Of a stretch of 64,000 nucleotides of DNA, positions 1 to 64,000 are shown in pieces. The stretch's first letter is position 1. Each line of letters opens with the position of its first letter. Source of the DNA: Solirubrobacterales bacterium (lineage in GTDB: Bacteria > Actinomycetota > Thermoleophilia > Solirubrobacterales > Solirubrobacteraceae); the NCBI GenBank assembly GCA_003244205.1, contig QHBW01000019.1, positions 1 through 64,000 of the forward strand. Direction: 5' to 3'. The translations under genes and the position numbers were made by a program. Under the pieces are notes generated by a model, which made no database searches, was not told where the DNA came from, and was given only the letters and a program-made list of their open reading frames with translations.

Positions 1-163
1 GGCCCGCCGCGACGGCGCCATTGGCCCCGTTGGCGGCGGACTGGTTCGTGGCGCCGGACGCGGCGCCCGAGGTGCTGCCCGACGTGGCGGCGAGCGCGAT
101 CGTGCCGGTCAGAAGCGCCGGCGTGATCGTGGCGATGGCGAGCTTGGTGCGTCGTCGTGACAT
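1..163 (-). CDS. Secreted protein, N-terminal fragment (cut by window edge)
   Basis: Only the first 54 codons lie in the window. Translation begins MSRRRTKLAIATI, a basic n-region followed by a hydrophobic stretch to about residue 26, which looks like a Sec signal peptide. Next comes a low-complexity Ser/Thr/Ala/Gly/Asn segment, as in a linker of an exported or wall-associated protein. The ATG is supported by a strong AGGAGG Shine-Dalgarno at 174-179 on the minus strand, 10 bases upstream. The function cannot be told from this fragment. Confidence 0.75.
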   Translation of the reverse strand, partial: MSRRRTKLAIATITPALLTGTIALAATSGSTSGAASGATNQSAANGANGAVAAG

Positions 164-181
164 GGTTGGGGGGCCTCCTGG

Positions 182-201
182 TCGTGGTGTTGAGACCACG
201 A
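182..201 (-). promoter_or_regulatory. 7-bp inverted repeat in the leader of the left-edge gene
   Basis: TCGTGGT (182-188) and ACCACGA (195-201) are perfect inverted repeats around a 6-base loop. On the minus strand the hairpin lies just upstream of the AGGAGG ribosome binding site of the gene starting at 163. It could be a 5' leader hairpin or an operator; the sequence does not decide. Confidence 0.3.
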
Positions 202-254
202 TCGGACAACGCGGTACGGAAGTCGTCAGACCTGCGTAATGGCGTTGTAAAGGC

Positions 255-866
255 TCACGGGCGGACAAACACCGGTGTGCCCAACGGAACGTCGGCAATC
301 AGCGCTCGCACTGCCGCATCGCCTGCGCGCACGCAACCCTGGCTGGCCGCGAGCCCGATCGACGCGGGATCGTCGGTACCGTGGATCGCGAGACGATCGC
401 CGCCACCCCACCCCTGGGGGATGTTGGGCTGATGGCCCGAGAGCGCGAGCGCGCCATAGCCGTAGTGGGTGGCCCCCCTGATGATGAGGCGATCCGTCAC
501 GGCGAAGCGACCAAGCGGCGTGGGATCGGCCGCGCGCCCGACGGCGACGGTGGTCCTCAGCACCGGACGGCCGGCGCGCAGCAGCTCGAGGCGACGGGTG
601 CTGAGGCTCGCGACCAGTCGGTCGCGCACGCGATAGAGCAGGAGGCGCCCGCTGTTGGGCAGGCAGGCGAGTGTCCCGTTGGATCGCTCGGGCACGCTGA
701 CGCCGAACCAGCCCCCGCGCTGGCGGACGACGGCGAGCACGCGGGCGGACCCGAACTGCGTGCGGATGTCCGCCTCGGCGATCTCGGGGCCACCCGGTGA
801 AGCGTGCAGGAGCACCGGCGCGAGCACTTCTGCCACGAGGTATCCCGGGCCGGCCGGCCAGCGCAA
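255..866 (-). CDS. L,D-transpeptidase (YkuD fold)
   Basis: The C-terminal half has the YkuD signature: His162 in AIHGTDD and catalytic Cys178 in SQGCVR, correctly spaced. This family forms 3-3 peptidoglycan crosslinks or anchors proteins to the wall, outside the membrane. The first half resembles a small beta (SH3-like) domain. The only plausible start is TTG at 866. The frame is open back to the parA TGA (903-905), so the gene sits 12 codons downstream of parA in the same reading frame. No signal peptide is visible, which is odd for this family. A hydrophobic stretch, MAAVRGAALALAG, exists in the neighbouring frame at about 840-891, so a start-region frameshift is possible. It is the last gene of the FHA-parA operon. 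Confidence 0.75.
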   Translation of the reverse strand: MRWPAGPGYLVAEVLAPVLLHASPGGPEIAEADIRTQFGSARVLAVVRQRGGWFGVSVPERSNGTLACLPNSGRLLLYRVRDRLVASLSTRRLELLRAGRPVLRTTVAVGRAADPTPLGRFAVTDRLIIRGATHYGYGALALSGHQPNIPQGWGGGDRLAIHGTDDPASIGLAASQGCVRAGDAAVRALIADVPLGTPVFVRP

Positions 867-902
867 GCGCAGCGCCCCGGACTGCCGCCACGACGGCTGT
901 GC

Positions 903-1691
903 TCAGCGCGCCGTCGCGCCGTTGAACAGGGCGCTCAGCCGCGCGCGCGCCACGTCCATGTCGAGGCGCTCGAGCAGCTCGTCAGCGAGCGCCACGTAGT
1001 CGGCCGCGAGGTCCGGCCGGTAGTCGAGGATTGAGATCGCGCGCTCGGAGGACTCGGCATAGCCGATCGACGCGCGGATCGTTGCGGCAAAGACTTTGTC
1101 CTGGAAGCTCTCGCGCAGCGACGCGAGCGCCTCGCGCGAGTGCACCGTGCGCATGTCGGCGATGTTGAGGAAGACGCCGAGCCACTGCAGCTGCGGATTG
1201 AGGCTCTCGCGCGCCAGCTCGACGACCTCGAGCGCCTGCTCCACCCCCTGCATCGCGAAGTACTGGGCCTCGGCGGAGAGCAGCGCGTGGTCGGCCGCCA
1301 CGAGCGCGTTGACGGTCAGCAATCCGAGCGATGGCGGGCAGTCGAGCAGGATCAGCTCGTAGCCCTCGATGTCGCGCAGGGCCTTGCGCAAGGTGAGCTC
1401 GCGACCGAGCTTGCCGCTGAGCGCGAGCTCGGTCTCGGCAAGGCCGAGGTTGGCGGGGATGATCCCGTCGTGGATCGCCGCCCGCGCGGGTGCCCGCCCG
1501 GCGAGCACGTCGCCGATCGTCGGCTGGATGTCGGGGTCCACGTCGAAGTAGTCGGACAGGTTGCCCTGCGGATCGAGGTCGATGGCAAGCGCGTGCAGGC
1601 CGGTGCGCCGAGCGATGTCCACAAGCGTCCGGACCGCCGTCGTCTTGCCGGTTCCGCCCTTCTGGGAGAGGACCGCGATCGTCTTGGCCAT
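903..1691 (-). CDS. parA: ParA/Soj-family partitioning ATPase
   Basis: The 262-residue protein begins MAKTIAVLSQKGGTGKTT, with the deviant Walker A motif KGGTGKTT at residues 11-18 and its signature lysine Lys11. A DLDPQGN motif and the Walker B-like LLDCPPSLG follow. The length fits chromosomal Soj/ParA. No parB follows. It lies 13 bp after the FHA/zinc-ribbon gene and before the L,D-transpeptidase. That makes it more likely an orphan ParA-like ATPase positioning some cell-envelope or signalling component than the main chromosome-segregation ParA, which normally sits with parB near the origin. A longer start at 1745 would overlap the upstream gene and add nothing conserved. Confidence 0.88.
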   Translation of the reverse strand: MAKTIAVLSQKGGTGKTTAVRTLVDIARRTGLHALAIDLDPQGNLSDYFDVDPDIQPTIGDVLAGRAPARAAIHDGIIPANLGLAETELALSGKLGRELTLRKALRDIEGYELILLDCPPSLGLLTVNALVAADHALLSAEAQYFAMQGVEQALEVVELARESLNPQLQWLGVFLNIADMRTVHSREALASLRESFQDKVFAATIRASIGYAESSERAISILDYRPDLAADYVALADELLERLDMDVARARLSALFNGATAR

Positions 1692-1704
1692 CGAGAGCGC
1701 GCCG

Positions 1705-2277
1705 CTAGGACGAGGAAGCGCTGGCCGGCTCAGCCGGCTCAGCACGCTTCACGTTCTCGGTGCCGGGCAGCAGGAAGGCGAGCTGGAAACGCCCGACGAC
1801 GATCTCGTCGCCATCGCGCAGGATGCGGTCGCGGACGCGCTCGCCGTTGACGAAGACGCCGTTGAGGCTGCGGTCGTCGAGCACGCGTGCCCCCGCGTCG
1901 GCAAGCACGATCAGCGCGTGGCGGCGCGAGACCGTCGGATCGTCGAAGCGCACGTCGGCGCTGAGGCTGCGCCCGATCCGGGTCAATTCGCGTTCCACCG
2001 CAACGCAAACGGTCTCATCGCCGTCGCGATAGGCCAGGTGCGGCCCGGGCGCAGCGACGAGCGCGCGCGCCTCGGCCAGCCAGGCCTTCGCGGGCGCTGG
2101 GGGAGGTGGTGTCTCGGGCAGCGTGGTCGTGAAGAGCGACGAGCGCGTGAATGCCGCGCCGCCGCAGTTCGGGCAGGCCGGAAGGTCGCTCTCGGCGGCG
2201 AGCGATACCTCATATCCGCAGGACTCGCAGCGGAACGAGCCGGAGCCGGCCAGCGTGCCCGACGACAGTGCGCTCAT
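1705..2277 (-). CDS. Zinc-ribbon / FHA-domain protein
   Basis: This 190-residue protein has two modules. The N-terminal zinc ribbon carries Cys17, Cys20, Cys35 and Cys38. The FHA domain spans about residues 78-170, with the GRS (102-104), SRRH (117-120) and NG (139-140) positions typical of phosphothreonine binding. FHA proteins dock Ser/Thr-kinase targets, so it may tether the ParA-like ATPase or the transpeptidase to kinase signalling; that link is inference from the operon. The start at 2277 has a GGAG Shine-Dalgarno. A TATCAT -10-like hexamer lies on the minus strand at 2328-2333, suggesting the operon promoter sits in the 100-bp divergent gap. Confidence 0.82.
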   Translation of the reverse strand: MSALSSGTLAGSGSFRCESCGYEVSLAAESDLPACPNCGGAAFTRSSLFTTTLPETPPPPAPAKAWLAEARALVAAPGPHLAYRDGDETVCVAVERELTRIGRSLSADVRFDDPTVSRRHALIVLADAGARVLDDRSLNGVFVNGERVRDRILRDGDEIVVGRFQLAFLLPGTENVKRAEPAEPASASSS

Positions 2278-2377
2278 CAGTTGCTCCTCTGCGCCGTTGG
2301 GCGCCTCCGAGACCGACCAGGAAACCGATGATACCGGCCCTGGAAGGAGCGCGGGCACCGGCGCCGAACTGCACGCC

Positions 2378-2644
2378 ATGGAAGTCGATTCGGTCGTCGA
2401 TTCGATCCAGCTAGAGCGCGAGTTGCTGCGCAAGTCGGTGAACGCACTGCGCGCCGGCGTCGACCGCTGCCACGACTGCGGGCGCACACCCTTGATCGGC
2501 GAGCGCGTCTATCGCTATGTCGGCGGACGGATCGCCTGCGAGCTGTGTCGCGCGCTGCGCCGCGAGCAGCCCGAGAGCTCAGAGATCGTCCACTCGGGCG
2601 AGCACGGTCACTGCGTCCGCCTGACCTCCCCCAGAGCCGCCTGA
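2378..2644 (+). CDS. Small four-cysteine zinc protein, function unknown
   Basis: The predicted product is an 88-residue protein with Cys31-x2-Cys34 (CHDCG) and Cys54-x2-Cys57 (CELC), a treble-clef or rubredoxin-like zinc site, after an N-terminal helix rich in charged residues (about 8-25). It is transcribed divergently from the FHA operon. I do not recognise the family. The ATG is the first one clear of the divergent gene. No good Shine-Dalgarno lies at the usual distance; a GGAG sits too far upstream. Confidence 0.6.
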   Translation: MEVDSVVDSIQLERELLRKSVNALRAGVDRCHDCGRTPLIGERVYRYVGGRIACELCRALRREQPESSEIVHSGEHGHCVRLTSPRAA

Positions 2645-2680
2645 CGACGGCGCAGCACCCGCCGTAGACTGCGCGCCGCC

Positions 2681-3175
2681 GTGAACCCGGTGGAGCTCTC
2701 GATCACGATCGCCCGTCCGCGCCAGGAGGTCTTCGACTATCTGGCCGACATCGCCAACCACCCCGAGTTCACCGATCACTTCCTGACGCGCTGGCACTTG
2801 ACGCGCGTCCAGTCCTATGGCCGCGGGGCGGGCGCGCGCTTCCAGGTCAACGCGCCCTTCCAGCGCTTCAACTGGGCGGATCTCACGCTCGCCGAGGTCG
2901 ACTCTCCGCGGCGCATCCTGGAGCTCGGGCGCACTGGCAAGTTCAATCGCATCCGGCTGTTTGCCGAGTACGTGCTCGACCCGGCACCCGGCGGCGGTAC
3001 GCGGGTGAGGTTTCGCACCGAGACCGAGCCCACCCTCCCCACCGACCGGCTGATGGAGGCGCTTGGCCTGCGCCGCTGGACGAGAGCGCGCTATGGCAAG
3101 GCGCTGCGACGGCTGCGGGCGATCCTCGAGGACGGCGAGGAGCGGGGCCAGCGCGCGACGATCGCGCCTGGCTAG
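2681..3175 (+). CDS. SRPBCC-fold (polyketide cyclase/dehydrase-like) protein
   Basis: A 164-residue START/Bet v1-like fold: a first strand with ELSITIARPRQEVFDYLAD, the usual opening of the polyketide-cyclase/dehydrase family, followed by alternating strands and a long C-terminal helix (about 125-155). These proteins bind hydrophobic ligands or catalyse aromatisation; the specific ligand is not evident. Translation starts at GTG with no Shine-Dalgarno. TAGACT at 2665-2670 lies 10 bases upstream with a CTGACG -35-like element at 2641-2646, so the mRNA is probably leaderless. Confidence 0.78.
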   Translation: MNPVELSITIARPRQEVFDYLADIANHPEFTDHFLTRWHLTRVQSYGRGAGARFQVNAPFQRFNWADLTLAEVDSPRRILELGRTGKFNRIRLFAEYVLDPAPGGGTRVRFRTETEPTLPTDRLMEALGLRRWTRARYGKALRRLRAILEDGEERGQRATIAPG

Positions 3176-3200
3176 GCCCACGATTAGACTGCCGCGCCGG

Positions 3201-3794
3201 ATGCTCGCTGCGCGCCCCCTCGCCTCGACGCTCGCCGCGGCCGCGCTCGCGCTCTCGATCAGCGCCTGCGGGCTGACAGGGGGCTTTGGCAACGAGGGAC
3301 CCGAGCATGGGACGCTCGACTCGATCAGCGGGCCCTACATCAACTTCCCCCACGACCTGACCTACCAGGTGCAGATCTCGCGCTTCTTGAACCCCTCCGA
3401 TCTCGAGGATCAGGCCTACATCAAGGGGCTGCCTCCGGGGACGCCGCCGCTCGCGCCGGGCGAGCAGTGGTTCGCGCTCTTCATCCGTGTCGCCAACGAG
3501 ACCAAGCAGCCCCACATGTCGGCGTCCAGCTTCCGCATGATCGACACCACGGGGGTGGTCTACCGCGGGACGCTGCTGAATCCCGCCGCCAACGACTTCG
3601 CCTATGTGCCTCAGACGCTCGGCCCCAAGGCGGTCATCCCGGCGTCCTCGAGCACCGCCGCGCAGGGCGACATCCAAGGGGCGGAGATCCTCTTCAGGAC
3701 CGGGCGGCAGTTCTTCTTCAATCGTCCCGTCGCACTCGAGATCTCCACGCCCCAGCTGCCGCCGTTCACCAAGAGCGTCGATCTCGATATCTGA
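3201..3794 (+). CDS. Lipoprotein, function unknown
   Basis: A 197-residue protein with a lipoprotein signal peptide ending in the lipobox ISAC, Cys23 being the predicted lipidation site. The mature part is about 175 residues, beta-rich, with the phrase EQWFALFIRVANET typical of the immunoglobulin-like fold of DUF4352-type extracellular lipoproteins. No catalytic motif is visible. TAGACT at 3185-3190 is again 10 bases from the ATG, as in the preceding gene, implying its own leaderless transcript despite the short gap. Confidence 0.75.
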   Translation: MLAARPLASTLAAAALALSISACGLTGGFGNEGPEHGTLDSISGPYINFPHDLTYQVQISRFLNPSDLEDQAYIKGLPPGTPPLAPGEQWFALFIRVANETKQPHMSASSFRMIDTTGVVYRGTLLNPAANDFAYVPQTLGPKAVIPASSSTAAQGDIQGAEILFRTGRQFFFNRPVALEISTPQLPPFTKSVDLDI

Positions 3795-3857
3795 CCCGGT
3801 CGGCTGGCGTGTGCCGCGGGAGCGGGGGCGAGGGCCCCGGGCCGCAGCCGCAAACCA

Positions 3858-5636
3858 CTAGAGCTTGCGCCCCAGCGCGGTGACCAGCACCTGCTGGGCG
3901 ACGGGAGCGGCGGTGGTCCCGCCGGCGCCGGCCTGCGGGAACATCACGCCGATGACGACCCGTGGCGCGAGCGCGGGAGCGAAGGCGGCGAACCAGGCGT
4001 CGGTGGCGGTGAAGGGGTCAACATTGGGGTTCGCGGTGGGCCCCTGGGTCGCCACCAGCTCGGCGGTGCCGGTCTTGCCGGCCACCACCACGCCGGGGAT
4101 CTGGGCGCTGGTCCCGGTCCCCGACCGCACCACTTCAATCATCATCCGGCGCACCAGCCTCGCCGTCGAAGGGCTGATGGCCCGGACGTAGTGCGGCTGC
4201 GAATCGGCCAGCAGCGTCAAGCGCGGCCGCCGGCCGTCGTCGCTGATGGTGGCGGCGATCAGCGCCATCTCCAGTGGTGTGGCGAGCACGCGGGCCTGAC
4301 CGATCGCCGTCGAACCAACAGCCAGATCGTCGCCCACCGCGCTGGGCTGGGGAATCGTGGACTCCGGCGCTCCGGGGATGTCTGAGGGCTGGTTGAAGCC
4401 GAAGCGCTCGGCTGTGCGGACGAGTTGCGTCGCCCCGATCTTCGCGCCCAGAGGAGCGAACACCGAGTTGCAGGACACCGCGAACGCCTGCAGGAACGTT
4501 CCGCCGCAGACCTCGCCGTTTGCGTTGGCGAGCGTGACCCCCGACAACGTCGCGTGATCGGCGAAGGGGAAGACGGTGCTGAGCGTGACCGCGTGCGCCT
4601 CCAGTGCCGCCGAGGCCGTGATCATCTTGAAGGTGGACCCAGGCGGCTGTGTGTCGGTGGCCAGCCCGGCGAGCGCCAGAACCTCGCCGTCGGGCTTGAG
4701 CACGACGATGCCGCCGACGCGTGCGAGCCCACCCTCGGCGGCCTCCTGGATGACGGGATCGATCGTCGTGCGAACCGCGTGTGCTGGGACCGGCGTCGCG
4801 CTGGCGATCGTGCGACCGCCGGCTTGGAGCGTGCCGCCGGGAGTGCCCGCTAGCTGGGGCTCGAGGATCTGCTCGAGTCCCGAGGTGCCAACCCGGGCTC
4901 CCTCGGGGTAGCCCTCAGCGCGGAGCTTGGCCGCCTCGGCGCTGGGCGCGGGCCCGAGCGCGCCGACCACGGTGGTGACCGTCGCTGGCAGGCTCGAGCT
5001 GCGTTGCGGACCCTGCGCCAGCGGACGTCCGTCACGCGCGAGGATCGACGCGCGCGTTGGCAGTTGAGTCTGGCGCGTGAGCGTCTCACCGGGGCGCAAC
5101 CCGGGGAACGCCAAGTCGGGGCTCCAGTTGACGACCTCAGTGCCGTTGTTGCTCGAGACGGGCAGGTCAATTACGCCGTGGATCGTGCCCCACAGCCGCG
5201 TGTGCATCGTCACGGGCAGTGTCACCGTGCTGCCGGAGCCGTGCGCGCGACCGACCTTCACGCCGCTGACTGTGGCGGTTGCGGCGGCCCTGGCATAGGC
5301 GGCCTGGAAGCTGGTCGCATCGGTCGTGCGCTTGGCGCTCGGCGAAAGCATCTCGTACATCGAGAGGTAATCGCCGTGCTCCCAGGCGCCGCCAAAGCGT
5401 TGCGCGAGTGCGGGCCCGGACCTGGTCGCGCCTGCGCCGACCATCACGCCCACCACGAGTGCGACCACGGCGACCACCAGGAGGGCGAACGCGCGCCGAC
5501 GCCGGCGCTCGACGTTTCGCGCTCCGAGGAGTGGCGAGCGCGGTGGCGGGCGCCGTCCCCCGGTGTCGGAAGTGGAGCGCCCCTGCGTGCGCGCAGAGCT
5601 GCTGACGGGGGACACCTCAACGCTCAGCCTAGCCAC
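3858..5636 (-). CDS. Class B penicillin-binding protein with MecA_N-like domain
   Basis: This 592-residue transpeptidase has a single membrane anchor (about 49-69), an NTF2-like MecA_N domain (about 75-150), a dimerisation region (about 185-285) and a penicillin-binding transpeptidase domain. The active-site motifs are complete: Ser334-Thr-Phe-Lys337, Ser388-Cys-Asn390 and Lys521-Thr-Gly523. It crosslinks peptidoglycan stem peptides outside the membrane. The MecA_N domain places it near the PbpA/PBP2a-type class B enzymes; there is no PASTA domain. The start is GTG at 5636. It is divergent from the MarP-like protease gene, also an envelope protein. Confidence 0.9.
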   Translation of the reverse strand: MARLSVEVSPVSSSARTQGRSTSDTGGRRPPPRSPLLGARNVERRRRRAFALLVVAVVALVVGVMVGAGATRSGPALAQRFGGAWEHGDYLSMYEMLSPSAKRTTDATSFQAAYARAAATATVSGVKVGRAHGSGSTVTLPVTMHTRLWGTIHGVIDLPVSSNNGTEVVNWSPDLAFPGLRPGETLTRQTQLPTRASILARDGRPLAQGPQRSSSLPATVTTVVGALGPAPSAEAAKLRAEGYPEGARVGTSGLEQILEPQLAGTPGGTLQAGGRTIASATPVPAHAVRTTIDPVIQEAAEGGLARVGGIVVLKPDGEVLALAGLATDTQPPGSTFKMITASAALEAHAVTLSTVFPFADHATLSGVTLANANGEVCGGTFLQAFAVSCNSVFAPLGAKIGATQLVRTAERFGFNQPSDIPGAPESTIPQPSAVGDDLAVGSTAIGQARVLATPLEMALIAATISDDGRRPRLTLLADSQPHYVRAISPSTARLVRRMMIEVVRSGTGTSAQIPGVVVAGKTGTAELVATQGPTANPNVDPFTATDAWFAAFAPALAPRVVIGVMFPQAGAGGTTAAPVAQQVLVTALGRKL

Positions 5637-5689
5637 TGGCGCTGCAGATAGCGGGCGGTTGCATCCAGCGATTACGCTCGACGCTGCCC

Positions 5690-6841
5690 GTGACCACGCT
5701 CGACTGGATCATCGTCGTCTTCACGCTCGGCCTGGCGATGTACGGCTACGCCCAGGGCTTTGTCGTCGGAGCGCTGACGCTGCTGGGGTTCGCGGCAGGC
5801 GCCTTCATTGGGACGAGGGTCGCGCCAGCGCTGCTGCCCGGGGGCTCGCGCTCGCCCTACGGGCCGCTCTTCGGTCTGATCGGGGCGCTCCTCGGAGGTG
5901 CCCTGCTGGCCGGCACGCTCGAGGGTGTAGGTCTGCGCGTGCGTGGGCTCATGCGACTCCCCGGACTGACGTTGATCGATGGTCTCGCGGGCGCGGCTCT
6001 GACGGCCTGCGTCGCCCTCGGAATGGCCTGGGTCGCGGGGGCGGTGGCGCTCCAGACGCCGGGCGCGACGGCGCTGCGTGCCGACGTCCAGCGCTCGCTG
6101 TTGCTGGGCAAGCTCAACACGCTGCTGCCGCCGTCGGGCGCAATCCTCAACGCGCTGGCGCGATTTGACCCCTCCCCGCACGTGACCGGCCCCTCCGCCG
6201 GTGGCGTGGCCGCGCCGGCGCCGGGGATCGCGCGCGCACCCGCCGTGCGAGCCGCGACGACCAGCACGGTGCGCATGCTGGGAACGGCCTGCGGGCTGGG
6301 GATCGAGGGCTCGGGCTGGATCGCCGCGCCCCAGACCGTCGTCACCAACGCCCACGTCGTCGCGGGCGAGAGCGACACCGTCGTGCAGTCACAGGGGGTC
6401 GGCCCGCAGCTGCGCGCCACGGTGATCGCGTTTGATCCGATCAACGACGTCGCGGTGCTGCGGGTGCCCGGGCTCTCGGGCACACCGCTGAGACTCGGTC
6501 CCGACCCGAGGTCCGGAACGGCCGCGGCGATCATCGGCTATCCGGAGGACGGGCCGCTGTCGGTGCGCCCGGGCCGCGTGGGCGCCACCGAGCAGGCGAT
6601 CTCCCAGGATGCCTACGGCCGCGGCCCGGTCAGGCGCGAGATCACGTCGATGCGCGGGGCGGTTCGCTCCGGCAACTCCGGCGGACCGATGGTGGACGCG
6701 GCCGGGGGCGTCGTGACGACGGTCTTCGCCGCAACCGTCGGGAGCGTCCCCGCTGGCGGCTATGGCGTGCCAAACGACCGCGTGCGGTCCGCGCTCGCCA
6801 GCGCCTCGGGGCCGGTGGGAACCGGTCCCTGCGCCGGCTGA
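5690..6841 (+). CDS. MarP-like membrane serine protease (CvpA + trypsin-like)
   Basis: A 383-residue protein with four N-terminal membrane segments of the CvpA/colicin V production type (about 5-120), then a chymotrypsin-like periplasmic protease. The catalytic triad is visible: His222 in NAHVV, Asp253 in DPINDVAVL and Ser330 in GNSGGP. Cys201 and the near-terminal Cys381 are placed like the disulfide of Mycobacterium MarP (Rv3671c), a protease needed for acid and oxidative stress resistance through peptidoglycan-hydrolase processing. Start GTG; a TACGCT hexamer at 5673-5678 precedes it by 11 bases. Confidence 0.88.
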   Translation: MTTLDWIIVVFTLGLAMYGYAQGFVVGALTLLGFAAGAFIGTRVAPALLPGGSRSPYGPLFGLIGALLGGALLAGTLEGVGLRVRGLMRLPGLTLIDGLAGAALTACVALGMAWVAGAVALQTPGATALRADVQRSLLLGKLNTLLPPSGAILNALARFDPSPHVTGPSAGGVAAPAPGIARAPAVRAATTSTVRMLGTACGLGIEGSGWIAAPQTVVTNAHVVAGESDTVVQSQGVGPQLRATVIAFDPINDVAVLRVPGLSGTPLRLGPDPRSGTAAAIIGYPEDGPLSVRPGRVGATEQAISQDAYGRGPVRREITSMRGAVRSGNSGGPMVDAAGGVVTTVFAATVGSVPAGGYGVPNDRVRSALASASGPVGTGPCAG

Positions 6842-6874
6842 GCGGGACCGGCCGGCGCTACCCTCTCGCGCGCA

Positions 6875-9136
6875 ATGGCCAACACGCTCGTGATCGCCGA
6901 GAAGCCCTCCGTGGGCCGCGACGTCGCACGCGTGCTCCCGGGCCCTTTCACCAAGCACGAGGGCTATCTCGAGGGCCCAGACCACGTGATCACCTGGGCC
7001 GTCGGCCATCTCGTCCAGCTCGCTGAGCCCGACGAGTACGACCCCAAGTACAAAAAGTGGCGGATGGCGGACCTGCCGATCGTTCCCGAGCACTTCCGAC
7101 TCGTCGTTCGCGACGAGCGCTCAAAGAAGCAGATGGCGGTCGTCACGCGCCAGCTCAAGCGCGACGACCTCGAGCGCGTCGTCAACGCCTGTGACGCCGG
7201 GCGCGAGGGCGAGCTGATCTTCGCGTGGCTGTATGAGAAGGCGAAGGCGTCCAAGCCCGTCGACCGCCTGTGGCTGTCGTCGATGACGGCGGCGGCGATC
7301 CGCGAGGCCTTCGGCACACTGCGTCCCGGCTCCGAGCTGGCCTCGCTGGAGGCGGCGGCGCGGTCGCGCTCGGAGGCCGACTGGATCGTCGGCATGAACG
7401 CCACGCGCGCGGCGACGATCCGGCTGCGCTCCTCCTTCGACGGGGCGGTTTCGCTCGGGCGCGTGCAGACGCCCACGCTGGCGATCCTGGCGCGCCGCGA
7501 GCAGGAGATCAGGGAATTTGAGCCCGAGCCCTACTGGCTCGTGGACGCCGTCTTCGAGGCAGACCCCGAGCGCGTCTACCGCGGGCGCTACCACGCCGCC
7601 AACAAGCCTCGGCTGGCGAGCGCGCAGGAGGCCGAGCGGATCGCAGGCGCGTGTCGCGAGCAGCCTGGCACGGTCACCAAGCTCGAGACCTCCGAGCGCC
7701 GCGAACGGGCGCCGATGCTCTACGACCTCACGACGCTGCAGCGCGAGGCCAACAGCCGCTACGGCTTCGCCGCGCGCCGCACGCTGGCAGCCGCCCAGCG
7801 GCTCTACGAAGAGCACAAGTTCCTCACCTACCCCCGGACGAACTCGCGCTTTTTGACATCCGACCTGGTCGGCGAGATCAAGCCGATCGCCGAGCTCGTC
7901 GGCGCGCACCGCGACTATGCCGCCGGCGCGCAGTACGTGACCGCGTTGAAACAGCTGCCGCTCGCCCGCGTGGTCGACGACGCGAAGGTCTCTGACCACC
8001 ACGCGATCATCCCGACCCGCGCCGAGCACGCGCTCGACAAGCTCTCCGACGACGACCGTCGCGTATATGACCTTGTCGCGCGGCGCTTCCTCGCGGTCTT
8101 TCACCCCGAGGCGGTCTTTGAGAACACGCGCGTTGAGACGACAGTGAGCGCCGGCGGGACCGATTACCTGTTTCGCACGAGCGGTCGCCGTCTGGTCGTG
8201 GCCGGCTGGCGCGGTGTCTACGAAGCGCTCGCCGAAGAGCGTCGCGGCGAAGAGGAAGAAGAAGAAGGTGCCCTCAGCCAGGAGCTACCGAAGCTGGCTC
8301 GCGACGAGCGCGTGCAGACGAAGGAGATCGAGGCGCTGGCGAAGGAGACAAAACCGCCACGGCGCTACAGCGAGGGCTCGCTGCTCGCGGCGATGGAGAC
8401 CGCTGGCAAGCTGGTCGACGACGAGGAGCTGCGCGAAGCGATGAAGGACTCGGGCATCGGCACCCCAGCCACGCGCGCGGCGATCATCGAACGGTTGCTG
8501 TCGGTCGGCTACATCGAGCGCGACGGGCGCGCGCTCGTATGCACCGAGAAGGGAATGAACGTGATCCGCCTGCTCGGCGCCCACAAGCTCACGAGCCCTG
8601 AGCTGACCGGCGACTGGGAGGCGAGGCTGACCAAGATCGAGCACGGCTCTGACTCCCGCGAGCGCTTCATGGGCGACATCGGCAAGTTCGCCGCCGAGAC
8701 CGTCGCCGAGCTCGACGCCAAGCTCAAAGACGTCCGCATCCCGCGCGCCAACCTCGGGCCCTGCCCGGTGTGCGGGCGCGACATCGTCGAGAACCGCAAG
8801 GGCTTCTCCTGCTGGTCACGCGAGGACCCCGGCTGTGGCTTTGTGATCTGGAAGTCCAAGGCGGGCAAGCAGCTCAACATGCCCGTCGCGCGCGAGCTGA
8901 TCGCCACGAGCCGCAGCGCCAAGCCGGTGACCGGGTTCAAGGGTCGCAGCGGCCGCTCCTTCCGCGCCCGCCTGGCGTTGGTGCAGACGCCGGAGGGCAA
9001 GTGGCGCGTGGAGTTCGACGAGCCGTGGGCGCGCGAGGGGGTCAAGCCACCAGAGGCGGAGGAGGGCGCGGCGGAAGGCGAGGCGTCGGCGAGCGACGCC
9101 TCAGGGTCGCGCCAGCGCGACAGCGCCGCGGCCTAG
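6875..9136 (+). CDS. topB: DNA topoisomerase III (type IA)
   Basis: A 753-residue type IA topoisomerase. The Toprim domain starts at once (VIAEKPSVGRDVARVL, then the acidic DAGREGELIF motif), followed by the archway with the active-site tyrosine Tyr319 in TYPRTNSRF. A C-terminal zinc ribbon begins with CPVCGRD at about residue 630. TopB-type enzymes decatenate DNA and resolve recombination intermediates, often with a RecQ-like helicase. The neighbour is AddAB, which fits a role in recombination. Most well-studied actinobacteria rely on TopA alone. TACCCT at 6859-6864 is 10 bases before the ATG and no Shine-Dalgarno is present. Confidence 0.92.
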   Translation: MANTLVIAEKPSVGRDVARVLPGPFTKHEGYLEGPDHVITWAVGHLVQLAEPDEYDPKYKKWRMADLPIVPEHFRLVVRDERSKKQMAVVTRQLKRDDLERVVNACDAGREGELIFAWLYEKAKASKPVDRLWLSSMTAAAIREAFGTLRPGSELASLEAAARSRSEADWIVGMNATRAATIRLRSSFDGAVSLGRVQTPTLAILARREQEIREFEPEPYWLVDAVFEADPERVYRGRYHAANKPRLASAQEAERIAGACREQPGTVTKLETSERRERAPMLYDLTTLQREANSRYGFAARRTLAAAQRLYEEHKFLTYPRTNSRFLTSDLVGEIKPIAELVGAHRDYAAGAQYVTALKQLPLARVVDDAKVSDHHAIIPTRAEHALDKLSDDDRRVYDLVARRFLAVFHPEAVFENTRVETTVSAGGTDYLFRTSGRRLVVAGWRGVYEALAEERRGEEEEEEGALSQELPKLARDERVQTKEIEALAKETKPPRRYSEGSLLAAMETAGKLVDDEELREAMKDSGIGTPATRAAIIERLLSVGYIERDGRALVCTEKGMNVIRLLGAHKLTSPELTGDWEARLTKIEHGSDSRERFMGDIGKFAAETVAELDAKLKDVRIPRANLGPCPVCGRDIVENRKGFSCWSREDPGCGFVIWKSKAGKQLNMPVARELIATSRSAKPVTGFKGRSGRSFRARLALVQTPEGKWRVEFDEPWAREGVKPPEAEEGAAEGEASASDASGSRQRDSAAA

Positions 9137-9140
9137 CTCA

Positions 9141-9159
9141 GGGCGCATCCGGAGCGCCC
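9141..9159 (+). terminator. Hairpin without U-tract between topB and addB
   Basis: GGGCGC (9141-9146) and GCGCCC (9154-9159) pair around a 7-base loop, five bases after the topB stop codon. There is no T-run, so it is at best a weak or factor-assisted terminator. Confidence 0.3.
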
Positions 9160-9173
9160 GCCACGATGGGGTC

Positions 9174-12077
9174 ATGCCCCTGACGCTCGTCACCGGACCC
9201 GCCAATGCCGCCAAGGCCGGTGTCGTGCTCGACGCCTACCGGGCGGCCGCGGCGCGCGACCCGCTGCTGGTCGTCCCCACGCGCGCCGACGCCGCGCGCT
9301 ACGAGCGCGAGCTCGCCGAGAGCGGCGCGGTCTTTGCCGGTCGCGTGGTCGCCGCCGGCCAGCTCGCCGAGCAGATCGCGGCCGCGGTCGGCCACAACGC
9401 CCGTCGCGCCGGGAGGCTGTTGCGCGAGCGCCTGATCGTCGCCGCCACCCGCGACATCAAGCCCGCGGCGCTGGCCAGCGCCGCGTCCGCGCCCGGGTTC
9501 CTGGAGCCCGCGGGGCGCTTCATCTCCGAGCTGCAGGCCGAGCGCGTGACGCCCGCCCAGCTCGCCGCCGCGTGCCGCGGGCGCGTCGGCCGCGAGCTGG
9601 TGACGCTCTATCAGGCCTACCAGCGTCGGCTGGCTCGCGCGGGGGTCGAGGACCGCGAGCTGTACTTCTGGCGCGCGCTCGACGCGCTGCGCACGGCACC
9701 CCAGCGGTGGGGCGCGCGCCCCGTGTACTTCTACGGTTTCGACGATCTCACGCGGCTCGAGCGCGACGCGGTGGAAGCCCTCAGCCGGCGCGCGAACGCC
9801 GACGTGTGGGTTTCGCTCGCGTTCGAGCCGGGGCGTGCGGCGCTGGAGAGCCGTGCCTTCACCTACAACGAGCTGCGCTTGATCGCCGACAGCCACCACG
9901 AGCTCGGTGCGTTGGCCGAGCACTACGAGCCCGCCGCGCGCGAGCCGCTGCACACGCTCGAGCGTTCGCTGTTTGAGCCGCAAAGCGCGGGAGCGACGCC
10001 CGTCGATGCGGGTGACGTGGTGGAGCTGCTTGAGGCCGGTGGTGAGCGCGCCGAGGTCGAGCTCGTGGCGGCGTGGCTGCGCGAGCGACTGGAGGAAGGG
10101 ATGGCGCCCGAGGAGCTGGCGCTCGTCGAGCGCTCACCCGAGCGTCGCGCGACGCTGTTGCGCAGCGTCTTCGCCGCCTACGGCGTGCCGGTGGCGCTCG
10201 ACGTCGTGCGCCCGTTCGGTCACACCGCATTGGGACGTGGTCTGCTCGGCCTGCTGCGCTGCTCGCTGGACCCCGAGCATTCCGCCAGCGACGATCTGCT
10301 CGAGTGGTTGCGCGCGCCAGGGGTGCTCGACCGCCCGGCTCTGGCGGACACGCTGGAGGCCGACCTGCGCCGCGGAGGGGTGCGTGGAGCGGCCGAGGCG
10401 CGCGCCCGCTGGGAGCAGGCTCACCCTCGCTTCAAGCTCGCAGAGCTCGATGCGCTCGCGTCCGCGGCGGGGCGTGGCCGTCGCGCGCTGCTGCACGAGA
10501 CGACGCGCCAGCTCGAGCGCCTGCTCGGGGCCCCGCGGCGACGGCAGGCCGCCGCGCTGGAGGGCGAGGAGCGGATCGACGCACGCGCTTACGCGAGCGC
10601 GCGCGCGGCGCTCGAAGAGCTGGCCGCCCTACCCGCCGCGCGCGATGTCCCGCAGCCGGATGCGCGCGAGCTGATCGAGCTGCTCGCCGCGCTGCCCGTC
10701 TCCGACGGCGTCGAGCCCGGGCCGGGGCGCGTGACGGTCTGCGATCCCCTGCGCGTCCGTGCGCAGCGCTACCGCGCCGTCGTGATCGCCGGCCTGCAGG
10801 AGGGTGAGCTGCCGCGCAGCGCGGCTCCGGACGGGTTCCTGTCAGAGCACGAGCGCCAGGCTCTAGCTGCCGCAGGCGTCCCCCTGCGCCCGCGCGACGA
10901 TCCCCTCGGCGACGAGCGCGCGCTCTTCTACGCGATCGCATCACGTCCCACCGCGCGGCTCGCGCTCGCCTACCGCATCTGCGACGAGGACGGCAGCGCG
11001 ACGCAGCCCTCCTTCTTCATCGACGACGTCGCCGCGCTCTATGACAAGCCGCTCCGCCGGCGTCGCCGGCCGCTCGCCGACGTCGTCTGGGACGTGGCGG
11101 CTGCGCCCACGGTGCGCGAGCGACAGCGTGCAGCGGCCGCGGCCGCTGCGCCGCTGAGGCCAGCCGCGCCGCTGGCGGTGACCGACGCGGCTGCGCTCGG
11201 CGTGCTGGCGGGGATCGAGCGGCTGTCGGCTGGGTCGTTGGAGTGCTTCGGCGACTGCGGCGTGAAGTGGCTGGTGGAGCGCTGGCTGCGGCTGCAGCGA
11301 CTCGAGCCGGAGCCCGAGCCGATGCTGCGCGGACGGCTCCTACACGCCGCGCTCGAGCGCACGCTCGTCGGCTTGCGAGAGGCACGCGGGAGCGCGGCGC
11401 TCGGGGAGGAGGCGCTCGCTCAGGCGACGACGCTGTTCGCCTCCGCCCTGCGCGCGGCTGCGGCTGAGGAGGGGGTCGGGGAGCGCACGGCGGCCGAGCG
11501 CGCGATGCTGACGAGGCTCGAGCGCCAGGGCGAGCGGGTACTGGCTTTCGAGGCCGAGCATGGCGGCGGCTGGGAGCCGACCCACCTCGAGCTGGGGTTC
11601 GGTATGGGCGACGAGATGCCGGCGCTCGAGCTGTCGTCGGACCTCGGCGTCCACGGCCGCATCGACCGCGTCGATGTGGCCCCCGACGGCCGGCGCGCCG
11701 CCGTGCGCGACTACAAGTCGAGCGGAGGTCCGCCGCAGGCGAGGTGGGCTGCCGATGGCAGCCTCCAGGTCGCGCTCTACATGCTCGCCGTCCAGGAGCT
11801 GCTGGGACTCGACCCCGTGGCCGGCGTCTACCAGCCGCTGACGGGCTCCGACCTGCGCCCGCGCGGCATCCTGCTCAACGACGACGGCCCGCCAGGGGAG
11901 TTCGTGCACGAGGACCGCGTCGACGGCGCGACGCTCGACGCCTGCCTTCAGGACGCTCGCACCCGAGCGCTCGCGCTCGCCGCCGAGCTGCGCTCCGGAG
12001 CGGTGCTCCCACGCCCGGAGAGCTGCGCACGCCAGGGCTGCCGCTACCCCGGCGTCTGCCGCGCCAGCGCGCGATGA
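9174..12077 (+). CDS. addB: AddB-like helicase-nuclease subunit
   Basis: A 967-residue subunit of the AddAB double-strand break resection complex. The C-terminal PD-(D/E)xK nuclease is marked by VRDYKSSGG, and the AddB iron-sulfur staple by a Cys before the nuclease (ECFGDCG region, about residue 690) and the terminal CARQGCRYPGVC cluster. The N-terminal Walker A motif is degenerate (VTGPANAAKAG where GxxGxGKT is expected), so this subunit probably does not hydrolyse ATP. Its stop overlaps the addA start (ATGA), so the two are translationally coupled. Length is slightly shorter than Bacillus AddB. Confidence 0.88.
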   Translation: MPLTLVTGPANAAKAGVVLDAYRAAAARDPLLVVPTRADAARYERELAESGAVFAGRVVAAGQLAEQIAAAVGHNARRAGRLLRERLIVAATRDIKPAALASAASAPGFLEPAGRFISELQAERVTPAQLAAACRGRVGRELVTLYQAYQRRLARAGVEDRELYFWRALDALRTAPQRWGARPVYFYGFDDLTRLERDAVEALSRRANADVWVSLAFEPGRAALESRAFTYNELRLIADSHHELGALAEHYEPAAREPLHTLERSLFEPQSAGATPVDAGDVVELLEAGGERAEVELVAAWLRERLEEGMAPEELALVERSPERRATLLRSVFAAYGVPVALDVVRPFGHTALGRGLLGLLRCSLDPEHSASDDLLEWLRAPGVLDRPALADTLEADLRRGGVRGAAEARARWEQAHPRFKLAELDALASAAGRGRRALLHETTRQLERLLGAPRRRQAAALEGEERIDARAYASARAALEELAALPAARDVPQPDARELIELLAALPVSDGVEPGPGRVTVCDPLRVRAQRYRAVVIAGLQEGELPRSAAPDGFLSEHERQALAAAGVPLRPRDDPLGDERALFYAIASRPTARLALAYRICDEDGSATQPSFFIDDVAALYDKPLRRRRRPLADVVWDVAAAPTVRERQRAAAAAAAPLRPAAPLAVTDAAALGVLAGIERLSAGSLECFGDCGVKWLVERWLRLQRLEPEPEPMLRGRLLHAALERTLVGLREARGSAALGEEALAQATTLFASALRAAAAEEGVGERTAAERAMLTRLERQGERVLAFEAEHGGGWEPTHLELGFGMGDEMPALELSSDLGVHGRIDRVDVAPDGRRAAVRDYKSSGGPPQARWAADGSLQVALYMLAVQELLGLDPVAGVYQPLTGSDLRPRGILLNDDGPPGEFVHEDRVDGATLDACLQDARTRALALAAELRSGAVLPRPESCARQGCRYPGVCRASAR

Positions 12078-15000
12078 GCGGACCGCCGGACTTCACCGCC
12101 CAGCAGGCCGCGGTGATTGGCGACCGCAGCGGTGATCTGCTGGTGGCCGCCTCGGCGGGCAGCGGCAAGACGGCTGTGATGGTCGAGCGGCTGGTGTCAG
12201 CCGTGCTCGACGACGGGGTTGCGATCGCGTCGGTGCTAGCGATCTCTTTCACCGATAAGGCGGCGGGGGAGCTGCGCGAGCGTGTGCGCCGGCGCTTTGA
12301 CGAGCGCGGCCACCCGGAGCTCGCGCGCGATGCCGAGCGCGCCTTCATCTCGACGATTCACGCACTCTGCGCGCGGATCCTGCGCGCGCATCCGCTGCAG
12401 GCAGGCGTGGACCCCAGTTTCGTCGTGCTCGACGAGGTCGACGCCCAGCGCCTCCAGCTGCGCGCCTTCGAGGGGGCCTTGGGGCGCTGGATGGATCGCG
12501 CGGGAAGCGCCGCGGTCGAGTTGGCGGCGCGCTACCGGATGGAGTCGCTGCGCGCGATCGTGATCGGCACCGTCGAGTTGCTGCGCAGCCGCGGCGAGCG
12601 TCGGCCGGTACTGCCGCCGGCGCCCGCGCCGCTGGCGCTGGATCCCCTGCGCGACGAGTTGGTGGCGGCCGGGCGAGCGCTCGGGGGAGCGCTCGGGCAA
12701 GTGCGCAACGGAGCGACGGTGAGCCAGGCGCTGGAAGCGCTGCAGCGTTGCGCCGGCTTGGCTGCCGGGTCCGCCCCCAGTGATCCCGAGGCGCTAGCGG
12801 GGCTGGCCCTCCCGGCGGCCGGGCGGGCGGTGGCGCTGCAGTCCCAGGAGTGCGAGCGCTACCGCCGCGCGTTCGTGGACTATCGCCAGGCATGGGTGAA
12901 CTCGAAAGCAGCTCCGTTGTGGGCGCTGCTGGGCGAGCTGGTCTCGCTCTACGCCGAACGCTACGCCGCCGCGAAGCGAGAGATCCGGGCGCTCGACTTC
13001 AGCGATCTCGAGCTCGAGGCGTGCGCGCTGCTGCAAGCGGGCGGAGAGGCGCAGACGCGCTGGAGCGAGCGCTTCAGCCACGTCATGGTCGACGAGTTCC
13101 AGGACACCAACCCGCTCCAGCTCGAGCTGCTCGAGCGCGTCGGCGAGGGGCGGCTGTTCGTCGTGGGCGACGCGTTGCAGTCGATCTATCGCTTTCGCCA
13201 CGCCGACGTCGCCCTCTTTCGTGCGCGCCGCGTCGATGCCCGGGGCGGCGGGCGCGAGCGCGAGCTGGCGATCAACTTCCGCAGTGACCCGCGCCTGCTG
13301 CGCGCGCTCGACGCGGCATTCCGCGATCGGGTCTTCGATGCTGCGGAGTTCGTCGGGTTGCGCGCGGGTCGCGAGCCCGAGACCGAGGCGAGCGCTGCAG
13401 ACGACGCCCCGCGTGTAGAGCTCCTGGTCACCGACCGCGTGAGCTGGTCGGCCGCCGAGCGCCCGGATCTCGGCGAGGCGATACCGGGCGCGCTCGTCTG
13501 GAGGCTCGCGGAGGCGCGCCTGCTCGCCCAGCGGGTCAATGAGATTGTCGACGCCGGTCGCTTCTCGGCAGGAGACATCGTCGTCCTGCTGCGGGCAGCC
13601 GGCGACATGGCCCTCTACGAGCACGCGCTCGAGGATCGCGGCCTGCCGACGTACGCGATCGGGGGCCGCGGCTACTTCGGCCAGCGCCAGGTCGCCGACG
13701 TGGTCGCGTGTCTGGGCGTGATCGCCAACCCGTACGACGACCAGGCGCTGACAGAGGTGCTGGCATCACCGATGGTGGGTCTCGACGTTGGCGCGCTGAT
13801 TGCTCTCGGAGCCGCGGCCCGGGAGCAGCAGCTACGACCGTGGCAAGTGATCGAGCGCTGGCGCGACGGCGGCGAGCTGCAGATGGCTCCCGAGATGGCG
13901 TCGCGCTTGGAGGAGTTTGTCGATCGGCTGGGCTCGCAACGTGACGCGGCGGCTCGCCTGGCGCTCGACGAGCTGATCGAGCGCGTCGTCGTCGACAGCG
14001 GCTACGACCTCTACATGCTGAGCCTCCCCGGTGGCCGGCGCCGGCTGGCCAACATCCGCAAGCTGATGCGGCTGGCGCGCGAGCACGAGCGACGCGAGGG
14101 GCCGCGCCTGCGCGGCTTCCTCGATCGCGTCCGCGCGCTCTCGGGCGAGGAGCTTGCCGACCGCGAAGCCGAAGCTCCGGTCGAAGACGAGCGCCTCGAC
14201 TCCGTGCGCCTGATGACGATCCATCGCGCCAAGGGGTTGGAGTTTCCCGTGGTCTGCGTCGCCGATCTCGGACGCCGGCGCCCGCCCGGCGCCGACGATC
14301 GCCTGCTGCTGGGAGCAGACGGCGCGATCGGCTTGCAGCTGCCGAGCATCGAGGGGCCCACGAGCGACGCCTTCGACTACACCGCGCTCGCCGAGGCCCG
14401 CCACGAGGCCGAGGCGGAAGAGGAGCGCCGGCTCTTCTACGTGGCGATGACGCGGGCGCGTGAGCACCTGATCCTCAGCGGGGCCGGCGACCCCAGCCGC
14501 TGGGGTCTCGCACCCGATCGTCGCGCCGAGCCCCTCTGGTGGATCGCGCGGGCCATGCTCGACGATCCCGCCGGCGTTTTTGACCCCGAGCTCCCCGACG
14601 TCGTCGTGCCCGTGGCCGGCTCGGAGGCACGGATCCGCTGCCTGCTCAATGCTCCGGCGACGGTGGGGTCGGTGCTTGCGCAGGCGTCGTTGGCGCCGCA
14701 GCCGACCGCCACCGCGGCGGAGCCCGTCGCTGCGCCGGCGATCTCGGCCCAGCCCGCCCAGGCGACGCTGTGGCCCATGTCGGCAGCCGAGGTTGCCGAT
14801 CTCGACGTCGAAGAGCGACCAGGCGGCGCGGATCTGGAGCGATTCAGCTACTCCTCGCTCGAGTTGCACGCCCGTTGCGGCTATCGCTTCTATCTCGAGC
14901 GCGTCCTCGGCCTGCGCTCGCTGGAGGGCAGCCCCGGCGCGGCCAGTGCGAAGGCCGACCCCGGTGCTCGCCTCGGGGCTCTAGAGCGCGGCAACCTCGT

Positions 15001-15673
15001 CCACGCCGCGTTAGAGCGCGGCGACCTCGCGGGCTCGCCGCCCGATCCCGCGCTGCTGCACGAGCTCGCGCGCGCCGCTGGCATCGCGCTCTCGGCACCC
15101 GACGCCGCGGAGCTTGTCGACATGCTCGGAGGTTTCTTCAATAGTCAGCTGGCGGCGCGGCTCCGTGGCGCTTCACAGCTTCTGCGCGAACAGCCCTTCA
15201 CGCTCGTCCTCCGCGACGACGCGAAACACCGCTCGCCGCTGGTCACCGGGGTCATCGACGCAATCGCGACGGAGGCCTCCGGCGAGGTCCTGATCGTCGA
15301 CTACAAGACCGACGCGGTCTCGCCCGCGGACGACCTCGCCGGTCGGGTGCTACGCGACTATGAGCTGCAGCGGATCATCTACGCGCTTGCTGGCCTGCGC
15401 GCAGGTGCCGGTGCCGTCGAGGTGGCCCACTGCTTCTTGGCGCGCCCCGAAGAGCCGGTGCTGGCTCGCTATGACGCGACCCAGGCGGCCGAGCTCCAGC
15501 GGCGCCTAGAGCAACGCTGCCGGCTCTTGCAGCGTGCGCACCACGCGGTCGCGACCGAGCCCCACCGCGAGCTCTGCGCCACGTGCCCCGGGCGAGCCGC
15601 GCTGTGCTCGTGGCCATCCGAGATGACGATGCGCGAGCGGCCACGCGCTGAGCGTCCTGCGGCGAGGGGCTGA
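12074..15673 (+). CDS. addA: AddA-like UvrD-family helicase/nuclease
   Basis: A 1,199-residue superfamily 1A helicase: Walker A ASAGSGKT (26-33), Walker B VDEFQDTN (about 338), motif III GDALQSIYRFR, motif V MTIHRAKGLEFP and motif VI FYVAMTRAREH. A C-terminal PD-(D/E)xK nuclease carries LIVDYKTD near residue 1074. With AddB it unwinds and degrades broken DNA ends to give 3' tails for RecA. The ATG overlaps the addB stop by four bases. A frame extension back to 11744 is only the addB shadow. Ku at 16850 offers the competing end-joining route nearby. Confidence 0.92.
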   Translation: MSGPPDFTAQQAAVIGDRSGDLLVAASAGSGKTAVMVERLVSAVLDDGVAIASVLAISFTDKAAGELRERVRRRFDERGHPELARDAERAFISTIHALCARILRAHPLQAGVDPSFVVLDEVDAQRLQLRAFEGALGRWMDRAGSAAVELAARYRMESLRAIVIGTVELLRSRGERRPVLPPAPAPLALDPLRDELVAAGRALGGALGQVRNGATVSQALEALQRCAGLAAGSAPSDPEALAGLALPAAGRAVALQSQECERYRRAFVDYRQAWVNSKAAPLWALLGELVSLYAERYAAAKREIRALDFSDLELEACALLQAGGEAQTRWSERFSHVMVDEFQDTNPLQLELLERVGEGRLFVVGDALQSIYRFRHADVALFRARRVDARGGGRERELAINFRSDPRLLRALDAAFRDRVFDAAEFVGLRAGREPETEASAADDAPRVELLVTDRVSWSAAERPDLGEAIPGALVWRLAEARLLAQRVNEIVDAGRFSAGDIVVLLRAAGDMALYEHALEDRGLPTYAIGGRGYFGQRQVADVVACLGVIANPYDDQALTEVLASPMVGLDVGALIALGAAAREQQLRPWQVIERWRDGGELQMAPEMASRLEEFVDRLGSQRDAAARLALDELIERVVVDSGYDLYMLSLPGGRRRLANIRKLMRLAREHERREGPRLRGFLDRVRALSGEELADREAEAPVEDERLDSVRLMTIHRAKGLEFPVVCVADLGRRRPPGADDRLLLGADGAIGLQLPSIEGPTSDAFDYTALAEARHEAEAEEERRLFYVAMTRAREHLILSGAGDPSRWGLAPDRRAEPLWWIARAMLDDPAGVFDPELPDVVVPVAGSEARIRCLLNAPATVGSVLAQASLAPQPTATAAEPVAAPAISAQPAQATLWPMSAAEVADLDVEERPGGADLERFSYSSLELHARCGYRFYLERVLGLRSLEGSPGAASAKADPGARLGALERGNLVHAALERGDLAGSPPDPALLHELARAAGIALSAPDAAELVDMLGGFFNSQLAARLRGASQLLREQPFTLVLRDDAKHRSPLVTGVIDAIATEASGEVLIVDYKTDAVSPADDLAGRVLRDYELQRIIYALAGLRAGAGAVEVAHCFLARPEEPVLARYDATQAAELQRRLEQRCRLLQRAHHAVATEPHRELCATCPGRAALCSWPSEMTMRERPRAERPAARG

Positions 15674-15698
15674 TCGGTCCGAGTGCTGCTCCCGTCGC

Positions 15699-16097
15699 TC
15701 AGCCGCGCGCGCGTAGCTGCACACGCAACAACTCGCCGCCGTCCGTGACGTCGATTGCGAGCTCGTCGCTGAGTCGTTCGATCACATTTCCAAGCCCAGG
15801 AAGCGCACCGCTTTGAACCAGCTCCGTCGCGCTCCCGGCTCGCAGCGGACCAAGCTCGAGTGTGAGCGTGCGGTCGCCTCCGGCGACGGTCGTCGTGACG
15901 CGACCGTCGGTGGTGAGATCGCCGGCGTGCTCGGCGATCGAGTCGATCAGCAGCAACGCTTCGTCGAGGCGATCGACTGGAAGCTCGGCGTGCGCGGCGA
16001 TCATGCCTACAACGCGTCGCAAAACGGGTGCCACGAGCGGACCCGCTGCCACTGAGACACAGGAAGGCTCCGGAGTGGAGTGCGCCAGCTCGTTCAT
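15699..16097 (-). CDS. Degenerate HATPase-like protein, putative RsbW partner
   Basis: A 132-residue protein directly downstream of the RsbW-type kinase on the same strand. LDEALLLIDSIAEHAG sits where the N-box helix of a GHKL ATPase would be, but the conserved Asn and both glycine boxes are missing. It therefore looks like a catalytically dead relative or a structural partner. The call rests on context and weak similarity; the protein could also be an unrelated small regulator. Its 3' end faces that of addA across 25 bp. Confidence 0.5.
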   Translation of the reverse strand: MNELAHSTPEPSCVSVAAGPLVAPVLRRVVGMIAAHAELPVDRLDEALLLIDSIAEHAGDLTTDGRVTTTVAGGDRTLTLELGPLRAGSATELVQSGALPGLGNVIERLSDELAIDVTDGGELLRVQLRARG

Positions 16098-16140
16098 GGG
16101 CCCAACCCTATGTGCCTCTCGAATCCGTGCGCATGCGCTC

Positions 16141-16653
16141 CTAGTCGCGATCGGCGGGGTCGTTGCCGTCCTCGCGTTGATAGGCGAAAGTCATGCGCAC
16201 TTCGGTTCCGCGTTCCCCCCCGCCGGCGATCGTGTAGGCGTCCGAGAGCGACGCGATCAGCGGGAGCCCAAGACCGAGCCCCTGCTGATCGTCTCGCCGG
16301 CTCGCGGTTCCGATGCCGACGCCGTGGTCGCGCACCGTGACCGTAACCGCCTCCACTCCCGGCGTCGCGTCGAGTTCGAGGCGTCCATGATCGTCGCCAT
16401 ACGCGTGAACCACGACGTTGGCGCAGGCCTCGGTGACGGCGACCTTCATGTCGGCCATGATGTCTGGATCGACGTCGATCACCTCGGCGATGCCCGCGAG
16501 CGCCTGGCGGACGACAGCCACGTTCTCAGGACGCGCATCGAGCGCGAGCCGAACGCTGGGAAGCTCGGCGACGTCGCTGCCGTCGCTGGGGCTCCTGCTC
16601 GCGCCGGGACTGGGGGAGGAGGGGCTGGGCGGGCGAGCCGCTGGGTCTGGCAC
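16141..16653 (-). CDS. RsbW/SpoIIAB-type anti-sigma serine kinase
   Basis: A 170-residue GHKL ATPase with the N-box VTEACANVVVHAYG (Asn79), G1 box DHGVGI (109-114) and G2 box GLGLGL (125-130). This is the architecture of anti-sigma-factor kinases that hold a sigma factor and phosphorylate an anti-anti-sigma STAS protein. The N-terminal 30 residues are a Pro/Ser-rich tail, so a later start is possible; GTG at 16653 is the first. No sigma factor or STAS gene is adjacent, so the partner is encoded elsewhere. Confidence 0.85.
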   Translation of the reverse strand: MPDPAARPPSPSSPSPGASRSPSDGSDVAELPSVRLALDARPENVAVVRQALAGIAEVIDVDPDIMADMKVAVTEACANVVVHAYGDDHGRLELDATPGVEAVTVTVRDHGVGIGTASRRDDQQGLGLGLPLIASLSDAYTIAGGGERGTEVRMTFAYQREDGNDPADRD

Positions 16654-16697
16654 GTCCGGAGGGTACCCGTGCAGTCACTCTCCAATCGCCCGGCAGA

Positions 16698-16741
16698 CGG
16701 TGGATCGTCGCGTTCGAGTCGGTGGATCGATGCGTCCGAGT
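16698..16741. repeat. 22-bp direct repeat (x2) upstream of the RsbW-like gene
   Basis: Two head-to-tail 22-bp units (16698-16719 and 16720-16741) differ at only a few positions; each starts CGGTGGATCG and ends CGAGT. They lie 45-88 bases upstream of the kinase start, where a transcription factor could bind as a tandem dimer. Function unknown. Confidence 0.6.
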
Positions 16742-16849
16742 CGGCGAACCGCTGTGCGCAAGCCCGCGCCCAGGGCTTTGCGGGTCGAGTGGCTGGGTAA
16801 AGAATGAGGCCATGCACGCCCGGCGCCCACGACACGCCACAATGCGCTG

Positions 16850-17776
16850 ATGCCCCGAGCTATCTGGACCGGAGCGATCAGCTTCGGCCTCGTCAACGTC
16901 CCCGTCAAGCTCTACAGCGCCGTCAACCGCAAGGCGGTGCGCTTCCACCAGCTCAATGGCGAGGACGGCGTTCGCATCCAGCAGAAGCGCGTCGATCCGA
17001 CGACCGGCGAGGAGGTGCCATACGAGAACATCGTCAAGGGCTATGAGATCGCTCCCGATCGCTATGTCGTGGTGAGCCCAGAGGAACTCGATGCGCTCGA
17101 CCCCGCCGCCACGCGCACGATCGACATCGACGAGTTCGTCGACATGTCGCAGATCGACCCGATCTACTTCGATCATCCCTACTACCTTGCCCCCGCGACC
17201 GGCGGGGCCAAGGCCTACCGTCTGCTGCTCGACGCGATGCGCGACTCGGGCAAGATTGCGCTCGCGCGCATGGTGCTTCGCTCCAAGCAGCATCTTGCCG
17301 CGGTGCGCCCGACCGGGGACGTGCTCTCCGTCGTCACGATGCTCTACCCCGACGAGGTCGTGGATCCGGACGCGATCGACGAGCTTCCCGAGGCCGCCGA
17401 GACCGAGGCTTCGGAGCGTGAGCTGAAGATGGCCCAGCAGCTGATCGCGTCGCTCTCCGGCGAGTTCGACCCCAGCGCCTACCGCGACGAGTACCGCGAC
17501 AAGGTGCTCGAGCTGATCGAGCGCAAGGCGGCCGGCGAGGAGATCGCCGTCCAGCCCGAAGCTCCGCCAGCCGCTCCGGTTCCCGATCTGATGGCCGCGC
17601 TCGAGGCGAGCATCCAGGCTGCGCGGGGCCACGAAGCGCCGGCAAAGCCCGCCAAGCCACCTGCCGGCAGCGGCAAGCGGGCGCCTGGGAAGAGTGCGAA
17701 GGCTGGGGCCAACGGGCGCACCTCCGGCTCGGGAACGCGCAAGCGCACGCCGGCCGGCGGCGCGAAGAAGAGCTGA
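16850..17776 (+). CDS. ku: Ku, bacterial non-homologous end-joining protein
   Basis: A 308-residue Ku homodimer subunit starting MPRAIWTGAISFGLVNVPVK, the characteristic opening of bacterial Ku, and running through the beta-barrel core to about residue 210. The C-terminal 70 residues are Lys/Ala/Pro-rich, ending in basic KRTPAGGAKKS. Such tails bind DNA and stimulate LigD. No ligD gene lies in the window. Confidence 0.95.
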   Translation: MPRAIWTGAISFGLVNVPVKLYSAVNRKAVRFHQLNGEDGVRIQQKRVDPTTGEEVPYENIVKGYEIAPDRYVVVSPEELDALDPAATRTIDIDEFVDMSQIDPIYFDHPYYLAPATGGAKAYRLLLDAMRDSGKIALARMVLRSKQHLAAVRPTGDVLSVVTMLYPDEVVDPDAIDELPEAAETEASERELKMAQQLIASLSGEFDPSAYRDEYRDKVLELIERKAAGEEIAVQPEAPPAAPVPDLMAALEASIQAARGHEAPAKPAKPPAGSGKRAPGKSAKAGANGRTSGSGTRKRTPAGGAKKS

Positions 17777-17824
17777 CGCGGAAGGGCGGAACGGGCCGCG
17801 GCCCGGGACGCCGAGGCCAGCAGG

Positions 17825-17868
17825 GGAGCGACACCCATCATTCCCGCTCAAGGTCAGCGGAAATGGTG
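17825..17868. repeat. Interspersed 44-bp repeat, copy 1
   Basis: Identical to 36991-37034 except at two positions (42/44). It lies in the ku-gltB gap. The inner part (ATTCCCGCT ... AGCGGAAAT) can form an imperfect hairpin around CAAGGTC. Size, intergenic location and partial dyad suggest a REP-like element. Confidence 0.75.
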
Positions 17869-17977
17869 GGGTCGCGAGGGTCGCCACAGTGCGCGAATCC
17901 GACCCCGCGCAGCCCTTCGTCATTGATACCCTTCCGGGGTCCGTTCTCCGTGCCCGTCGGCGCTTCCCGAGCGCGTC

Positions 17978-20900
17978 ATGCAGCGTTCCTCTCTCCACGG
18001 GCCGCCCGGCGGCCTTTACGACCCCAGCTACGAGCACGATGCGTGCGGCGTGGCGTTCGTCGCACGTCTGCGCGGCGGGGCGACACACGACGTCGTCCGG
18101 CGCGGGCTGACCGCGCTCAACAACCTCGAGCACCGCGGCGCGGAGGGCGCCGATCCCCGGACCGGAGACGGGGCCGGTCTGCTGATCGACATGCCCGACG
18201 ACTTCCTGCGCGCTAGCGTCGACTTCGAGCTCCCCGAACGAGGTCGCTATGGCGTGGCGACGTGCTTCCTTCCTCGCGACCCCCACCTGCGCGCCGAGCG
18301 CGAGCGGGTCCTGCGGGAGGCGGTCGAGGGCGAGGGCCAGCGGGTGCTGGGCTGGCGCGACATCCCGGTGCAGGCCGAGGAGGCGGGCGCCACCGCGCAG
18401 GCGTGTGCCCCGATGATCCGCCAGCTGTTTGTCGGGCTCGACGACGAGCTCTGCGACGAGCGCGCCGTCGAGCGCAAGCTGTACGTGATCCGGCGGGTCG
18501 CCGAGCTGCGCGACCCCGAGCTCGCGATTCCGTCGTTCTCCTCGCGCACGCTCGTCTACAAGGGGATGCTGAAGGCGCCTCAGCTGCAGGGCTACTTCCC
18601 CGATCTCGCCGACCCGCGGTTGAGGAGTCGTTTCGCGCTCGTGCACTCGCGCTTCTCGACCAACACGTTCCCCAGCTGGGAGCTCGCCCACCCCTATCGG
18701 ATGATCGCCCACAACGGTGAGATCAACACGCTGCGCGGCAATCTCAACTGGATGCGCGCCCGCGAGCTGCAGATGCGCTCTGCGCTCTTCGGCGCAGATC
18801 TGCCGAAGCTGCTGCCGCTGCTGCGCGCCGACAACTCCGACTCGGCGACGCTCGACAACGTCGTCGAGCTACTCACGCTAGGCGGGCGCTCGTTGCCGCA
18901 CGCGATGATGATGCTGATCCCCGAGGCCTATGGCGGGCGCGACGACGTTGCGCCCGAGCTGCGCGGCTTCTATGACTACCACGCCGGCATCATGGAGCCC
19001 TGGGACGGCCCCGCTGCGGTTGCCTTCACCGATGCCCACTACATCGGCGCCACGCTCGACCGCAACGGCCTGCGGCCGGGTCGCTGGGCGCTGACGAAGG
19101 ACGGCTACGTCGTGCTCGCCTCCGAGGCTGGCGTGCTTGATCTCGATGGCGCTGAGCTCGAAGCGGTCGGTCGCCTGCGTCCGGGCAAGCTCTTCCTCGT
19201 CGATCTCGATGCACAACGAATTGTCCCCGACGAGGAGATCAAGCTGCAGGTGGCGACCCAGGCGCCCTATGGCGAGTGGTACGAGCGCTGCAGCGTGGTT
19301 TTCGAGGACCTCCCGGAGACCGAGCCGCGCGCGCCGCGCACCGAGCCCGTGCGTGCGCGTCAGCTCGCGTTCGGCTACTCCGAAGAGGACCTGCGCGTGC
19401 TGCTCGGCCCGATGGCGCGCGACGGTGCCGAGCCCAACGGCTCGATGGGCAACGACCTCGCGCTGGCGGTGCTCTCCGATCACCAGCCTGCGCTGTTCTC
19501 CTATTTCAAGCAGCTCTTCGCACAGGTCACGAACCCCGCGATCGATTCGATTCGCGAGTCGATCGTGATGAGCCTGTCCACCGCTGTGGGACCGGAGGGC
19601 AACCTGCTCTCCGAGACGCCCGAGCACGCTCATCAGCTGACGATGCGCCAGCCGATCCTGCGCAACGCGGAGCTCGAGAAGCTGCGCCAGGTCTCCCACG
19701 ACGTCTTCCGCTCCGCCACCGTCGACATCACCTGGCTGGTGTCGGATGGAGCCGAGGGGATGGATCGCGCGCTCGCGCGCGTCTGCCTCGAGGCCGCCGA
19801 CCTCGTCGCCGGCGGGACGACGATCTTGATCCTCTCGGATCGCAACGTCGGCGCCGAGCGCGCGCCGATCCCCTCGCTGCTGGCCGTCTCGGCGGTCCAT
19901 CACCACCTCGTCAAGTGCGGCACCCGGCTGCGGGCCGGCCTCGTGATCGAATCAGGCGAGCCGCGCGAGATCCATCACTTCGCAACCCTGATCGGCTACG
20001 GCGCAAGCGCGGTCAACCCGTATCTGCTCTTCGAGTCGCTCGCCGATCTCGTCGGCCGCGGCACACTGCCCGGTGGGCTCTCCTTCAAGGAGGCCGATCA
20101 GCGGCTGGTGACCGCGATCGGCAAGGGACTGCTGAAGACGATGTCCAAGATGGGGATCTCGACGATCGAGTCCTACTGCGGCGCGCAGATCTTCGAGGCT
20201 GTTGGCCTGGATCCGGCGCTGATCGAGCGCCACTTCACCGGGACGCCCTCACGCGTCGGCGGGGTCGGAATCGACGTGCTGGCGCGCGAGGCGTTGGAGC
20301 GCCACCGTCGCGGCTATCCAGGCGTTCCGCCGCAGTCGTCGGCTGAGCTGCTCCCCAGCGGGGGCGTCTATGCCTGGCGGCGAGATGGCGAACACCACAT
20401 CTGGAATCCTGAGACCGTGGCGGCGCTCCAGCACGCGGTGCGCGGCAACGGCGACGGCCAGGCGGCCTGGCAGGACTTCTCGGCCAAGGTCGACCAGGAG
20501 GCGGCGCGGCGCGCCTCGCTGCGAGGACTGCTCCAGATTCGCGAGGACCGCGAGCCGATCCCCGTCGAGCAGGTCGAGCCAGCCGAGGAGATCGTCAAGC
20601 GCTTCGCCACGGGAGCCATGAGCCTCGGCTCCATCTCGCGCGAGTCCCACGAGTCGCTCGCCGTCGCCATGAACAGGATCGGAGGGAAGTCGAATACGGG
20701 CGAGGGCGGCGAGGACCCCGAGCGCTACCACGACGAGCGGCGCTCGTCGATCAAGCAGGTTGCCTCGGGTCGCTTCGGGGTGACGATCGATTACCTGGTC
20801 AACGCCGACGAGCTGCAGATCAAGGTCGCCCAGGGCGCCAAGCCGGGGGAGGGCGGCCAGCTCCCCGGGCACAAGGTCTCCGACTACATCGGCAAGCTGC

Positions 20901-22513
20901 GTCACTCGGTCCCCGGCGTGGGGCTGATCTCGCCCCCGCCCCACCATGACATCTACTCGATCGAGGACCTCAAGCAGCTGATCTACGATCTCCGCTGCGC
21001 CAACCCGAGTGCGCGCGTCTCGGTCAAGCTGGTCGCCGAAGTGGGAGTCGGGACCGTGGCGGCCGGGGTGGCGAAGGCCAATGCCGACCACGTCACGATC
21101 GCCGGACACGACGGTGGCACGGGCGCCTCCCCGCTGTCGTCGATTCAGAGCGCCGGCGTGCCGTGGGAGATCGGCTTGGCGGAGACCCAGCAGACGCTCG
21201 TGGCCAACGACCTGCGCTCGCGCATCACCGTCCAGGCCGATGGTCAGATGAAGACCGGCCGCGACGTGATCATCGCCGGTCTGCTGGGGGCGGACGAGAT
21301 GGGCTTCTCCACCGCCCCGCTGATCGCGATGGGCTGCATCATGATGCGCGTCTGCCACCTCAACACCTGCCCGGTGGGGATCGCGACTCAGAACGAGGAG
21401 CTGCGCCGGCGTTTCACCGGGACCCCGGATCACGTGATCCGTTATTTCTTCCTCGTCGCCGAGGAGGTTCGGGGCATCATGGCGTCGCTCGGGATCGCGC
21501 GCTTCTCGGAGCTGATCGGACGCGTCGACCTGCTGCGCATGCAGCCGGCGATCACCCATTGGAAGGCTCTAGGTGTTGACCTATCGCTCTTGCTGACGGA
21601 GCCCAGCGATGCCGATGCGGCCGCGCCCCGCCGCCGCCTGCGCGGTCCCGAGCCGGTGCTCGAGGGCGCGCTGGACCACCGCCTGATCGAGGACGCCCGG
21701 GGCGCGATCGCCGGTGGCGACCCCGTCACGCTGGAATACGGCGTGCGCAACACGGATCGCACCGTCGGTGGACTGCTCTCTGGGGAGATCGCCCGCCAGC
21801 ACGGCGCTCGCGGGCTTCCGCCCGACTCGATCGTGGTGCGCTTCTACGGCTCGGCCGGGCAGAGCTTCGGCGCGTGGCTGGCGCCAGGAGTCACGATCAC
21901 GCTGCTGGGGGAGGCCAACGACTACGTCGGCAAGGGACTCTCCGGTGGCGTGCTCGCCGTGCGACCGCCCGAGACGGCGACGTTCGCCGCTGAGGACAAC
22001 GTGATCGTCGGCAACACCGTGCTCTACGGGGCGACCGCCGGTCGCGCGTACTTCCGTGGTCTCGCCGGCGAGCGCTTCGGCGTGCGCAACTCCGGCGTGA
22101 GCGCTGTCGTCGAGGGGGTCGGCGACCACGGCTGTGAGTACATGACCGGTGGCGAGGTCGTGGTGCTCGGCCCAACCGGGCGCAACTTCGCCGCGGGCAT
22201 GAGTGGCGGTGTCGCATTTGTCTGGGATCCCGAAGGCCGCTTCCCGGCTCGCTGCAACCGTGAGCTCGTCGACTTCGAGGAGATGGACGCCGCTGACCGG
22301 ATCGAGCTCTACGAGCTCGTCAAGGAGCACCGCGAGCGCACCGCCTCGACCGTGGCCGGGAGGCTGCTGGAGGACTGGGACGCGGCGCTGACGCAGTTCG
22401 TCAAGGTGATGCCGCGCGATTACAAGCAAGTGCTCGTCCGCCGGGCCGAGCTTGCCGCTCGCGGTGAGACACAGGGTGAGGCCGAGCGCGCCGCCGTCGA
22501 GGGCACGCGCTAG
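17978..22513 (+). CDS. gltB: Glutamate synthase (NADPH), large subunit
   Basis: A 1,511-residue enzyme. An N-terminal class II glutaminase carries the nucleophile Cys23 after a short propeptide (HDACGVAF). A central domain and an FMN-binding synthase barrel (GEGGEDPER, GQLPGHKVSDYI) follow. The 3Fe-4S cysteines are in CHLNTCPVG, and a C-terminal GXGXG beta-helix completes it. It makes two glutamates from glutamine and 2-oxoglutarate. gltD follows after 22 bp. TACCCT at 17927-17932 could be the -10 of a 5'UTR-bearing transcript; no Shine-Dalgarno is obvious at the ATG. Confidence 0.96.
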   Translation: MQRSSLHGPPGGLYDPSYEHDACGVAFVARLRGGATHDVVRRGLTALNNLEHRGAEGADPRTGDGAGLLIDMPDDFLRASVDFELPERGRYGVATCFLPRDPHLRAERERVLREAVEGEGQRVLGWRDIPVQAEEAGATAQACAPMIRQLFVGLDDELCDERAVERKLYVIRRVAELRDPELAIPSFSSRTLVYKGMLKAPQLQGYFPDLADPRLRSRFALVHSRFSTNTFPSWELAHPYRMIAHNGEINTLRGNLNWMRARELQMRSALFGADLPKLLPLLRADNSDSATLDNVVELLTLGGRSLPHAMMMLIPEAYGGRDDVAPELRGFYDYHAGIMEPWDGPAAVAFTDAHYIGATLDRNGLRPGRWALTKDGYVVLASEAGVLDLDGAELEAVGRLRPGKLFLVDLDAQRIVPDEEIKLQVATQAPYGEWYERCSVVFEDLPETEPRAPRTEPVRARQLAFGYSEEDLRVLLGPMARDGAEPNGSMGNDLALAVLSDHQPALFSYFKQLFAQVTNPAIDSIRESIVMSLSTAVGPEGNLLSETPEHAHQLTMRQPILRNAELEKLRQVSHDVFRSATVDITWLVSDGAEGMDRALARVCLEAADLVAGGTTILILSDRNVGAERAPIPSLLAVSAVHHHLVKCGTRLRAGLVIESGEPREIHHFATLIGYGASAVNPYLLFESLADLVGRGTLPGGLSFKEADQRLVTAIGKGLLKTMSKMGISTIESYCGAQIFEAVGLDPALIERHFTGTPSRVGGVGIDVLAREALERHRRGYPGVPPQSSAELLPSGGVYAWRRDGEHHIWNPETVAALQHAVRGNGDGQAAWQDFSAKVDQEAARRASLRGLLQIREDREPIPVEQVEPAEEIVKRFATGAMSLGSISRESHESLAVAMNRIGGKSNTGEGGEDPERYHDERRSSIKQVASGRFGVTIDYLVNADELQIKVAQGAKPGEGGQLPGHKVSDYIGKLRHSVPGVGLISPPPHHDIYSIEDLKQLIYDLRCANPSARVSVKLVAEVGVGTVAAGVAKANADHVTIAGHDGGTGASPLSSIQSAGVPWEIGLAETQQTLVANDLRSRITVQADGQMKTGRDVIIAGLLGADEMGFSTAPLIAMGCIMMRVCHLNTCPVGIATQNEELRRRFTGTPDHVIRYFFLVAEEVRGIMASLGIARFSELIGRVDLLRMQPAITHWKALGVDLSLLLTEPSDADAAAPRRRLRGPEPVLEGALDHRLIEDARGAIAGGDPVTLEYGVRNTDRTVGGLLSGEIARQHGARGLPPDSIVVRFYGSAGQSFGAWLAPGVTITLLGEANDYVGKGLSGGVLAVRPPETATFAAEDNVIVGNTVLYGATAGRAYFRGLAGERFGVRNSGVSAVVEGVGDHGCEYMTGGEVVVLGPTGRNFAAGMSGGVAFVWDPEGRFPARCNRELVDFEEMDAADRIELYELVKEHRERTASTVAGRLLEDWDAALTQFVKVMPRDYKQVLVRRAELAARGETQGEAERAAVEGTR

Positions 22514-22535
22514 CCGCCCGCGGCTGGGAGAACCC

Positions 22536-24074
22536 ATGGGTGAGCTGTCTGCCTTCCTGAAGATCCACCGTGTCAAGGCGCCCTACCGCGACCCGGAGGA
22601 GCGCAAGCACGACTACGAGGAGATCCTGGGGGTCCTGCCCGAGCCCGTCCTCGCCGAGCAGGGCGCTCGCTGCATGGACTGTGGCGTGCCTTTTTGTCAC
22701 AACGGCTGCCCGCTGGGCAACCTGATCCCCGACTGGAACGACCTCGTCTACCGGGGCTTGTGGCGCGACGCGATCACCGCGCTGCATGCGACCAACAACT
22801 TCCCCGAGCTGACCGGACGCATCTGTCCTGCTCCATGCGAGTCGGCCTGCGTGCTCGACATCAACGACGACCCAGTGACGATCAAGTCAATCGAGCATGC
22901 GATCGCCGAGCGCGCGTTCTCGGAGGGTTGGGTCGTGGCGAGCCCGCCGGCGCCCGAGACGCGCACGGGGCGCAGCGTGGCGGTGATCGGCGCTGGCCCT
23001 GCCGGCATGGCGGCCGCCGCCGAGCTCAATAAGCTCGGTCACCGCGTAGTCGTTTTCGAGCGCGACGAGGGCGTGGGGGGGCTGATGCGGTTTGGGGTCC
23101 CCGACGCGAAGCTCGACAAGGAGATCATCGATCGCCGGGTGCGCATCCTCGAGGCCGAGGGGGTGGAGTTCCGCCTCGGTGTGGATGTCGGGATCGATCT
23201 TGGTACTGAAATGCTTCGCCGTGAGCACGATGCCGTCGTCATCGCGATCGGCGCGCGCGAGGGCCGCGACGTTGAGATGCCCGGGCGCGAGTGCAGCGGC
23301 GTGCACATGGCGATGGACTACCTCTACCAGCGCAACCGCGCCGTAGCGCGAATGAAGGGGCGCCCGGCGGCACCCGAGCCACCAGCCGGCGAGCTGATCA
23401 GCGCGGCCGGCAAGCGGGTCGTCGTGATCGGCGGCGGCGACACTGGGATGGACTGCATGTCGAATGCCATCCGCGAGGGCGCCCTCGGGGTCGAGATGCT
23501 CGACGTATATCCGGAGCTGAACCCCCTAACCGGGCGCGACGCGCGCCATCCCTGGCCACTGGCGCCCAAGCGCACGCTGAGCACCTACGCGCTCGAGGAG
23601 GGAGGCGAGCGCCGCTGGGCGACCCAAGTGACCGAGCTGGTCGGCGGCCCCGCGGGCCACGTGCGGGCCGTGCGCGGGCGCGAGGTGACGGGCACGTCGT
23701 CGGCCGACATCGAGGCGGTCCCCGGCTCGACGTTCGAACAGCCCGCCGATCTCGTCTTGCTGGCGATCGGCTTCAGCGGCGTCGAGCGCGCGGGGCTGCT
23801 CGCGGCCCTCCCGCTCGAGCTCGACCGTCGCGGCAACATCGCCGCGGGCAGCACATACCGCACATCCCAGGACGGGGTCTACGTCGCCGGCGACGCACGC
23901 ATCGGCGCCACCCTGATCGTGCACGCGATCGCCGAGGGCCGCCGCTGTGCGCGCGTGATCGACCGCGCGCTTTCGCCTGACGCCCGGCGCGCGCCCCAGC
24001 CGATGGCCGCCGTTGGCGCCGACGGGCCCGAGGCCGGTGAGCTCGGGGGCTCCTCCGACGCCGCGGCTCGCTGA
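22536..24074 (+). CDS. gltD: Glutamate synthase, small subunit
   Basis: A 512-residue electron-transfer subunit. N-terminal cysteines for two 4Fe-4S clusters (CMDCGVPFCHNGCP and CPAPCESAC) are followed by FAD-binding GAGPAG and NADPH-binding GGGDTGMD motifs. It passes electrons from NADPH to GltB. The ATG chosen (GELSAFLKIHR follows) has a GGGAG upstream and begins where homologues begin; the longer open frame overlaps gltB. Confidence 0.95.
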   Translation: MGELSAFLKIHRVKAPYRDPEERKHDYEEILGVLPEPVLAEQGARCMDCGVPFCHNGCPLGNLIPDWNDLVYRGLWRDAITALHATNNFPELTGRICPAPCESACVLDINDDPVTIKSIEHAIAERAFSEGWVVASPPAPETRTGRSVAVIGAGPAGMAAAAELNKLGHRVVVFERDEGVGGLMRFGVPDAKLDKEIIDRRVRILEAEGVEFRLGVDVGIDLGTEMLRREHDAVVIAIGAREGRDVEMPGRECSGVHMAMDYLYQRNRAVARMKGRPAAPEPPAGELISAAGKRVVVIGGGDTGMDCMSNAIREGALGVEMLDVYPELNPLTGRDARHPWPLAPKRTLSTYALEEGGERRWATQVTELVGGPAGHVRAVRGREVTGTSSADIEAVPGSTFEQPADLVLLAIGFSGVERAGLLAALPLELDRRGNIAAGSTYRTSQDGVYVAGDARIGATLIVHAIAEGRRCARVIDRALSPDARRAPQPMAAVGADGPEAGELGGSSDAAAR

Positions 24075-24103
24075 GCGAGAGCGCGGGGCTGCGCGGAGGG
24101 CGC

Positions 24104-24144
24104 GCCCGGCCCTGCGCGAGGGCTGCCCGGCCCTGCGCGAGGCT
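24104..24144. repeat. About 20-bp tandem duplication after gltD
   Basis: Two adjacent near-identical units (24104-24124 and 24125-24144) read GCCCGGCCCTGCGCGAGG. GAGGGC of the first can pair with GCCCT of the second, so the pair could act as the gltD terminator, although no T-run follows. Confidence 0.5.
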
Positions 24145-24154
24145 GCACCGATAA

Positions 24155-24185
24155 AGTTGACGCCTCTGTCATTTTCAACTATTCT
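24155..24185 (+). promoter_or_regulatory. Sigma-70 promoter overlapping a probable TetR operator
   Basis: TTGACG (24157-24162), a 17-bp spacer and TATTCT (24180-24185) form a near-consensus promoter, rare in this window. It overlaps the perfect inverted half-sites AGTTGA (24155-24160) and TCAACT (24175-24180), separated by 14 bp. A dimeric repressor bound here would cover both -35 and -10. The TetR gene is the second cistron of this operon, consistent with autoregulation. Confidence 0.65.
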
Positions 24186-24223
24186 GAGCGTATCTTGCCG
24201 CCATCGAAGAGGGGTAACGCCGC

Positions 24224-25594
24224 ATGACAGCACTTCCGTCCGTCTGCATCATCGGCGCAGGATCATCAGGCATCGCAGCGGCCAAGTCGCTGCACGAGCG
24301 CGGGATCGCGGTGGACGTCTTCGAGAAGTCCGACAAGGTCGGCGGCAACTGGGTCTTCCAGAACAAGAACGGCATGAGCTCCTCCTACCGGACGTTGCAC
24401 ATCAACACCTCGCGGGAGCGCATGGAGTACGCCGACTTTCCGATGCCCAAGCACTACCCCGACTTTCCGCATCACACCCACATCGCGGAGTACTTCAACG
24501 ACTACGTGGATCACTTCGGAATCCGTGAGCGCATTCACTTCAACGAGGGCGTGGAGCACGCGGCGCGCGGGGAGGATGGCGTTTGGGAAGTCACGCTCGA
24601 GGGTGGCGAGCAGCGCCGCTACGACGCGCTGGTGGTGGCCAACGGTCATCACTGGGACCCGCGCTGGCCGGAACCGGGGTTCCCGGGATCAGACAGCTTC
24701 GCGGGTCAGCAGATTCACTCCCACCACTACACCGACCCCGAGCAGCTGCGAGACAAGCGCGTCGTGGTGCTGGGAATGGGCAACAGCGCGATGGACATCG
24801 CCGTCGACGCCTCCTACAGCGCTGCGGCCACCTTCCTGGCGTCGCGGCGCGGTGCCCACGTGATCCCGAAGTACATCTTCGGCAAGCCGATTGACCAGAT
24901 CGGGGCTTCGCCGCACATCCCCTTCCCGGTGCGGGCAACGATCCTGCGTGTGCTGCTGCGCCTCTATCAGGGTCAGATGGAGCGCTACGGCCTGCCGCGG
25001 CCGGACCATCGCTTCGGCGAGGCGCATCCGACGATCTCAGGACGGATCCTCGACCGCCTGGCGCACGGGGCGATCGCGTATCGGCCCAACATCGCCGCCC
25101 TGGAGGGACACGACGTGCGCTTCGTCGACGGCACAGTCGAGAAGGACATCGACCTCGTGATCTACTGCACCGGCTACAAGGTGACGTTCCCCTTCTTCGA
25201 GGACAGCTTCATCTCGGCTCCCGACAACGACCTGCCGCTCTACCGGCGGACGTTTCACCCGGAGATCGAGAACCTCGCCTTCGTCGGCCTCTTCCAGCCG
25301 CTGGGCGCGATCATGCCCGCCGCGGAACGACAGGGCAAGTGGGTGGCCCAGTACCTGAGGGGCGAGTACGCCGTGCCCCCCGCCGGCGAGATGCGCGCTG
25401 ACATGGAGGCCGAGCGCGCGCAGATGTTCAAGCGCTACGTCGCCTCCCCGCGTCACACCATGCAGGTCGACTACGACGACTTCATGCTCGCGATGGAGAA
25501 GGAGATGGCGGCCGGTGCCGAGCGCGCTCGCCAGCAGGGCTTCCCCCTTCCGGTTTCCCCGCGAGCTGCCGAGCAGGCGGCGGTGGCTGCGTGA
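24224..25594 (+). CDS. Flavin-containing monooxygenase
   Basis: A 456-residue class B flavin monooxygenase with FAD-binding GAGSSG (11-16), the FMO fingerprint FAGQQIHSHHY (159-169) and NADPH-binding GMGNSA (184-189). Such enzymes oxygenate nucleophilic N or S atoms, or ketones in Baeyer-Villiger members; the substrate is not evident. A Shine-Dalgarno AAGAGGGG lies at 24207-24214. Its stop overlaps the following TetR start (GTGA). Control by that TetR is likely. Confidence 0.88.
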   Translation: MTALPSVCIIGAGSSGIAAAKSLHERGIAVDVFEKSDKVGGNWVFQNKNGMSSSYRTLHINTSRERMEYADFPMPKHYPDFPHHTHIAEYFNDYVDHFGIRERIHFNEGVEHAARGEDGVWEVTLEGGEQRRYDALVVANGHHWDPRWPEPGFPGSDSFAGQQIHSHHYTDPEQLRDKRVVVLGMGNSAMDIAVDASYSAAATFLASRRGAHVIPKYIFGKPIDQIGASPHIPFPVRATILRVLLRLYQGQMERYGLPRPDHRFGEAHPTISGRILDRLAHGAIAYRPNIAALEGHDVRFVDGTVEKDIDLVIYCTGYKVTFPFFEDSFISAPDNDLPLYRRTFHPEIENLAFVGLFQPLGAIMPAAERQGKWVAQYLRGEYAVPPAGEMRADMEAERAQMFKRYVASPRHTMQVDYDDFMLAMEKEMAAGAERARQQGFPLPVSPRAAEQAAVAA

Positions 25595-26259
25595 GCCCTT
25601 CGCCTGCGCCAGTCGCCGCGCCGGTGCAGGCCAACGACGCGCCGGCGCAGGCCAAAGCCCCGGCGTCCAAGCGTCAACGCACCAAGCAGGCCAACCGCCA
25701 GGCAATCCTGGACGCCGCGCGCGAGGTCTTCGCGGAGCTGGGCTATGGCGCCACGAGTGTCCGCGACATCATCCGCGGCACGGATCTTGCCGCCGGCACC
25801 TTCTACAACTACTTCCCCGACAAGGAGTCGGTCTTCCGCGCCCTGATCGACGAGAGCGCGCTGCGCGCACGCGCGGTCGTCCGCGACGCGCGGGCGCGCG
25901 CCACGACGCTCGAGGAGTTCGTCAGCGGGGGCTTTCGCGCCTACTTCCAATCGATCGTCGAGGATGTCGCGTTGTTCAACCTGATGCGGCGCAACGCGGG
26001 AACGATCCGGACGTTGACGGAGGACCCGGCGCTGGGAGCCGGCGTGATCGACCTCGCCGAGGATCTCGAAGCGGCGATCAGGCGCGGTGACCTTCCTCCC
26101 TTCGATGTCGAGTTCATGGCGGGCGCCATGGCCGGGGTCGGCTTCGAGGTCGGCATGCGCATGGTCGACCGCGACCCGCCAGACGTGGACGCCGCAGCGG
26201 CGTTTGCAACCGACGTGTTCTTGGGCGGGATCGAGCGGCTGGCTCGCCGCCGTGGGTGA
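25591..26259 (+). CDS. TetR-family repressor
   Basis: A 222-residue TetR protein with an Ala/Pro/Lys-rich N-terminal tail (1-28) and a helix-turn-helix at about 36-76 that includes SVRDIIRGTDLAAGTFYNYF. The remainder is a helical ligand domain. It starts at GTG overlapping the monooxygenase stop by four bases. The inverted repeat at 24155-24180 is the best candidate operator, so it probably senses a substrate or relative of the monooxygenase substrate. Confidence 0.88.
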   Translation: MSPSPAPVAAPVQANDAPAQAKAPASKRQRTKQANRQAILDAAREVFAELGYGATSVRDIIRGTDLAAGTFYNYFPDKESVFRALIDESALRARAVVRDARARATTLEEFVSGGFRAYFQSIVEDVALFNLMRRNAGTIRTLTEDPALGAGVIDLAEDLEAAIRRGDLPPFDVEFMAGAMAGVGFEVGMRMVDRDPPDVDAAAAFATDVFLGGIERLARRRG

Positions 26260-26320
26260 GCGCCGCAGCCGGTCGCGGGGCCTCGTGAGCGGCTCGACGT
26301 AGACTCCGCGGCCGCTCGGG

Positions 26321-27304
26321 ATGCCGACGTTCTGCCGCCACAACCGCTTCCTCGCCAACTGTCCCATCTGCTCTCCGGAGACGGCCTCCGGTGGCCGCGC
26401 GAGCACAAGCGGCCCCGGGCCGGGCGCCGCGGGCTCCACGGGCGCCGAGCGTTCGACGGCTGGCGCAACAACGCTCCCGCGCGGCCGGAGCCGGCGCTTG
26501 GGGGCGAAGGACATGCGCGTGCGCCAGGTGGCGCGCAGCCCCGAGGACGGCTTCCAGTCCGGCCTCCTACCCGGCCTGCGCGCCAGCGCCGACGCTCGCA
26601 GGCTGGCCGAGGAGATCGCATTCTCCGTGGCGCGGCTCGACGAGCTCTCCCGCGATCCGCCCGGGCTCTACGGCGTGATCGCCGGCGAGCCCGACGACGA
26701 GCACGCCTTCCTGTTGGCGTTCCTGATCGCCTATCTGTCTCCGCTGGAGGATCCCGACGATCCCTGGCGGGCGATCCGCACGGCGGCGGCCAGCGATCCG
26801 CCCTCCTTGGGGGGCGCGGAGACCGGACCGCGCGGCGTGCATCGTCCAGAGAACGGAACGCGCACGCTCGGCGCCTACCTCGCCTGGGCCCAGCGATCGG
26901 GCTCGCAGTCGGCCGCCTTCTTCGGGGAGGGTGGCTGGAGCGCGGAGCGCCGCTTCGCGCGCGCTCTGGAGCGCCTCGCCCTGCCGGCCTTCCCTCGCGC
27001 CGCGCGCTTCGAGCTGCTCGTCTCCCTGGGTCGACTGGGACGCTGCGAGCTGCGCGCCGGCACGCTCGCGCTCGGCGGCGCCGACGAGACGACCATCGCA
27101 GCCAAGCGCGTGTTCGGGATCGCAGACGTGCTCTTGCTCGAGCGGCGATCCGCTGCGCTGGCCGAGGCGCTCGGCATCCCGCTCGAGGCTCTCGACTTGG
27201 CGCTCTACAACTGGGACGCGGGAGATCGTCGCGCGACGCTGGGATCGCGAGCGACGGCGTCGCCCACGCTGGTCGAGGAGCTGGCGCTGGCGCTGGGTCT
27301 GTGA
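26321..27304 (+). CDS. Conserved-looking protein with N-terminal Cys/His motif, unknown
   Basis: The 327-residue product opens with CRHNRFLANCPIC, a compact putative metal site (Cys5, His7, Cys14, Cys17). A Gly/Ala/Ser-rich linker (about 20-55) and an alpha-helical body follow. The linker separates two parts that could be independent domains. Codon usage matches neighbours. I do not recognise the family and see no catalytic motif. TAGACT at 26300-26305 lies 15 bases upstream of the ATG. Confidence 0.6.
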   Translation: MPTFCRHNRFLANCPICSPETASGGRASTSGPGPGAAGSTGAERSTAGATTLPRGRSRRLGAKDMRVRQVARSPEDGFQSGLLPGLRASADARRLAEEIAFSVARLDELSRDPPGLYGVIAGEPDDEHAFLLAFLIAYLSPLEDPDDPWRAIRTAAASDPPSLGGAETGPRGVHRPENGTRTLGAYLAWAQRSGSQSAAFFGEGGWSAERRFARALERLALPAFPRAARFELLVSLGRLGRCELRAGTLALGGADETTIAAKRVFGIADVLLLERRSAALAEALGIPLEALDLALYNWDAGDRRATLGSRATASPTLVEELALALGL

Positions 27305-27340
27305 GCTGAGGCGGTGCGGGGGCGCGCTACAACTTCGCGC

Positions 27341-27583
27341 ATGCGATTGGCGCCCATCCGCCCCGGCGACATGATCGAGGTCGACAAGCGCGGCCGACCG
27401 GTGTTCGGGATCGTCCTGGGGGTTCACGAGGACGGCAGTGTCAGCTTCCAGCCGGTCACGCGCTCCAGCTATCACCGCGCCAGCGCCCGCGAAGTGCGTC
27501 GCCACTGGAGGCGCGTCGAGCCGCGCCAGCGCCGCGAGCACGCCGAGCATCCAGGCCAGATGCTGCTCGGTGGGACCGAATAG
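27341..27583 (+). CDS. Small basic protein, unknown
   Basis: An 80-residue protein starting MRLAPIRPGDMIEVDKRGR, with a predicted small beta-barrel (strands FGIVLGV and SVSFQPV) and a basic C-terminal helix. The pattern resembles KOW/SH3-like nucleic-acid-binding folds, but that is only an impression. No Shine-Dalgarno; TACAACT lies 7 bases upstream. Confidence 0.5.
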   Translation: MRLAPIRPGDMIEVDKRGRPVFGIVLGVHEDGSVSFQPVTRSSYHRASAREVRRHWRRVEPRQRREHAEHPGQMLLGGTE

Positions 27584-27914
27584 GGGGCGACCGTTACGCG
27601 GTCGGGCGGGCCCGAGCCCCGCTCGGCGGGCGTGATCGGGGCCCCGCTCGGCGGGCGCGGCCTGAGTCTTGGTCGGCGGGCGCGGCCAGTCGGAGTCCGG
27701 CGGGGGTCGCCGCGGACCGTGCGACATCGATGAGGACGAAACGGGACGTATTTTCCCGTTTCGTCCTCAACCGCCTCCCGATCTGCGTGCGGCGGCTCGG
27801 CGCTCCGTCCGCTCGGGCGCCGCGCGCCGCGCTGCGCGGGCCGGAGCCGTCCGACCCCGGGCGTAGCTTGCTCTCGACCGAGCCGATCCTCGAAAACGGG
27901 AGCGAGCAAGCCGC
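27584..27914. other. 331-bp intergenic region with repeats and palindromes
   Basis: No credible gene. It holds GC-rich direct repeats of CGGCGGGCG units (about 27609-27685), the perfect 16-bp-arm palindrome at 27731-27769, and an 8-bp inverted repeat GCTTGCTC (27866-27873) / GAGCAAGC (27904-27911) just before the ATG at 27915, which could fold over that gene's ribosome binding region. Confidence 0.6.
27731..27769. repeat. Perfect palindrome, 16-bp arms, 7-base loop
   Basis: TGAGGACGAAACGGGA (27731-27746) is exactly complementary to 27754-27769, with CGTATTT between. It is less GC-rich than its surroundings. There is no T-run on either side, so it is not a standard intrinsic terminator. It could be a factor-assisted terminator, a REP-like element or a protein-binding site. 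Confidence 0.85.
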
Positions 27915-28370
27915 ATGTCCCTCTGCTTCATCGAGCCGCACGATGCCATCCGGGTGATCGCCGAGTCAGTGGGACGCGAGGCGCGCCGTCAGCTGCTCGG
28001 CGAACTGGTGCGGGCATGGGTGGACGAGATTCCCGAGGAAGAGCTCGCCTCCCACTACGCCAAGGCGATCGACGACCTCGATGAGCACGATCTGTCGATG
28101 CTCGCCGCGTGGCACGCATCGCTCGAGCTCGGCCATCCGGTCGCCAACAAGGAGTTCCTCGTGCAGGTGTTTCCAACGCTCGGCGACAATCGTCGGGAGG
28201 CGCTCAAGATCGCGGCGGGGTTCCGTGGAGAGGAGGCCTTCGACGCGGGCGTGGCCGAGGAGCAGGCGCTGGAGACCGTGCTCCCCTGGCTGTCTCGCGA
28301 GCGTTGCATCGGGCTGGCGGCGGAGTGCATCGAGCTGTACTGCTGGGATCGCCTGGGCTCGGAAAACTAG
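27915..28370 (+). CDS. Helical protein of unknown function
   Basis: A 151-residue, almost entirely alpha-helical acidic protein beginning MSLCFIEPHDAIRVIAESVG. There are no catalytic or binding motifs I recognise, no signal peptide and no membrane segment. Base composition and codon choice match neighbours. It converges with the HAD operon, the two stops being 26 bp apart. Confidence 0.6.
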   Translation: MSLCFIEPHDAIRVIAESVGREARRQLLGELVRAWVDEIPEEELASHYAKAIDDLDEHDLSMLAAWHASLELGHPVANKEFLVQVFPTLGDNRREALKIAAGFRGEEAFDAGVAEEQALETVLPWLSRERCIGLAAECIELYCWDRLGSEN

Positions 28371-28396
28371 ATCAGAGAAGTCGAGCCGCGCTGGGT

Positions 28397-29047
28397 TCAC
28401 GGTCCGCCTGCGACTGCGCCCAGCGCCGCCTCGAGCTCGCCGATCGCCTGGGCATTGTCGCGAAACCACACGGTCGCCATGCCGTGCTCGGCTGCCTGCT
28501 GACAGTTGATCTCGAAGTCGTCGATGAAGACGCACTGCTCGCCGCGCAGACCAAGCCGATCGAGCGTGAGGGCATAGATCTCGGGCTCCGGCTTGCGCGT
28601 TCCAACGAAGGCCGAGTCGACGACCAGCTCGAAGATCTCGTCCACCGGGAGCATGGCGCGCCAGCGCGCCTCCCACTCGCGCACGTTGTTCGTGCACAGG
28701 GCCATCCGCAGCCCGCGCTGACGCAGCTCGGCCATGTAGTCGATCAGCTCCTGGTTGGGGGCCAGTCGAGTGCCGAATCCCTGCGCAAAGGAGTCCAGGC
28801 GGACGTCGCGCCCGAGCTCCTCGCGCAGCCCGACCTCCAGTGAGCCGAGGAACTGCGTCTCGGTGATGCGTCCCTTCTCCAGCTCGAAAAGTGGATGCAC
28901 GCCGTCTCGCTCGACAGCTGCCGCCATCGCGCTGCCGAGCGCCTGCAGCGGGATGCCGTGCTCCTGCTGGAAGGCGAGGAACGCCGTCTCGAGCGGTGTT
29001 GTGAGCACGCCGCCGAAGTCGGAGATCACGGCCACGATCTCGCTCAC
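28397..29047 (-). CDS. HAD-superfamily hydrolase (subfamily IA)
   Basis: The 216-residue product has the HAD motifs: nucleophile Asp10 in SDFGGVL, Thr in CTNN, the lysine of RKPEPEIY and the metal-binding FIDDFE. In DFGGV the usual second acid is glycine, as in the haloacid-dehalogenase/epoxide-hydrolase N-terminal branch. It may therefore be a phosphatase of atypical mechanism. The GTG start overlaps the upstream gene's stop (GTGA), making it the third gene of an operon with the FxsA and CrtC-like genes. Confidence 0.85.
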   Translation of the reverse strand: MSEIVAVISDFGGVLTTPLETAFLAFQQEHGIPLQALGSAMAAAVERDGVHPLFELEKGRITETQFLGSLEVGLREELGRDVRLDSFAQGFGTRLAPNQELIDYMAELRQRGLRMALCTNNVREWEARWRAMLPVDEIFELVVDSAFVGTRKPEPEIYALTLDRLGLRGEQCVFIDDFEINCQQAAEHGMATVWFRDNAQAIGELEAALGAVAGGP

Positions 29048-29940
29048 GCGGTAGCGGGCCTCAGCAGCGTGTACGGACCGGCGCCGCCATGTCCCTCCAT
29101 TGTCCATGCCATGAAGGCCACGTCGAGGCGAGCCCCGCCGAGCGGCAGCGAGGTCCCGCACAGCGCTTGTCCGGCCGCGCGTCGGGGGAACTCGTCCTCT
29201 TCGCCGACCCAGAGCTCGAGTCCCGCGCGCCGTTGAAGACACTCGGCGTCATAGGTGGTCGACAGTCGCGGCTCGTGTACCGGTCGCGGTGTGCCCGCCT
29301 GGGCATCCAACAGCCAGGCCGACAACGTTTCGGCGTCGTGATGTTCGGCGCCGGCCGGGCGCAGCGCGCTCACTCCGGCCGCGAGGTCCTCGGCGAACCA
29401 CGCCGCCACCGAGCGCGTGAGCGCGATCTCGGTGTAGCTCATCGATCCCCATTCATGTCCGCGCTGGCCGAGGCAATCGATCTCGCGATCGACACCCGAG
29501 ACGCTGGCGCGTCCCGTCACCCGGCAGACCTGCTCGTAGCCGTTCATCCCGCCGCGCGCGGTCGCATCGAGCTCCGCTGGATCGCAGAGCGCCTCGAAGC
29601 CCAGCTCGAGCCGGTGCTCGCCGTGGGACAGCGCCAGCGTCCAGCGGGCGAGCGGCTCGACCACCCGCGCGCTCACGCGTTCGTGGGAGAAGACGGTGTC
29701 GGCGTCGCGCGCCGCGCCAGTCGCCCGCGCTGCGCGCGCCGCCTGCACGATCGCCAGCTCGCCGTCGGCGAACAGGACCGCCAGCGTGGCGCCCTCGCTG
29801 CCACCATCAGCCGCGCTCACGGATCCCACCCGCACAAGTCCGAAGACATTCGCGTCCATGTCCGCGAAGCAGAACGCCACCGCATCGTTATTGCCGGCGG
29901 GCTGCTCTGAACGCGGCTCCTCGTCAGCCTCGGTGATCAC
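29044..29940 (-). CDS. CrtC/AttH-like lipocalin-fold protein (putative)
   Basis: A 298-residue, beta-rich protein with the phrase GQRGHEWGSMSY, resembling the GHxWG motif of hydroxyneurosporene synthase/AttH-like proteins. Such proteins hydrate or bind isoprenoid or lipid-like ligands. There is no signal peptide. It overlaps both neighbours by four bases (start GTG at 29940 inside the FxsA stop, stop inside the HAD start), so the three are translationally coupled. The family assignment is tentative. Confidence 0.6.
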   Translation of the reverse strand: MITEADEEPRSEQPAGNNDAVAFCFADMDANVFGLVRVGSVSAADGGSEGATLAVLFADGELAIVQAARAARATGAARDADTVFSHERVSARVVEPLARWTLALSHGEHRLELGFEALCDPAELDATARGGMNGYEQVCRVTGRASVSGVDREIDCLGQRGHEWGSMSYTEIALTRSVAAWFAEDLAAGVSALRPAGAEHHDAETLSAWLLDAQAGTPRPVHEPRLSTTYDAECLQRRAGLELWVGEEDEFPRRAAGQALCGTSLPLGGARLDVAFMAWTMEGHGGAGPYTLLRPATA

Positions 29941-30413
29941 TGGCGCAGATGGGGCCGATCGGCATCGACCGCCGTCCCCTCGACGTCGTAGGACTGGCTC
30001 GCAGGCGGGTGGCCGTCAGGTCGGCTGCCACGAGCGTCCCAGCTGGCGACGACGAGGCGGCGGCTCAGGCGACGTGACAGCGCGCGTCGCACCAGGGCGC
30101 GGCTGGGCGGCAGGATCAGCACGAGGCCGGCGATGTCGGTGAGAAAGCCTGGCGTGAAGAGGAAGACGCCGCCGGCGATCACGAGCGCTCCGTCGAGGAC
30201 CTCGCGGGTGGGTAGTCGTCGCGCTTGCACCGCTAGGCGAAAGCGCCGCCATGCGGCCCGTCCCTGCTGGCGGACGACGATCGAGCCCAGCACAGCGTCG
30301 AGGATCAGCAGCGCGACTGTTGGCCATGCGCCGATCGCCTCGCCGACCTTGATGATCACGAATATCTCCGCGGCGGGGACCACGATGAAGGCGAGCAGCA
30401 GGAGCGCGAACAT
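29937..30413 (-). CDS. fxsA: FxsA-family membrane protein
   Basis: A 158-residue protein with the FxsA layout: an N-terminal hydrophobic segment ending EIFVIIKVG, the signature VLGSIVVRQQG, and FLFTPGFLTDIAGLVLILP. It is a cytoplasmic membrane protein; the E. coli member overcomes F-plasmid exclusion of phage T7, but the cellular role is unclear. On the minus strand TAGCCT (30427-30422) lies 8 bases from the ATG, opposite TAGACT for the plus-strand gene at 30459. Confidence 0.85.
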   Translation of the reverse strand: MFALLLLAFIVVPAAEIFVIIKVGEAIGAWPTVALLILDAVLGSIVVRQQGRAAWRRFRLAVQARRLPTREVLDGALVIAGGVFLFTPGFLTDIAGLVLILPPSRALVRRALSRRLSRRLVVASWDARGSRPDGHPPASQSYDVEGTAVDADRPHLRQ

Positions 30414-30458
30414 CGATCGACAGGCTAGTGGCCCTCGCCGGTAGACTGAGAACGCGCG

Positions 30459-30755
30459 ATGGTCACCGAGGACGCAGTCACCGACGCGCTCGCGAACGTG
30501 ATCGACCCCGAGCTCGGTCTCGACTTCGTCGAGCTGGGCTTGGTCTACGAGGTTGCCATCGAGGGTGGCCGCGTCGACATCACCTTCACGCTGACGACGC
30601 CGGCTTGTCCCATCGGCCCCCAGGTTTCAGAGCAGATGCAGGAGTTCGTCGGCGAGATCGAGGGTGTCGAGGAGGTCGTCCCGCACATGGTCTTCTCACC
30701 GCCCTGGTCGCCCGAGCGGATGAGCGAGGACGCGAAGTTCGCGCTTGGCTTTTGA
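30459..30755 (+). CDS. MIP18/SufT-like iron-sulfur assembly protein (DUF59)
   Basis: A 98-residue DUF59 protein: VIDPELGLDFVELGLVYEV and the Cys-containing TTPACPIGPQ motif are characteristic. Members (SufT, PaaD, MIP18) help mature Fe-S proteins. It stands alone, away from the sufS gene at 40487. TAGACT at 30442-30447 is 11 bases before the ATG. Confidence 0.88.
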   Translation: MVTEDAVTDALANVIDPELGLDFVELGLVYEVAIEGGRVDITFTLTTPACPIGPQVSEQMQEFVGEIEGVEEVVPHMVFSPPWSPERMSEDAKFALGF

Positions 30756-30768
30756 GCGTGCGCCTTGA

Positions 30769-32358
30769 TCACGATGCGTCGTTGCCGCCGCTCTGACCGC
30801 GGCCGGCTGAGCTGACGGAGCTGCGCTTGGAGCTCGATCCGCTGCGCCCAGCGCGCGAACCCCCGGCGCCATCGCCGGCGGCTTCGCGCGCGGCGGCCCG
30901 GCGCTTGCGCTGCGCTGCACGTGCCGCCGTCGAGCGCGAGGGGCGCGCGGGCTTGTTGGCGTCCTTACGGGCGATGCGCAGCAGCGCCGTCAGCGAGCGC
31001 TCGATCCCGTCGGCGATCAGCTCGAGGTCCGGCAACGTGTCGTAGTCGGCGAGCAGTCCGAAGTTGAGCTTGCCGTTGTAGGACATGATCGCGATCGCAA
31101 GCGCATGGTTCTCGGGCAGGAAGGCCACGGGGAAGACGTCCTCCAGCTCGCGGCCGAGCACATAGAGGGGGAATTGCGGCCCGGGCACGTTCGTGACGAT
31201 CAGGTTGAAGAGCCGTGTGGAGAAGTTCAGCCGCGATGCCTGGGCAAGGATCGTCGGCGGGGCGAAGTTCTGCACGCCGGCGAGCACCTCGGCGCCGACC
31301 GCTTGCTTGGACTCCTTGAGGCCGTCCATCGCCTGCTTGACCAAGCGCAGGCGTGTCACCGGGTCCTTGACGTAGACGGGCAGTGGCCCGCGCATCGCGG
31401 CGAGCTGGTTGCCGAGCTGGTTGCGCTGGTCCTGGGGGCGGATCGACACCGGCACCAGCGCTCTCAGCTCCAAGCCCTCGGTGCGAATGCCGCGTGCGCG
31501 CAGGAAGTCGCCCAGAGAGCCCGCGACGACCGCGAGCACGACGTCGTTGAGCGTGCAGCCGAAGGCGTCCTTGACCTCCTTGTAGTCGCTCAGCGCGCCG
31601 CGTACGACCGTGTAGCGTCGGTGCGGGCCGATCTCGACGTTGAACGGCGTCTCCGGTGCGGGGTTGAGCCCGGCCCAGACGATCTCGCCCACCCCCTCGG
31701 CGGCCTCGCGAGCCTTCTCGACCGCGGTAGCGGGACGGCCGGCCGCGGTGAGCGCCTTGCCCGCGAGGCCGACCGAAGCGCGCACCATGCCCTTGACGCC
31801 CGCGGCGACCAGCTCGGCGCTGCTCGGCTCGGGCGCCGGCTCCCACGCGATGTCGGGGGACTCGACGGCCTGTGGCTCTCTTGACACGTCAAAGATCACC
31901 TGGGCGACATCGACTCCCGCGATGCCGTCGACGAGCGCGTGGTGGGTCTTGGTGATCAGCGCGAAACGGTCGCCGGTGAGACCCTCGATCAGCCACATCT
32001 CCCAGAGCGGCTTGGACCTGTCGAGTCGCTGGGAGAAGATCCGGGCTGCCAGGATCAACAGCTGTGGCTCATCGCCCGGCGCCGGCAGCGCCGTGTGGCG
32101 GACGTGGTATTCGAGATTGAAGTTGGGGTCATCGGCCCACAGCGGTCGTCCGGTCTCCAGCGGCGGGTGGGCGAGCCTCTGGCGATAACGCGGCACCAGG
32201 TGCAGGCGAGCGCGCAAGGAGTCCGCAAAAGCCTCATAGGGCGGCGCCGGTCCCTCGAAGATCGTGAGGGCACCCACGTGCATGTGTGAGTTGGTGCCTT
32301 CCTGATGAAGGAAGGACGCGTCGATGGCGCTCAACCTGTCGAGATGCCGCTGGGCCAT
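30769..32358 (-). CDS. Wax ester synthase / diacylglycerol acyltransferase (WS/DGAT)
   Basis: A 529-residue bifunctional acyltransferase with the catalytic HHxxxDG motif at His139-His140-Ala-Leu-Val-Asp144-Gly145 and the usual opening LSAIDASFLHQE. The C-terminal 60 residues are a basic Lys/Arg/Ser/Gly tail. It would esterify acyl-CoA with diacylglycerol or fatty alcohols to make storage lipid. A good Shine-Dalgarno (GGAGGAG) precedes the ATG. The acyl-CoA dehydrogenase at 33531 suggests a lipid-metabolism neighbourhood. Confidence 0.93.
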   Translation of the reverse strand: MAQRHLDRLSAIDASFLHQEGTNSHMHVGALTIFEGPAPPYEAFADSLRARLHLVPRYRQRLAHPPLETGRPLWADDPNFNLEYHVRHTALPAPGDEPQLLILAARIFSQRLDRSKPLWEMWLIEGLTGDRFALITKTHHALVDGIAGVDVAQVIFDVSREPQAVESPDIAWEPAPEPSSAELVAAGVKGMVRASVGLAGKALTAAGRPATAVEKAREAAEGVGEIVWAGLNPAPETPFNVEIGPHRRYTVVRGALSDYKEVKDAFGCTLNDVVLAVVAGSLGDFLRARGIRTEGLELRALVPVSIRPQDQRNQLGNQLAAMRGPLPVYVKDPVTRLRLVKQAMDGLKESKQAVGAEVLAGVQNFAPPTILAQASRLNFSTRLFNLIVTNVPGPQFPLYVLGRELEDVFPVAFLPENHALAIAIMSYNGKLNFGLLADYDTLPDLELIADGIERSLTALLRIARKDANKPARPSRSTAARAAQRKRRAAAREAAGDGAGGSRAGRSGSSSKRSSVSSAGRGQSGGNDAS

Positions 32359-32405
32359 CCGTCTCCTCCGATGCGCTTGCCTCTGCCGAGTCGCAAGCCT
32401 AGCTC

Positions 32406-32433
32406 GCCCGGCCTCCTAGAGGGAGTGCCGGGC
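32406..32433. promoter_or_regulatory. Strong hairpin between WS/DGAT and glycosyltransferase genes
   Basis: GCCCGGC (32406-32412) pairs with GCCGGGC (32427-32433), and the inner CTCC with GGAG, around a short loop with one bulged T. It lies in the divergent intergenic region and may act as an operator or leader hairpin for either gene. Confidence 0.4.
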
Positions 32434-32466
32434 TCGCGGGCGTGCTGCCGCGCTGTTCCAGGCAAG

Positions 32467-33519
32467 ATGCTCGCCATGCTGCAACGCTCGCCATCCGTGG
32501 CGCGCCGTCCACGAGTGCTGTATGTGACGAGCCGCCGCGCCAGCTTCATCCAGCTGGACAGAGACCTGCTCGTCGAGCGATACGAGGTGCGCGAGCACCA
32601 CCAGCCCGGACGTCTCGCCAACCCGCTCGCTGTCTTGGCGGCGGTTCGCGCCAGCGACGTGGTCGTCGGCTGGTGGGCGTCATGGCACACGCTCCTGCCG
32701 TTCGCCTTCGCTTGGCTGCTGAGACGACAGTCGTTGCTGATCGTGGGTGGCTTCGACATTGCTTGCGAGCGCGACATCGGCTACGGCTATCAGGTGGGCG
32801 GCGTGGCCCGTTGGGCCAGCCGCTGGATCATGCGGCGTGCCTCCGCGCTGATGACGAACTCCGAGTTCTCACGCGAGGAGTTCGCGCGCAACACCGGGCT
32901 GCCGGGATCCCGCGTGACCGTCGTGCACCACGGCGTGCCCGATGTCTTCGCCGACGATGGCGCCCGCGGCCAGCGCAGCGATCCGCCTCTCATCCTCACC
33001 GTCGGCAACGTCGACGCTGCCAATCTCGAGCGCAAGGGGCTGCGATTGTTTGTCGAGACCGCCACGCTCGTCCCCGAAGCGCGCTTCCTGCTCGTGGGGC
33101 GCGTGCTCGATGCAGCCGGCGAGGCGCTGCGCAGCGCGGCGCCAGAGAATGCCTCGCTCAGCGGCTGGATCGCTGACGACGAGCTCCGGCGCCACTATCG
33201 GGAGGCGTCGGTCTATCTGCAGCCATCACGCCACGAGGGCTTCGGCGTATCGGTCGCCGAGGCCATGCTCGCGCAGTGCGTGGCGGTGGTGACCCGTGCT
33301 GGCGCCTTGCCCGAGGTTGTCGGAGACACCGGCGTCGTGCTGGCGGACGCCCGGCCGGCGACGGTCGCGGCCGGGATCAGACGCGGACTCGAGCTCGCTG
33401 AGGCTGGCGCCGGAGCGCGCGCCCGCGAGCATGTGCTAGCCAAGTTCCCCGTGCAGCGCCGACGCGAGGGGCTCTGGCGGCTGGTCGATGCGCTGCTCGA
33501 GCGCGAGCCCGCGGGGTAG
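32467..33519 (+). CDS. Glycosyltransferase, GT4 family
   Basis: A 350-residue GT-B glycosyltransferase. The N-terminal Rossmann half contains VVHHGV. The C-terminal donor-binding half contains TVGNV near the hinge, the E-x7-E motif in SRHEGFGVSVAEAML, and GALPEVVGDTG. It transfers a sugar from a nucleotide donor; the acceptor is unknown. ATG 32467 or 32476 both fit; neither has a Shine-Dalgarno. Confidence 0.85.
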   Translation: MLAMLQRSPSVARRPRVLYVTSRRASFIQLDRDLLVERYEVREHHQPGRLANPLAVLAAVRASDVVVGWWASWHTLLPFAFAWLLRRQSLLIVGGFDIACERDIGYGYQVGGVARWASRWIMRRASALMTNSEFSREEFARNTGLPGSRVTVVHHGVPDVFADDGARGQRSDPPLILTVGNVDAANLERKGLRLFVETATLVPEARFLLVGRVLDAAGEALRSAAPENASLSGWIADDELRRHYREASVYLQPSRHEGFGVSVAEAMLAQCVAVVTRAGALPEVVGDTGVVLADARPATVAAGIRRGLELAEAGAGARAREHVLAKFPVQRRREGLWRLVDALLEREPAG

Positions 33520-33530
33520 GATGGCCGTCA

Positions 33531-34823
33531 GTGGCCTGGGATTTCTCCACCGAGCCGGAGTTTGAAGCGCAGCTCGAGTGGATGCGCGAGTTCGTGCGCG
33601 AGGAGATCTGGCCGCTGGAGACGCTGCGGCTCGAGTACGACCAGATCCGGCGAGCCTTCGAGCCGCTGCAACAGGAGGTGAAGGAGCGCGGACTGTGGGC
33701 CGCGCACCTGGACCCGGAGCTGGGTGGCCAGGGCTTCGGCCAGGTCAAGCTCGGCCTCATGCACGAGATCCTCGGCAGCTCGCTGCTGGCGCCCTTCGCG
33801 TTCGGCAACCAGGCGCCGGACTCCGGCAACTCGGAGATCCTCGCGCTCGCCGGAAGCGCCGAGCAGAAGGAGCGCTACCTGCACCCGCTGCTGGCCGGGG
33901 ACCTGCACTCGGCCTTCTCAATGACCGAGCCCAACGCCGGCGCCGATCCGACGCTGTTGCAGACGCGCGCCGTCAGGGACGGCGACGGCTGGGTGATCAA
34001 CGGGCACAAGTGGTTCTCATCCAACGCCTCGATCGCCGACTTCCTGATCGTCATGGCGGTCACCGATCCCGACGCGCGCGCCCACCAGCGCGCCTCGATG
34101 TTCATCGTCCCGACCGACACCCCTGGGGTCAACATCCTGCGCGATGTACCCACGATGGAGCATCCCGACCAGGAGTTCGGCAAGTTCGGCGGGCACGCCG
34201 AGATCCTTTACGAGGACGTGCGCATCCCCGCCGAGGCGATCCTCGGTGGCGAGGGCACCGGGTTCCTGCTGGCCCAGGCGCGGCTCGGCCCTGGGCGCAT
34301 CCATCACTGCATGCGCTGGCTGGGCGTCTCTCGGCGAGCCTTCGACATGCTCTGCGAGCGTTCGCTGTACCGTTATGCGTTCGGCTCCACGCTCGCCGAG
34401 AAGCAGACGGTGCAGAACTGGATCGCTGACTCCGCGGCGGAGATGCAGGCGGCGAGGTTGATGACCCTGCACGCGGCCTGGGTAATCGACACCCAAGGCG
34501 TGCGCGCGGCGCGCACCGAGATCTCGCTGATCAAGTTTTACGGCGCCAAGGTGCTGCACGACGTGATCGACCGCGCGCTGCAGGCGCACGGCTCGCTCGG
34601 TTACTCCACCGACCTCCCGCTCGAGCAGATGTATCGCTTCGCGCGCGGGGCACGTTTCTACGATGGGCCCGACGAGGTCCACCGTCAGAGCGTCGCCCGC
34701 CAGGTCCTGCGCGGCTACGAGGCGCCCGCGGACGGTGTCCCAAGCGAGCACGTTCCCACCCGGCGCCGGGCCGCGCAGGAGAAGTTCGCGCACCTACTCG
34801 AGGCCGTGACCTCCAACGACTGA
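33531..34823 (+). CDS. Acyl-CoA dehydrogenase
   Basis: A 430-residue FAD-dependent acyl-CoA dehydrogenase. The N-terminal helical domain, the FAD/substrate segment (FSMTEPNAGADPTLL, then VINGHKWFSS) and the C-terminal helical domain with the Q-x2-ahGS-like QAHGSLGYSTD are all present. The length and C-terminal form resemble the fungal-type/ACAD11-like branch. It starts with GTG eight bases after TAGGAT (33517-33522), which itself overlaps the stop of the glycosyltransferase gene. Confidence 0.92.
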   Translation: MAWDFSTEPEFEAQLEWMREFVREEIWPLETLRLEYDQIRRAFEPLQQEVKERGLWAAHLDPELGGQGFGQVKLGLMHEILGSSLLAPFAFGNQAPDSGNSEILALAGSAEQKERYLHPLLAGDLHSAFSMTEPNAGADPTLLQTRAVRDGDGWVINGHKWFSSNASIADFLIVMAVTDPDARAHQRASMFIVPTDTPGVNILRDVPTMEHPDQEFGKFGGHAEILYEDVRIPAEAILGGEGTGFLLAQARLGPGRIHHCMRWLGVSRRAFDMLCERSLYRYAFGSTLAEKQTVQNWIADSAAEMQAARLMTLHAAWVIDTQGVRAARTEISLIKFYGAKVLHDVIDRALQAHGSLGYSTDLPLEQMYRFARGARFYDGPDEVHRQSVARQVLRGYEAPADGVPSEHVPTRRRAAQEKFAHLLEAVTSND

Positions 34824-34856
34824 TCCCACGCTCGCGGCGCGGGCATCGGCAAGGCG

Positions 34857-35471
34857 CTAGATCCGGTTGGCGTAGCTGTCCACGAGAGCAGCGGCGGACT
34901 CCGCCACGTCGCCGATCCCGATGTGATCGTTGAGGATCTCCGCGGCCGATGGCAGGTCCTGCGCCGGCGTCCAGGTATCGGTGCGCCAGAGCCCCGAGCG
35001 CATGATGCACTTTGCGCAATGCAGGTAGGCCAACTCGACGGAAACCACGAGCGCGAGCGCCGCCGGGCGTCCCCCGGTCGCCAGTCCATCCAACAGGGCG
35101 GGATCCCGGCTCAGTTGCACTCGCCCGGTCACACGCAGGGTCTCTCCCAACCCGGGGATCAGGAAGAGCAGTCCGACCTGCGGGTTCTCGAGCATGTTCT
35201 GCAGCGAGTCGAGGCGGCGATTGCCGGTCGCATCGGGGATCAACAGCCGGTGGGCGTCCAGCACTCGCACAAATCCTGCTGGACCGCCCTTGGACGATAC
35301 GTCGCACACTCCGCTGGCGTCTGCGCTCGCCACGAGCACGAACGGTGAGAGCGCGATGAACGCGCGGCAGTGACGATCGAGGACCTCGACCTCCTTGCGC
35401 AACGATCGCTCGGCCGGGGCGGGGTAGACCTCGCGCAGCTGCTCGAGCGTGGTGATCGCGTGCTCTTGCAT
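34857..35471 (-). CDS. Pyridoxamine 5'-phosphate oxidase-fold protein (MSMEG_1061-like)
   Basis: A 204-residue split-barrel flavin-binding protein. FVLVASADASGVCDVSSKGG and the following IPDATGNRRLDSLQN match the PNPOx-fold family often annotated as MSMEG_1061-type. Members bind FMN or F420; the substrate is unknown. Its stop converges with that of the acyl-CoA dehydrogenase 33 bp away. Confidence 0.85.
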   Translation of the reverse strand: MQEHAITTLEQLREVYPAPAERSLRKEVEVLDRHCRAFIALSPFVLVASADASGVCDVSSKGGPAGFVRVLDAHRLLIPDATGNRRLDSLQNMLENPQVGLLFLIPGLGETLRVTGRVQLSRDPALLDGLATGGRPAALALVVSVELAYLHCAKCIMRSGLWRTDTWTPAQDLPSAAEILNDHIGIGDVAESAAALVDSYANRI

Positions 35472-35613
35472 CGGAACATCTTGGCAAAGGGCGTAATACC
35501 ATCGCGGCGTGCGAGCTCGGGGCCCCCATGTACTGCTGCTGGCCGTCTACGACCCGTCCAGGCTGCGGTCCAGGGCTGCGCTGCGCGGCGCGCTCCTGCA
35601 GGCACAGTGAGCG

Positions 35614-35703
35614 ATGCGCCCGCTGGTCGTGGTGCTCGCGATCCAGCTCGTGCTCGCGATCGCCTTCGTGGTCGTGATCGCGACCGGTGTGATCCGTCCG
35701 TGA
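35614..35703 (+). CDS. Possible 29-residue single-pass membrane peptide
   Basis: MRPLVVVLAIQLVLAIAFVV and nine further residues form one clean transmembrane helix ending in RP. There is no convincing Shine-Dalgarno. The length and hydrophobicity fit a small membrane protein, but a random GC-rich frame can look similar. Confidence 0.3.
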   Translation: MRPLVVVLAIQLVLAIAFVVVIATGVIRP

Positions 35704-35710
35704 GGGCGCC

Positions 35711-35755
35711 AGCCTGGACCGCCCCAGCCTGGACCGCCCCAGCCTGGACCGCCCC
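35711..35755. repeat. 15-bp tandem repeat, three exact copies
   Basis: AGCCTGGACCGCCCC is repeated exactly at 35711, 35726 and 35741, about 30 bp upstream of the probable ispH -10. Since 15 is a multiple of neither 10 nor 11, successive copies face different sides of the helix. It is likely a slippage-prone microsatellite. Confidence 0.9.
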
Positions 35756-35798
35756 CAGCCCGGAAGCCCCCAGCGCTCACCGCCCTACACTGGGCTGG

Positions 35799-36818
35799 AT
35801 GCCAGAGACGATCGCGGCGAGCGCCGAGAGCGCATCGCTCAACTTTCCTGAGCGCATTTTGCTGGCTTCGCCCCGCGGCTACTGCGCGGGCGTGGATCGC
35901 GCCGTGCAGACGGTCGAGCGCGCGCTCGAGCTCTACGGCGCACCCGTCTACGTGCGCAAGGAGATCGTCCACAACAAGCACGTAGTCGAGCAGCTCCGCC
36001 GGCGCGGAGCGGTCTTTGTCGACGAGGAGACCGAGGTCCCCGAGGGCTCGGTGACGGTCTTCTCCGCCCACGGTGTAGCGCCGTCGGTCCACCGCAATGC
36101 CGCCACGCGCGGCCTGCGAACGATCGACGCCACGTGCCCGTTGGTCACGAAGGTGCACGTCGAGGCGCGGAAGTTCGCCGCGGCGGGATACACCATCGTC
36201 CTGATCGGTCACAGCGGTCACGAGGAGGTCGAGGGGACGATGGGGGAGGCGCCCGCCAAGATCGTCCTCGTCGAGAGCGAGGCAGACGTCGATGCGCTCG
36301 AGGTGCCCGATCCCAAGCGGGTCGCCTACATCTCCCAGACGACCCTGTCAGTCGACGAGACCCGATCGATCATCGAGCTGCTGCGCGCGCGCTTCCCGGA
36401 CATCGTCGGACCCCGCACCGACGACATCTGCTACGCGACCACAAACCGTCAGACGGCCGTCAAGCAGCTCGCTGCCGAATGCGACGTTGTGCTGGTCATC
36501 GGTTCCACCAACTCGTCCAACTCTCAGCGACTCGTCGAGGTCACGCGCGATCTCGGCACCGAGGCTTACCTCATCGACCACGAGCTGCAGGTGCGCGAGG
36601 AGTGGCTCGACGGCAAGCGGGTGGTCGGAATAACATCGGGGGCCAGCGCCCCCGAGGAGTTGGTGCAGCGGCTGGTGACCTTCTTCCGCGAGCGGGGCAC
36701 CGACGATGTCTCCGAGTTGGAGGTAATCAGCGAGGACGTGCGCTTCATGCTGCCGAAGTCGCTGCGTACGGCGCTGGCGGACGCTGACGCCGACCCGCGC
36801 GCCTCCGCAGCTCGCTGA
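35799..36818 (+). CDS. ispH: 4-hydroxy-3-methylbut-2-enyl diphosphate reductase
   Basis: A 339-residue enzyme of the last step of the MEP isoprenoid pathway, producing IPP and DMAPP. The three 4Fe-4S cysteines are Cys29 (GYCAGVDRA), Cys113 (DATCPLV) and Cys211 (DICYATTNRQ). His and Glu motifs such as HGVAPS and IGHSGHEEVEG are present. The start follows TACACT (35786-35791) by 7 bases without a Shine-Dalgarno. The long open frame upstream of the ATG has no conserved content. Confidence 0.95.
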   Translation: MPETIAASAESASLNFPERILLASPRGYCAGVDRAVQTVERALELYGAPVYVRKEIVHNKHVVEQLRRRGAVFVDEETEVPEGSVTVFSAHGVAPSVHRNAATRGLRTIDATCPLVTKVHVEARKFAAAGYTIVLIGHSGHEEVEGTMGEAPAKIVLVESEADVDALEVPDPKRVAYISQTTLSVDETRSIIELLRARFPDIVGPRTDDICYATTNRQTAVKQLAAECDVVLVIGSTNSSNSQRLVEVTRDLGTEAYLIDHELQVREEWLDGKRVVGITSGASAPEELVQRLVTFFRERGTDDVSELEVISEDVRFMLPKSLRTALADADADPRASAAR

Positions 36819-37166
36819 AGCGTCGAGGAGCGAGCGCAACCGCCGCCGCTGGGCTCTCGCGGGCCACTGGATTCTCGCGGCCGCGGGCCTCTCGCGGCCG
36901 CCCGGGCCTCTCGCCGCCGCGGGCCCCTCGCGGCCGCGGGCCTCTCGCCGCCCGGGCCTCTTGCCGCCGCGGGCCCCCGGCGCCGCTGCCGGAGCGACAC
37001 CCATCATTCCCGCGCAAGGTCAACGGAAATGGTGAGTTGGTGCTCGCGTCGCCTGCTTGTGGGACTCGCCGCGGGGAGTCTGTGGCTAGTGGTGGTGACA
37101 TTGACAATGCGGCTGACCTCCCGCTTGGCGCCGAACATTTGCGACAACCCCTAGCCTCCGCCTCCC
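36819..37166. other. 348-bp gap with GC-rich repeats, 44-bp element and a mini-ORF
   Basis: About six imperfect 17-18 bp units of the form GCGGGCCTCTCGC occupy roughly 36883-36980. Copy 2 of the interspersed repeat follows at 36991. A 41-codon frame (37029-37154, MVSWCSRRLLVGLAAGSLWL...) looks like a signal-anchor peptide and is in the same frame as the metallophosphoesterase, from which a TAG separates it. Confidence 0.6.
36991..37034. repeat. Interspersed 44-bp repeat, copy 2
   Basis: It matches 17825-17868 at 42 of 44 positions, in the same orientation, 19 kb away. One of the two substitutions weakens the hairpin stem seen in copy 1. Both copies sit between genes. Confidence 0.75.
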
Positions 37167-38345
37167 CTGGATACGCTCGTCGTCAGCGATCTGCACCTCG
37201 GTACCCGTGCGGGCAGCGACCTGCTCGGGGGGCCGGCGCTGCGCAATGTCCTGCTGGACTCGCTGCAGGACATCGACCGCCTCGTGCTGCTCGGCGATGT
37301 GCTCGAGCTACGCAGCGGCCCGGTGGACGAGGCGACGCGCGCGGCCGAGCCCTGCCTGCGGGCGATCGGCCAAGCGCTGGGCGAGCGCGAGGTCGTGCTC
37401 GTGGCGGGCAACCATGACTACCAGCTCGTCGAGGAGTGGATCACGCGGCTGGTTGGCGCGCCCGATGCCGAGCTTGAACCCGAGCAGCATGCGCAGCCCG
37501 CCGAGGCCTCGGCACTGGCCGCGACCGTCGCGGGATTGCTTGCGCCCGCGCGGGTCAGCGTCGCCTATCCGGGCCTATGGCTCGCTCCGGGGGTGTACGC
37601 CACCCACGGCCACTACCTCGACCGCCACGTCACGCTGCCGGCATTCGAGCGCCTGGGGCTCGCCGCGGTCGAGCGCTGGCTGGCGCCACGCCGCGGAACG
37701 GTGCGTACCGGCGTGGCCGGTTACGAGGCGGTGCATGCACCCCTCTACGCGCTCTTTTACGCGCTTGCCCAACACGCCGGGCCGACCCCCGCCCGAACGG
37801 CTGGCGACCGCCGCGTGGCGGCCGGCAGCGACGGCAGCGTCCGCGCATGGCGGCGCCTCGCGCGCGAGACCCGACGGCACACGCCGCGCACACTCGCGCT
37901 GTTGACCGGTCTGCGCCTCGGTGTCGCCGCGGCCAACCGGGCGGGGCTCGGCCCGCTGAGTGCACGGCTTGATCGCAACGCGCTTCGCAACGCCTGGTTG
38001 AACGCTATGCGTGATGTCACCGCGGTGCTCGGTGTCGCCGCCGAGCACGTCATCTTTGGCCACTCCCATCGCCCCGGCCCGCTGGCGCGCGACAACCTCG
38101 TCGAATGGGCGCCGGCTCGCGGCGTCCAGCTGCACAACAGCGGCAGCTGGGTGTATGAGCCCCAGATGCTTGGCGCCACGCGCGCCGTCAGCCCGATGTG
38201 GCCGGGAACGGCGATTCGAGTTCGTCCCGGGCGAGCGCCAGAGCTGCTGGACCTGCTGGGCGATCGCAGTAGGGAGGACCTCGCCGCGGCGCTCGAGCCC
38301 ACAGCGCGGCTGGCGGAGTTCAGCGCGGTGCCAGCCCAGGGGTGA
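37167..38345 (+). CDS. Calcineurin-like metallophosphoesterase, probable CTG start
   Basis: A metallophosphoesterase with the metal-binding motifs SDLHLG, LLGDVLEL, GNHD and, far downstream, GHSHRPG. It may be a cyclic-nucleotide or lipid-sugar phosphodiesterase; the substrate is unknown. The first motif lies upstream of the first GTG (37284), so translation must start earlier. The frame back to the TAG at 37152 offers no ATG, GTG or TTG. CTG at 37167 puts the sequence DTLVVSDLHLG immediately after the start, where homologues begin. TAGCCT (37152-37157) lies nine bases upstream, as at leaderless starts here. The 3' end overlaps the convergent gene by 26 bp. Confidence 0.8.
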   Translation: MDTLVVSDLHLGTRAGSDLLGGPALRNVLLDSLQDIDRLVLLGDVLELRSGPVDEATRAAEPCLRAIGQALGEREVVLVAGNHDYQLVEEWITRLVGAPDAELEPEQHAQPAEASALAATVAGLLAPARVSVAYPGLWLAPGVYATHGHYLDRHVTLPAFERLGLAAVERWLAPRRGTVRTGVAGYEAVHAPLYALFYALAQHAGPTPARTAGDRRVAAGSDGSVRAWRRLARETRRHTPRTLALLTGLRLGVAAANRAGLGPLSARLDRNALRNAWLNAMRDVTAVLGVAAEHVIFGHSHRPGPLARDNLVEWAPARGVQLHNSGSWVYEPQMLGATRAVSPMWPGTAIRVRPGRAPELLDLLGDRSREDLAAALEPTARLAEFSAVPAQG

Positions 38346-39078
38346 AGCAGACCGCGTGGCAGCTCACGCCGGCCTCGAGCTCGAGCTCGAGCTCGTTCTC
38401 GGTGTGACGGGCGTGCTCCACCAGTGCGTAGCAGCCGGGGTACGAGACCGCGATGGTGCGGCCGTTGGCGTGGGCCACGCCCTCGCCTTCGAGCACTCCC
38501 CAGACGCCGCCTGCGGCATATCTACCGGACCAGGGCCCGGGCTGGTCGGCGCTCTGGGGCACGAGCTCGGCGTCGGGTTCGTCCTCCGGACGCAGTGGCG
38601 CAAGCGGCTCGCGGTCGACGTGCAGGAGGCGCTGGATCGCACGCTCGGTCTCGAGGTAGCCGCCCTCGCCGATGTGGAAGTCCTCGAGCGTGAGAGCGCC
38701 GCCGAAGAGATAGCGCGACGGCCACCCGTTGACCCCGAATGCCTGCCAGAGCTCAAAGGCGGCATCGATCATCACCGGGTAGCGGATCTGCAGCCGCCCG
38801 ACGGCGGCGCGCACAGCCTCGGGGTCGCGCGACGGCTCAAAGCCGGATGCATGGGCGCCAACCAGACGCAGCCCCGAGTTCGCGTAGCGCTCGTGCCAGG
38901 CGCGCAGGTAGGGCAGTGTGCGCAGCGAGTTGACCCGGCAGAAGTCCCAGAACTCGATCAGCAGCGCGACCGGCTCCTCACGGCCCCCGAGGCGGTCGGT
39001 CCGCAGCGCCTCGGAGTTGATCCACTCGGCCTCTGTGGGGAACGCCGGGGCCGGGATCGTGGCGATCGGGGGGCGCAC
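38320..39078 (-). CDS. Redoxin (DipZ C-terminal-like thioredoxin fold)
   Basis: A 252-residue thioredoxin-fold protein with FWDFCRVNSLRTLPYLRAW, which aligns with the DipZ/AhpC-TSA segment, and a C-terminal beta domain of the DipZ type. There is one cysteine at the active site with Ser where a second might stand, so it is a single-Cys redoxin. No signal peptide or membrane part. The GTG start follows TAGCGT (minus strand, 39090-39085) by 6 bases. Confidence 0.78.
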   Translation of the reverse strand: MRPPIATIPAPAFPTEAEWINSEALRTDRLGGREEPVALLIEFWDFCRVNSLRTLPYLRAWHERYANSGLRLVGAHASGFEPSRDPEAVRAAVGRLQIRYPVMIDAAFELWQAFGVNGWPSRYLFGGALTLEDFHIGEGGYLETERAIQRLLHVDREPLAPLRPEDEPDAELVPQSADQPGPWSGRYAAGGVWGVLEGEGVAHANGRTIAVSYPGCYALVEHARHTENELELELEAGVSCHAVCFTPGLAPR

Positions 39079-39213
39079 GGGGCGACGCTAGCAGCGGGTC
39101 GCTGGACGGATGTACGGCGTTGAAAGGCAGCCAAGCGCGGATGGAACCATGGTCTGGGGGGCAGACTGGGGCAGCATTGCCCTCGATCCTCCACCTCAAC
39201 TCAAGGAGGAGAA

Positions 39214-40134
39214 TTGCGCAAGCTAGTCACACTCACCGGAGCGCTAGGAGCGCTCCTCGCGCCGGCGGCCGCGTCGGCCAACACGCTCATCGCAAGTCTG
39301 AGCGCTTCGGTCACGCGAAGCGCGCTGACCCTCCACACGACCACGAGAACGGATGACGGCAGCGTGCCACCACCGTCGGTGCACGCCTACATCCGTCTTG
39401 GCAAGGGCTTGGCTATCGATCCTCTCGACGCCAGACGCTGTCAGGTGGCCACGAACTGCAACACGGGCTCGCAGGTAGGGGCAGGATCGGCGATTGGCGC
39501 GACCGTCCTTGCCGGTAGCCCGTTCTCGGCCCCTGTCAACGTGATCGCGTACAACGGCCCGCGGATGGGCGGCCTGTTCTCGCTGGTGCTCCAGCTCACG
39601 GGCCTCGCGGCGAACACATACGTTGGGACGCTGCGCGCGGACTCGGCGCCGTATGGCGCCGTGCTCGACCTGCCGGTCCCGCCCCCAGCGTTGCCCGGTG
39701 GGACTGTGTCGCTGACCCAGTTCAACACGACGATCGGTGGCTCGAGCTTCCCGAACACGGGCGGCACTACCAAGCCGGTGAGCAGCAAACGCACCTTTAC
39801 GATCGCCAGCAAGGCGACCAAGAGCTTCCATCTGCTCTATCCGAATGCGCTCCAGTTCGCCGGCGCGACCAAATCGGGTCGCGTGAAGCTGTCGGGCTCG
39901 GGCCTGAAGGTCCTGAGCAAGGGCTCGGCCGAGGGGGGGTCGGTCTACCGCGTGAAGGTGCGCAACAACGGCAAGGGGACCGGCAGAGTGACGATCACCG
40001 CGACGTCGTTTCACCGCTGGCAGTACGTCTCGGTGCAGAACTGCCCAGCTGGCGGCATTCGCTTCCAAGCCGTCATCGTCTACCAGGACGGGCGGACCAC
40101 CACGGCCAATACCGCGGCGCCCTGCCCCACCTAG
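39214..40134 (+). CDS. Secreted protein, function unknown
   Basis: A 306-residue protein with a signal peptide (RKLVTLTGALGALLAPAAASAN). The mature part is beta-rich, Gly/Ser/Thr-heavy and contains cysteine pairs (Cys76/Cys82 region and two near the C-terminus), suggesting extracytoplasmic disulfides. The VKOR at 42535 may supply those. It starts at TTG with a very strong Shine-Dalgarno (AAGGAGGAG, 39203-39211), unlike most genes here, so it is probably well expressed. I do not recognise the family. Confidence 0.75.
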   Translation: MRKLVTLTGALGALLAPAAASANTLIASLSASVTRSALTLHTTTRTDDGSVPPPSVHAYIRLGKGLAIDPLDARRCQVATNCNTGSQVGAGSAIGATVLAGSPFSAPVNVIAYNGPRMGGLFSLVLQLTGLAANTYVGTLRADSAPYGAVLDLPVPPPALPGGTVSLTQFNTTIGGSSFPNTGGTTKPVSSKRTFTIASKATKSFHLLYPNALQFAGATKSGRVKLSGSGLKVLSKGSAEGGSVYRVKVRNNGKGTGRVTITATSFHRWQYVSVQNCPAGGIRFQAVIVYQDGRTTTANTAAPCPT

Positions 40135-40486
40135 GTCAGCGCGCGCTGGCTGCTGCGTCCGATCGGAGCGGCCCTAAGCGGCCGCTCCCGTCGTTTGGCG
40201 GAACCGCCGCAGTTAGCGCCATAGCCGGGCCACGGCACTGACGCCGGGGGCGCCCGCCGCGCTTCCGTCCGGATCGCGTCCCACGATGTCTGTGAGCTGC
40301 AGTCGGCGGCGGCAAAGGAATTCGGGCCCGACTCGTCGAAATCCCACGCAGCCGCAAGGAGCCCACGGTGACCATCCCGATGATCTACGTCGAGTGCGAC
40401 GTGCCCGAGGGAATGACGCTCGAGCAATATCGCCGACGGACAGCTTCGCGCCCGTCCCGGCGGCGGGTCTCGCGGCGACGCTGGCG
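40135..40486. other. 352-bp gap: terminator and start of a small ORF
   Basis: Holds the hairpin at 40165-40188 and, from 40368, the 5' part of a small ORF with a Shine-Dalgarno. The remaining 180 bases show no gene or repeat I can support. Confidence 0.5.
40165..40188 (+). terminator. Intrinsic-type terminator after the secreted-protein gene
   Basis: GGAGCGGCC (40165-40173) pairs perfectly with GGCCGCTCC (40180-40188) around CTAAGC. CGTCGTTT follows, a short T-run. It lies 30 bp after the stop at 40134. Confidence 0.6.
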
Positions 40487-40559
40487 CTACCTCGCGAAGA
40501 GGACGCGGGCGCTGTCGAGCGCCTCGAGCAGCGCGTCGACGTCGGCTCGCACGCTGTAG
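40368..40559 (+). CDS. Small basic protein overlapping the sufS 3' end, possible
   Basis: A 63-codon ORF starts GTG with AAGGAG (40356-40361) six bases upstream. Its N-terminus (TIPMIYVECDVPEGMTLEQY) looks like real protein, but the remainder is Arg/Ser-rich and overlaps sufS antisense by 73 bp. It may be a real small gene whose end was disturbed or extended into sufS. Confidence 0.4.
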   Translation: MTIPMIYVECDVPEGMTLEQYRRRTASRPSRRRVSRRRWRYLAKRTRALSSASSSASTSARTL

Positions 40560-41725
40560 GGGCCGAAGCTGGCGCGCGCGGTCGCGCCCACGCCCAGCTG
40601 TCGCATCAGCGGCTGCGCGCAGTGGTGCCCGGCGCGGATGCAGACGGCGAAGCGGTTGGCGATCTCGGCCACGTCGTGTGGGTGGACGCCTGCGAGCGCA
40701 AACGACACGAGTCCTCCGCGATCCTCCGCCGCGGCGGGACCGTGGATCTCGATGTCGGGAAGCTCGGCGAGGCGGGCGAGCAGGTGCGCCGTGAGCTCTC
40801 GCTCGTGCTCGCGCACGCGCTCCATCCCGATCGCCTGGAGGTAGTCCACGGCCGCTCCGAGGCCGATGGCCTCAGCGATCATCGTGGTGCCAGCCTCGAA
40901 CTTCCAGGGCAGCTCGTTGAACGTTGTGCGCTCGAAGCTCACGCTCTTGATCATGTCGCCGCCGGCGAGGAACGGAGGCATCGCCTCGAGCAGCTCGCGA
41001 CGCCCGTGGAGCACGCCGATGCCGGTGGGCCCAAGCGCCTTGTGCCCGGTCCACGCGTAGAAGTCGGCGCCGAGCGCACCAACGTCCAGGGGCAGCTGCG
41101 GCGCGCCCTGCGAGCCGTCCACGACCGAGACCGCCCCCCCGGCGCGCACGCGGGCGCTGATCTCCGCCACCGGGGTGATCGTGCCGAGGACGTTGGACAC
41201 GTGGGCAAAGGCGACCAGCCTGACCCTGCCGCCGGCCAGCTCGGCGTCGAGCTGCTCCAGCGAGAGCGCACCGTCCTCGTCGACCTCGAGGTGACGCAGC
41301 TCGGCGCCGCGCTCCTGACAGAGCAGCTGCCAGGGGACGAGGTTGGAGTGGTGCTCGAAGCCGGTGACCAGCACGACGTCGCCAGAGTTCAGGTTGGCGC
41401 GTCCCCAGGAGTAGGCGACAAGGTTGATCGCCTCGGTCGCGTTGCGGGTGAAGATCGTGGTCGCGGCGTCGGCCCCGGCGAACGCGGCGATACGTGCGCG
41501 GGCGCCCTCGAAGAGCTCTGTGGACTCCTGGGCGAGCGTGTAGACGCCGCGGTGAATGTTGGCGTTGTGGAGACGGTAGTAGTCGCTGATCGCGTCGATC
41601 ACCGCAGCGGGCTTCTGCGACGTGGCCGCGGAATCGAGGTAGACGAGGCGCCGTCCGCCGAGCTCGCGGGAGAGGATTGGGAAGTCCTCGCGTACGTCCA
41701 GTTCAGGGGCGGTGGCGGTGTCCAC
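40487..41725 (-). CDS. sufS: Cysteine desulfurase, SufS type
   Basis: A 412-residue PLP enzyme (counted from GTG 41725). Lys229 in GHKALGPTG is the Schiff-base lysine and Cys369 in AGHHCAQP the persulfide-forming cysteine, both SufS/CsdA-type. It takes sulfur from cysteine for Fe-S or carrier-protein thiolation. No sufBCD genes are adjacent. It heads a block of sulfur-transfer and redox genes, so it may load the rhodanese-MoeB protein at 43101. GTG 41725 places the start just before LDVREDFPIL, where homologues start; a TTG at 41767 is less likely. Confidence 0.93.
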   Translation of the reverse strand: MDTATAPELDVREDFPILSRELGGRRLVYLDSAATSQKPAAVIDAISDYYRLHNANIHRGVYTLAQESTELFEGARARIAAFAGADAATTIFTRNATEAINLVAYSWGRANLNSGDVVLVTGFEHHSNLVPWQLLCQERGAELRHLEVDEDGALSLEQLDAELAGGRVRLVAFAHVSNVLGTITPVAEISARVRAGGAVSVVDGSQGAPQLPLDVGALGADFYAWTGHKALGPTGIGVLHGRRELLEAMPPFLAGGDMIKSVSFERTTFNELPWKFEAGTTMIAEAIGLGAAVDYLQAIGMERVREHERELTAHLLARLAELPDIEIHGPAAAEDRGGLVSFALAGVHPHDVAEIANRFAVCIRAGHHCAQPLMRQLGVGATARASFGPYSVRADVDALLEALDSARVLFAR

Positions 41726-41767
41726 GATGGTCCGGGGGAAGGCGAGAGCGGGCGATCCGAAGCCCAA

Positions 41768-41788
41768 ACCCTAGCGACGAACTAGGGT
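41768..41788. promoter_or_regulatory. Inverted repeat ACCCTAG-N7-CTAGGGT upstream of sufS
   Basis: Perfect 7-bp half-sites (41768-41774 and 41782-41788), spaced 14 bp centre to centre, lie 43 bases upstream of the sufS GTG and between sufS and the SCO1 stop. On the minus strand TACCCT and TAGGGT within it resemble -10 elements. Placement and symmetry fit a dimeric repressor site. Confidence 0.5.
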
Positions 41789-41816
41789 ATCAGCGAGACC
41801 GCGCTCGGCGAGAGCG

Positions 41817-42446
41817 CTACGCGTTGGGCGCCGCGGCGCCTGGGCTGAGGCGCTCGACCCTGCGGATATCGTGGGCGAGCCCCTCCGGCGTAAGCGCGTC
41901 GGGCGGGAAGGAGACCACCTCCCGTCCGCTGCGGTCGAGCACGAGCACGCGGTCGGAGTGTTTGGAGGTGGCGGTCTCCGGGAGCACGCCGTACTGCGCC
42001 CAGACGGGCGCGAGCGCTCGCGCGCTGCCGAGCAGGAAGTGCATCCGCCCGAGCATGCCCTGGTGGGCCTCGAAGGTGCGCACGCTCGCTGGCGTGTCGT
42101 TCGCCGGGTCCATGCTCAACGCGAGCACGGGGACGGCGTGTCCGAGCTGATCCAGCGCGGCCCGGATCTGCTGCGCCTGCAGGGGACAGAAGTCCCGGCA
42201 GTGGCTGTACATGAACGTGAACACCACGACCTTGCCGCCGTAGCCGTCCAGCGTTTCGCGCTGTCCGTTCTCGTCGCGCAGCACGAAGCGCACAGGGCGG
42301 ACGTCCGCGGGCGCTACGGCCCCCGCGTACCCGGAGGAGAAGACCGATACCTGCGGGGCCGGACGCTGCGCGAGCAACAAGACGACGAGCGTGGCGGCCA
42401 GGCAGGCGGCCAGCACGCCGATTGCAACACCGAGGCGGTTGGGCAC
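41817..42446 (-). CDS. SCO1/SenC copper-chaperone family thioredoxin-fold protein
   Basis: A 209-residue protein with an N-terminal membrane anchor (about 6-26) and a thioredoxin fold facing outward. The copper-binding Cys83-x3-Cys87 (SHCRDFC) and His163 (SKHSDRV) are the Sco1 triad. The family inserts copper into cytochrome oxidase CuA or acts as a thiol reductase. No oxidase genes are nearby. It is divergent from the VKOR gene, a thiol-redox partner. GTG start six bases after TAAGCT on the minus strand (42458-42453). Confidence 0.88.
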   Translation of the reverse strand: MPNRLGVAIGVLAACLAATLVVLLLAQRPAPQVSVFSSGYAGAVAPADVRPVRFVLRDENGQRETLDGYGGKVVVFTFMYSHCRDFCPLQAQQIRAALDQLGHAVPVLALSMDPANDTPASVRTFEAHQGMLGRMHFLLGSARALAPVWAQYGVLPETATSKHSDRVLVLDRSGREVVSFPPDALTPEGLAHDIRRVERLSPGAAAPNA

Positions 42447-42534
42447 GCGGCGAGCTTACGCACCGACTGGGGGGACAATGCGCGCCTGGGGCGCGACGAG
42501 CCCACGCCCGCGCGCCCGATGCGATCATGCGGGC

Positions 42535-43044
42535 GTGAGCGACCGCACCGCGCGAGGGCTGATGATCGCCCTGACGATCGTCGGCGTGCTTCTTGCCGCT
42601 TACCTCACTTACGTGCACTACGCGAAGCTGCACCCATTCTGCACGACCGGCAACGCCTGCGAAAGGGTGCAGACGTCGAGCTACGCCACGCTCGGAGGCA
42701 GCCCGGTCGCCCTGATCGGACTGATCGGCTACCTGCTGATCCTCGGGTCGCTGCTCGGACTGCGCGGGGAGAACGCGCTGCTGGCGACGACCGCGCTGAC
42801 GATCGGCGGCCTCGCCTTCAGCGCCTACCTGACCTACGCGGAGCTTTTCCAGATCCACGCCGTCTGCGAGGAATGCGTCGCGAGCGCGGTGATCGTGCTC
42901 GCGCTCACCGCCATCGCGATCTACCGCCTGCTGTGGAGCGCTTCCGCGTCGCCGCTAGCTGGGCTCGCAGGCAGCGGGCTCGAACGCGACAACGACGAGG
43001 CGGGCGGCCGGGCCACTGGAACCGGCGCTCAGACTCCCGCCTGA
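42535..43044 (+). CDS. Vitamin K epoxide reductase-family (VKOR) protein
   Basis: A 169-residue, four-helix membrane enzyme with Cys36/Cys42 in the first loop, the conserved Ser/Gly segment TSSYATLGGSPVA, and the quinone-reactive Cys111-x2-Cys114 (VCEEC). Bacterial VKORs reoxidise DsbA-like proteins, driving disulfide formation in exported proteins with menaquinone as acceptor. There is no fused thioredoxin domain; the adjacent SCO1-like protein could be a partner. Start GTG, no Shine-Dalgarno. Confidence 0.92.
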   Translation: MSDRTARGLMIALTIVGVLLAAYLTYVHYAKLHPFCTTGNACERVQTSSYATLGGSPVALIGLIGYLLILGSLLGLRGENALLATTALTIGGLAFSAYLTYAELFQIHAVCEECVASAVIVLALTAIAIYRLLWSASASPLAGLAGSGLERDNDEAGGRATGTGAQTPA

Positions 43045-43100
43045 CGCTGTATCGGCCCTTTGCCCTCGGCGAGCACCCGCTACACTTTGTAAAGCACAAG

Positions 43101-44315
<1,215 letters not shown>

Positions 44316-44347
44316 CGCGGCGGCGCTCGACTTGTAGCCTGCCCTCG

Positions 44348-44644
44348 ATGGCCACGATCAAGATCCCGCCAGTGCTGCGGCCGTCCGTGGGCGGCGAGAA
44401 GGAGGTTCCCGCGCCAGGTGAAAGCATCGGCGACGTTCTCCGCGCGCTCGCCGAAGCCCATCCGGACACCCGCAGTCAGCTCTTCGGCAGCGAGGGCGAT
44501 CTCAACCGCTACGTGAACGTGTACCTCAACGACGAGGACGTTCGCGTGCTGGAGGGACTCGACACCCCGGTCTCCGACGCCGACACCGTGGTCATCCTGC
44601 CGGCGATGGCGGGCGGGCAGGCCGTCACGGTTTCCTTCATCTGA
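44348..44644 (+). CDS. CysO-like sulfur-carrier protein with C-terminal extension
   Basis: A 98-residue MoaD/ThiS beta-grasp protein. It matches CysO, the carrier that brings thiocarboxylate sulfur to CysM for cysteine synthesis in Mycobacterium. The functional diglycine is at 89-90 (PAMAGG) but is followed by eight residues, QAVTVSFI, instead of ending the protein. It would therefore need cleavage after GG before activation, as QbsE needs JAMM protease QbsD in Pseudomonas. The JAMM gene at 46923 is the obvious candidate. Start ATG seven bases after TAGCCT (44335-44340). Confidence 0.88.
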   Translation: MATIKIPPVLRPSVGGEKEVPAPGESIGDVLRALAEAHPDTRSQLFGSEGDLNRYVNVYLNDEDVRVLEGLDTPVSDADTVVILPAMAGGQAVTVSFI

Positions 44645-44688
44645 GCCTCCTGTAGCGGTCCCCAGCGCTCGGCGCTACAGTTTGTGAA

Positions 44689-45660
44689 GTGCCCGGAGCC
44701 CAGGACCTCCGCAACCGTCCCTGCGGCGGTCGCTACGGCGATCTGGTCCAGTCGATCGGCAACACCCCGCTGATCGAGCTCAAGCGCCTCTCGCCCAAGC
44801 CGGGCGTGCGCATCTGGGCCAAGCTCGAGTCTCGCAACCCGACCGGGTCGGTCAAGGACCGCGTCGCCCGCGCGATGATCGAGGATGCCGAGGAGCGCGG
44901 AGCGATCGCGCCCGGGCAGACGATCCTCGAGCCGACCTCGGGCAACACGGGTATCTCGCTCGCGATGATCTGCTCGCGCAAGGGCTACCGCGTGAAGGTG
45001 GTCATGCCGGAGAACGTAACCCCGGAGCGCACCGAGCTGCTGCGCATGTACGGCGCCGAGATCGTCTATTCACCCGGCGGCGAGGGCTCCAACGGCGCGG
45101 TCGCGATGGCGCTGGAGATGGCCCAGAGCGACGCCTCCTACTACATGCCCTATCAGTACGGCAACGCGGCAAACCCGCTGGCCCACTACAACGGCACGGC
45201 GCCGGAGATCCTCGAGGAGCTAGACGAGATCTCGGCCTTCGTCGCGGGGCTGGGGACGGGCGGCACGCTGATGGGTGTCGGCCGCCGGCTCAAGGAAGAG
45301 ATGCCCGACGTCCAGATCGTCGCGGCGGAGCCGATGCAGGGCGAGCCGGTACAGGGTCTGCGCTCGCTTGACGACGGCTTCATCCCTCCGATCATCGACC
45401 TCGCGTTGCTGGACCGCAAGATCTTCGTGCGCAATCGTGACGCGATCATCTGGACCCGGCGGCTGCTCGAGGAGGAAGGACTATTCGCCGGGGTGTCCTC
45501 CGGCGCAATCGCCTCGATCGCTGTGCGAATCGCCGGTGAGCTCGACGAGGGCAACATCGTCTTCATCGTCTGTGACGATGGCTGGAAGTACCTCTCGAGC
45601 GGTCTGTACTCCAAGCCGGTGGACGAGCTCGCCGATCTGGACAGCACCGTCTGGTGGTAG
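44689..45660 (+). CDS. cysM: Cysteine synthase, CysM type (CysO-dependent)
   Basis: A 323-residue PLP enzyme of the O-acetylserine/O-phosphoserine sulfhydrylase fold, with Lys56 in NPTGSVKDR and the glycine loop SGNTG. Adjacency to a CysO-like carrier and a JAMM protease matches the Mycobacterium CysM set, in which O-phosphoserine and CysO thiocarboxylate give a CysO-cysteine adduct. The distal region GLRSLDDGFIPP resembles that branch. Start GTG seven bases after TACAGT (44676-44681). Confidence 0.92.
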   Translation: MPGAQDLRNRPCGGRYGDLVQSIGNTPLIELKRLSPKPGVRIWAKLESRNPTGSVKDRVARAMIEDAEERGAIAPGQTILEPTSGNTGISLAMICSRKGYRVKVVMPENVTPERTELLRMYGAEIVYSPGGEGSNGAVAMALEMAQSDASYYMPYQYGNAANPLAHYNGTAPEILEELDEISAFVAGLGTGGTLMGVGRRLKEEMPDVQIVAAEPMQGEPVQGLRSLDDGFIPPIIDLALLDRKIFVRNRDAIIWTRRLLEEEGLFAGVSSGAIASIAVRIAGELDEGNIVFIVCDDGWKYLSSGLYSKPVDELADLDSTVWW

Positions 45661-45670
45661 CGGCGCGGAC

Positions 45671-46258
45671 GTGAACACGCTCCTGCGCGACGCGCAGTCG
45701 CGAAGGAGATTCCTGCGCAGCTTGTCCATTGGCAGCGCCGGCGGCTCCGCCGTCCTGCTGGCCGCGTGCGGATCGAGCTCCCGCGGCTCGAGCTCGGCGC
45801 CTACCGGCACCGGCGCCAGCGGCGGCGGGGGGGATGTCGCGCTCCTCAACTTGGTCCTGGACCTCGAGAACATGGCGATCGCGGCCTACACAGCCGGCGC
45901 GCCGCTGCTCAGCGGCAAGGTGATCACGCTTGCTAAGGAGCTCCTCTCCCAGGAGAAAGCGCACGCCAAGAGACTCAGCCAGGCGATCAAGCAGCTCGGG
46001 GGAGCTCCCAACCCGCCGAGCGCCATCTACAACTTCCCCAAGCTCTCCAGCCAGAGCGACGTGCTGAAGTTGGCGTCGCAGATCGAGAACACCGCGATCG
46101 CGGCCTACATCGACGCGATCCCCAAGCTCTCGAGCTCCGATCTGCGCGCGACCGGCGCGTCGATCGTGACCGACGAAGCCGAGCACCTCTCGGTCTTGCA
46201 AAGCGCGCTCGGCAGGGACCCGGTTCCCACGGCTTTCGTGGTCGGCAGGTCCGCATGA
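45671..46258 (+). CDS. Tat-exported ferritin-like lipoprotein
   Basis: A 195-residue protein with a twin-arginine signal (SRRRFLRS, about 10-17) and a lipobox (LLAAC, Cys33), then a Ser/Gly linker and a four-helix ferritin-like domain (Ferritin_2 type) from about 55. It has Glu/His residues in LDLENMAIAAY and EAEHLSVLQ. It would be folded in the cytoplasm, exported by Tat and anchored outside. Its biochemical role is unknown. GTG start 10 bases after the cysM stop; it overlaps the next gene by four bases. Confidence 0.82.
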   Translation: MNTLLRDAQSRRRFLRSLSIGSAGGSAVLLAACGSSSRGSSSAPTGTGASGGGGDVALLNLVLDLENMAIAAYTAGAPLLSGKVITLAKELLSQEKAHAKRLSQAIKQLGGAPNPPSAIYNFPKLSSQSDVLKLASQIENTAIAAYIDAIPKLSSSDLRATGASIVTDEAEHLSVLQSALGRDPVPTAFVVGRSA

Positions 46259-46869
46259 CCGTGACCCAGTACGAGCACAGCCGGCGCGAGCTCGCGCGCA
46301 GCGGCCTGGCGATCGGCACAGGAGCGCTCAGCGCGAGTGCCGGACGGCTGCTGTGGGGCGTCGGGGACGCCGTCGCAGCGGCACCCTCCGGCGACGCCGG
46401 GATCCTCTCAGCCGCGCTGGGGCTCGAGCAGGTCGCGGTCTTCTCCTACCGAGTGGCCGCTGCGAGCTCCGTGCTAGCGGGACCGTTCAGAGCGCTTGCG
46501 CTGAAGCTCGCCGGGCAGGAGCAGGAGCACGCCGACGCGCTTGCGAAGGCGCTTGGCAGCTTCGGCGCGACTGCGCCGCCAAAACCGGCGACATCCGCCG
46601 ATGTGGACCGGGCGGTCGCCGCCTTTGGCATCACCAAGGGGCTCTCCAAGCTCAAGAGTCAGGCAGACATCGCGACCTACGCAATCGAGCTGGAGGCAAC
46701 GGCGCTGGGGATCTACCACGACGCCCACAAGCGCCTGCAAAACGCGGCGCTGGTGATGATGGCTTCGCAGATCATGTGCAACGAGGGCCAGCACCTCGTG
46801 CTGCTGCGCAGCGCTCTGCAGCAGAACCCGGTGCCCAACGCCTTCGAGACTGGGAAGGCGACGAGGTAG
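46255..46869 (+). CDS. Ferritin-like protein, partner of the preceding gene
   Basis: A 204-residue paralogue of the preceding protein: a SRRELARSG twin-arginine-like start, an Ala-rich segment, then a ferritin-like four-helix domain with ALGLEQVAVFSY, QEQEHADAL, IELEATALGIY and NEGQHLVLL. The Glu/His pairs could bind two metals. It lacks a lipobox. The ATGA overlap implies coupled translation and perhaps a heteromer with the lipoprotein. Confidence 0.82.
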   Translation: MTVTQYEHSRRELARSGLAIGTGALSASAGRLLWGVGDAVAAAPSGDAGILSAALGLEQVAVFSYRVAAASSVLAGPFRALALKLAGQEQEHADALAKALGSFGATAPPKPATSADVDRAVAAFGITKGLSKLKSQADIATYAIELEATALGIYHDAHKRLQNAALVMMASQIMCNEGQHLVLLRSALQQNPVPNAFETGKATR

Positions 46870-46922
46870 CGATTTCAAGCCAGCCGTTGCGCGAGCAACC
46901 GCTGATAGCCTCGGGCGCCGAG

Positions 46923-47315
46923 ATGGAGATCACGCGGCGCATGCTGGCCGAGCTGATCGAGCACGCGCGTGCCGAGGCGCCGAACGAGTGCTGCGGGATG
47001 ATCGCATCGCGCGACGGCCGCGCGGTCAAGGTCTTCCGCGGAGTCAACGCCGCCGCCAGCCCGCTGCGCTACGAGTTCGACGGGCGCCAGCAGTACCGCA
47101 TCCAGATGGAGATCGACGACGCCGGCCTCGACCTCGGGGCGATCTACCACTCCCACACGCGCTCGGCGCCCTATCCCTCTGAGACCGACATCAACCTTGC
47201 CTTCTACCCGGACGCGCTCTACGTGATCGTGGGGGTCGCTGGCGAGGATCCCGACGTCCGCGCCTACTCGATCCGCGATGGCGCCGTGGCGGAGGGGGGG
47301 CTCGATGTCGTCTAA
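46923..47315 (+). CDS. JAMM/MPN metalloprotease (Mec-like)
   Basis: A 130-residue JAMM peptidase with all zinc-site residues: Glu22, His76-Ser-His78, Ser86 and Asp89 (HxH-x7-S-x2-D). In Mycobacterium, Mec releases cysteine from the CysO-cysteine adduct. Here it may also remove the eight-residue tail of the carrier at 44348. TAGCCT at 46906-46911 lies 11 bases upstream, so it may have its own leaderless promoter in addition to operon readthrough. Confidence 0.9.
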   Translation: MEITRRMLAELIEHARAEAPNECCGMIASRDGRAVKVFRGVNAAASPLRYEFDGRQQYRIQMEIDDAGLDLGAIYHSHTRSAPYPSETDINLAFYPDALYVIVGVAGEDPDVRAYSIRDGAVAEGGLDVV

Positions 47316-47838
47316 GACCCCGGCCGACGACGCCACGGACGCAAGGCACGCCGCGCGCGAGCCGCTCGTCTGCCCCAGCTGCGCGACCACCTATCCGCTC
47401 GACGAGCGCTTCTGCCCGCGTTGCGGGATGCCGCTCGTCTACGCCGGCGGGCTCGGCGTCGAGGAGCCGGTGACTGCGACCCACGAGCGGGCGCGCAAGA
47501 TCAAGAAGCAATACGCCGAGGGCGACCTCGTGCGCGTCGCCGGCGCCCGCAACCTGGCGGAGGCGGAGTTCATCCAGGGTCTGCTGCTGGAGGAGGGGGT
47601 CCCGTCCATCCTGCGTCGCTCGCGCGGCTTCGATGTGCCCGACTTTCTCGCCGCGGGTCCCCGCGACATCATGGTGCCGGCGTCGGGCGCGGCGACCGCC
47701 GGCGAGGTCCTGTTGCAGTCCGACCTGGCGCCTCCCGCGATGGCGTCCCCACCGATGGTTCGGGTCGCGCTCGGACTGCTGGCGGCATTCGCCGTGGTCG
47801 CGCTCGTGGCCTGGTTGATCAGTCTGTCGGCTCACTGA
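47305..47838 (+). CDS. Zinc-ribbon, DUF2007-like, membrane-anchored protein
   Basis: A 177-residue protein with three parts. A zinc ribbon is formed by Cys23, Cys26, Cys37 and Cys40. A DUF2007-type putative signal-transducing domain (NLAEAEFIQGLLLEEGVPSI, about 75-145) follows. One C-terminal transmembrane helix (about 152-174) ends the protein. Function unknown. It has a good Shine-Dalgarno (GGAGG in 47291-47300) and overlaps the JAMM gene by 11 bases. Its 3' end overlaps the convergent gene by 20 bp. Confidence 0.78.
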   Translation: MSSKTPADDATDARHAAREPLVCPSCATTYPLDERFCPRCGMPLVYAGGLGVEEPVTATHERARKIKKQYAEGDLVRVAGARNLAEAEFIQGLLLEEGVPSILRRSRGFDVPDFLAAGPRDIMVPASGAATAGEVLLQSDLAPPAMASPPMVRVALGLLAAFAVVALVAWLISLSAH

Positions 47839-48625
47839 GCCCGCGCGTGTCCAGCGGCTGGCGCTGGACGGTCCCGCTCGTCAGCCGCTCGAGGTGGCCA
47901 CGCCAGGCCGCCTCCGTCCAGTCGCGCGGTCGTCCCCCGAACGCTCGCTGCAGGGCGTGCTCGTCATCCAGGCCAGCTCGCCCGCACGCCAGCTGGATCG
48001 CCGCGCCGACCCCCTCCTCGCGGACGAGCAGATCGATCAGCGTCCCCCCGAGCAGGCTGGCGTCCCGGAGCCCGGGAGGGAACGTCGGCCGCGGCCCTTC
48101 GCGAAGCCGCCGCGCGATCGCCGGGCGCGCGTGGGCCGTCTGGTCGGCGAACCACTGCGCGGTTCCCTCGACGATCCAGGCGCGCTCGAGATAGCGTCGC
48201 AGGCGCCGCGGTGTATGAGGCGGCGGGAGCGTGGGGTTCGACGCCGCGATCACGGTGCGGACGTAGAGCGCCGCCGGCGCGAGGTCGAGCAGCTCGCGCG
48301 ACCCGGCAACGCTCGACGCCCGTCGTCGCAGCACCCGCGGCGCGAGCGCATGGAGCTCGCTCGAACCCGGCCAGCCCACGAGATAGCGCCTCCCGGCGGG
48401 GTGGGTGAGCGCCCAGGCGAGGATCAGCGTCGGCTGGGCCAGCGCAAGCGCAGCGGGGTGCTCGTGCAGCACGACGGTCAGGCCGCCGGGCGCCCCTCGG
48501 GGGAAGATCAGCTCGAGCTTGGCGCGCGTGCGCTCGAGCAGCCGCAGCACGGCCGCCGCGTCCTCGGCATCGCCCGCGCTGTGGCGCGCACGGAAGGATG
48601 GCGAGTCGCTCTCGACCCACGCCAT
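47819..48625 (-). CDS. Peptidase-MA-like protein, probably inactive
   Basis: A 268-residue protein resembling the peptidase MA family in WIVEGTAQWFADQT, the usual second motif with its glutamate. The canonical HExxH is not present; the nearest is LHEHPAA earlier in the sequence. It is therefore either a degenerate or unusual zincin, or a related non-enzymatic fold. No signal peptide. Confidence 0.5.
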   Translation of the reverse strand: MAWVESDSPSFRARHSAGDAEDAAAVLRLLERTRAKLELIFPRGAPGGLTVVLHEHPAALALAQPTLILAWALTHPAGRRYLVGWPGSSELHALAPRVLRRRASSVAGSRELLDLAPAALYVRTVIAASNPTLPPPHTPRRLRRYLERAWIVEGTAQWFADQTAHARPAIARRLREGPRPTFPPGLRDASLLGGTLIDLLVREEGVGAAIQLACGRAGLDDEHALQRAFGGRPRDWTEAAWRGHLERLTSGTVQRQPLDTRGLSEPTD

Positions 48626-48667
48626 CGTCCGTAGCCCCCCGAGAGGGTGAGCCCGCGCTCCGCCTGC

Positions 48668-49375
48668 TCAGGCGGCGACGACGGCGGCGTCCGAGGCGAT
48701 CGACGCGATCGCCTCCGCGGCACGCTCGAACTCCTCGTCGGAGAGCACCGGCGTGCCCTCGAAGGGCAGGTCGCGATACAGCTCGAGCCATGATCGGCAG
48801 CCGCCATACTCGTCGCGCACCTTGACGGTGACCGGACGGGGGATCCGGTAGGTGCGCAGCAGCAGGACGTGCAGGGGATGGCGCCGCTTCCACGCCAGGC
48901 GCTTCTCGGCGTAGTCGCTGGTCCAGACGTAGAAGGGCGAGAGCGCGTCGATGCAGCGGCGATCGAAGATCGTGTAGTGCGCGGCGACCTCCGCCCAGGC
49001 GCGGATCCGTACGCGCTCTGGCTGGGCGAGGCCGATGTCGTCGAGCAGGGCGCTCGGCGGCGGCTCGCCGTCGGACCAGACGCCTTCCTCTAGCGCCCGG
49101 CGCAGCTCGGGTCGGTGCGACTCGCGCACGCAGTCCGCGGCCTGGTGATCGAACGTTGGATAAAGGAAGAAGCGCTCGTGCTCGAGCGAGAAATGGCGGT
49201 GGGACTCGCGGATACCGCCCTTGCGCAGAGTGACGAGCTGCTCGCCCTCCGCGAGCGCGCGCACTGTGACTGCCCATTCCTTAAAAGCGATCGGCATATT
49301 TGTCGTGTATCCGGTACTGGCTGCGACGGGCTGGGGGGCGCCGCTCCGAGTCGCAGCGCTCCGCGGCCGGGCCAT
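48668..49375 (-). CDS. DUF1802-family protein
   Basis: A 235-residue protein with MPIAFKEWAVTVRAL, RKGGIRE and FFLYPTFDHQ, the signature of DUF1802, whose function is unknown. Two starts are possible: ATG 49375 (eight bases after TAGCGT on the minus strand, 49389-49384) and ATG 49297, where homologues begin. I give the longer one because of the promoter-like hexamer. Confidence 0.8.
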   Translation of the reverse strand: MARPRSAATRSGAPQPVAASTGYTTNMPIAFKEWAVTVRALAEGEQLVTLRKGGIRESHRHFSLEHERFFLYPTFDHQAADCVRESHRPELRRALEEGVWSDGEPPPSALLDDIGLAQPERVRIRAWAEVAAHYTIFDRRCIDALSPFYVWTSDYAEKRLAWKRRHPLHVLLLRTYRIPRPVTVKVRDEYGGCRSWLELYRDLPFEGTPVLSDEEFERAAEAIASIASDAAVVAA

Positions 49376-49424
49376 CTAAGCACACGCTAAGCCGTTTGTG
49401 AAATGGGCTGCAAAGGGGCGAAAA

Positions 49425-50314
49425 TTAGCCCAATCTGGCGGCCGTTCGGGCCTCCAGAACCTCGATCACGGCGACGAAGTCTGCGTTCGCGAGGCCGCGG
49501 CCCATCGCCGCGCTCAGCAGCTCGCGGGCCTGCGCGGCGAAGCTGAATGGCCCCCCGCCGCCTGACCCTCGTCGAGGCAGAGGCGGACGTCCTTGAGCAT
49601 GTGCTCGAGCTTGAAGAGGGGCTGGAAATCGTGCTGGCGCATGGCCGGCGCCTTGAGCTCGAGCATCGCCGAGCCCCCCGAGCCCGAGCCGAGCACCTGC
49701 TCGACGGCGTCGAGCGGGACGTCTGTCGCCTGGGCGAGCAACAGCGCCTCGCCCACGACCGTCGCGTTGACGGCCGCGACGGCATTGTTGATGAGCTTGA
49801 GCATCTGGCCCTGACCGACGTCGCCGACGTGCACGATCAGCGCGCCCCTCGCTTCCAGTTGGGGGCGGACGCGGGCGAGATCGCCGGGATCGGCGCCGAC
49901 CATGATCGTCAGCGTCCCGTCGGCGGCCCGCGGCGAAGAGCCGGTGACCGGCGCGTCGGCGAAGGCGATCTCCCGCTCGCGCAGCCGTGCGGCGATCTCG
50001 AGCGTCGCCGCACGCCCGATCGTCGAGCAGTCGACGCACAGCGTTCCCGGCGCCGCGGTGCTCGCTACGCCGCGCTCGCCGAGCAGGACCTCGCGCACCT
50101 GATCGGCGTCGACGACCATCGTGATCACGACATCGCACTGCTCGCCCACCGCCGCCGGACTGTCGACCACCGTGGCTCCGTGCTCGTCGGCGAACCGCTG
50201 GGCCTTCTCGGCAGTCCGCGTGTGGACCACCAGCTCGAACCCGGCTCGGCGGAGGTTGGCCGCCATCCGCGACCCCATGATCCCCAGCCCGATGAAGCCG
50301 ACGGTCACAGCCAC
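49425..50314 (-). pseudogene. 3-hydroxyisobutyrate-dehydrogenase-like gene with a frameshift
   Basis: Residues 1-249 read as an NAD(P)-dependent beta-hydroxyacid dehydrogenase: GFIGLGIMG at the start, DAPVTGSS, and the catalytic lysine in GQMLKLINN. At the C6 run 49551-49556 (G6 on the coding strand) the frame shifts. The first frame ends early at 49514. The missing family C-terminus (FSFAAQARELLSAAMGRGL to EARTAARLG) continues in the next frame to a TAA at 49425. Adding one G restores 296 codons. It is either a natural pseudogene, a phase-variable tract or an assembly error. Confidence 0.85.
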
Positions 50315-50385
50315 TGCGGCGCAGGCTATTGCTTGACGTCAGATGAAGAGTCGCGTCCGACGCCCCATGCGCCGAACGCCCGCGC

Positions 50386-50820
50386 CTACGCGGCCAGCCG
50401 GGCGGCCGCGATGCGCTCCTCGGTCTCGGCCAGATGCTGGTGCGAGGGGCAGTAGCCGTTGTGCGCCAGCGGCGCGCGTTGGCAGGGCGTGCCCTTGCGG
50501 GTCGTCGCCCGGCACTGAAGCGGGTTGCCGTAGATGTCGCGTCCCTGCTGGGGCAGGCTCTCGAGGAACTGGCTCGCGCAGGCCATGTAGCGCGTCACCA
50601 CGCGCAGAACCTTTCTCTGGGCGCTCATCGGAAAGTAGAAGCGAATGTCGTGAAACAGCGTTCGCGCCGGGTGCGCGAAGTAGTGGCGGTCGGTGGCGAG
50701 CCGCTCGACGGCGGCTTCGCACGCGTGCAGCACGTGCGCGTGATTGCAGGACCGCTGGGGGCCCGAATCGACGATCTCGTGACTCAGTTCGCGATAGATC
50801 GCCCTGCTGAAGCGATACAT
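50386..50820 (-). CDS. Small protein with C-terminal Cys3-His zinc motif, unknown
   Basis: A 144-residue protein. Its helical N-terminal two-thirds contain HDIRFYFPMSAQRKVLRVV. The C-terminal motif is Cys103-x9-Cys113-x10-Cys124-x2-His127 (CRATTRKG..PCQR..GYCPSHQ), a small zinc finger seen in phage- and plasmid-associated and environmental proteins. It has a Shine-Dalgarno (AGAGGA) and an unusually AT-rich upstream region (50880-50935). Function unknown. Confidence 0.7.
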   Translation of the reverse strand: MYRFSRAIYRELSHEIVDSGPQRSCNHAHVLHACEAAVERLATDRHYFAHPARTLFHDIRFYFPMSAQRKVLRVVTRYMACASQFLESLPQQGRDIYGNPLQCRATTRKGTPCQRAPLAHNGYCPSHQHLAETEERIAAARLAA

Positions 50821-50968
50821 GTCCTCTCCATCTCCCGCCGTGTTCCCTGCCGGCCTTGCGTGGCCCGGACAGCATCTCGACTGGATATGAACGTTCCAAC
50901 GCCGGCATTGTTAACTCGGTATTAAGACTGGAAGAACGAGCGTTGTGGCAGGCCAGCCGATCGTGCGC

Positions 50969-52459
50969 TCAGCTCCAGCGCTCAAGGCGGGCGATCGCGT
51001 CCGCGCCCACGACGACGTGATGCGCATCGAGCGCCGGATCGGTGTCGTGCGCGTCGCTGCGCCGGTGGGCGCCGCGGCTCTCGGCGCGCAGCAGTGCGCT
51101 CGCGGCGATCAGCCGCACGAGCGGATGCGCGTCAGAGAGCAGGGCCGACAGGTCCTCTGCGGAGCGCTCCAGCCCGGCCTTGCGCCACAGCGCTGCGCGG
51201 GAGGCGGCGGCGGGGGCCGGTGCGATCGGGGGGTCGGGCGGAGTGGGGGGCGATCGGGACGCGGCGCCGAGCGCGGGCTCGTCGAGAGCGCTGAGGGCGG
51301 CTCGGCGCCCGAAGACGAAGCATTCGCTGAGCGAGTTGGAGGCGAGCCGATTGGCGCCGTGCAGACCTGTGCAGGCGCACTCGCCGACGGCGTAAAGACC
51401 TGCCAGCCGGCTGCGCCCGGCGAGGTCGGTGGCGATGCCACCCATGACGTAGTGGGCGGCCGGGGCAACCGGGACGGGCGTGCGCGCGGGGTCCAATCCA
51501 GCTCTGCGCAGGGCGCCGATCACGTTGGGGAACAGCGACGGGTCGACCGCGCGCATGTCGAGCCCGACCGACGTGGCGCCGGTGGCCTGCATCCTTCCCT
51601 CGATCGCCACGGCGACCTCGTCGCGTGGGGCGAGCTCGTCGACGAAGCGCTCGCCGTGCGCGTCGACCAGCACCGCGCCCTCCCCGCGCACGGCCTCGGT
51701 GACGAGGAAGCCGTCGGCTCCGTCTGCCGTCAGCAGCGCCGTCGGATGGAATTGCACGAGCTCGAGGTCGGCCAGCGCGGCGCCCGCATGATGGGCCAGC
51801 AGCAGACCGGCGCCGACTGCTCCCGCCGGATTCGTGGTTCGCGCCCACAGCGCCGCGGCTCCGCCGGTGGCGAGCAGCACCGCGCGGGCGCGCAGAGGAC
51901 GGCCATCGTCACATACGACGCCGATGCAGCGGCCGCGCTCGCTCCAGAGCGCCGCCGCGCGGCGGCCCTCGAGCACCTCGATGCTCTCCGCCTCGGCGAC
52001 CAGCGCCGACAGCTGGCGGGTGATGCGCCGGCCGGTCGCGCTGCCGCCGGCATGTACCACGCGACGAGCGGCGTGGCCGCCCTCCAGCCCGAGGACCAAC
52101 CGCCCACGACGATCGGCGTCGAAGCGAACGCCCATTCCCTGAAGCTCGGCGACGCGGGCGGGAGCCTCGTCGCACAGCGTCGCGGCGGCCGACCTGCGCG
52201 CGGCGCCGCGGCCCGCCGCCAGCGTGTCGGCCAGGTGATTGTCGGGATGGTCGTCGGCGCCGAGCGCCGCGGCGAGTCCCCCTTGAGCCCAATAGGAGGC
52301 GGATTCCGCCAGTGGTGTTGCCGACACCAGGGCGACCCGCGCGCCCGCGTATGCGGCTGTCAGCGCGGCGAACAACCCGGCCGCTCCCGCGCCCACCACG
52401 ATGAGCTCCGGATCGCTCGTGGCGGGCCTCCGCTGCCAGGAGTCCCGAGTGCGAACCAC
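50969..52459 (-). CDS. nadB: L-aspartate oxidase
   Basis: A 496-residue flavoenzyme of the succinate dehydrogenase/NadB family. The FAD-binding VVGAGAAGLFAAL is near the N-terminus. SYWAQGGLAAAL and GANRLASNSL are NadB hallmarks, as are HPTALL and the Arg-containing EAVRGEGA. It oxidises aspartate to iminoaspartate for NAD synthesis. nadA and nadC are not adjacent. GTG 52459 starts nine bases after TACGGT on the minus strand. Upstream frame to 52543 would run through the divergent gene. Confidence 0.88.
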   Translation of the reverse strand: MVRTRDSWQRRPATSDPELIVVGAGAAGLFAALTAAYAGARVALVSATPLAESASYWAQGGLAAALGADDHPDNHLADTLAAGRGAARRSAAATLCDEAPARVAELQGMGVRFDADRRGRLVLGLEGGHAARRVVHAGGSATGRRITRQLSALVAEAESIEVLEGRRAAALWSERGRCIGVVCDDGRPLRARAVLLATGGAAALWARTTNPAGAVGAGLLLAHHAGAALADLELVQFHPTALLTADGADGFLVTEAVRGEGAVLVDAHGERFVDELAPRDEVAVAIEGRMQATGATSVGLDMRAVDPSLFPNVIGALRRAGLDPARTPVPVAPAAHYVMGGIATDLAGRSRLAGLYAVGECACTGLHGANRLASNSLSECFVFGRRAALSALDEPALGAASRSPPTPPDPPIAPAPAAASRAALWRKAGLERSAEDLSALLSDAHPLVRLIAASALLRAESRGAHRRSDAHDTDPALDAHHVVVGADAIARLERWS

Positions 52460-52467
52460 GCGCGCAC

Positions 52468-52474
52468 TACCGTA
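52468..52474. promoter_or_regulatory. Shared divergent -10 element TACCGTA (nadB / HDAC)
   Basis: TACCGT on the plus strand (52468-52473) is 7 bases from the TTG at 52481. TACGGT on the minus strand (52474-52469) is 9 bases from the GTG at 52459. The two hexamers overlap by five bases, so the two promoters cannot be melted independently. Only 21 bp separate the two start codons. Confidence 0.55.
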
Positions 52475-52480
52475 CCGAGC

Positions 52481-53518
52481 TTGGCCGGGCTCGCCTATCT
52501 CCGCCACCCGGCCTCGTTGGCACACGACGCGGGTAGCAGGCACCCCGAGCGCCCCGAGCGCATCCTGGCGATCGAGCGCGCGCTAGCGCAGCGCGGATGG
52601 CTGGGGGCCCGCAAGCTGGATGCGCCGCTTGCGGAGCGCTCCTTGATCACCGCGGTCCACTCGCGCCAGCATCTCGAGATGATCGAGGCCCTTTGCGCCC
52701 GCGGCGGCGGGGCTGTCGACGCCGACACGGTCGCTGGCCCCGGCACCTTCGATGCCGCGATGCACGCTGCCGGGGGTGCCGCGAAGATGGTCGACATCCT
52801 GCTCAGCGGCGAGGCGACTGCGGGTTTCGCCGGCCTGCGCCCTCCGGGCCACCACGCCGAGAGCGAACGCGCGATGGGCTTCTGCTTTTTCAACAACGTC
52901 GCAGTCGCCGCGCGGCGGGCGCTGGATGCCCACGGCGCCCGGCGGGTGGTCGTGTTCGATTGGGACGTTCACCACGGTAATGGCACCAACGACATCTTCC
53001 ATGCCAGCGCCAACGTGCTCTACGTGTCGGTCCATCAGTCGCCGCTGTATCCGGGCACCGGCCAGGAGACCGACATCGGTCGCGGCCGCGGCGAGGGCTA
53101 CACGATCAACCTCCCGGTCGCGCCGGGCGCCGGGGACGCGACCTGGTGCTCGCTGACCGAGCACGTCGTAGCGCCGATCGTCGGCGCCTGGCAGCCCGAT
53201 CTGATCCTGATCTCGGCCGGCTACGACGCCCACCGCGACGATCCGCTCGCCGACTGCATCGTCAGCGATCAGGGCTACGCGCAGATGGCCGGCTCGATGC
53301 GTCGAGCAGCCGACGATCTCGGCGTGCCCGTCGGCGTAGTGCTGGAGGGCGGCTACGAGCTCGCTGCGCTGTCGCGAGCCGTGGTGTCCACGCTCGAGGT
53401 CATGGGCGCCGACGCGGCGCCACTGCAGCCGAACCTGGGCGTGGACCCGCTGGCGCTGCGGGCCGCGGGACGGCTCGCCGGCTTGTGGCCGGTCTTGGCC
53501 CCTTTGACCCGTGCCTGA
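52481..53518 (+). CDS. HDAC-fold deacetylase (AcuC/acetylpolyamine amidohydrolase family)
   Basis: A 345-residue arginase/HDAC-fold enzyme. His124-His125 (PPGHHAE) form the charge-relay pair. Zinc ligands are Asp162 and His164 in FDWDVHHGNG and the aspartate in AGYDAHRDD. RHPERPERI near the N-terminus is typical. The substrate could be an acetylated lysine, polyamine or amino acid. The TTG start sets the conserved LRHP region just after it. It is divergent from nadB on a shared promoter. Confidence 0.88.
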   Translation: MAGLAYLRHPASLAHDAGSRHPERPERILAIERALAQRGWLGARKLDAPLAERSLITAVHSRQHLEMIEALCARGGGAVDADTVAGPGTFDAAMHAAGGAAKMVDILLSGEATAGFAGLRPPGHHAESERAMGFCFFNNVAVAARRALDAHGARRVVVFDWDVHHGNGTNDIFHASANVLYVSVHQSPLYPGTGQETDIGRGRGEGYTINLPVAPGAGDATWCSLTEHVVAPIVGAWQPDLILISAGYDAHRDDPLADCIVSDQGYAQMAGSMRRAADDLGVPVGVVLEGGYELAALSRAVVSTLEVMGADAAPLQPNLGVDPLALRAAGRLAGLWPVLAPLTRA

Positions 53519-53538
53519 GCGCCAGCCCGGCTGGGGGC

Positions 53539-54036
53539 TCAGGGCTTGGGGCCGGTCGTGCCCTTGCGCGGCGTCGTGCTCGGGCTCGCGCCGCCGGTGG
53601 ATCGGCGGCGCGTCGTGGCGCCAGTGGGCCCCGTCGGACCGATCGCCGGGATCGCACCCGGCCCGGTCGTGCTCGGAGTCAACCTGCCGGTGACTCCCGT
53701 GGGCCCCGTGACTGTCGGAGCGATCGTGACCGGTTGGGTCACGCCGGTGGGCCCCGTGGGCAGCAGTGCCGGCAGCGGTGGCGGCGCCGACGCGCTGTGG
53801 GTGTTGCTGGCAGTCAGCTGAACGAAAGCCCACCCGAGGCCGGCCCCCAGCGCTAGGACCGCGATCGCCACGAGGATCACCGGGACGCGCCAGTTGGGAG
53901 CTGGCAGGATCCGCGTGGTGACCGCCAGGCCGCAGTTGGTGCACCAGTCCTGATGTGCATCCAGCGGCGCCGCGCATCGCGGGCACTGCGCCGCCGCGGC
54001 TCCAGGCGCCGCGGCGGCTCCCTCGCCTGTGGCCAT
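53539..54036 (-). CDS. Zinc-ribbon membrane protein with collagen-like GPTG tail
   Basis: A 165-residue protein. The zinc ribbon carries Cys18, Cys21, Cys32 and Cys35, and one transmembrane helix spans about 51-72. The outer tail is rich in GPTGVT/GPTGPTG triplets (Gly-Pro-Thr), resembling collagen-like or glycosylated linkers. If the ribbon is cytoplasmic, the tail is extracellular. Two bases separate it from the next upstream gene, so the pair is an operon. Confidence 0.72.
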   Translation of the reverse strand: MATGEGAAAAPGAAAAQCPRCAAPLDAHQDWCTNCGLAVTTRILPAPNWRVPVILVAIAVLALGAGLGWAFVQLTASNTHSASAPPPLPALLPTGPTGVTQPVTIAPTVTGPTGVTGRLTPSTTGPGAIPAIGPTGPTGATTRRRSTGGASPSTTPRKGTTGPKP

Positions 54037-54038
54037 CG

Positions 54039-54809
54039 TCAGCTCGCCGGTGCAACGGCCGCGGCGAGCGCCGTGCCGCAGTTCGAGCAGAAGCGGGCGT
54101 CGCTTGCATACAGCGTTCCGCAGGCGGGGCAGACCCCGCCGATGCCGGCCTCCCGCAGCTCCCGCAGTGGGCGCTCGTGCTCGAGCGCGTACTCCAGCGA
54201 GCGTCGTTCCCAGTCGGTCTGCGCGAGGACAGCCGCCTTGGCCTCGACGAGGTCCGGGCGTTGGCCGCCGTAGCGGTGCAGGTCGAACACCAGACCACCC
54301 AGGTCGCGCAGCTCGAGCTCTCGTCTCCGGCGCAGGAAGTGCAGACGACGCCGCAGCTGGCTGCGCTGGCGGAAGCTCGGCGCCTCGGCGCCCGGCGTGG
54401 CGACCTCAGGCGGGATCGCGGCGGCTGGGGGCGGGCTCTGGGCGGCGGTTGGCGGCGGGTTCGCGGCAGCGGGTGGAGGTTGGCTCGGAACGGCGGCTGG
54501 GGGCTGGCTCGGGACGCCGGGTGGAGGGCTCGCCGCGGCGGGTGGGGGCGGCACCGCCGCCGAATGCGGCGCGCCGACGTCGGGCACCGGCGCGTAGGGG
54601 TCAGCTGCAACGGGTTCGGCCGTCGGTGCCTCCGGATCGGGTATCAATTCGTGGGTCGCCGGCGGATGCAGCGCCGGCATCGCCGTCGTCGGGGCGTCGC
54701 TGGATGAGGGTTGCGGCGAGGGACCGGGGGCGGGCTGCTCGACGTCCTCTGAGGGGGGGGTCGATGCGGCATCGTCCCCGCCTGCCTTTCGCTTGAGCGG
54801 GCTGAACAT
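54039..54809 (-). CDS. Proline-rich protein with C-terminal zinc ribbon
   Basis: A 256-residue protein. Residues 15-150 are Pro/Ala/Ser-rich and disordered with PPPAA-type repeats. A basic helix (RQRSQLRRRLHFLRRRRELE) and a coiled stretch follow. The protein ends with the zinc ribbon CPACGTLYASDARFCSNC. It may be a scaffold or signalling adaptor; I do not recognise the family. TATACT on the minus strand (54863-54858) is a good -10 about 50 bases upstream of the ATG. Confidence 0.7.
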   Translation of the reverse strand: MFSPLKRKAGGDDAASTPPSEDVEQPAPGPSPQPSSSDAPTTAMPALHPPATHELIPDPEAPTAEPVAADPYAPVPDVGAPHSAAVPPPPAAASPPPGVPSQPPAAVPSQPPPAAANPPPTAAQSPPPAAAIPPEVATPGAEAPSFRQRSQLRRRLHFLRRRRELELRDLGGLVFDLHRYGGQRPDLVEAKAAVLAQTDWERRSLEYALEHERPLRELREAGIGGVCPACGTLYASDARFCSNCGTALAAAVAPAS

Positions 54810-54981
54810 GGGGGGTTCGGCGTCGTGGGCGGGACGCCGAGAGACTTCCGGCGCGCGAGTATAGCGCCGCAATTGGCCGCTCAGAGCTACTCCCGGAGGT
54901 GATCTGCAGAGCGCGTTGCAACGCCGTTTGCGGCCATCGGCGGACGCGTTCGGCGATCCCGCAGTCTGCGAACATGGCGCA

Positions 54982-55833
54982 GTGGCGCACCCTGACGCGC
55001 AGCGCCCCATCGCCGTCTTTGACTCCGGTGTGGGAGGACTGACCGTGCTGCATGAGTTGCTCGTGCAGCTTCCGCACGAGGACTTCGTCTACCTGGGTGA
55101 CACTGCGCGTTTCCCATATGGCGACAAGAGCGCGGAGGATCTGCAGCGCTTCGCGCTGCAGATCGCCGAGCGCCAGATCACGGCCGGCGCAAAGATGCTG
55201 GTGGTCGCGTGCAACGCTGCCACCTCGGCCGCGCTCCCCGCGCTGCGGGCGCTCGTGGCGCGCGCTGCTCGCGGCGTGGACCTCGTGGCGGTGGTGGAGC
55301 CGGAGTCTCGACTCGCGGTCGAGGCCAGCCTGACCGGACACGTCGGCCTGCTGGCCACTCCGGCGACCGTTTCCAGTGGCGCCTATGCGAATGCCGTTGC
55401 GCGGCTGGACTCGGAGATCGAGCTGACCTCGGTGCCCTGTCCCGACCTCGCGCCGATCATCCAGGGTGGCTCGCCCTTCGACGAGGCGCTCGTCGACGCC
55501 GTTCGCAGTTACTGCGATCCGCTGCGCGACGCGCGTGTGGATACGGTCATCCTTGGCTGCACGCACTACCCGCTCATCCGCCCGATCTTGCAGCGCACGC
55601 TCGGGCGTGGAGTACGACTGGTCTTCTCGGGCGACGTGCTCGCCGCAGAGGTCGAACGCAGGCTCGCCGTGCACGGGTTGCTGAACGGCGGCTCCGTCGA
55701 GGGTCGCTACCGCTTCGAGTGCACGGGCGACCCCGATGCGTTTCGTGCGCTCGGGACGCGCTTCTTGCAGATGCCACTCGGGGAGGTCGTCCACGTCGAG
55801 CTCGACGCGGCGTTGGCGGCCTCGACGCGGTGA
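54982..55833 (+). CDS. murI: Glutamate racemase
   Basis: A 283-residue racemase with the catalytic pair Cys77 (VVACNAATS) and Cys193 (LGCTHYPL), and the N-terminal FDSGVGGLTV. It supplies D-glutamate for peptidoglycan. It is followed by rph, rdgB and a CDF gene, the murI-rph-rdgB order common in actinobacteria. Start GTG at 54982. Confidence 0.95.
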   Translation: MAHPDAQRPIAVFDSGVGGLTVLHELLVQLPHEDFVYLGDTARFPYGDKSAEDLQRFALQIAERQITAGAKMLVVACNAATSAALPALRALVARAARGVDLVAVVEPESRLAVEASLTGHVGLLATPATVSSGAYANAVARLDSEIELTSVPCPDLAPIIQGGSPFDEALVDAVRSYCDPLRDARVDTVILGCTHYPLIRPILQRTLGRGVRLVFSGDVLAAEVERRLAVHGLLNGGSVEGRYRFECTGDPDAFRALGTRFLQMPLGEVVHVELDAALAASTR

Positions 55834-55869
55834 GAGAGCGATGAGCGGACCCGTCGTCCCGAGGCGTCG

Positions 55870-56625
55870 ATGACCACACGACCCGTGCGCGAACCCGGTA
55901 GCCGCGCCGGCGGACGGGCCGCCGATGGGCTGCGCGAGATCACGATCGAACCGGGGTTTGTCCCCACGGCCACGGGATCGGCGCTGATCTCGGCGGGCGA
56001 GACGCGGGTGATCTGCACCGCTTCGATCCAGGCGGGCGTGCCCCGCTGGCTCGCCGGCCAGGGTCGCGGCTGGCTGACCGCGGAGTACGGGATGCTGCCG
56101 GCCTCCACGGGCGAGCGCAAGCAGCGCGACGTCTCCCGCGGGAGGCCCGACGGACGCACGGTCGAGATCCAGCGACTGATCGGACGGGCGCTGCGCGGAG
56201 TGGTCGATCTTGTTGCCCTTGGTGAACGCACGATCTACATCGACTGTGACGTGTTGACCGCCGATGGGGGGACGCGCTGCGCTGCGATCACCGGCGCCAA
56301 CGTGGCTCTCGCGCTCGGCTGCGCCGCACTTCAGCGCCAGGGCGCTCTGTCTAAGAGCCCCCTGACCGAGAGCGTGGCCGCGGTCTCTTGCGGCATCGTC
56401 GACGGCTGCGCACTGCTCGACCTCGACTACATCGAGGATTCCTCCGCGGAAGTCGACGCCAACGTCGTGATGACGGGCTCCGGCGGTCTCATCGAGGTGC
56501 AGGCGACCGCCGAGCGCACACCGCTCTCGCGCGCGCACCTCGACGAGCTGCTGGCTCTCGCGGCTGCGGGCATCGGCTCGTTGCGTCTGGCGCAGGACGC
56601 GGCGGTCGCCATTGGCACGTCGTGA
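55870..56625 (+). CDS. rph: Ribonuclease PH
   Basis: A 251-residue phosphorolytic 3'-5' exoribonuclease that trims tRNA 3' ends. GRGWLTAEYGMLPAST and GRPDGRTVEIQRLIGRALR are the family signatures, with DCDVLTADGGTR for phosphate/metal. Its stop overlaps the rdgB start (GTGA). Confidence 0.95.
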   Translation: MTTRPVREPGSRAGGRAADGLREITIEPGFVPTATGSALISAGETRVICTASIQAGVPRWLAGQGRGWLTAEYGMLPASTGERKQRDVSRGRPDGRTVEIQRLIGRALRGVVDLVALGERTIYIDCDVLTADGGTRCAAITGANVALALGCAALQRQGALSKSPLTESVAAVSCGIVDGCALLDLDYIEDSSAEVDANVVMTGSGGLIEVQATAERTPLSRAHLDELLALAAAGIGSLRLAQDAAVAIGTS

Positions 56626-57191
56626 GGCTCGTGCTCGCCACCCGCAATCCGCACAAGCTGCGCGAGTTTCGCCGCCTGCTCGAGGACGTCGAGATCGAGC
56701 CGCTCGCAGCCGCGGTCGAGCTCCCCCCCGAGACCGGAGCGACCTTCGCCGACAACGCCTGGCCCAAGGCGCGAGCGGCTGCGCGCGGCACCGATGGCGC
56801 GGCAATCGCCGACGACTCGGGGATCGAGGCAGACGCGCTCGGCGGCGCCCCTGGAGTGCGTTCGGCGCGCTACTCCGGCGCGTACGCAACCGACGCGGAG
56901 AACCTCGCCCGGCTGCGCCACGAGGTCCCGGTCGGCGGTCGCCTGGCGTACGTCTGCGCGTTGGCTTACGTCGACCCCGAGGACGACCGCGAACGACTCT
57001 TCATCGGTCGTTGCACCGGAACGATGGCGGCCGAGGCGCGCGGCGATCGCGGCTTTGGGTACGACCCCATCTTCATCCCGGACGAGCCCGGCGACGGGCG
57101 CACGATGGCCGAGCTCTCCGATGCCGAAAAGGACGCCCTCAGCCACCGCGGACGCGCCGCCCGGGAGTTGCTGGCATGGCTCCGCAGCTGA
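56622..57191 (+). CDS. rdgB: RdgB/HAM1 non-canonical purine NTP pyrophosphatase
   Basis: A 189-residue enzyme removing ITP, XTP and dITP from the nucleotide pool. It has the N-terminal LATRNPHKLREF, IADDSGIEADAL and GFGYDPIF motifs. The GTG start overlaps rph by four bases, and its end overlaps the CDF transporter by 16 bases. Confidence 0.95.
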   Translation: MRLVLATRNPHKLREFRRLLEDVEIEPLAAAVELPPETGATFADNAWPKARAAARGTDGAAIADDSGIEADALGGAPGVRSARYSGAYATDAENLARLRHEVPVGGRLAYVCALAYVDPEDDRERLFIGRCTGTMAAEARGDRGFGYDPIFIPDEPGDGRTMAELSDAEKDALSHRGRAARELLAWLRS

Positions 57192-58159
57192 GCGCAGCTG
57201 GACGCGCACGTCGCTCCTCCGCGGCCGCCGCGGACGTCGATCCTCGCAAGCGCGGCGCAGCGGCGCTCTCGGTCGCTTCGAACTCGACCCTGATCGTCCT
57301 CAAGCTCGTCGCCGGCATCCTCACGGGCTCGGTCGCTGTCCTCACCGAGGCGCTGCACTCCTCCGTCGACCTGATCGCCTCCGCGGTCGCCTTCGTGTCG
57401 ATCCGCAAGGCGGAGCGCCCAGCGGACGAAGACCATCGCTACGGCCACGAGAAGTTCGAGAACATGGCCGCCGCGATCGAGGGCATGCTGATCCTCGTCG
57501 GCTCGGCCGTAATCGCCTACACGTCGATCGTCCATCTCGTCAACGGATCACGCGTCCAGCGGCTTGGGATCGGCATGGCCGTCGTGGCCGTCTCGGCGCT
57601 CGTCAACCTCGTCGTCTCGGGTGTCCTGCAGCGGCGCGCCCGCGAGACGGAGTCAGCTGCGCTGGAGGGGGACGCCGCGCATCTCCGGACCGATGCCGCC
57701 ACGTCGGTCGCCGTGCTCGTGGGTCTCGGGATGGTCCAGCTCACCGGCGCGAGCTGGATCGACGCGGGAGTGGCCCTCGCGGTCGCGGCGTACATCGTCG
57801 TGGCTGGGCTGCGCATCCTCAGCCGCTCCTCGCGCGCGCTCGTGGACGAGGCCCTGCCGGTCGAGGAGCTCGAAGCGATCCGCGCCGAGGTGGTCGGCTT
57901 CGGCGATCGCGGCGTTGCCGGCTTCCACAAGCTGCGCACCCGCCGCGCCGGCGCCCGCCGGTACGTCGATCTCCACGTCCAATTCCGCTCGGGAACGACG
58001 CTCGAGGTCGCTCACCGGACGGCCCACGCGCTCCAGGGCGCAATCGCGGCCAGGCTGCGAAACGTCGACGTCCTGATCCACCTCGAGCCCGAGGACAGGG
58101 TCCGACCCGGCACCGAGATCCCGCTGCGCACGGGACGGGCCACGACGCGCAGCGACTAA
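57176..58159 (+). CDS. Cation diffusion facilitator (CDF) transporter
   Basis: A 327-residue metal-proton antiporter. After a basic N-terminus there are six predicted transmembrane helices, with the transport-site HSSVDLIAS in helix 2 and TDAATS in helix 5. The cytoplasmic metal-binding domain follows from about 225. Metals are likely Zn, Co, Fe or Mn. It shares a 3' overlap with a small antisense gene. Confidence 0.9.
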   Translation: MAPQLSAAGRARRSSAAAADVDPRKRGAAALSVASNSTLIVLKLVAGILTGSVAVLTEALHSSVDLIASAVAFVSIRKAERPADEDHRYGHEKFENMAAAIEGMLILVGSAVIAYTSIVHLVNGSRVQRLGIGMAVVAVSALVNLVVSGVLQRRARETESAALEGDAAHLRTDAATSVAVLVGLGMVQLTGASWIDAGVALAVAAYIVVAGLRILSRSSRALVDEALPVEELEAIRAEVVGFGDRGVAGFHKLRTRRAGARRYVDLHVQFRSGTTLEVAHRTAHALQGAIAARLRNVDVLIHLEPEDRVRPGTEIPLRTGRATTRSD

Positions 58160-58299
58160 AGGAGATTGATCGCCGCCGACAGCCCAACGGCCCCCGCCAC
58201 CGCTGCGTAGCCGGCATACCCGGCCACCGCGAGCAGGCTTGCGGTGATCGCGCAGATTGCCACGGTCAGCAGCCAGGCGATCCGTTGTAGCGAAGACAT
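58156..58299 (-). CDS. 47-residue two-helix membrane protein, putative
   Basis: A short frame from ATG 58299 to TAG at 58156 encodes MSSLQRIAWLLTVAICAITA followed by a second hydrophobic helix rich in Ala, Gly and Val. Such small membrane proteins are common in actinobacteria. No Shine-Dalgarno is seen; GACAAT lies seven bases upstream. Its stop overlaps the CDF stop by two bases. Confidence 0.45.
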   Translation of the reverse strand: MSSLQRIAWLLTVAICAITASLLAVAGYAGYAAVAGAVGLSAAINLL

Positions 58300-58341
58300 A
58301 CGACACATTGTCGTCGAGGGGGCGTGCGGTTCGAGCCCCGG

Positions 58342-58701
58342 TCAGGGCGGCGGGGTGCACATCAGCTCCACGCGGTGCCCGCCGGGAGCACTCGCGTAGG
58401 CCCGAGGAGACCCCCAATGTGGCCTGCGCGGGTCGATTGCGTGGCCGGCCTGCGCAAGCGCCTCCAGGATCGACTCGTAGGCATCGCCCAGGACGACGGC
58501 TACGTGGCCCTCCGGCGCCACCACCGGTCGCTCGCGGACCAGTAGGTGGATCTGCGCGTGGGCCGCGCGCAGCCACACGGCGCGGTCGCGAATCTCGGCC
58601 GGCGGCGTGGTCTGAACGAAACCCAGCAGCGCCCAAAAGTGCACGCTGGCGTCGACATCCGCAGCGCAGAGCTCGAGGCTGATGTGGTGGATCGCCGCCA
58701 T
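58342..58701 (-). CDS. VOC (glyoxalase/bleomycin-resistance fold) protein
   Basis: A 119-residue protein of the vicinal-oxygen-chelate fold: HHISLELCAADVDASVHFW at the start, with a metal-ligand-like His at the start and Glu near the end (HRVELMC). Two beta-alpha-beta modules. The substrate is unknown. ATG 58701 places the conserved HH motif at residues 5-6; the longer frame to 58869 is without similarity. Confidence 0.82.
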   Translation of the reverse strand: MAAIHHISLELCAADVDASVHFWALLGFVQTTPPAEIRDRAVWLRAAHAQIHLLVRERPVVAPEGHVAVVLGDAYESILEALAQAGHAIDPRRPHWGSPRAYASAPGGHRVELMCTPPP

Positions 58702-58889
58702 CTGACTGGGTCCGAGCACGCTCGCGGCCCGCTCGGAGCATGCTCGTCCGTCCCCGCGAGGACGAACAGGAAGCTCGCAAATTGCGACCTTTCCCCCGTG
58801 CGGAGGGCGAAAACCACGGTCTGCGGCGAGCCGATGTCCGCTGGCGCTGTTAGCTTCGGCTCCTTCCACGACCTCTTAAGGAGGAGCCT

Positions 58890-59165
58890 GTGACCAAGTC
58901 TGAGTTCGTTGACGCGGTCGCCGCCCGCGCGGACCTGACCAAGAAGGATGCGGGCGACGCTGTCGATGCCGTGCTGGACACCATCCAGAACACGCTGAGC
59001 CGTGGTGGCGACATCACCTTCAGCGGGTTTGGCAAGTTCCATGTCGCCGAGCGCGGCGCGCGCGAGGGTCGAAACCCGCAGACAGGAGCGCGGATGCACA
59101 TCGCCGCCTCCCGCGTGCCCCGGTTCTCGGCCGGTGCTGGGCTCAAGAAGGCCGTCAAGAGGTAG
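58890..59165 (+). CDS. hup: DNA-binding protein HU
   Basis: A 91-residue HU/IHF-family protein (TKSEFVDAVAARADLTKKDA, then FSGFGKF, and RNPQTGARMHI in the DNA-binding arm). No long Lys/Ala tail as in mycobacterial HupB. It has one of the strongest Shine-Dalgarno sequences in the window (TAAGGAGG, 58877-58884) before a GTG start, consistent with an abundant nucleoid protein. Confidence 0.96.
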   Translation: MTKSEFVDAVAARADLTKKDAGDAVDAVLDTIQNTLSRGGDITFSGFGKFHVAERGAREGRNPQTGARMHIAASRVPRFSAGAGLKKAVKR

Positions 59166-59181
59166 GGCGGCCGAGACCGAG

Positions 59182-59240
59182 CGGCGCCGGCGCGCTGAGC
59201 GCAGACGGCGAACAGGGAACGGCTGCTCGCGCCGGCGCCG
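59182..59240. repeat. 13-bp inverted repeat between hup and pyrF
   Basis: CGGCGCCGGCGCG (59182-59194) and its exact complement (59228-59240) flank a 33-base loop. The structure ends two bases before the TTG start of pyrF. It could terminate hup transcription or hide the pyrF start. Confidence 0.6.
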
Positions 59241-59242
59241 AT

Positions 59243-60187
59243 TTGGCGTCCGGCGGGGCGGTCGGGTTCGCCGATCGACTTGATGCTCTTGTCCGCGCGC
59301 GGCGTTCGCCGCTCGTACTAGGGCTCGATCCCGATCCCGGTCGTCTGTGGCCGGGATCGGCCGAGCAAGCGCAAGGGCGAAGCGAGACCACGAGCGCCGC
59401 GGTCACGGCGGCAGCGGCGGTCGCTGCTCATTGCCGCGCGGTGATCGATGCGGCCGGGGGGGCCTGCGTCGCCGTCAAGCTTCAGCTGGCCTGTTTCGAG
59501 CGGCTCGGGGGCCCCGGGATCGAGGCGCTCGCTGCCGCTGCGTCACACGCCCGCGGCGCTGGCCTGCTTGTCATCGCCGACGGCAAGCGCGGCGACGTGC
59601 CCGTCACGGCTGCGGCCTACGGCCAAGCGTTGGTGGGACGCACGCCGACGCCTTTTGGCCCGGTCGACGGGCTGGGCGCCGACGCCTTCACCGTCAATCC
59701 GCTGCTCGGCAGGGACGCGCTCGATCCGCTGCTGAGCGCTGCCGACGACGCCGGCGCTGGGGTATTCGCGCTCGTGCGGACCTCAAACGCAGGCGCCGAG
59801 GAGCTTCAGGGCGCTCGTCTCGCGGACGGGGGGACGCTCAGCGAACGATTGGCCGGTCTGGTGGATGAACTGGGCAGCGACCGAGTCGACGCCTGCGGCC
59901 TGTCGCGCGTGGGGGCGGTCGTCGCCGCCACTGCGCCCGATCTGCTCACGCATCTCAGGGCACTGATGCCACGTGCGGTGCTGCTACTTCCTGGTGTCGG
60001 TGCTCAGGGCGGAGAGGTGGCCGATTTGGCTGCTGCTTGGGAACCCGGGCCGGCGGGTGGCCTCGTGGCGGCCTCGCGGGCGATCGCCGACGCCTATCGC
60101 GGCAGCGATCGCCCTCCCGCCGCGGCGGCAAGTGAAGCCGCCGAAGCGCTGCGGTCGACAGCCTGGTCGATGGCAAATGATCACTAA
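59243..60187 (+). CDS. pyrF: Orotidine 5'-phosphate decarboxylase (type 2)
   Basis: A 314-residue decarboxylase of the long, mycobacterial type. Lys115 in ADGKRGDVPVTAAAY is the catalytic lysine of the DxKxxD-like motif. It makes UMP. The TTG start is the first in frame and follows a strong inverted repeat; a later start cannot be excluded. Confidence 0.93.
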   Translation: MASGGAVGFADRLDALVRARRSPLVLGLDPDPGRLWPGSAEQAQGRSETTSAAVTAAAAVAAHCRAVIDAAGGACVAVKLQLACFERLGGPGIEALAAAASHARGAGLLVIADGKRGDVPVTAAAYGQALVGRTPTPFGPVDGLGADAFTVNPLLGRDALDPLLSAADDAGAGVFALVRTSNAGAEELQGARLADGGTLSERLAGLVDELGSDRVDACGLSRVGAVVAATAPDLLTHLRALMPRAVLLLPGVGAQGGEVADLAAAWEPGPAGGLVAASRAIADAYRGSDRPPAAAASEAAEALRSTAWSMANDH

Positions 60188-60222
60188 TTGCGTCGTCTGC
60201 GCCGGGCTATCATCGCCGCGCC

Positions 60223-60516
60223 ATGATCGCTCGCACCCCGGCGCGCTTCCTGGCCCCCATTGCCCTGATCGTCGTCGTGGTCATCGGGGCGCTGGCGGTC
60301 AAAGCGGCCAACGATGATGCGAGCCATCGAGCCGCTGTGCGGCCCCATGTGAGCCGCCGCCACGTCCCCAGGGCATACACGGTGCGCGCCGGCGACACGC
60401 TGCCGGGCATCTCGCACCACTACGGTGTCCCGGTAGCTCACATTCTCCTGCTCAACCCCAGCGTCGATCCGCGCGCCCTCGCCGTGGGCTATCGCCTGCG
60501 CCTGCGGCTGCGGTGA
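60223..60516 (+). CDS. Membrane-anchored LysM-domain protein
   Basis: A 97-residue protein with an N-terminal transmembrane segment (about 9-27) and one LysM domain (about 52-96, YTVRAGDTLPGISHHYGV), which binds peptidoglycan. Its stop overlaps the D,D-carboxypeptidase start (GTGA). TATCAT at 60208-60213 lies nine bases before the ATG. Confidence 0.85.
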   Translation: MIARTPARFLAPIALIVVVVIGALAVKAANDDASHRAAVRPHVSRRHVPRAYTVRAGDTLPGISHHYGVPVAHILLLNPSVDPRALAVGYRLRLRLR

Positions 60517-61832
60517 GCGTTAGCGCCTCGGCCGCTCGGCACGGCCGTGGGGCATCAGCCCCGCGGCGTGCCGCGCTCGCGCTGCTCGCGTTGGGTCTCG
60601 CGGTGCTGACCGCACCGCCATCGGTCGCGTCGGCCGCCACGGCCGCCCAGCAGGGCGCTCAAGGCGCTGCGCTCGTCACGCCACCCATCTCCGCCCGCTC
60701 GGCGGTGCTGATCGAGGCCTCCACAGGAATGCGCCTCGCCGCGCTTCACCCCGATGCCGAGCTTCCAATGGCGAGCACGACGAAACTGATGACGGCGCTC
60801 GTCGTGCTCGAGCGCGCCCCCCTTGGTCAGATCGTCAGCGTGCCGCCCTACTCGCCCGGCCCCGCAGAGTCGGTCATGGGGCTCTTCACCGGCGAGCGGA
60901 TCACGATTCGCGACCTGATGGTCGGGATGCTGCTCCCCTCAGCCAACGACGCCGCGCACGCGCTTGGCGCCGTGGTTGGGGGATCGGTGTCGCGCTTCGT
61001 GGGCTGGATGAACGAGCGCGGCCGAGAGTTGGGTCTCGACCACACGCACTACGACAGTCCGGTCGGTCTCGACGACCCGGGCACCTTCACGACCGCCGAC
61101 GATCTCGTTCACCTGGCCCGCGTGCTGCGCAGCCTGGCCTTCTTCCGCCAGACCGTCTCCCGGCATGCCGTGACGATCGGCATCGGGGCGGGCCGCAAGA
61201 CCGTCGTCAACCACAACGATCTCGTCGGCCGCATTCCCTGGGTCAACGGGGTCAAGACCGGCCACACCAACGGCGCGGGATATGTCCTCGTGGGATCGGG
61301 CAGCGCCCAGGGAGTGACGCTGATCTCGGCTGTGATCGGGGATCCGGACCCGAGCAGTCGCGATGCCGACACGCTGACGCTGCTGCGCTACGGCTTTCGC
61401 CTCGTGCGCGTTGCGACCCCGGTGCGCGCCGGCGAACTGCTCGCCACGCGTCCGGTCAACGGCCACAGCGGTCAGCGGGTCGACCTCGTCGCGGCGCGGG
61501 ATCTGAGCGGGGTCGTCCGCCGCGGCGCGGCGATCGATCGCGTGGTCGTCGCCCCCACGCAGCTCAAGGGTCCGCTTCCCGCTGGCAGCCAGGTCGGCGA
61601 GGTGATCGTGCGCTCTGGCGGTCGCGAGCTGGGGCGTGATCCGCTGCGCGTTCGCACCGCGGTGCCCGCGCCAAGCAGCGTCCTCAGCGGCGTGGTCCTG
61701 CCGGCGGTGATCGCGATCCTGCTGCTCGGAGGGGGTACCCTCGTCGGTGTGCGTCGCCGGCATGACCCGCGCCCGAACGGACGCGGCGAGGATCACCTCC
61801 CGGCGGAGCATCGGCGGGAGCGACCCGCGTGA
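60513..61832 (+). CDS. D-alanyl-D-alanine carboxypeptidase (PBP5-like)
   Basis: A 439-residue penicillin-binding enzyme with signal peptide (about 18-41), Ser88-Thr-Thr-Lys91, Ser143-Ala-Asn145 and Lys248-Thr-Gly250. The C-terminus has a predicted membrane anchor (about 394-413). It trims the terminal D-Ala of peptidoglycan. Translation is coupled to the LysM gene upstream and the kinase downstream by GTGA overlaps, an unusual mix of wall and carbohydrate genes. Confidence 0.92.
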   Translation: MSVSASAARHGRGASAPRRAALALLALGLAVLTAPPSVASAATAAQQGAQGAALVTPPISARSAVLIEASTGMRLAALHPDAELPMASTTKLMTALVVLERAPLGQIVSVPPYSPGPAESVMGLFTGERITIRDLMVGMLLPSANDAAHALGAVVGGSVSRFVGWMNERGRELGLDHTHYDSPVGLDDPGTFTTADDLVHLARVLRSLAFFRQTVSRHAVTIGIGAGRKTVVNHNDLVGRIPWVNGVKTGHTNGAGYVLVGSGSAQGVTLISAVIGDPDPSSRDADTLTLLRYGFRLVRVATPVRAGELLATRPVNGHSGQRVDLVAARDLSGVVRRGAAIDRVVVAPTQLKGPLPAGSQVGEVIVRSGGRELGRDPLRVRTAVPAPSSVLSGVVLPAVIAILLLGGGTLVGVRRRHDPRPNGRGEDHLPAEHRRERPA

Positions 61833-62788
61833 TCGTCACCGTGACGCTCAACAGCGCCGTCGACAAGACGCTGGCGGTGCCGAACTTCCGCCTCGGGCGT
61901 CGCCACCGCTCGGTGGAACAGACGACGCTGCCGGGTGGAAAGGGCGTGAACATCGCGCGGGCGCTGAAGGCGCTGGGCCAGCCGGTGATCGCGACAGGCT
62001 TCGCGGGCGGCCCCACCGGCACGCGGATCGTCGAGGGCCTGACTGCCGAGTCGGTGCTCACCGACTTCGTGCGCATTCGCGAGGAGTCTCGTACCAACAC
62101 CGCTGTGCTCGATCCCACGACGGGCTTGCAGACCGAAATAAACGAGCGTGGTCCGCGGGTCTCCGAGCAGGAGGTCGAGCTTTTTCGCGACAAGCTGCTC
62201 TACCTTGCGCAGGGCGCTCAGGTCTGCGTCTTCGCGGGCTCCATTCCCAATGGCGTCGAGGCGGACATCTACGCGGGATTGATTCGCGAGTTGCGCAAGC
62301 GCGGTGTGTCCACGATCGTGGACACCGACGGCGAGCCGTTGCGGCTCGCGGTTCGCGCCGAGCCGAGCGTCGTTTCACCGAACGTGCTCGAGGCCGAGGA
62401 GCTGGTGGGCCACGAGTTCAACGACGACGACGATCGCATCGTCGCCGTGCACGAGATGGTCGAGCTTGGCGCCCGCGAGGCGATCATGACCGCGTCGGAC
62501 GGGTGCTTCGCCGAGGTCATCGACGATGGCACGCCACAGCTCTACCGGGTCCGGCTGGACCCGCTCGAGCCGGTCGCGGCCGTGGGATCGGGCGACGCCT
62601 TCCTCGCGGGGTACGTGGCGGCCCGCTACACGGGCAGCCCGCCTGCCGAGTGTCTGCGCTTCGGTGTCGCCTGTGGCGCGGAGTCCACCCAACACTTCGG
62701 CGCTGGCAGCGTCGATCCGCGCGAGGTGGAACGCCTCATGGGCGAGATCGACGTCGCACCGCTCGCGCTCCCGGCTGAGGTGTCCTGA
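61829..62788 (+). CDS. PfkB-family sugar-phosphate kinase (1-phosphofructokinase type)
   Basis: A 319-residue kinase with GGKGVN (36-41) and the catalytic GSGDAFLAGY near the C-terminus, closest to 1-phosphofructokinase/tagatose-6-phosphate kinase. No PTS or fruR gene is adjacent, so the substrate is uncertain. GTG start overlapping the carboxypeptidase stop. Confidence 0.88.
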   Translation: MIVTVTLNSAVDKTLAVPNFRLGRRHRSVEQTTLPGGKGVNIARALKALGQPVIATGFAGGPTGTRIVEGLTAESVLTDFVRIREESRTNTAVLDPTTGLQTEINERGPRVSEQEVELFRDKLLYLAQGAQVCVFAGSIPNGVEADIYAGLIRELRKRGVSTIVDTDGEPLRLAVRAEPSVVSPNVLEAEELVGHEFNDDDDRIVAVHEMVELGAREAIMTASDGCFAEVIDDGTPQLYRVRLDPLEPVAAVGSGDAFLAGYVAARYTGSPPAECLRFGVACGAESTQHFGAGSVDPREVERLMGEIDVAPLALPAEVS

Positions 62789-62858
62789 GCGGCGAAAGAT
62801 CGCGCTGGGAGCGCGCTGATCCGCGCTTCACGCAGGCCATATCGACCCCCTGCGCTGC

Positions 62859-62864
62859 TAGCAT
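62859..62864 (+). promoter_or_regulatory. -10-like TAGCAT of a possible short transcript
   Basis: TAGCAT is followed nine bases later by TTG GAC ACC CTC, a short frame running into the terminator at 62916-62937. A transcript from here would be about 65 nt. Confidence 0.35.
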
Positions 62865-62915
62865 GTGAGGGCGTTGGACACCCTCTTTGCCACCCCGTTC
62901 ACCGCCGCTCCAAGA

Positions 62916-62937
62916 CCCCGTGCCTGCGGGGTTTTTT
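62916..62937 (+). terminator. Classical Rho-independent terminator before guaB3
   Basis: CCCCG (62916-62920) and CGGGG (62927-62931) flank TGCCTG and are followed by six T residues (62932-62937). It ends either the pfkB operon or a short transcript beginning near 62871. Confidence 0.88.
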
Positions 62938-62965
62938 CGTCCGCCCACTCCCCTAGGATCGCCCG

Positions 62966-64000
62966 ATGGAAGTAGAGATCGGGCGCGGCAAGAAGGCGCG
63001 CCGCGCCTATGGCTTCGACGACATCGCGATCGTCCCCTCGCGGCGCACGCGCGATCCCGACGACGTGGACGTCTCGTGGACGCTGGGGCCGTACCGTTTC
63101 ACCCTGCCACTGCTAGCGGCCGCGCTCGACGGCGTCGTCTCGCCCGAGACCGCCGGCATCATCGGCAAGCTCGGCGGCTTGGCGGTCCTCAACCTCGAGG
63201 GCATCTACTGCCGCTATGAGGACGCCGACGCGCAACTCGAAAAGATCGCCGCCCTCCCGACCGCGACCGCGACGCGCGAGATGCAGGAGATCTACCGCGA
63301 GCCCGTCAAGCCGGAGCTGATCGCTCAGCGCATCCGCGAGATCAAGGCCCACGACGTCCCCGTCGCCGCGTCACTCACCCCCCAGCGCGTGCGCGGCTTC
63401 TACGACGTCGCGCTCGAGGCCGGCCTCGACATCCTCGTTGTCCAGGGTACGGTGGTCTCGGCCGAGCACGTCTCGACGGTCTCCGAGCCGCTGAACCTCA
63501 AGGAGTTCATCGCCGACATGGAGATCCCGGTCGTGGTGGGCGGTTGCGCCTCCTACCACACTGGTCTGCACCTGATGCGCACCGGCGCGGTCGGCGTCCT
63601 CGTGGGTGTCGGTCCGGGCGCGATCTGCACCACGCGCGGCGTGCTCGGGATCGGCGTGCCCCAGGCGACGGCGATCGCGGATGTCGCTGCAGCGCGCTCC
63701 CAACACATGCTCGAGACCGGTGACTACGTCAAGGTGATCGCCGACGGTGGCATGCGCAACGGCGGCGACGTGGCCAAGGCGATCGCCTGCGGTGCCGATG
63801 CCGTGATGCTCGGATCAGCTCTCGCGCGCGCGTACGAGGCGCCGGGGCGGGGTTTCAACTGGGGAATGGCGACCTTCCACCCGACGCTTCCTCGCGGAGC
63901 CCGGGTCATGACCACGCAAAATGGCTCGCTCCAGGAGATCTTGATCGGCCCTGCGCGTGAGAACGACGGGACATTCAACCTCGTCGGCGGGCTGCGCACT
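62966..64000 (+). CDS. guaB3: GuaB3-family IMP dehydrogenase-related protein (3' end beyond window)
   Basis: 345 codons are present and the frame is open at the window edge. The barrel carries the active-site loop GAICTTRGVLGIG with its cysteine (about residue 222), DGGMRNGGDVAKAIACGADA for phosphate binding, and no CBS domains. These match the actinobacterial GuaB3 type, whose role is still debated (IMP dehydrogenase-like or GMP reductase-like). ATG six bases after TAGGAT (62954-62959). Confidence 0.9.
   Translation, partial: MEVEIGRGKKARRAYGFDDIAIVPSRRTRDPDDVDVSWTLGPYRFTLPLLAAALDGVVSPETAGIIGKLGGLAVLNLEGIYCRYEDADAQLEKIAALPTATATREMQEIYREPVKPELIAQRIREIKAHDVPVAASLTPQRVRGFYDVALEAGLDILVVQGTVVSAEHVSTVSEPLNLKEFIADMEIPVVVGGCASYHTGLHLMRTGAVGVLVGVGPGAICTTRGVLGIGVPQATAIADVAAARSQHMLETGDYVKVIADGGMRNGGDVAKAIACGADAVMLGSALARAYEAPGRGFNWGMATFHPTLPRGARVMTTQNGSLQEILIGPARENDGTFNLVGGLRT

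Follow-up and report, generated by a model that had tools for sequence, protein, structure and literature searches.

The window, by which we mean the whole stretch of 64,000 nucleotides analysed here, carries a long hairpin in the gap between a small gene and a gene of 151 aa (Table 1). Both genes flanking the hairpin run in the forward direction; a preliminary description of the locus had stated that they share one direction. The stop codon of the small gene lies 148 nt upstream of the hairpin, and a repeat array occupies part of the interval. The 151-aa gene is present in 131 of the 146 genomes of the family. A search for corresponding loci in relatives returned 30 loci, the window's own among them, so that 29 were examined. 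The small gene was found at none of these 29 and is either lineage-specific or recently gained. The 327-aa and 151-aa genes are syntenic in nine of the 29, and the hairpin is absent from all nine; one of the nine (L125) has a different strong hairpin 41–75 nt ahead of the 151-aa gene. Because nine syntenic relatives are without the hairpin, the window copy is either young or easily lost, with loss elsewhere.

Table 1. Features around the hairpin (positions in the window)
Feature	Position	Strand	Remarks
Conserved upstream gene	26498-27304	+	327-aa ORF spans 26321-27304
Small gene	27347-27583	+	~80-89 aa; no Pfam match; start possibly 27314 (89 aa)
Tandem repeat	27609-27682	+	25-nt unit, imperfect, three copies, GC-rich; between small gene and hairpin
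Element used in models R1-R3	27727-27773	+	47 nt; orientation with loop CGTATNT
Perfect hairpin	27731-27769		16-bp arms 27731-27746 and 27754-27769; loop 27747-27753
Apex	27742-27758	+	17 nt; exact bar one free position in four own-genome copies
Downstream gene	27915-28370	+	151 aa; no Pfam match; starts 146 nt past hairpin

The hairpin had been described as a perfect 16-bp palindrome of lower GC content than its surroundings, and both statements are borne out: the 16-nt arms are 100% complementary with 7 nt between them, and the GC content is about 51% (20 of 39) compared with 70.4% for the window. It is the longest perfect hairpin of the window, the runners-up having 12-bp arms. As RNA, it is predicted to fold with -28.4 kcal/mol on the forward strand (z -8.3) and -28.5 kcal/mol on the reverse strand. 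A chance palindrome is so improbable as to be negligible. Hairpins with 12-bp arms do arise by chance in the window, and the longest arm was 10–13 bp across 60 first-order Markov simulations of 64 kb. However, the analytic expectation is 0.003 for arms of at least 16 bp with loops of 3–20 nt in 64 kb, and the three further related hairpins described below refute a chance origin. An Rfam scan of the hairpin gave nothing above the gathering score (best 20 bits versus 69), and searches of phages, plasmids and viral contigs gave no match. We claim the hairpin family as undescribed only as far as limited searches, including these, extend.

The preliminary description had proposed a genome-wide search for the arm sequence. 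In the window's own assembly (G000; 2.66 Mb, 100 contigs), where a DNA search matched other contigs, this yielded four related hairpins, namely the window copy and three elsewhere, all between genes. The 17-mer apex is exact four times, in contigs C73 (the window), C19, C46 and C3, with CGGGA-CGTATNT-TCCCG in common. All four copies are hairpins with the 7-nt loop CGTATNT, and their lower stems differ: the C3 copy has three adjacent pairs changed on both sides, and the C46 copy has mismatches at the same positions plus one changed pair. Translation of the C19 and window copies gives a peptide in which their two differences are synonymous, but a coding reading was rejected on account of non-synonymous differences in the other two copies and of the intergenic contexts. 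Further 17-mer matches with two or three mismatches, and a match in G016, were not scored as family hairpins in the own-genome R3 search; the matches in C18 and G016 were both judged by eye, from sequence, to be coding. Eight exact pattern matches in 84,980 genomes were scattered and did not extend as hairpins, with an estimated ~7 expected by chance.

The window's genus consists of one genome only, and the apex was not found in 60 other genomes searched, bar the one chance coding match in G016. Copies in more distant relatives were identified with covariance models. Model R1, applied to the 146 family genomes, gave matches at E <= 0.1 in 20 genomes, most of which were set aside by eye; the clear relatives were G101 and G108, both of one other genus. 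Model R2, applied to all 28 genomes of that genus, gave clear copies in G101 (eight), G108 (one) and G112 (one). Most of the weak R1 matches (L081–L098) and of the weak R2 matches were set aside by eye as not representing this hairpin. Model R3, applied to 39 genomes, found the four own copies again, together with a borderline one in G010, and L117 was admitted to the family on its R3 score and position. Relatives thereby contribute at least ten further clear copies, spread over three genomes that belong to another genus within the bacterial family. The family is characterized by a stem of 16–20 bp and a 7-nt loop, CRTATNT; its dispersed copies are related in sequence and have unrelated flanks, and its distribution among relatives is patchy.

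Locations were scored with a simple codon-based gene caller for 16 copies, comprising the 14 modelled copies, L117 and L182. For 12 of the 16, a stop codon is found no more than 60 nt away on the appropriate side, as against 23.4% of placements drawn at random within intergenic DNA (binomial 1.9e-5); the count of 12 includes two contig-end copies, a type of placement dropped from the null, and becomes 10 of 14 without both. The neighbouring genes are convergent in seven cases, co-directional in six and divergent in one, two being undeterminable at a contig end. At L101, the hairpin nearly fills a convergent gap of 58 nt, leaving 11 and 8 nt between it and the two stop codons. Stop proximity is not seen for the window copy (148 nt), for L080 (86 nt) or for the C3 copy, whose nearest called stop is 332 nt away, and the L121 copy sits between divergent called genes. 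Because of its distance from the nearest stop, the window copy is the weakest case within the family as to a function of its own.

Pairing is retained while the stem drifts. The four own copies were identified from primary sequence; pairing holds in 93.8% of their cells, and four pairs are changed on both sides, a two-sided count that 9 of 500 shuffles reached. When 14 copies are taken together, 84.6% of cells are paired and two-sided changes affect 14 of 20 pairs, a count reached by none of 500 shuffles; this covariation leans towards structure and is partly circular, most of the later copies having been found by models that reward pairing. An orthologous comparison is provided by the site in G108, between a carboxylase gene and a convergent gene, where both genes are found in nine loci. 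The hairpin is intact in G108, is still paired in G104, where two pairs close to the foot have been exchanged on both sides, and is degraded in G111 (z -0.1). It is absent in six syntenic loci of five genomes (G109, G105 twice, G120, G101 and G107). By eye, the gap is only 9–23 nt in four of these (G105 twice, G120 and G101); a different short hairpin occurs in each of the remaining two, G109 and G107.

Covariation among dispersed copies, together with this one orthologous site found by synteny, supports the earlier suggestion of selection on RNA structure (or on single-strand structure). The companion suggestion, a site for a dimeric protein, fares poorly, as the lower-arm sequence changes freely with pairing retained. 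We consider an operator for a dimeric DNA-binding protein very unlikely. It would account for the near-perfect dyad symmetry, the fixed 7-nt centre and the conserved apex, and it would fit the C3 copy, which adjoins an AbiEi-like gene fragment directly on its 5´ side, as well as two other AbiEi genes with a strong upstream hairpin. However, apart from the freedom of the lower arm, the copies lie 3´ of genes, with divergent neighbours in only 1 of 14 classed copies, and the other two AbiEi-associated hairpins differ in sequence and have no R3 match at their loci. An AbiEi operator in particular was rejected: G000 has nine AbiEi_4 matches, three with a strong upstream hairpin, one of them of this family. 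As a separate observation, the AbiEi-like genes at L072, L074 and L077 have strong hairpins directly upstream, and these differ in sequence.

In a canonical intrinsic terminator, a T-run directly follows a GC-rich stem-loop. T-run terminator calling gave none at the window hairpin, in agreement with the preliminary description, and of 21 tails scored for 14 family hairpins, not one has at least four T in eight nucleotides. The same holds for other strong hairpins near stops, where 0 of 26 tails qualify (background 3.7%); these 20 comparison hairpins were picked for a nearby stop and consist of L182 and 19 out of 26 intergenic hairpins from outside the family. Because the comparison hairpins lack a T-run too, its absence is no sign against a transcript-end role in these genomes. 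The observation of a missing T-run thus stands, and the conclusion drawn from it, that the element is not an ordinary terminator, was too strong. For mycobacteria, I-shaped terminators that lack poly-U and lie at most 50 bp from stop codons have been described (PMC12288462), as have structured transcript ends lacking U for Streptomyces (PMC8269248).

Our preferred reading, to which we give about an even chance, is that the hairpins constitute a small, recurrent and lineage-specific family whose members, lacking a U-tract, may form transcript 3´ ends in both directions. The transcribed hairpin would make RNA polymerase pause and release the transcript, or would mark a stable RNA end, whichever way it is transcribed; such a mode of action has been proposed for I-shaped intrinsic terminators. 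The window copy would then be the boundary between the transcription unit that ends with the small gene (27583) and the conserved gene that starts at 27915. It is conceivable, if unlikely, that Rho stops the polymerase further downstream and that the hairpin only blocks 3´–5´ exonucleases, thereby fixing the end of the mature RNA. The same position and structure would be expected; in the Streptomyces 3´-end mapping, U-lacking structured ends could not be separated from stem-loop-capped Rho-dependent ends (PMC8269248), and Rho-dependent ends are described as dominant in M. tuberculosis (PMC12288462). At L101, however, the 58-nt convergent gap could hardly accommodate a Rho site that does not reach into the opposite gene.

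Alternatively, the element could be a palindromic repeat resembling REPs, selfish or mobile, that is tolerated at 3´ ends and has no role in termination, a reading we likewise regard as improbable. REPs are described in PMC3733652 as dispersed intergenic palindromes beside the 3´ ends of co-directional and convergent genes, with a stem of 5–13 bp and an unpaired tetranucleotide tag at one hairpin end (GTAG and CGTC super-families). The present family is similarly repeated, extragenic and near 3´ ends, and its related dispersed copies with unrelated flanks, its patchiness and its presence or absence at orthologous sites would fit such an origin. In contrast to REPs, the stems are 16–20 bp, no unpaired tag recurs consistently (in most copies the foot positions are paired), and only four copies are found in 2.66 Mb; the compensated stem changes at one orthologous site also argue against it. 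The RAYT/Y1 transposase that accompanies GTAG-type REPs was not found in the four carriers searched (G000, G101, G108 and G112; genomes 73–93% complete). Among the 13 genomes searched, two have a Y1 transposase, and neither is a known hairpin carrier. No target duplication was seen by eye. Even if it does not belong to the REPs, the family may still spread like one. In the related genus, G024 has three Y1 transposase genes.

Other long hairpins in this genome also recur. One pair (L077 1430-1482, in C37, and L059 17625-17685, in C46) has an alignment score of 48 versus a shuffled maximum of 25. Another pair, formed by window 17834-17870 and L058 4508-4552 (G000:C19), has a score of 44 versus 24, and its window member lies 58 nt past the stop of the forward-strand gene 16850-17776, ahead of a glutamate synthase gene. 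The closest plasmid matches of GltB reach only about 55% identity, so the source is assigned no more narrowly than to a high-GC and probably actinobacterial organism. Judged by such sequence relatedness, G000 shows signs of at least three recurrent hairpin families. One bold extension, which we put forward as rather improbable, is that several portable families of bidirectional, U-tract-less terminators spread and settle between gene ends, supplying or replacing terminators, with the loop CRTATNT serving as the part recognised and the drifting stem having only to pair. If so, the loop would be recognised by the polymerase, by NusG/NusA or by some mobiliser. Transcript ending without U-tracts in high-GC bacteria is disputed; for mycobacteria, Czyz et al. 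reportedly found in 2014 that a U-tract is required, to go by their title. Hairpins at U-less 3´ ends that combine a constant loop with drifting stems offer matched natural variants for the question of termination by a hairpin alone, and the family also allows spread between gene ends to be asked about. If they are only REP-like, a repeat family has been documented in a poorly studied bacterial family.

REPs apart, two known systems are closest, both relevant to our preferred reading of the hairpins as candidate transcript ends. TRIT, a recurrent terminator model of M. tuberculosis (Gardner et al. 2011, RNIE), reportedly represents a recurrent hairpin family at the gene ends of an actinobacterium, which is its likeness to the present hairpins. 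The model is mentioned in PMC3526491. The I-shaped terminators of mycobacteria and Streptomyces share with the family a strong hairpin that lacks a T-run and lies just past stop codons (PMC12288462; PMC8269248). Set beside their spacing of up to ~50 bp from the stop, 12 of 16 family copies fall within 60 nt and the window copy does not. Unlike I-shaped terminators, the hairpins reported here, for which termination is putative, are related to one another in sequence, with a conserved apex and loop.
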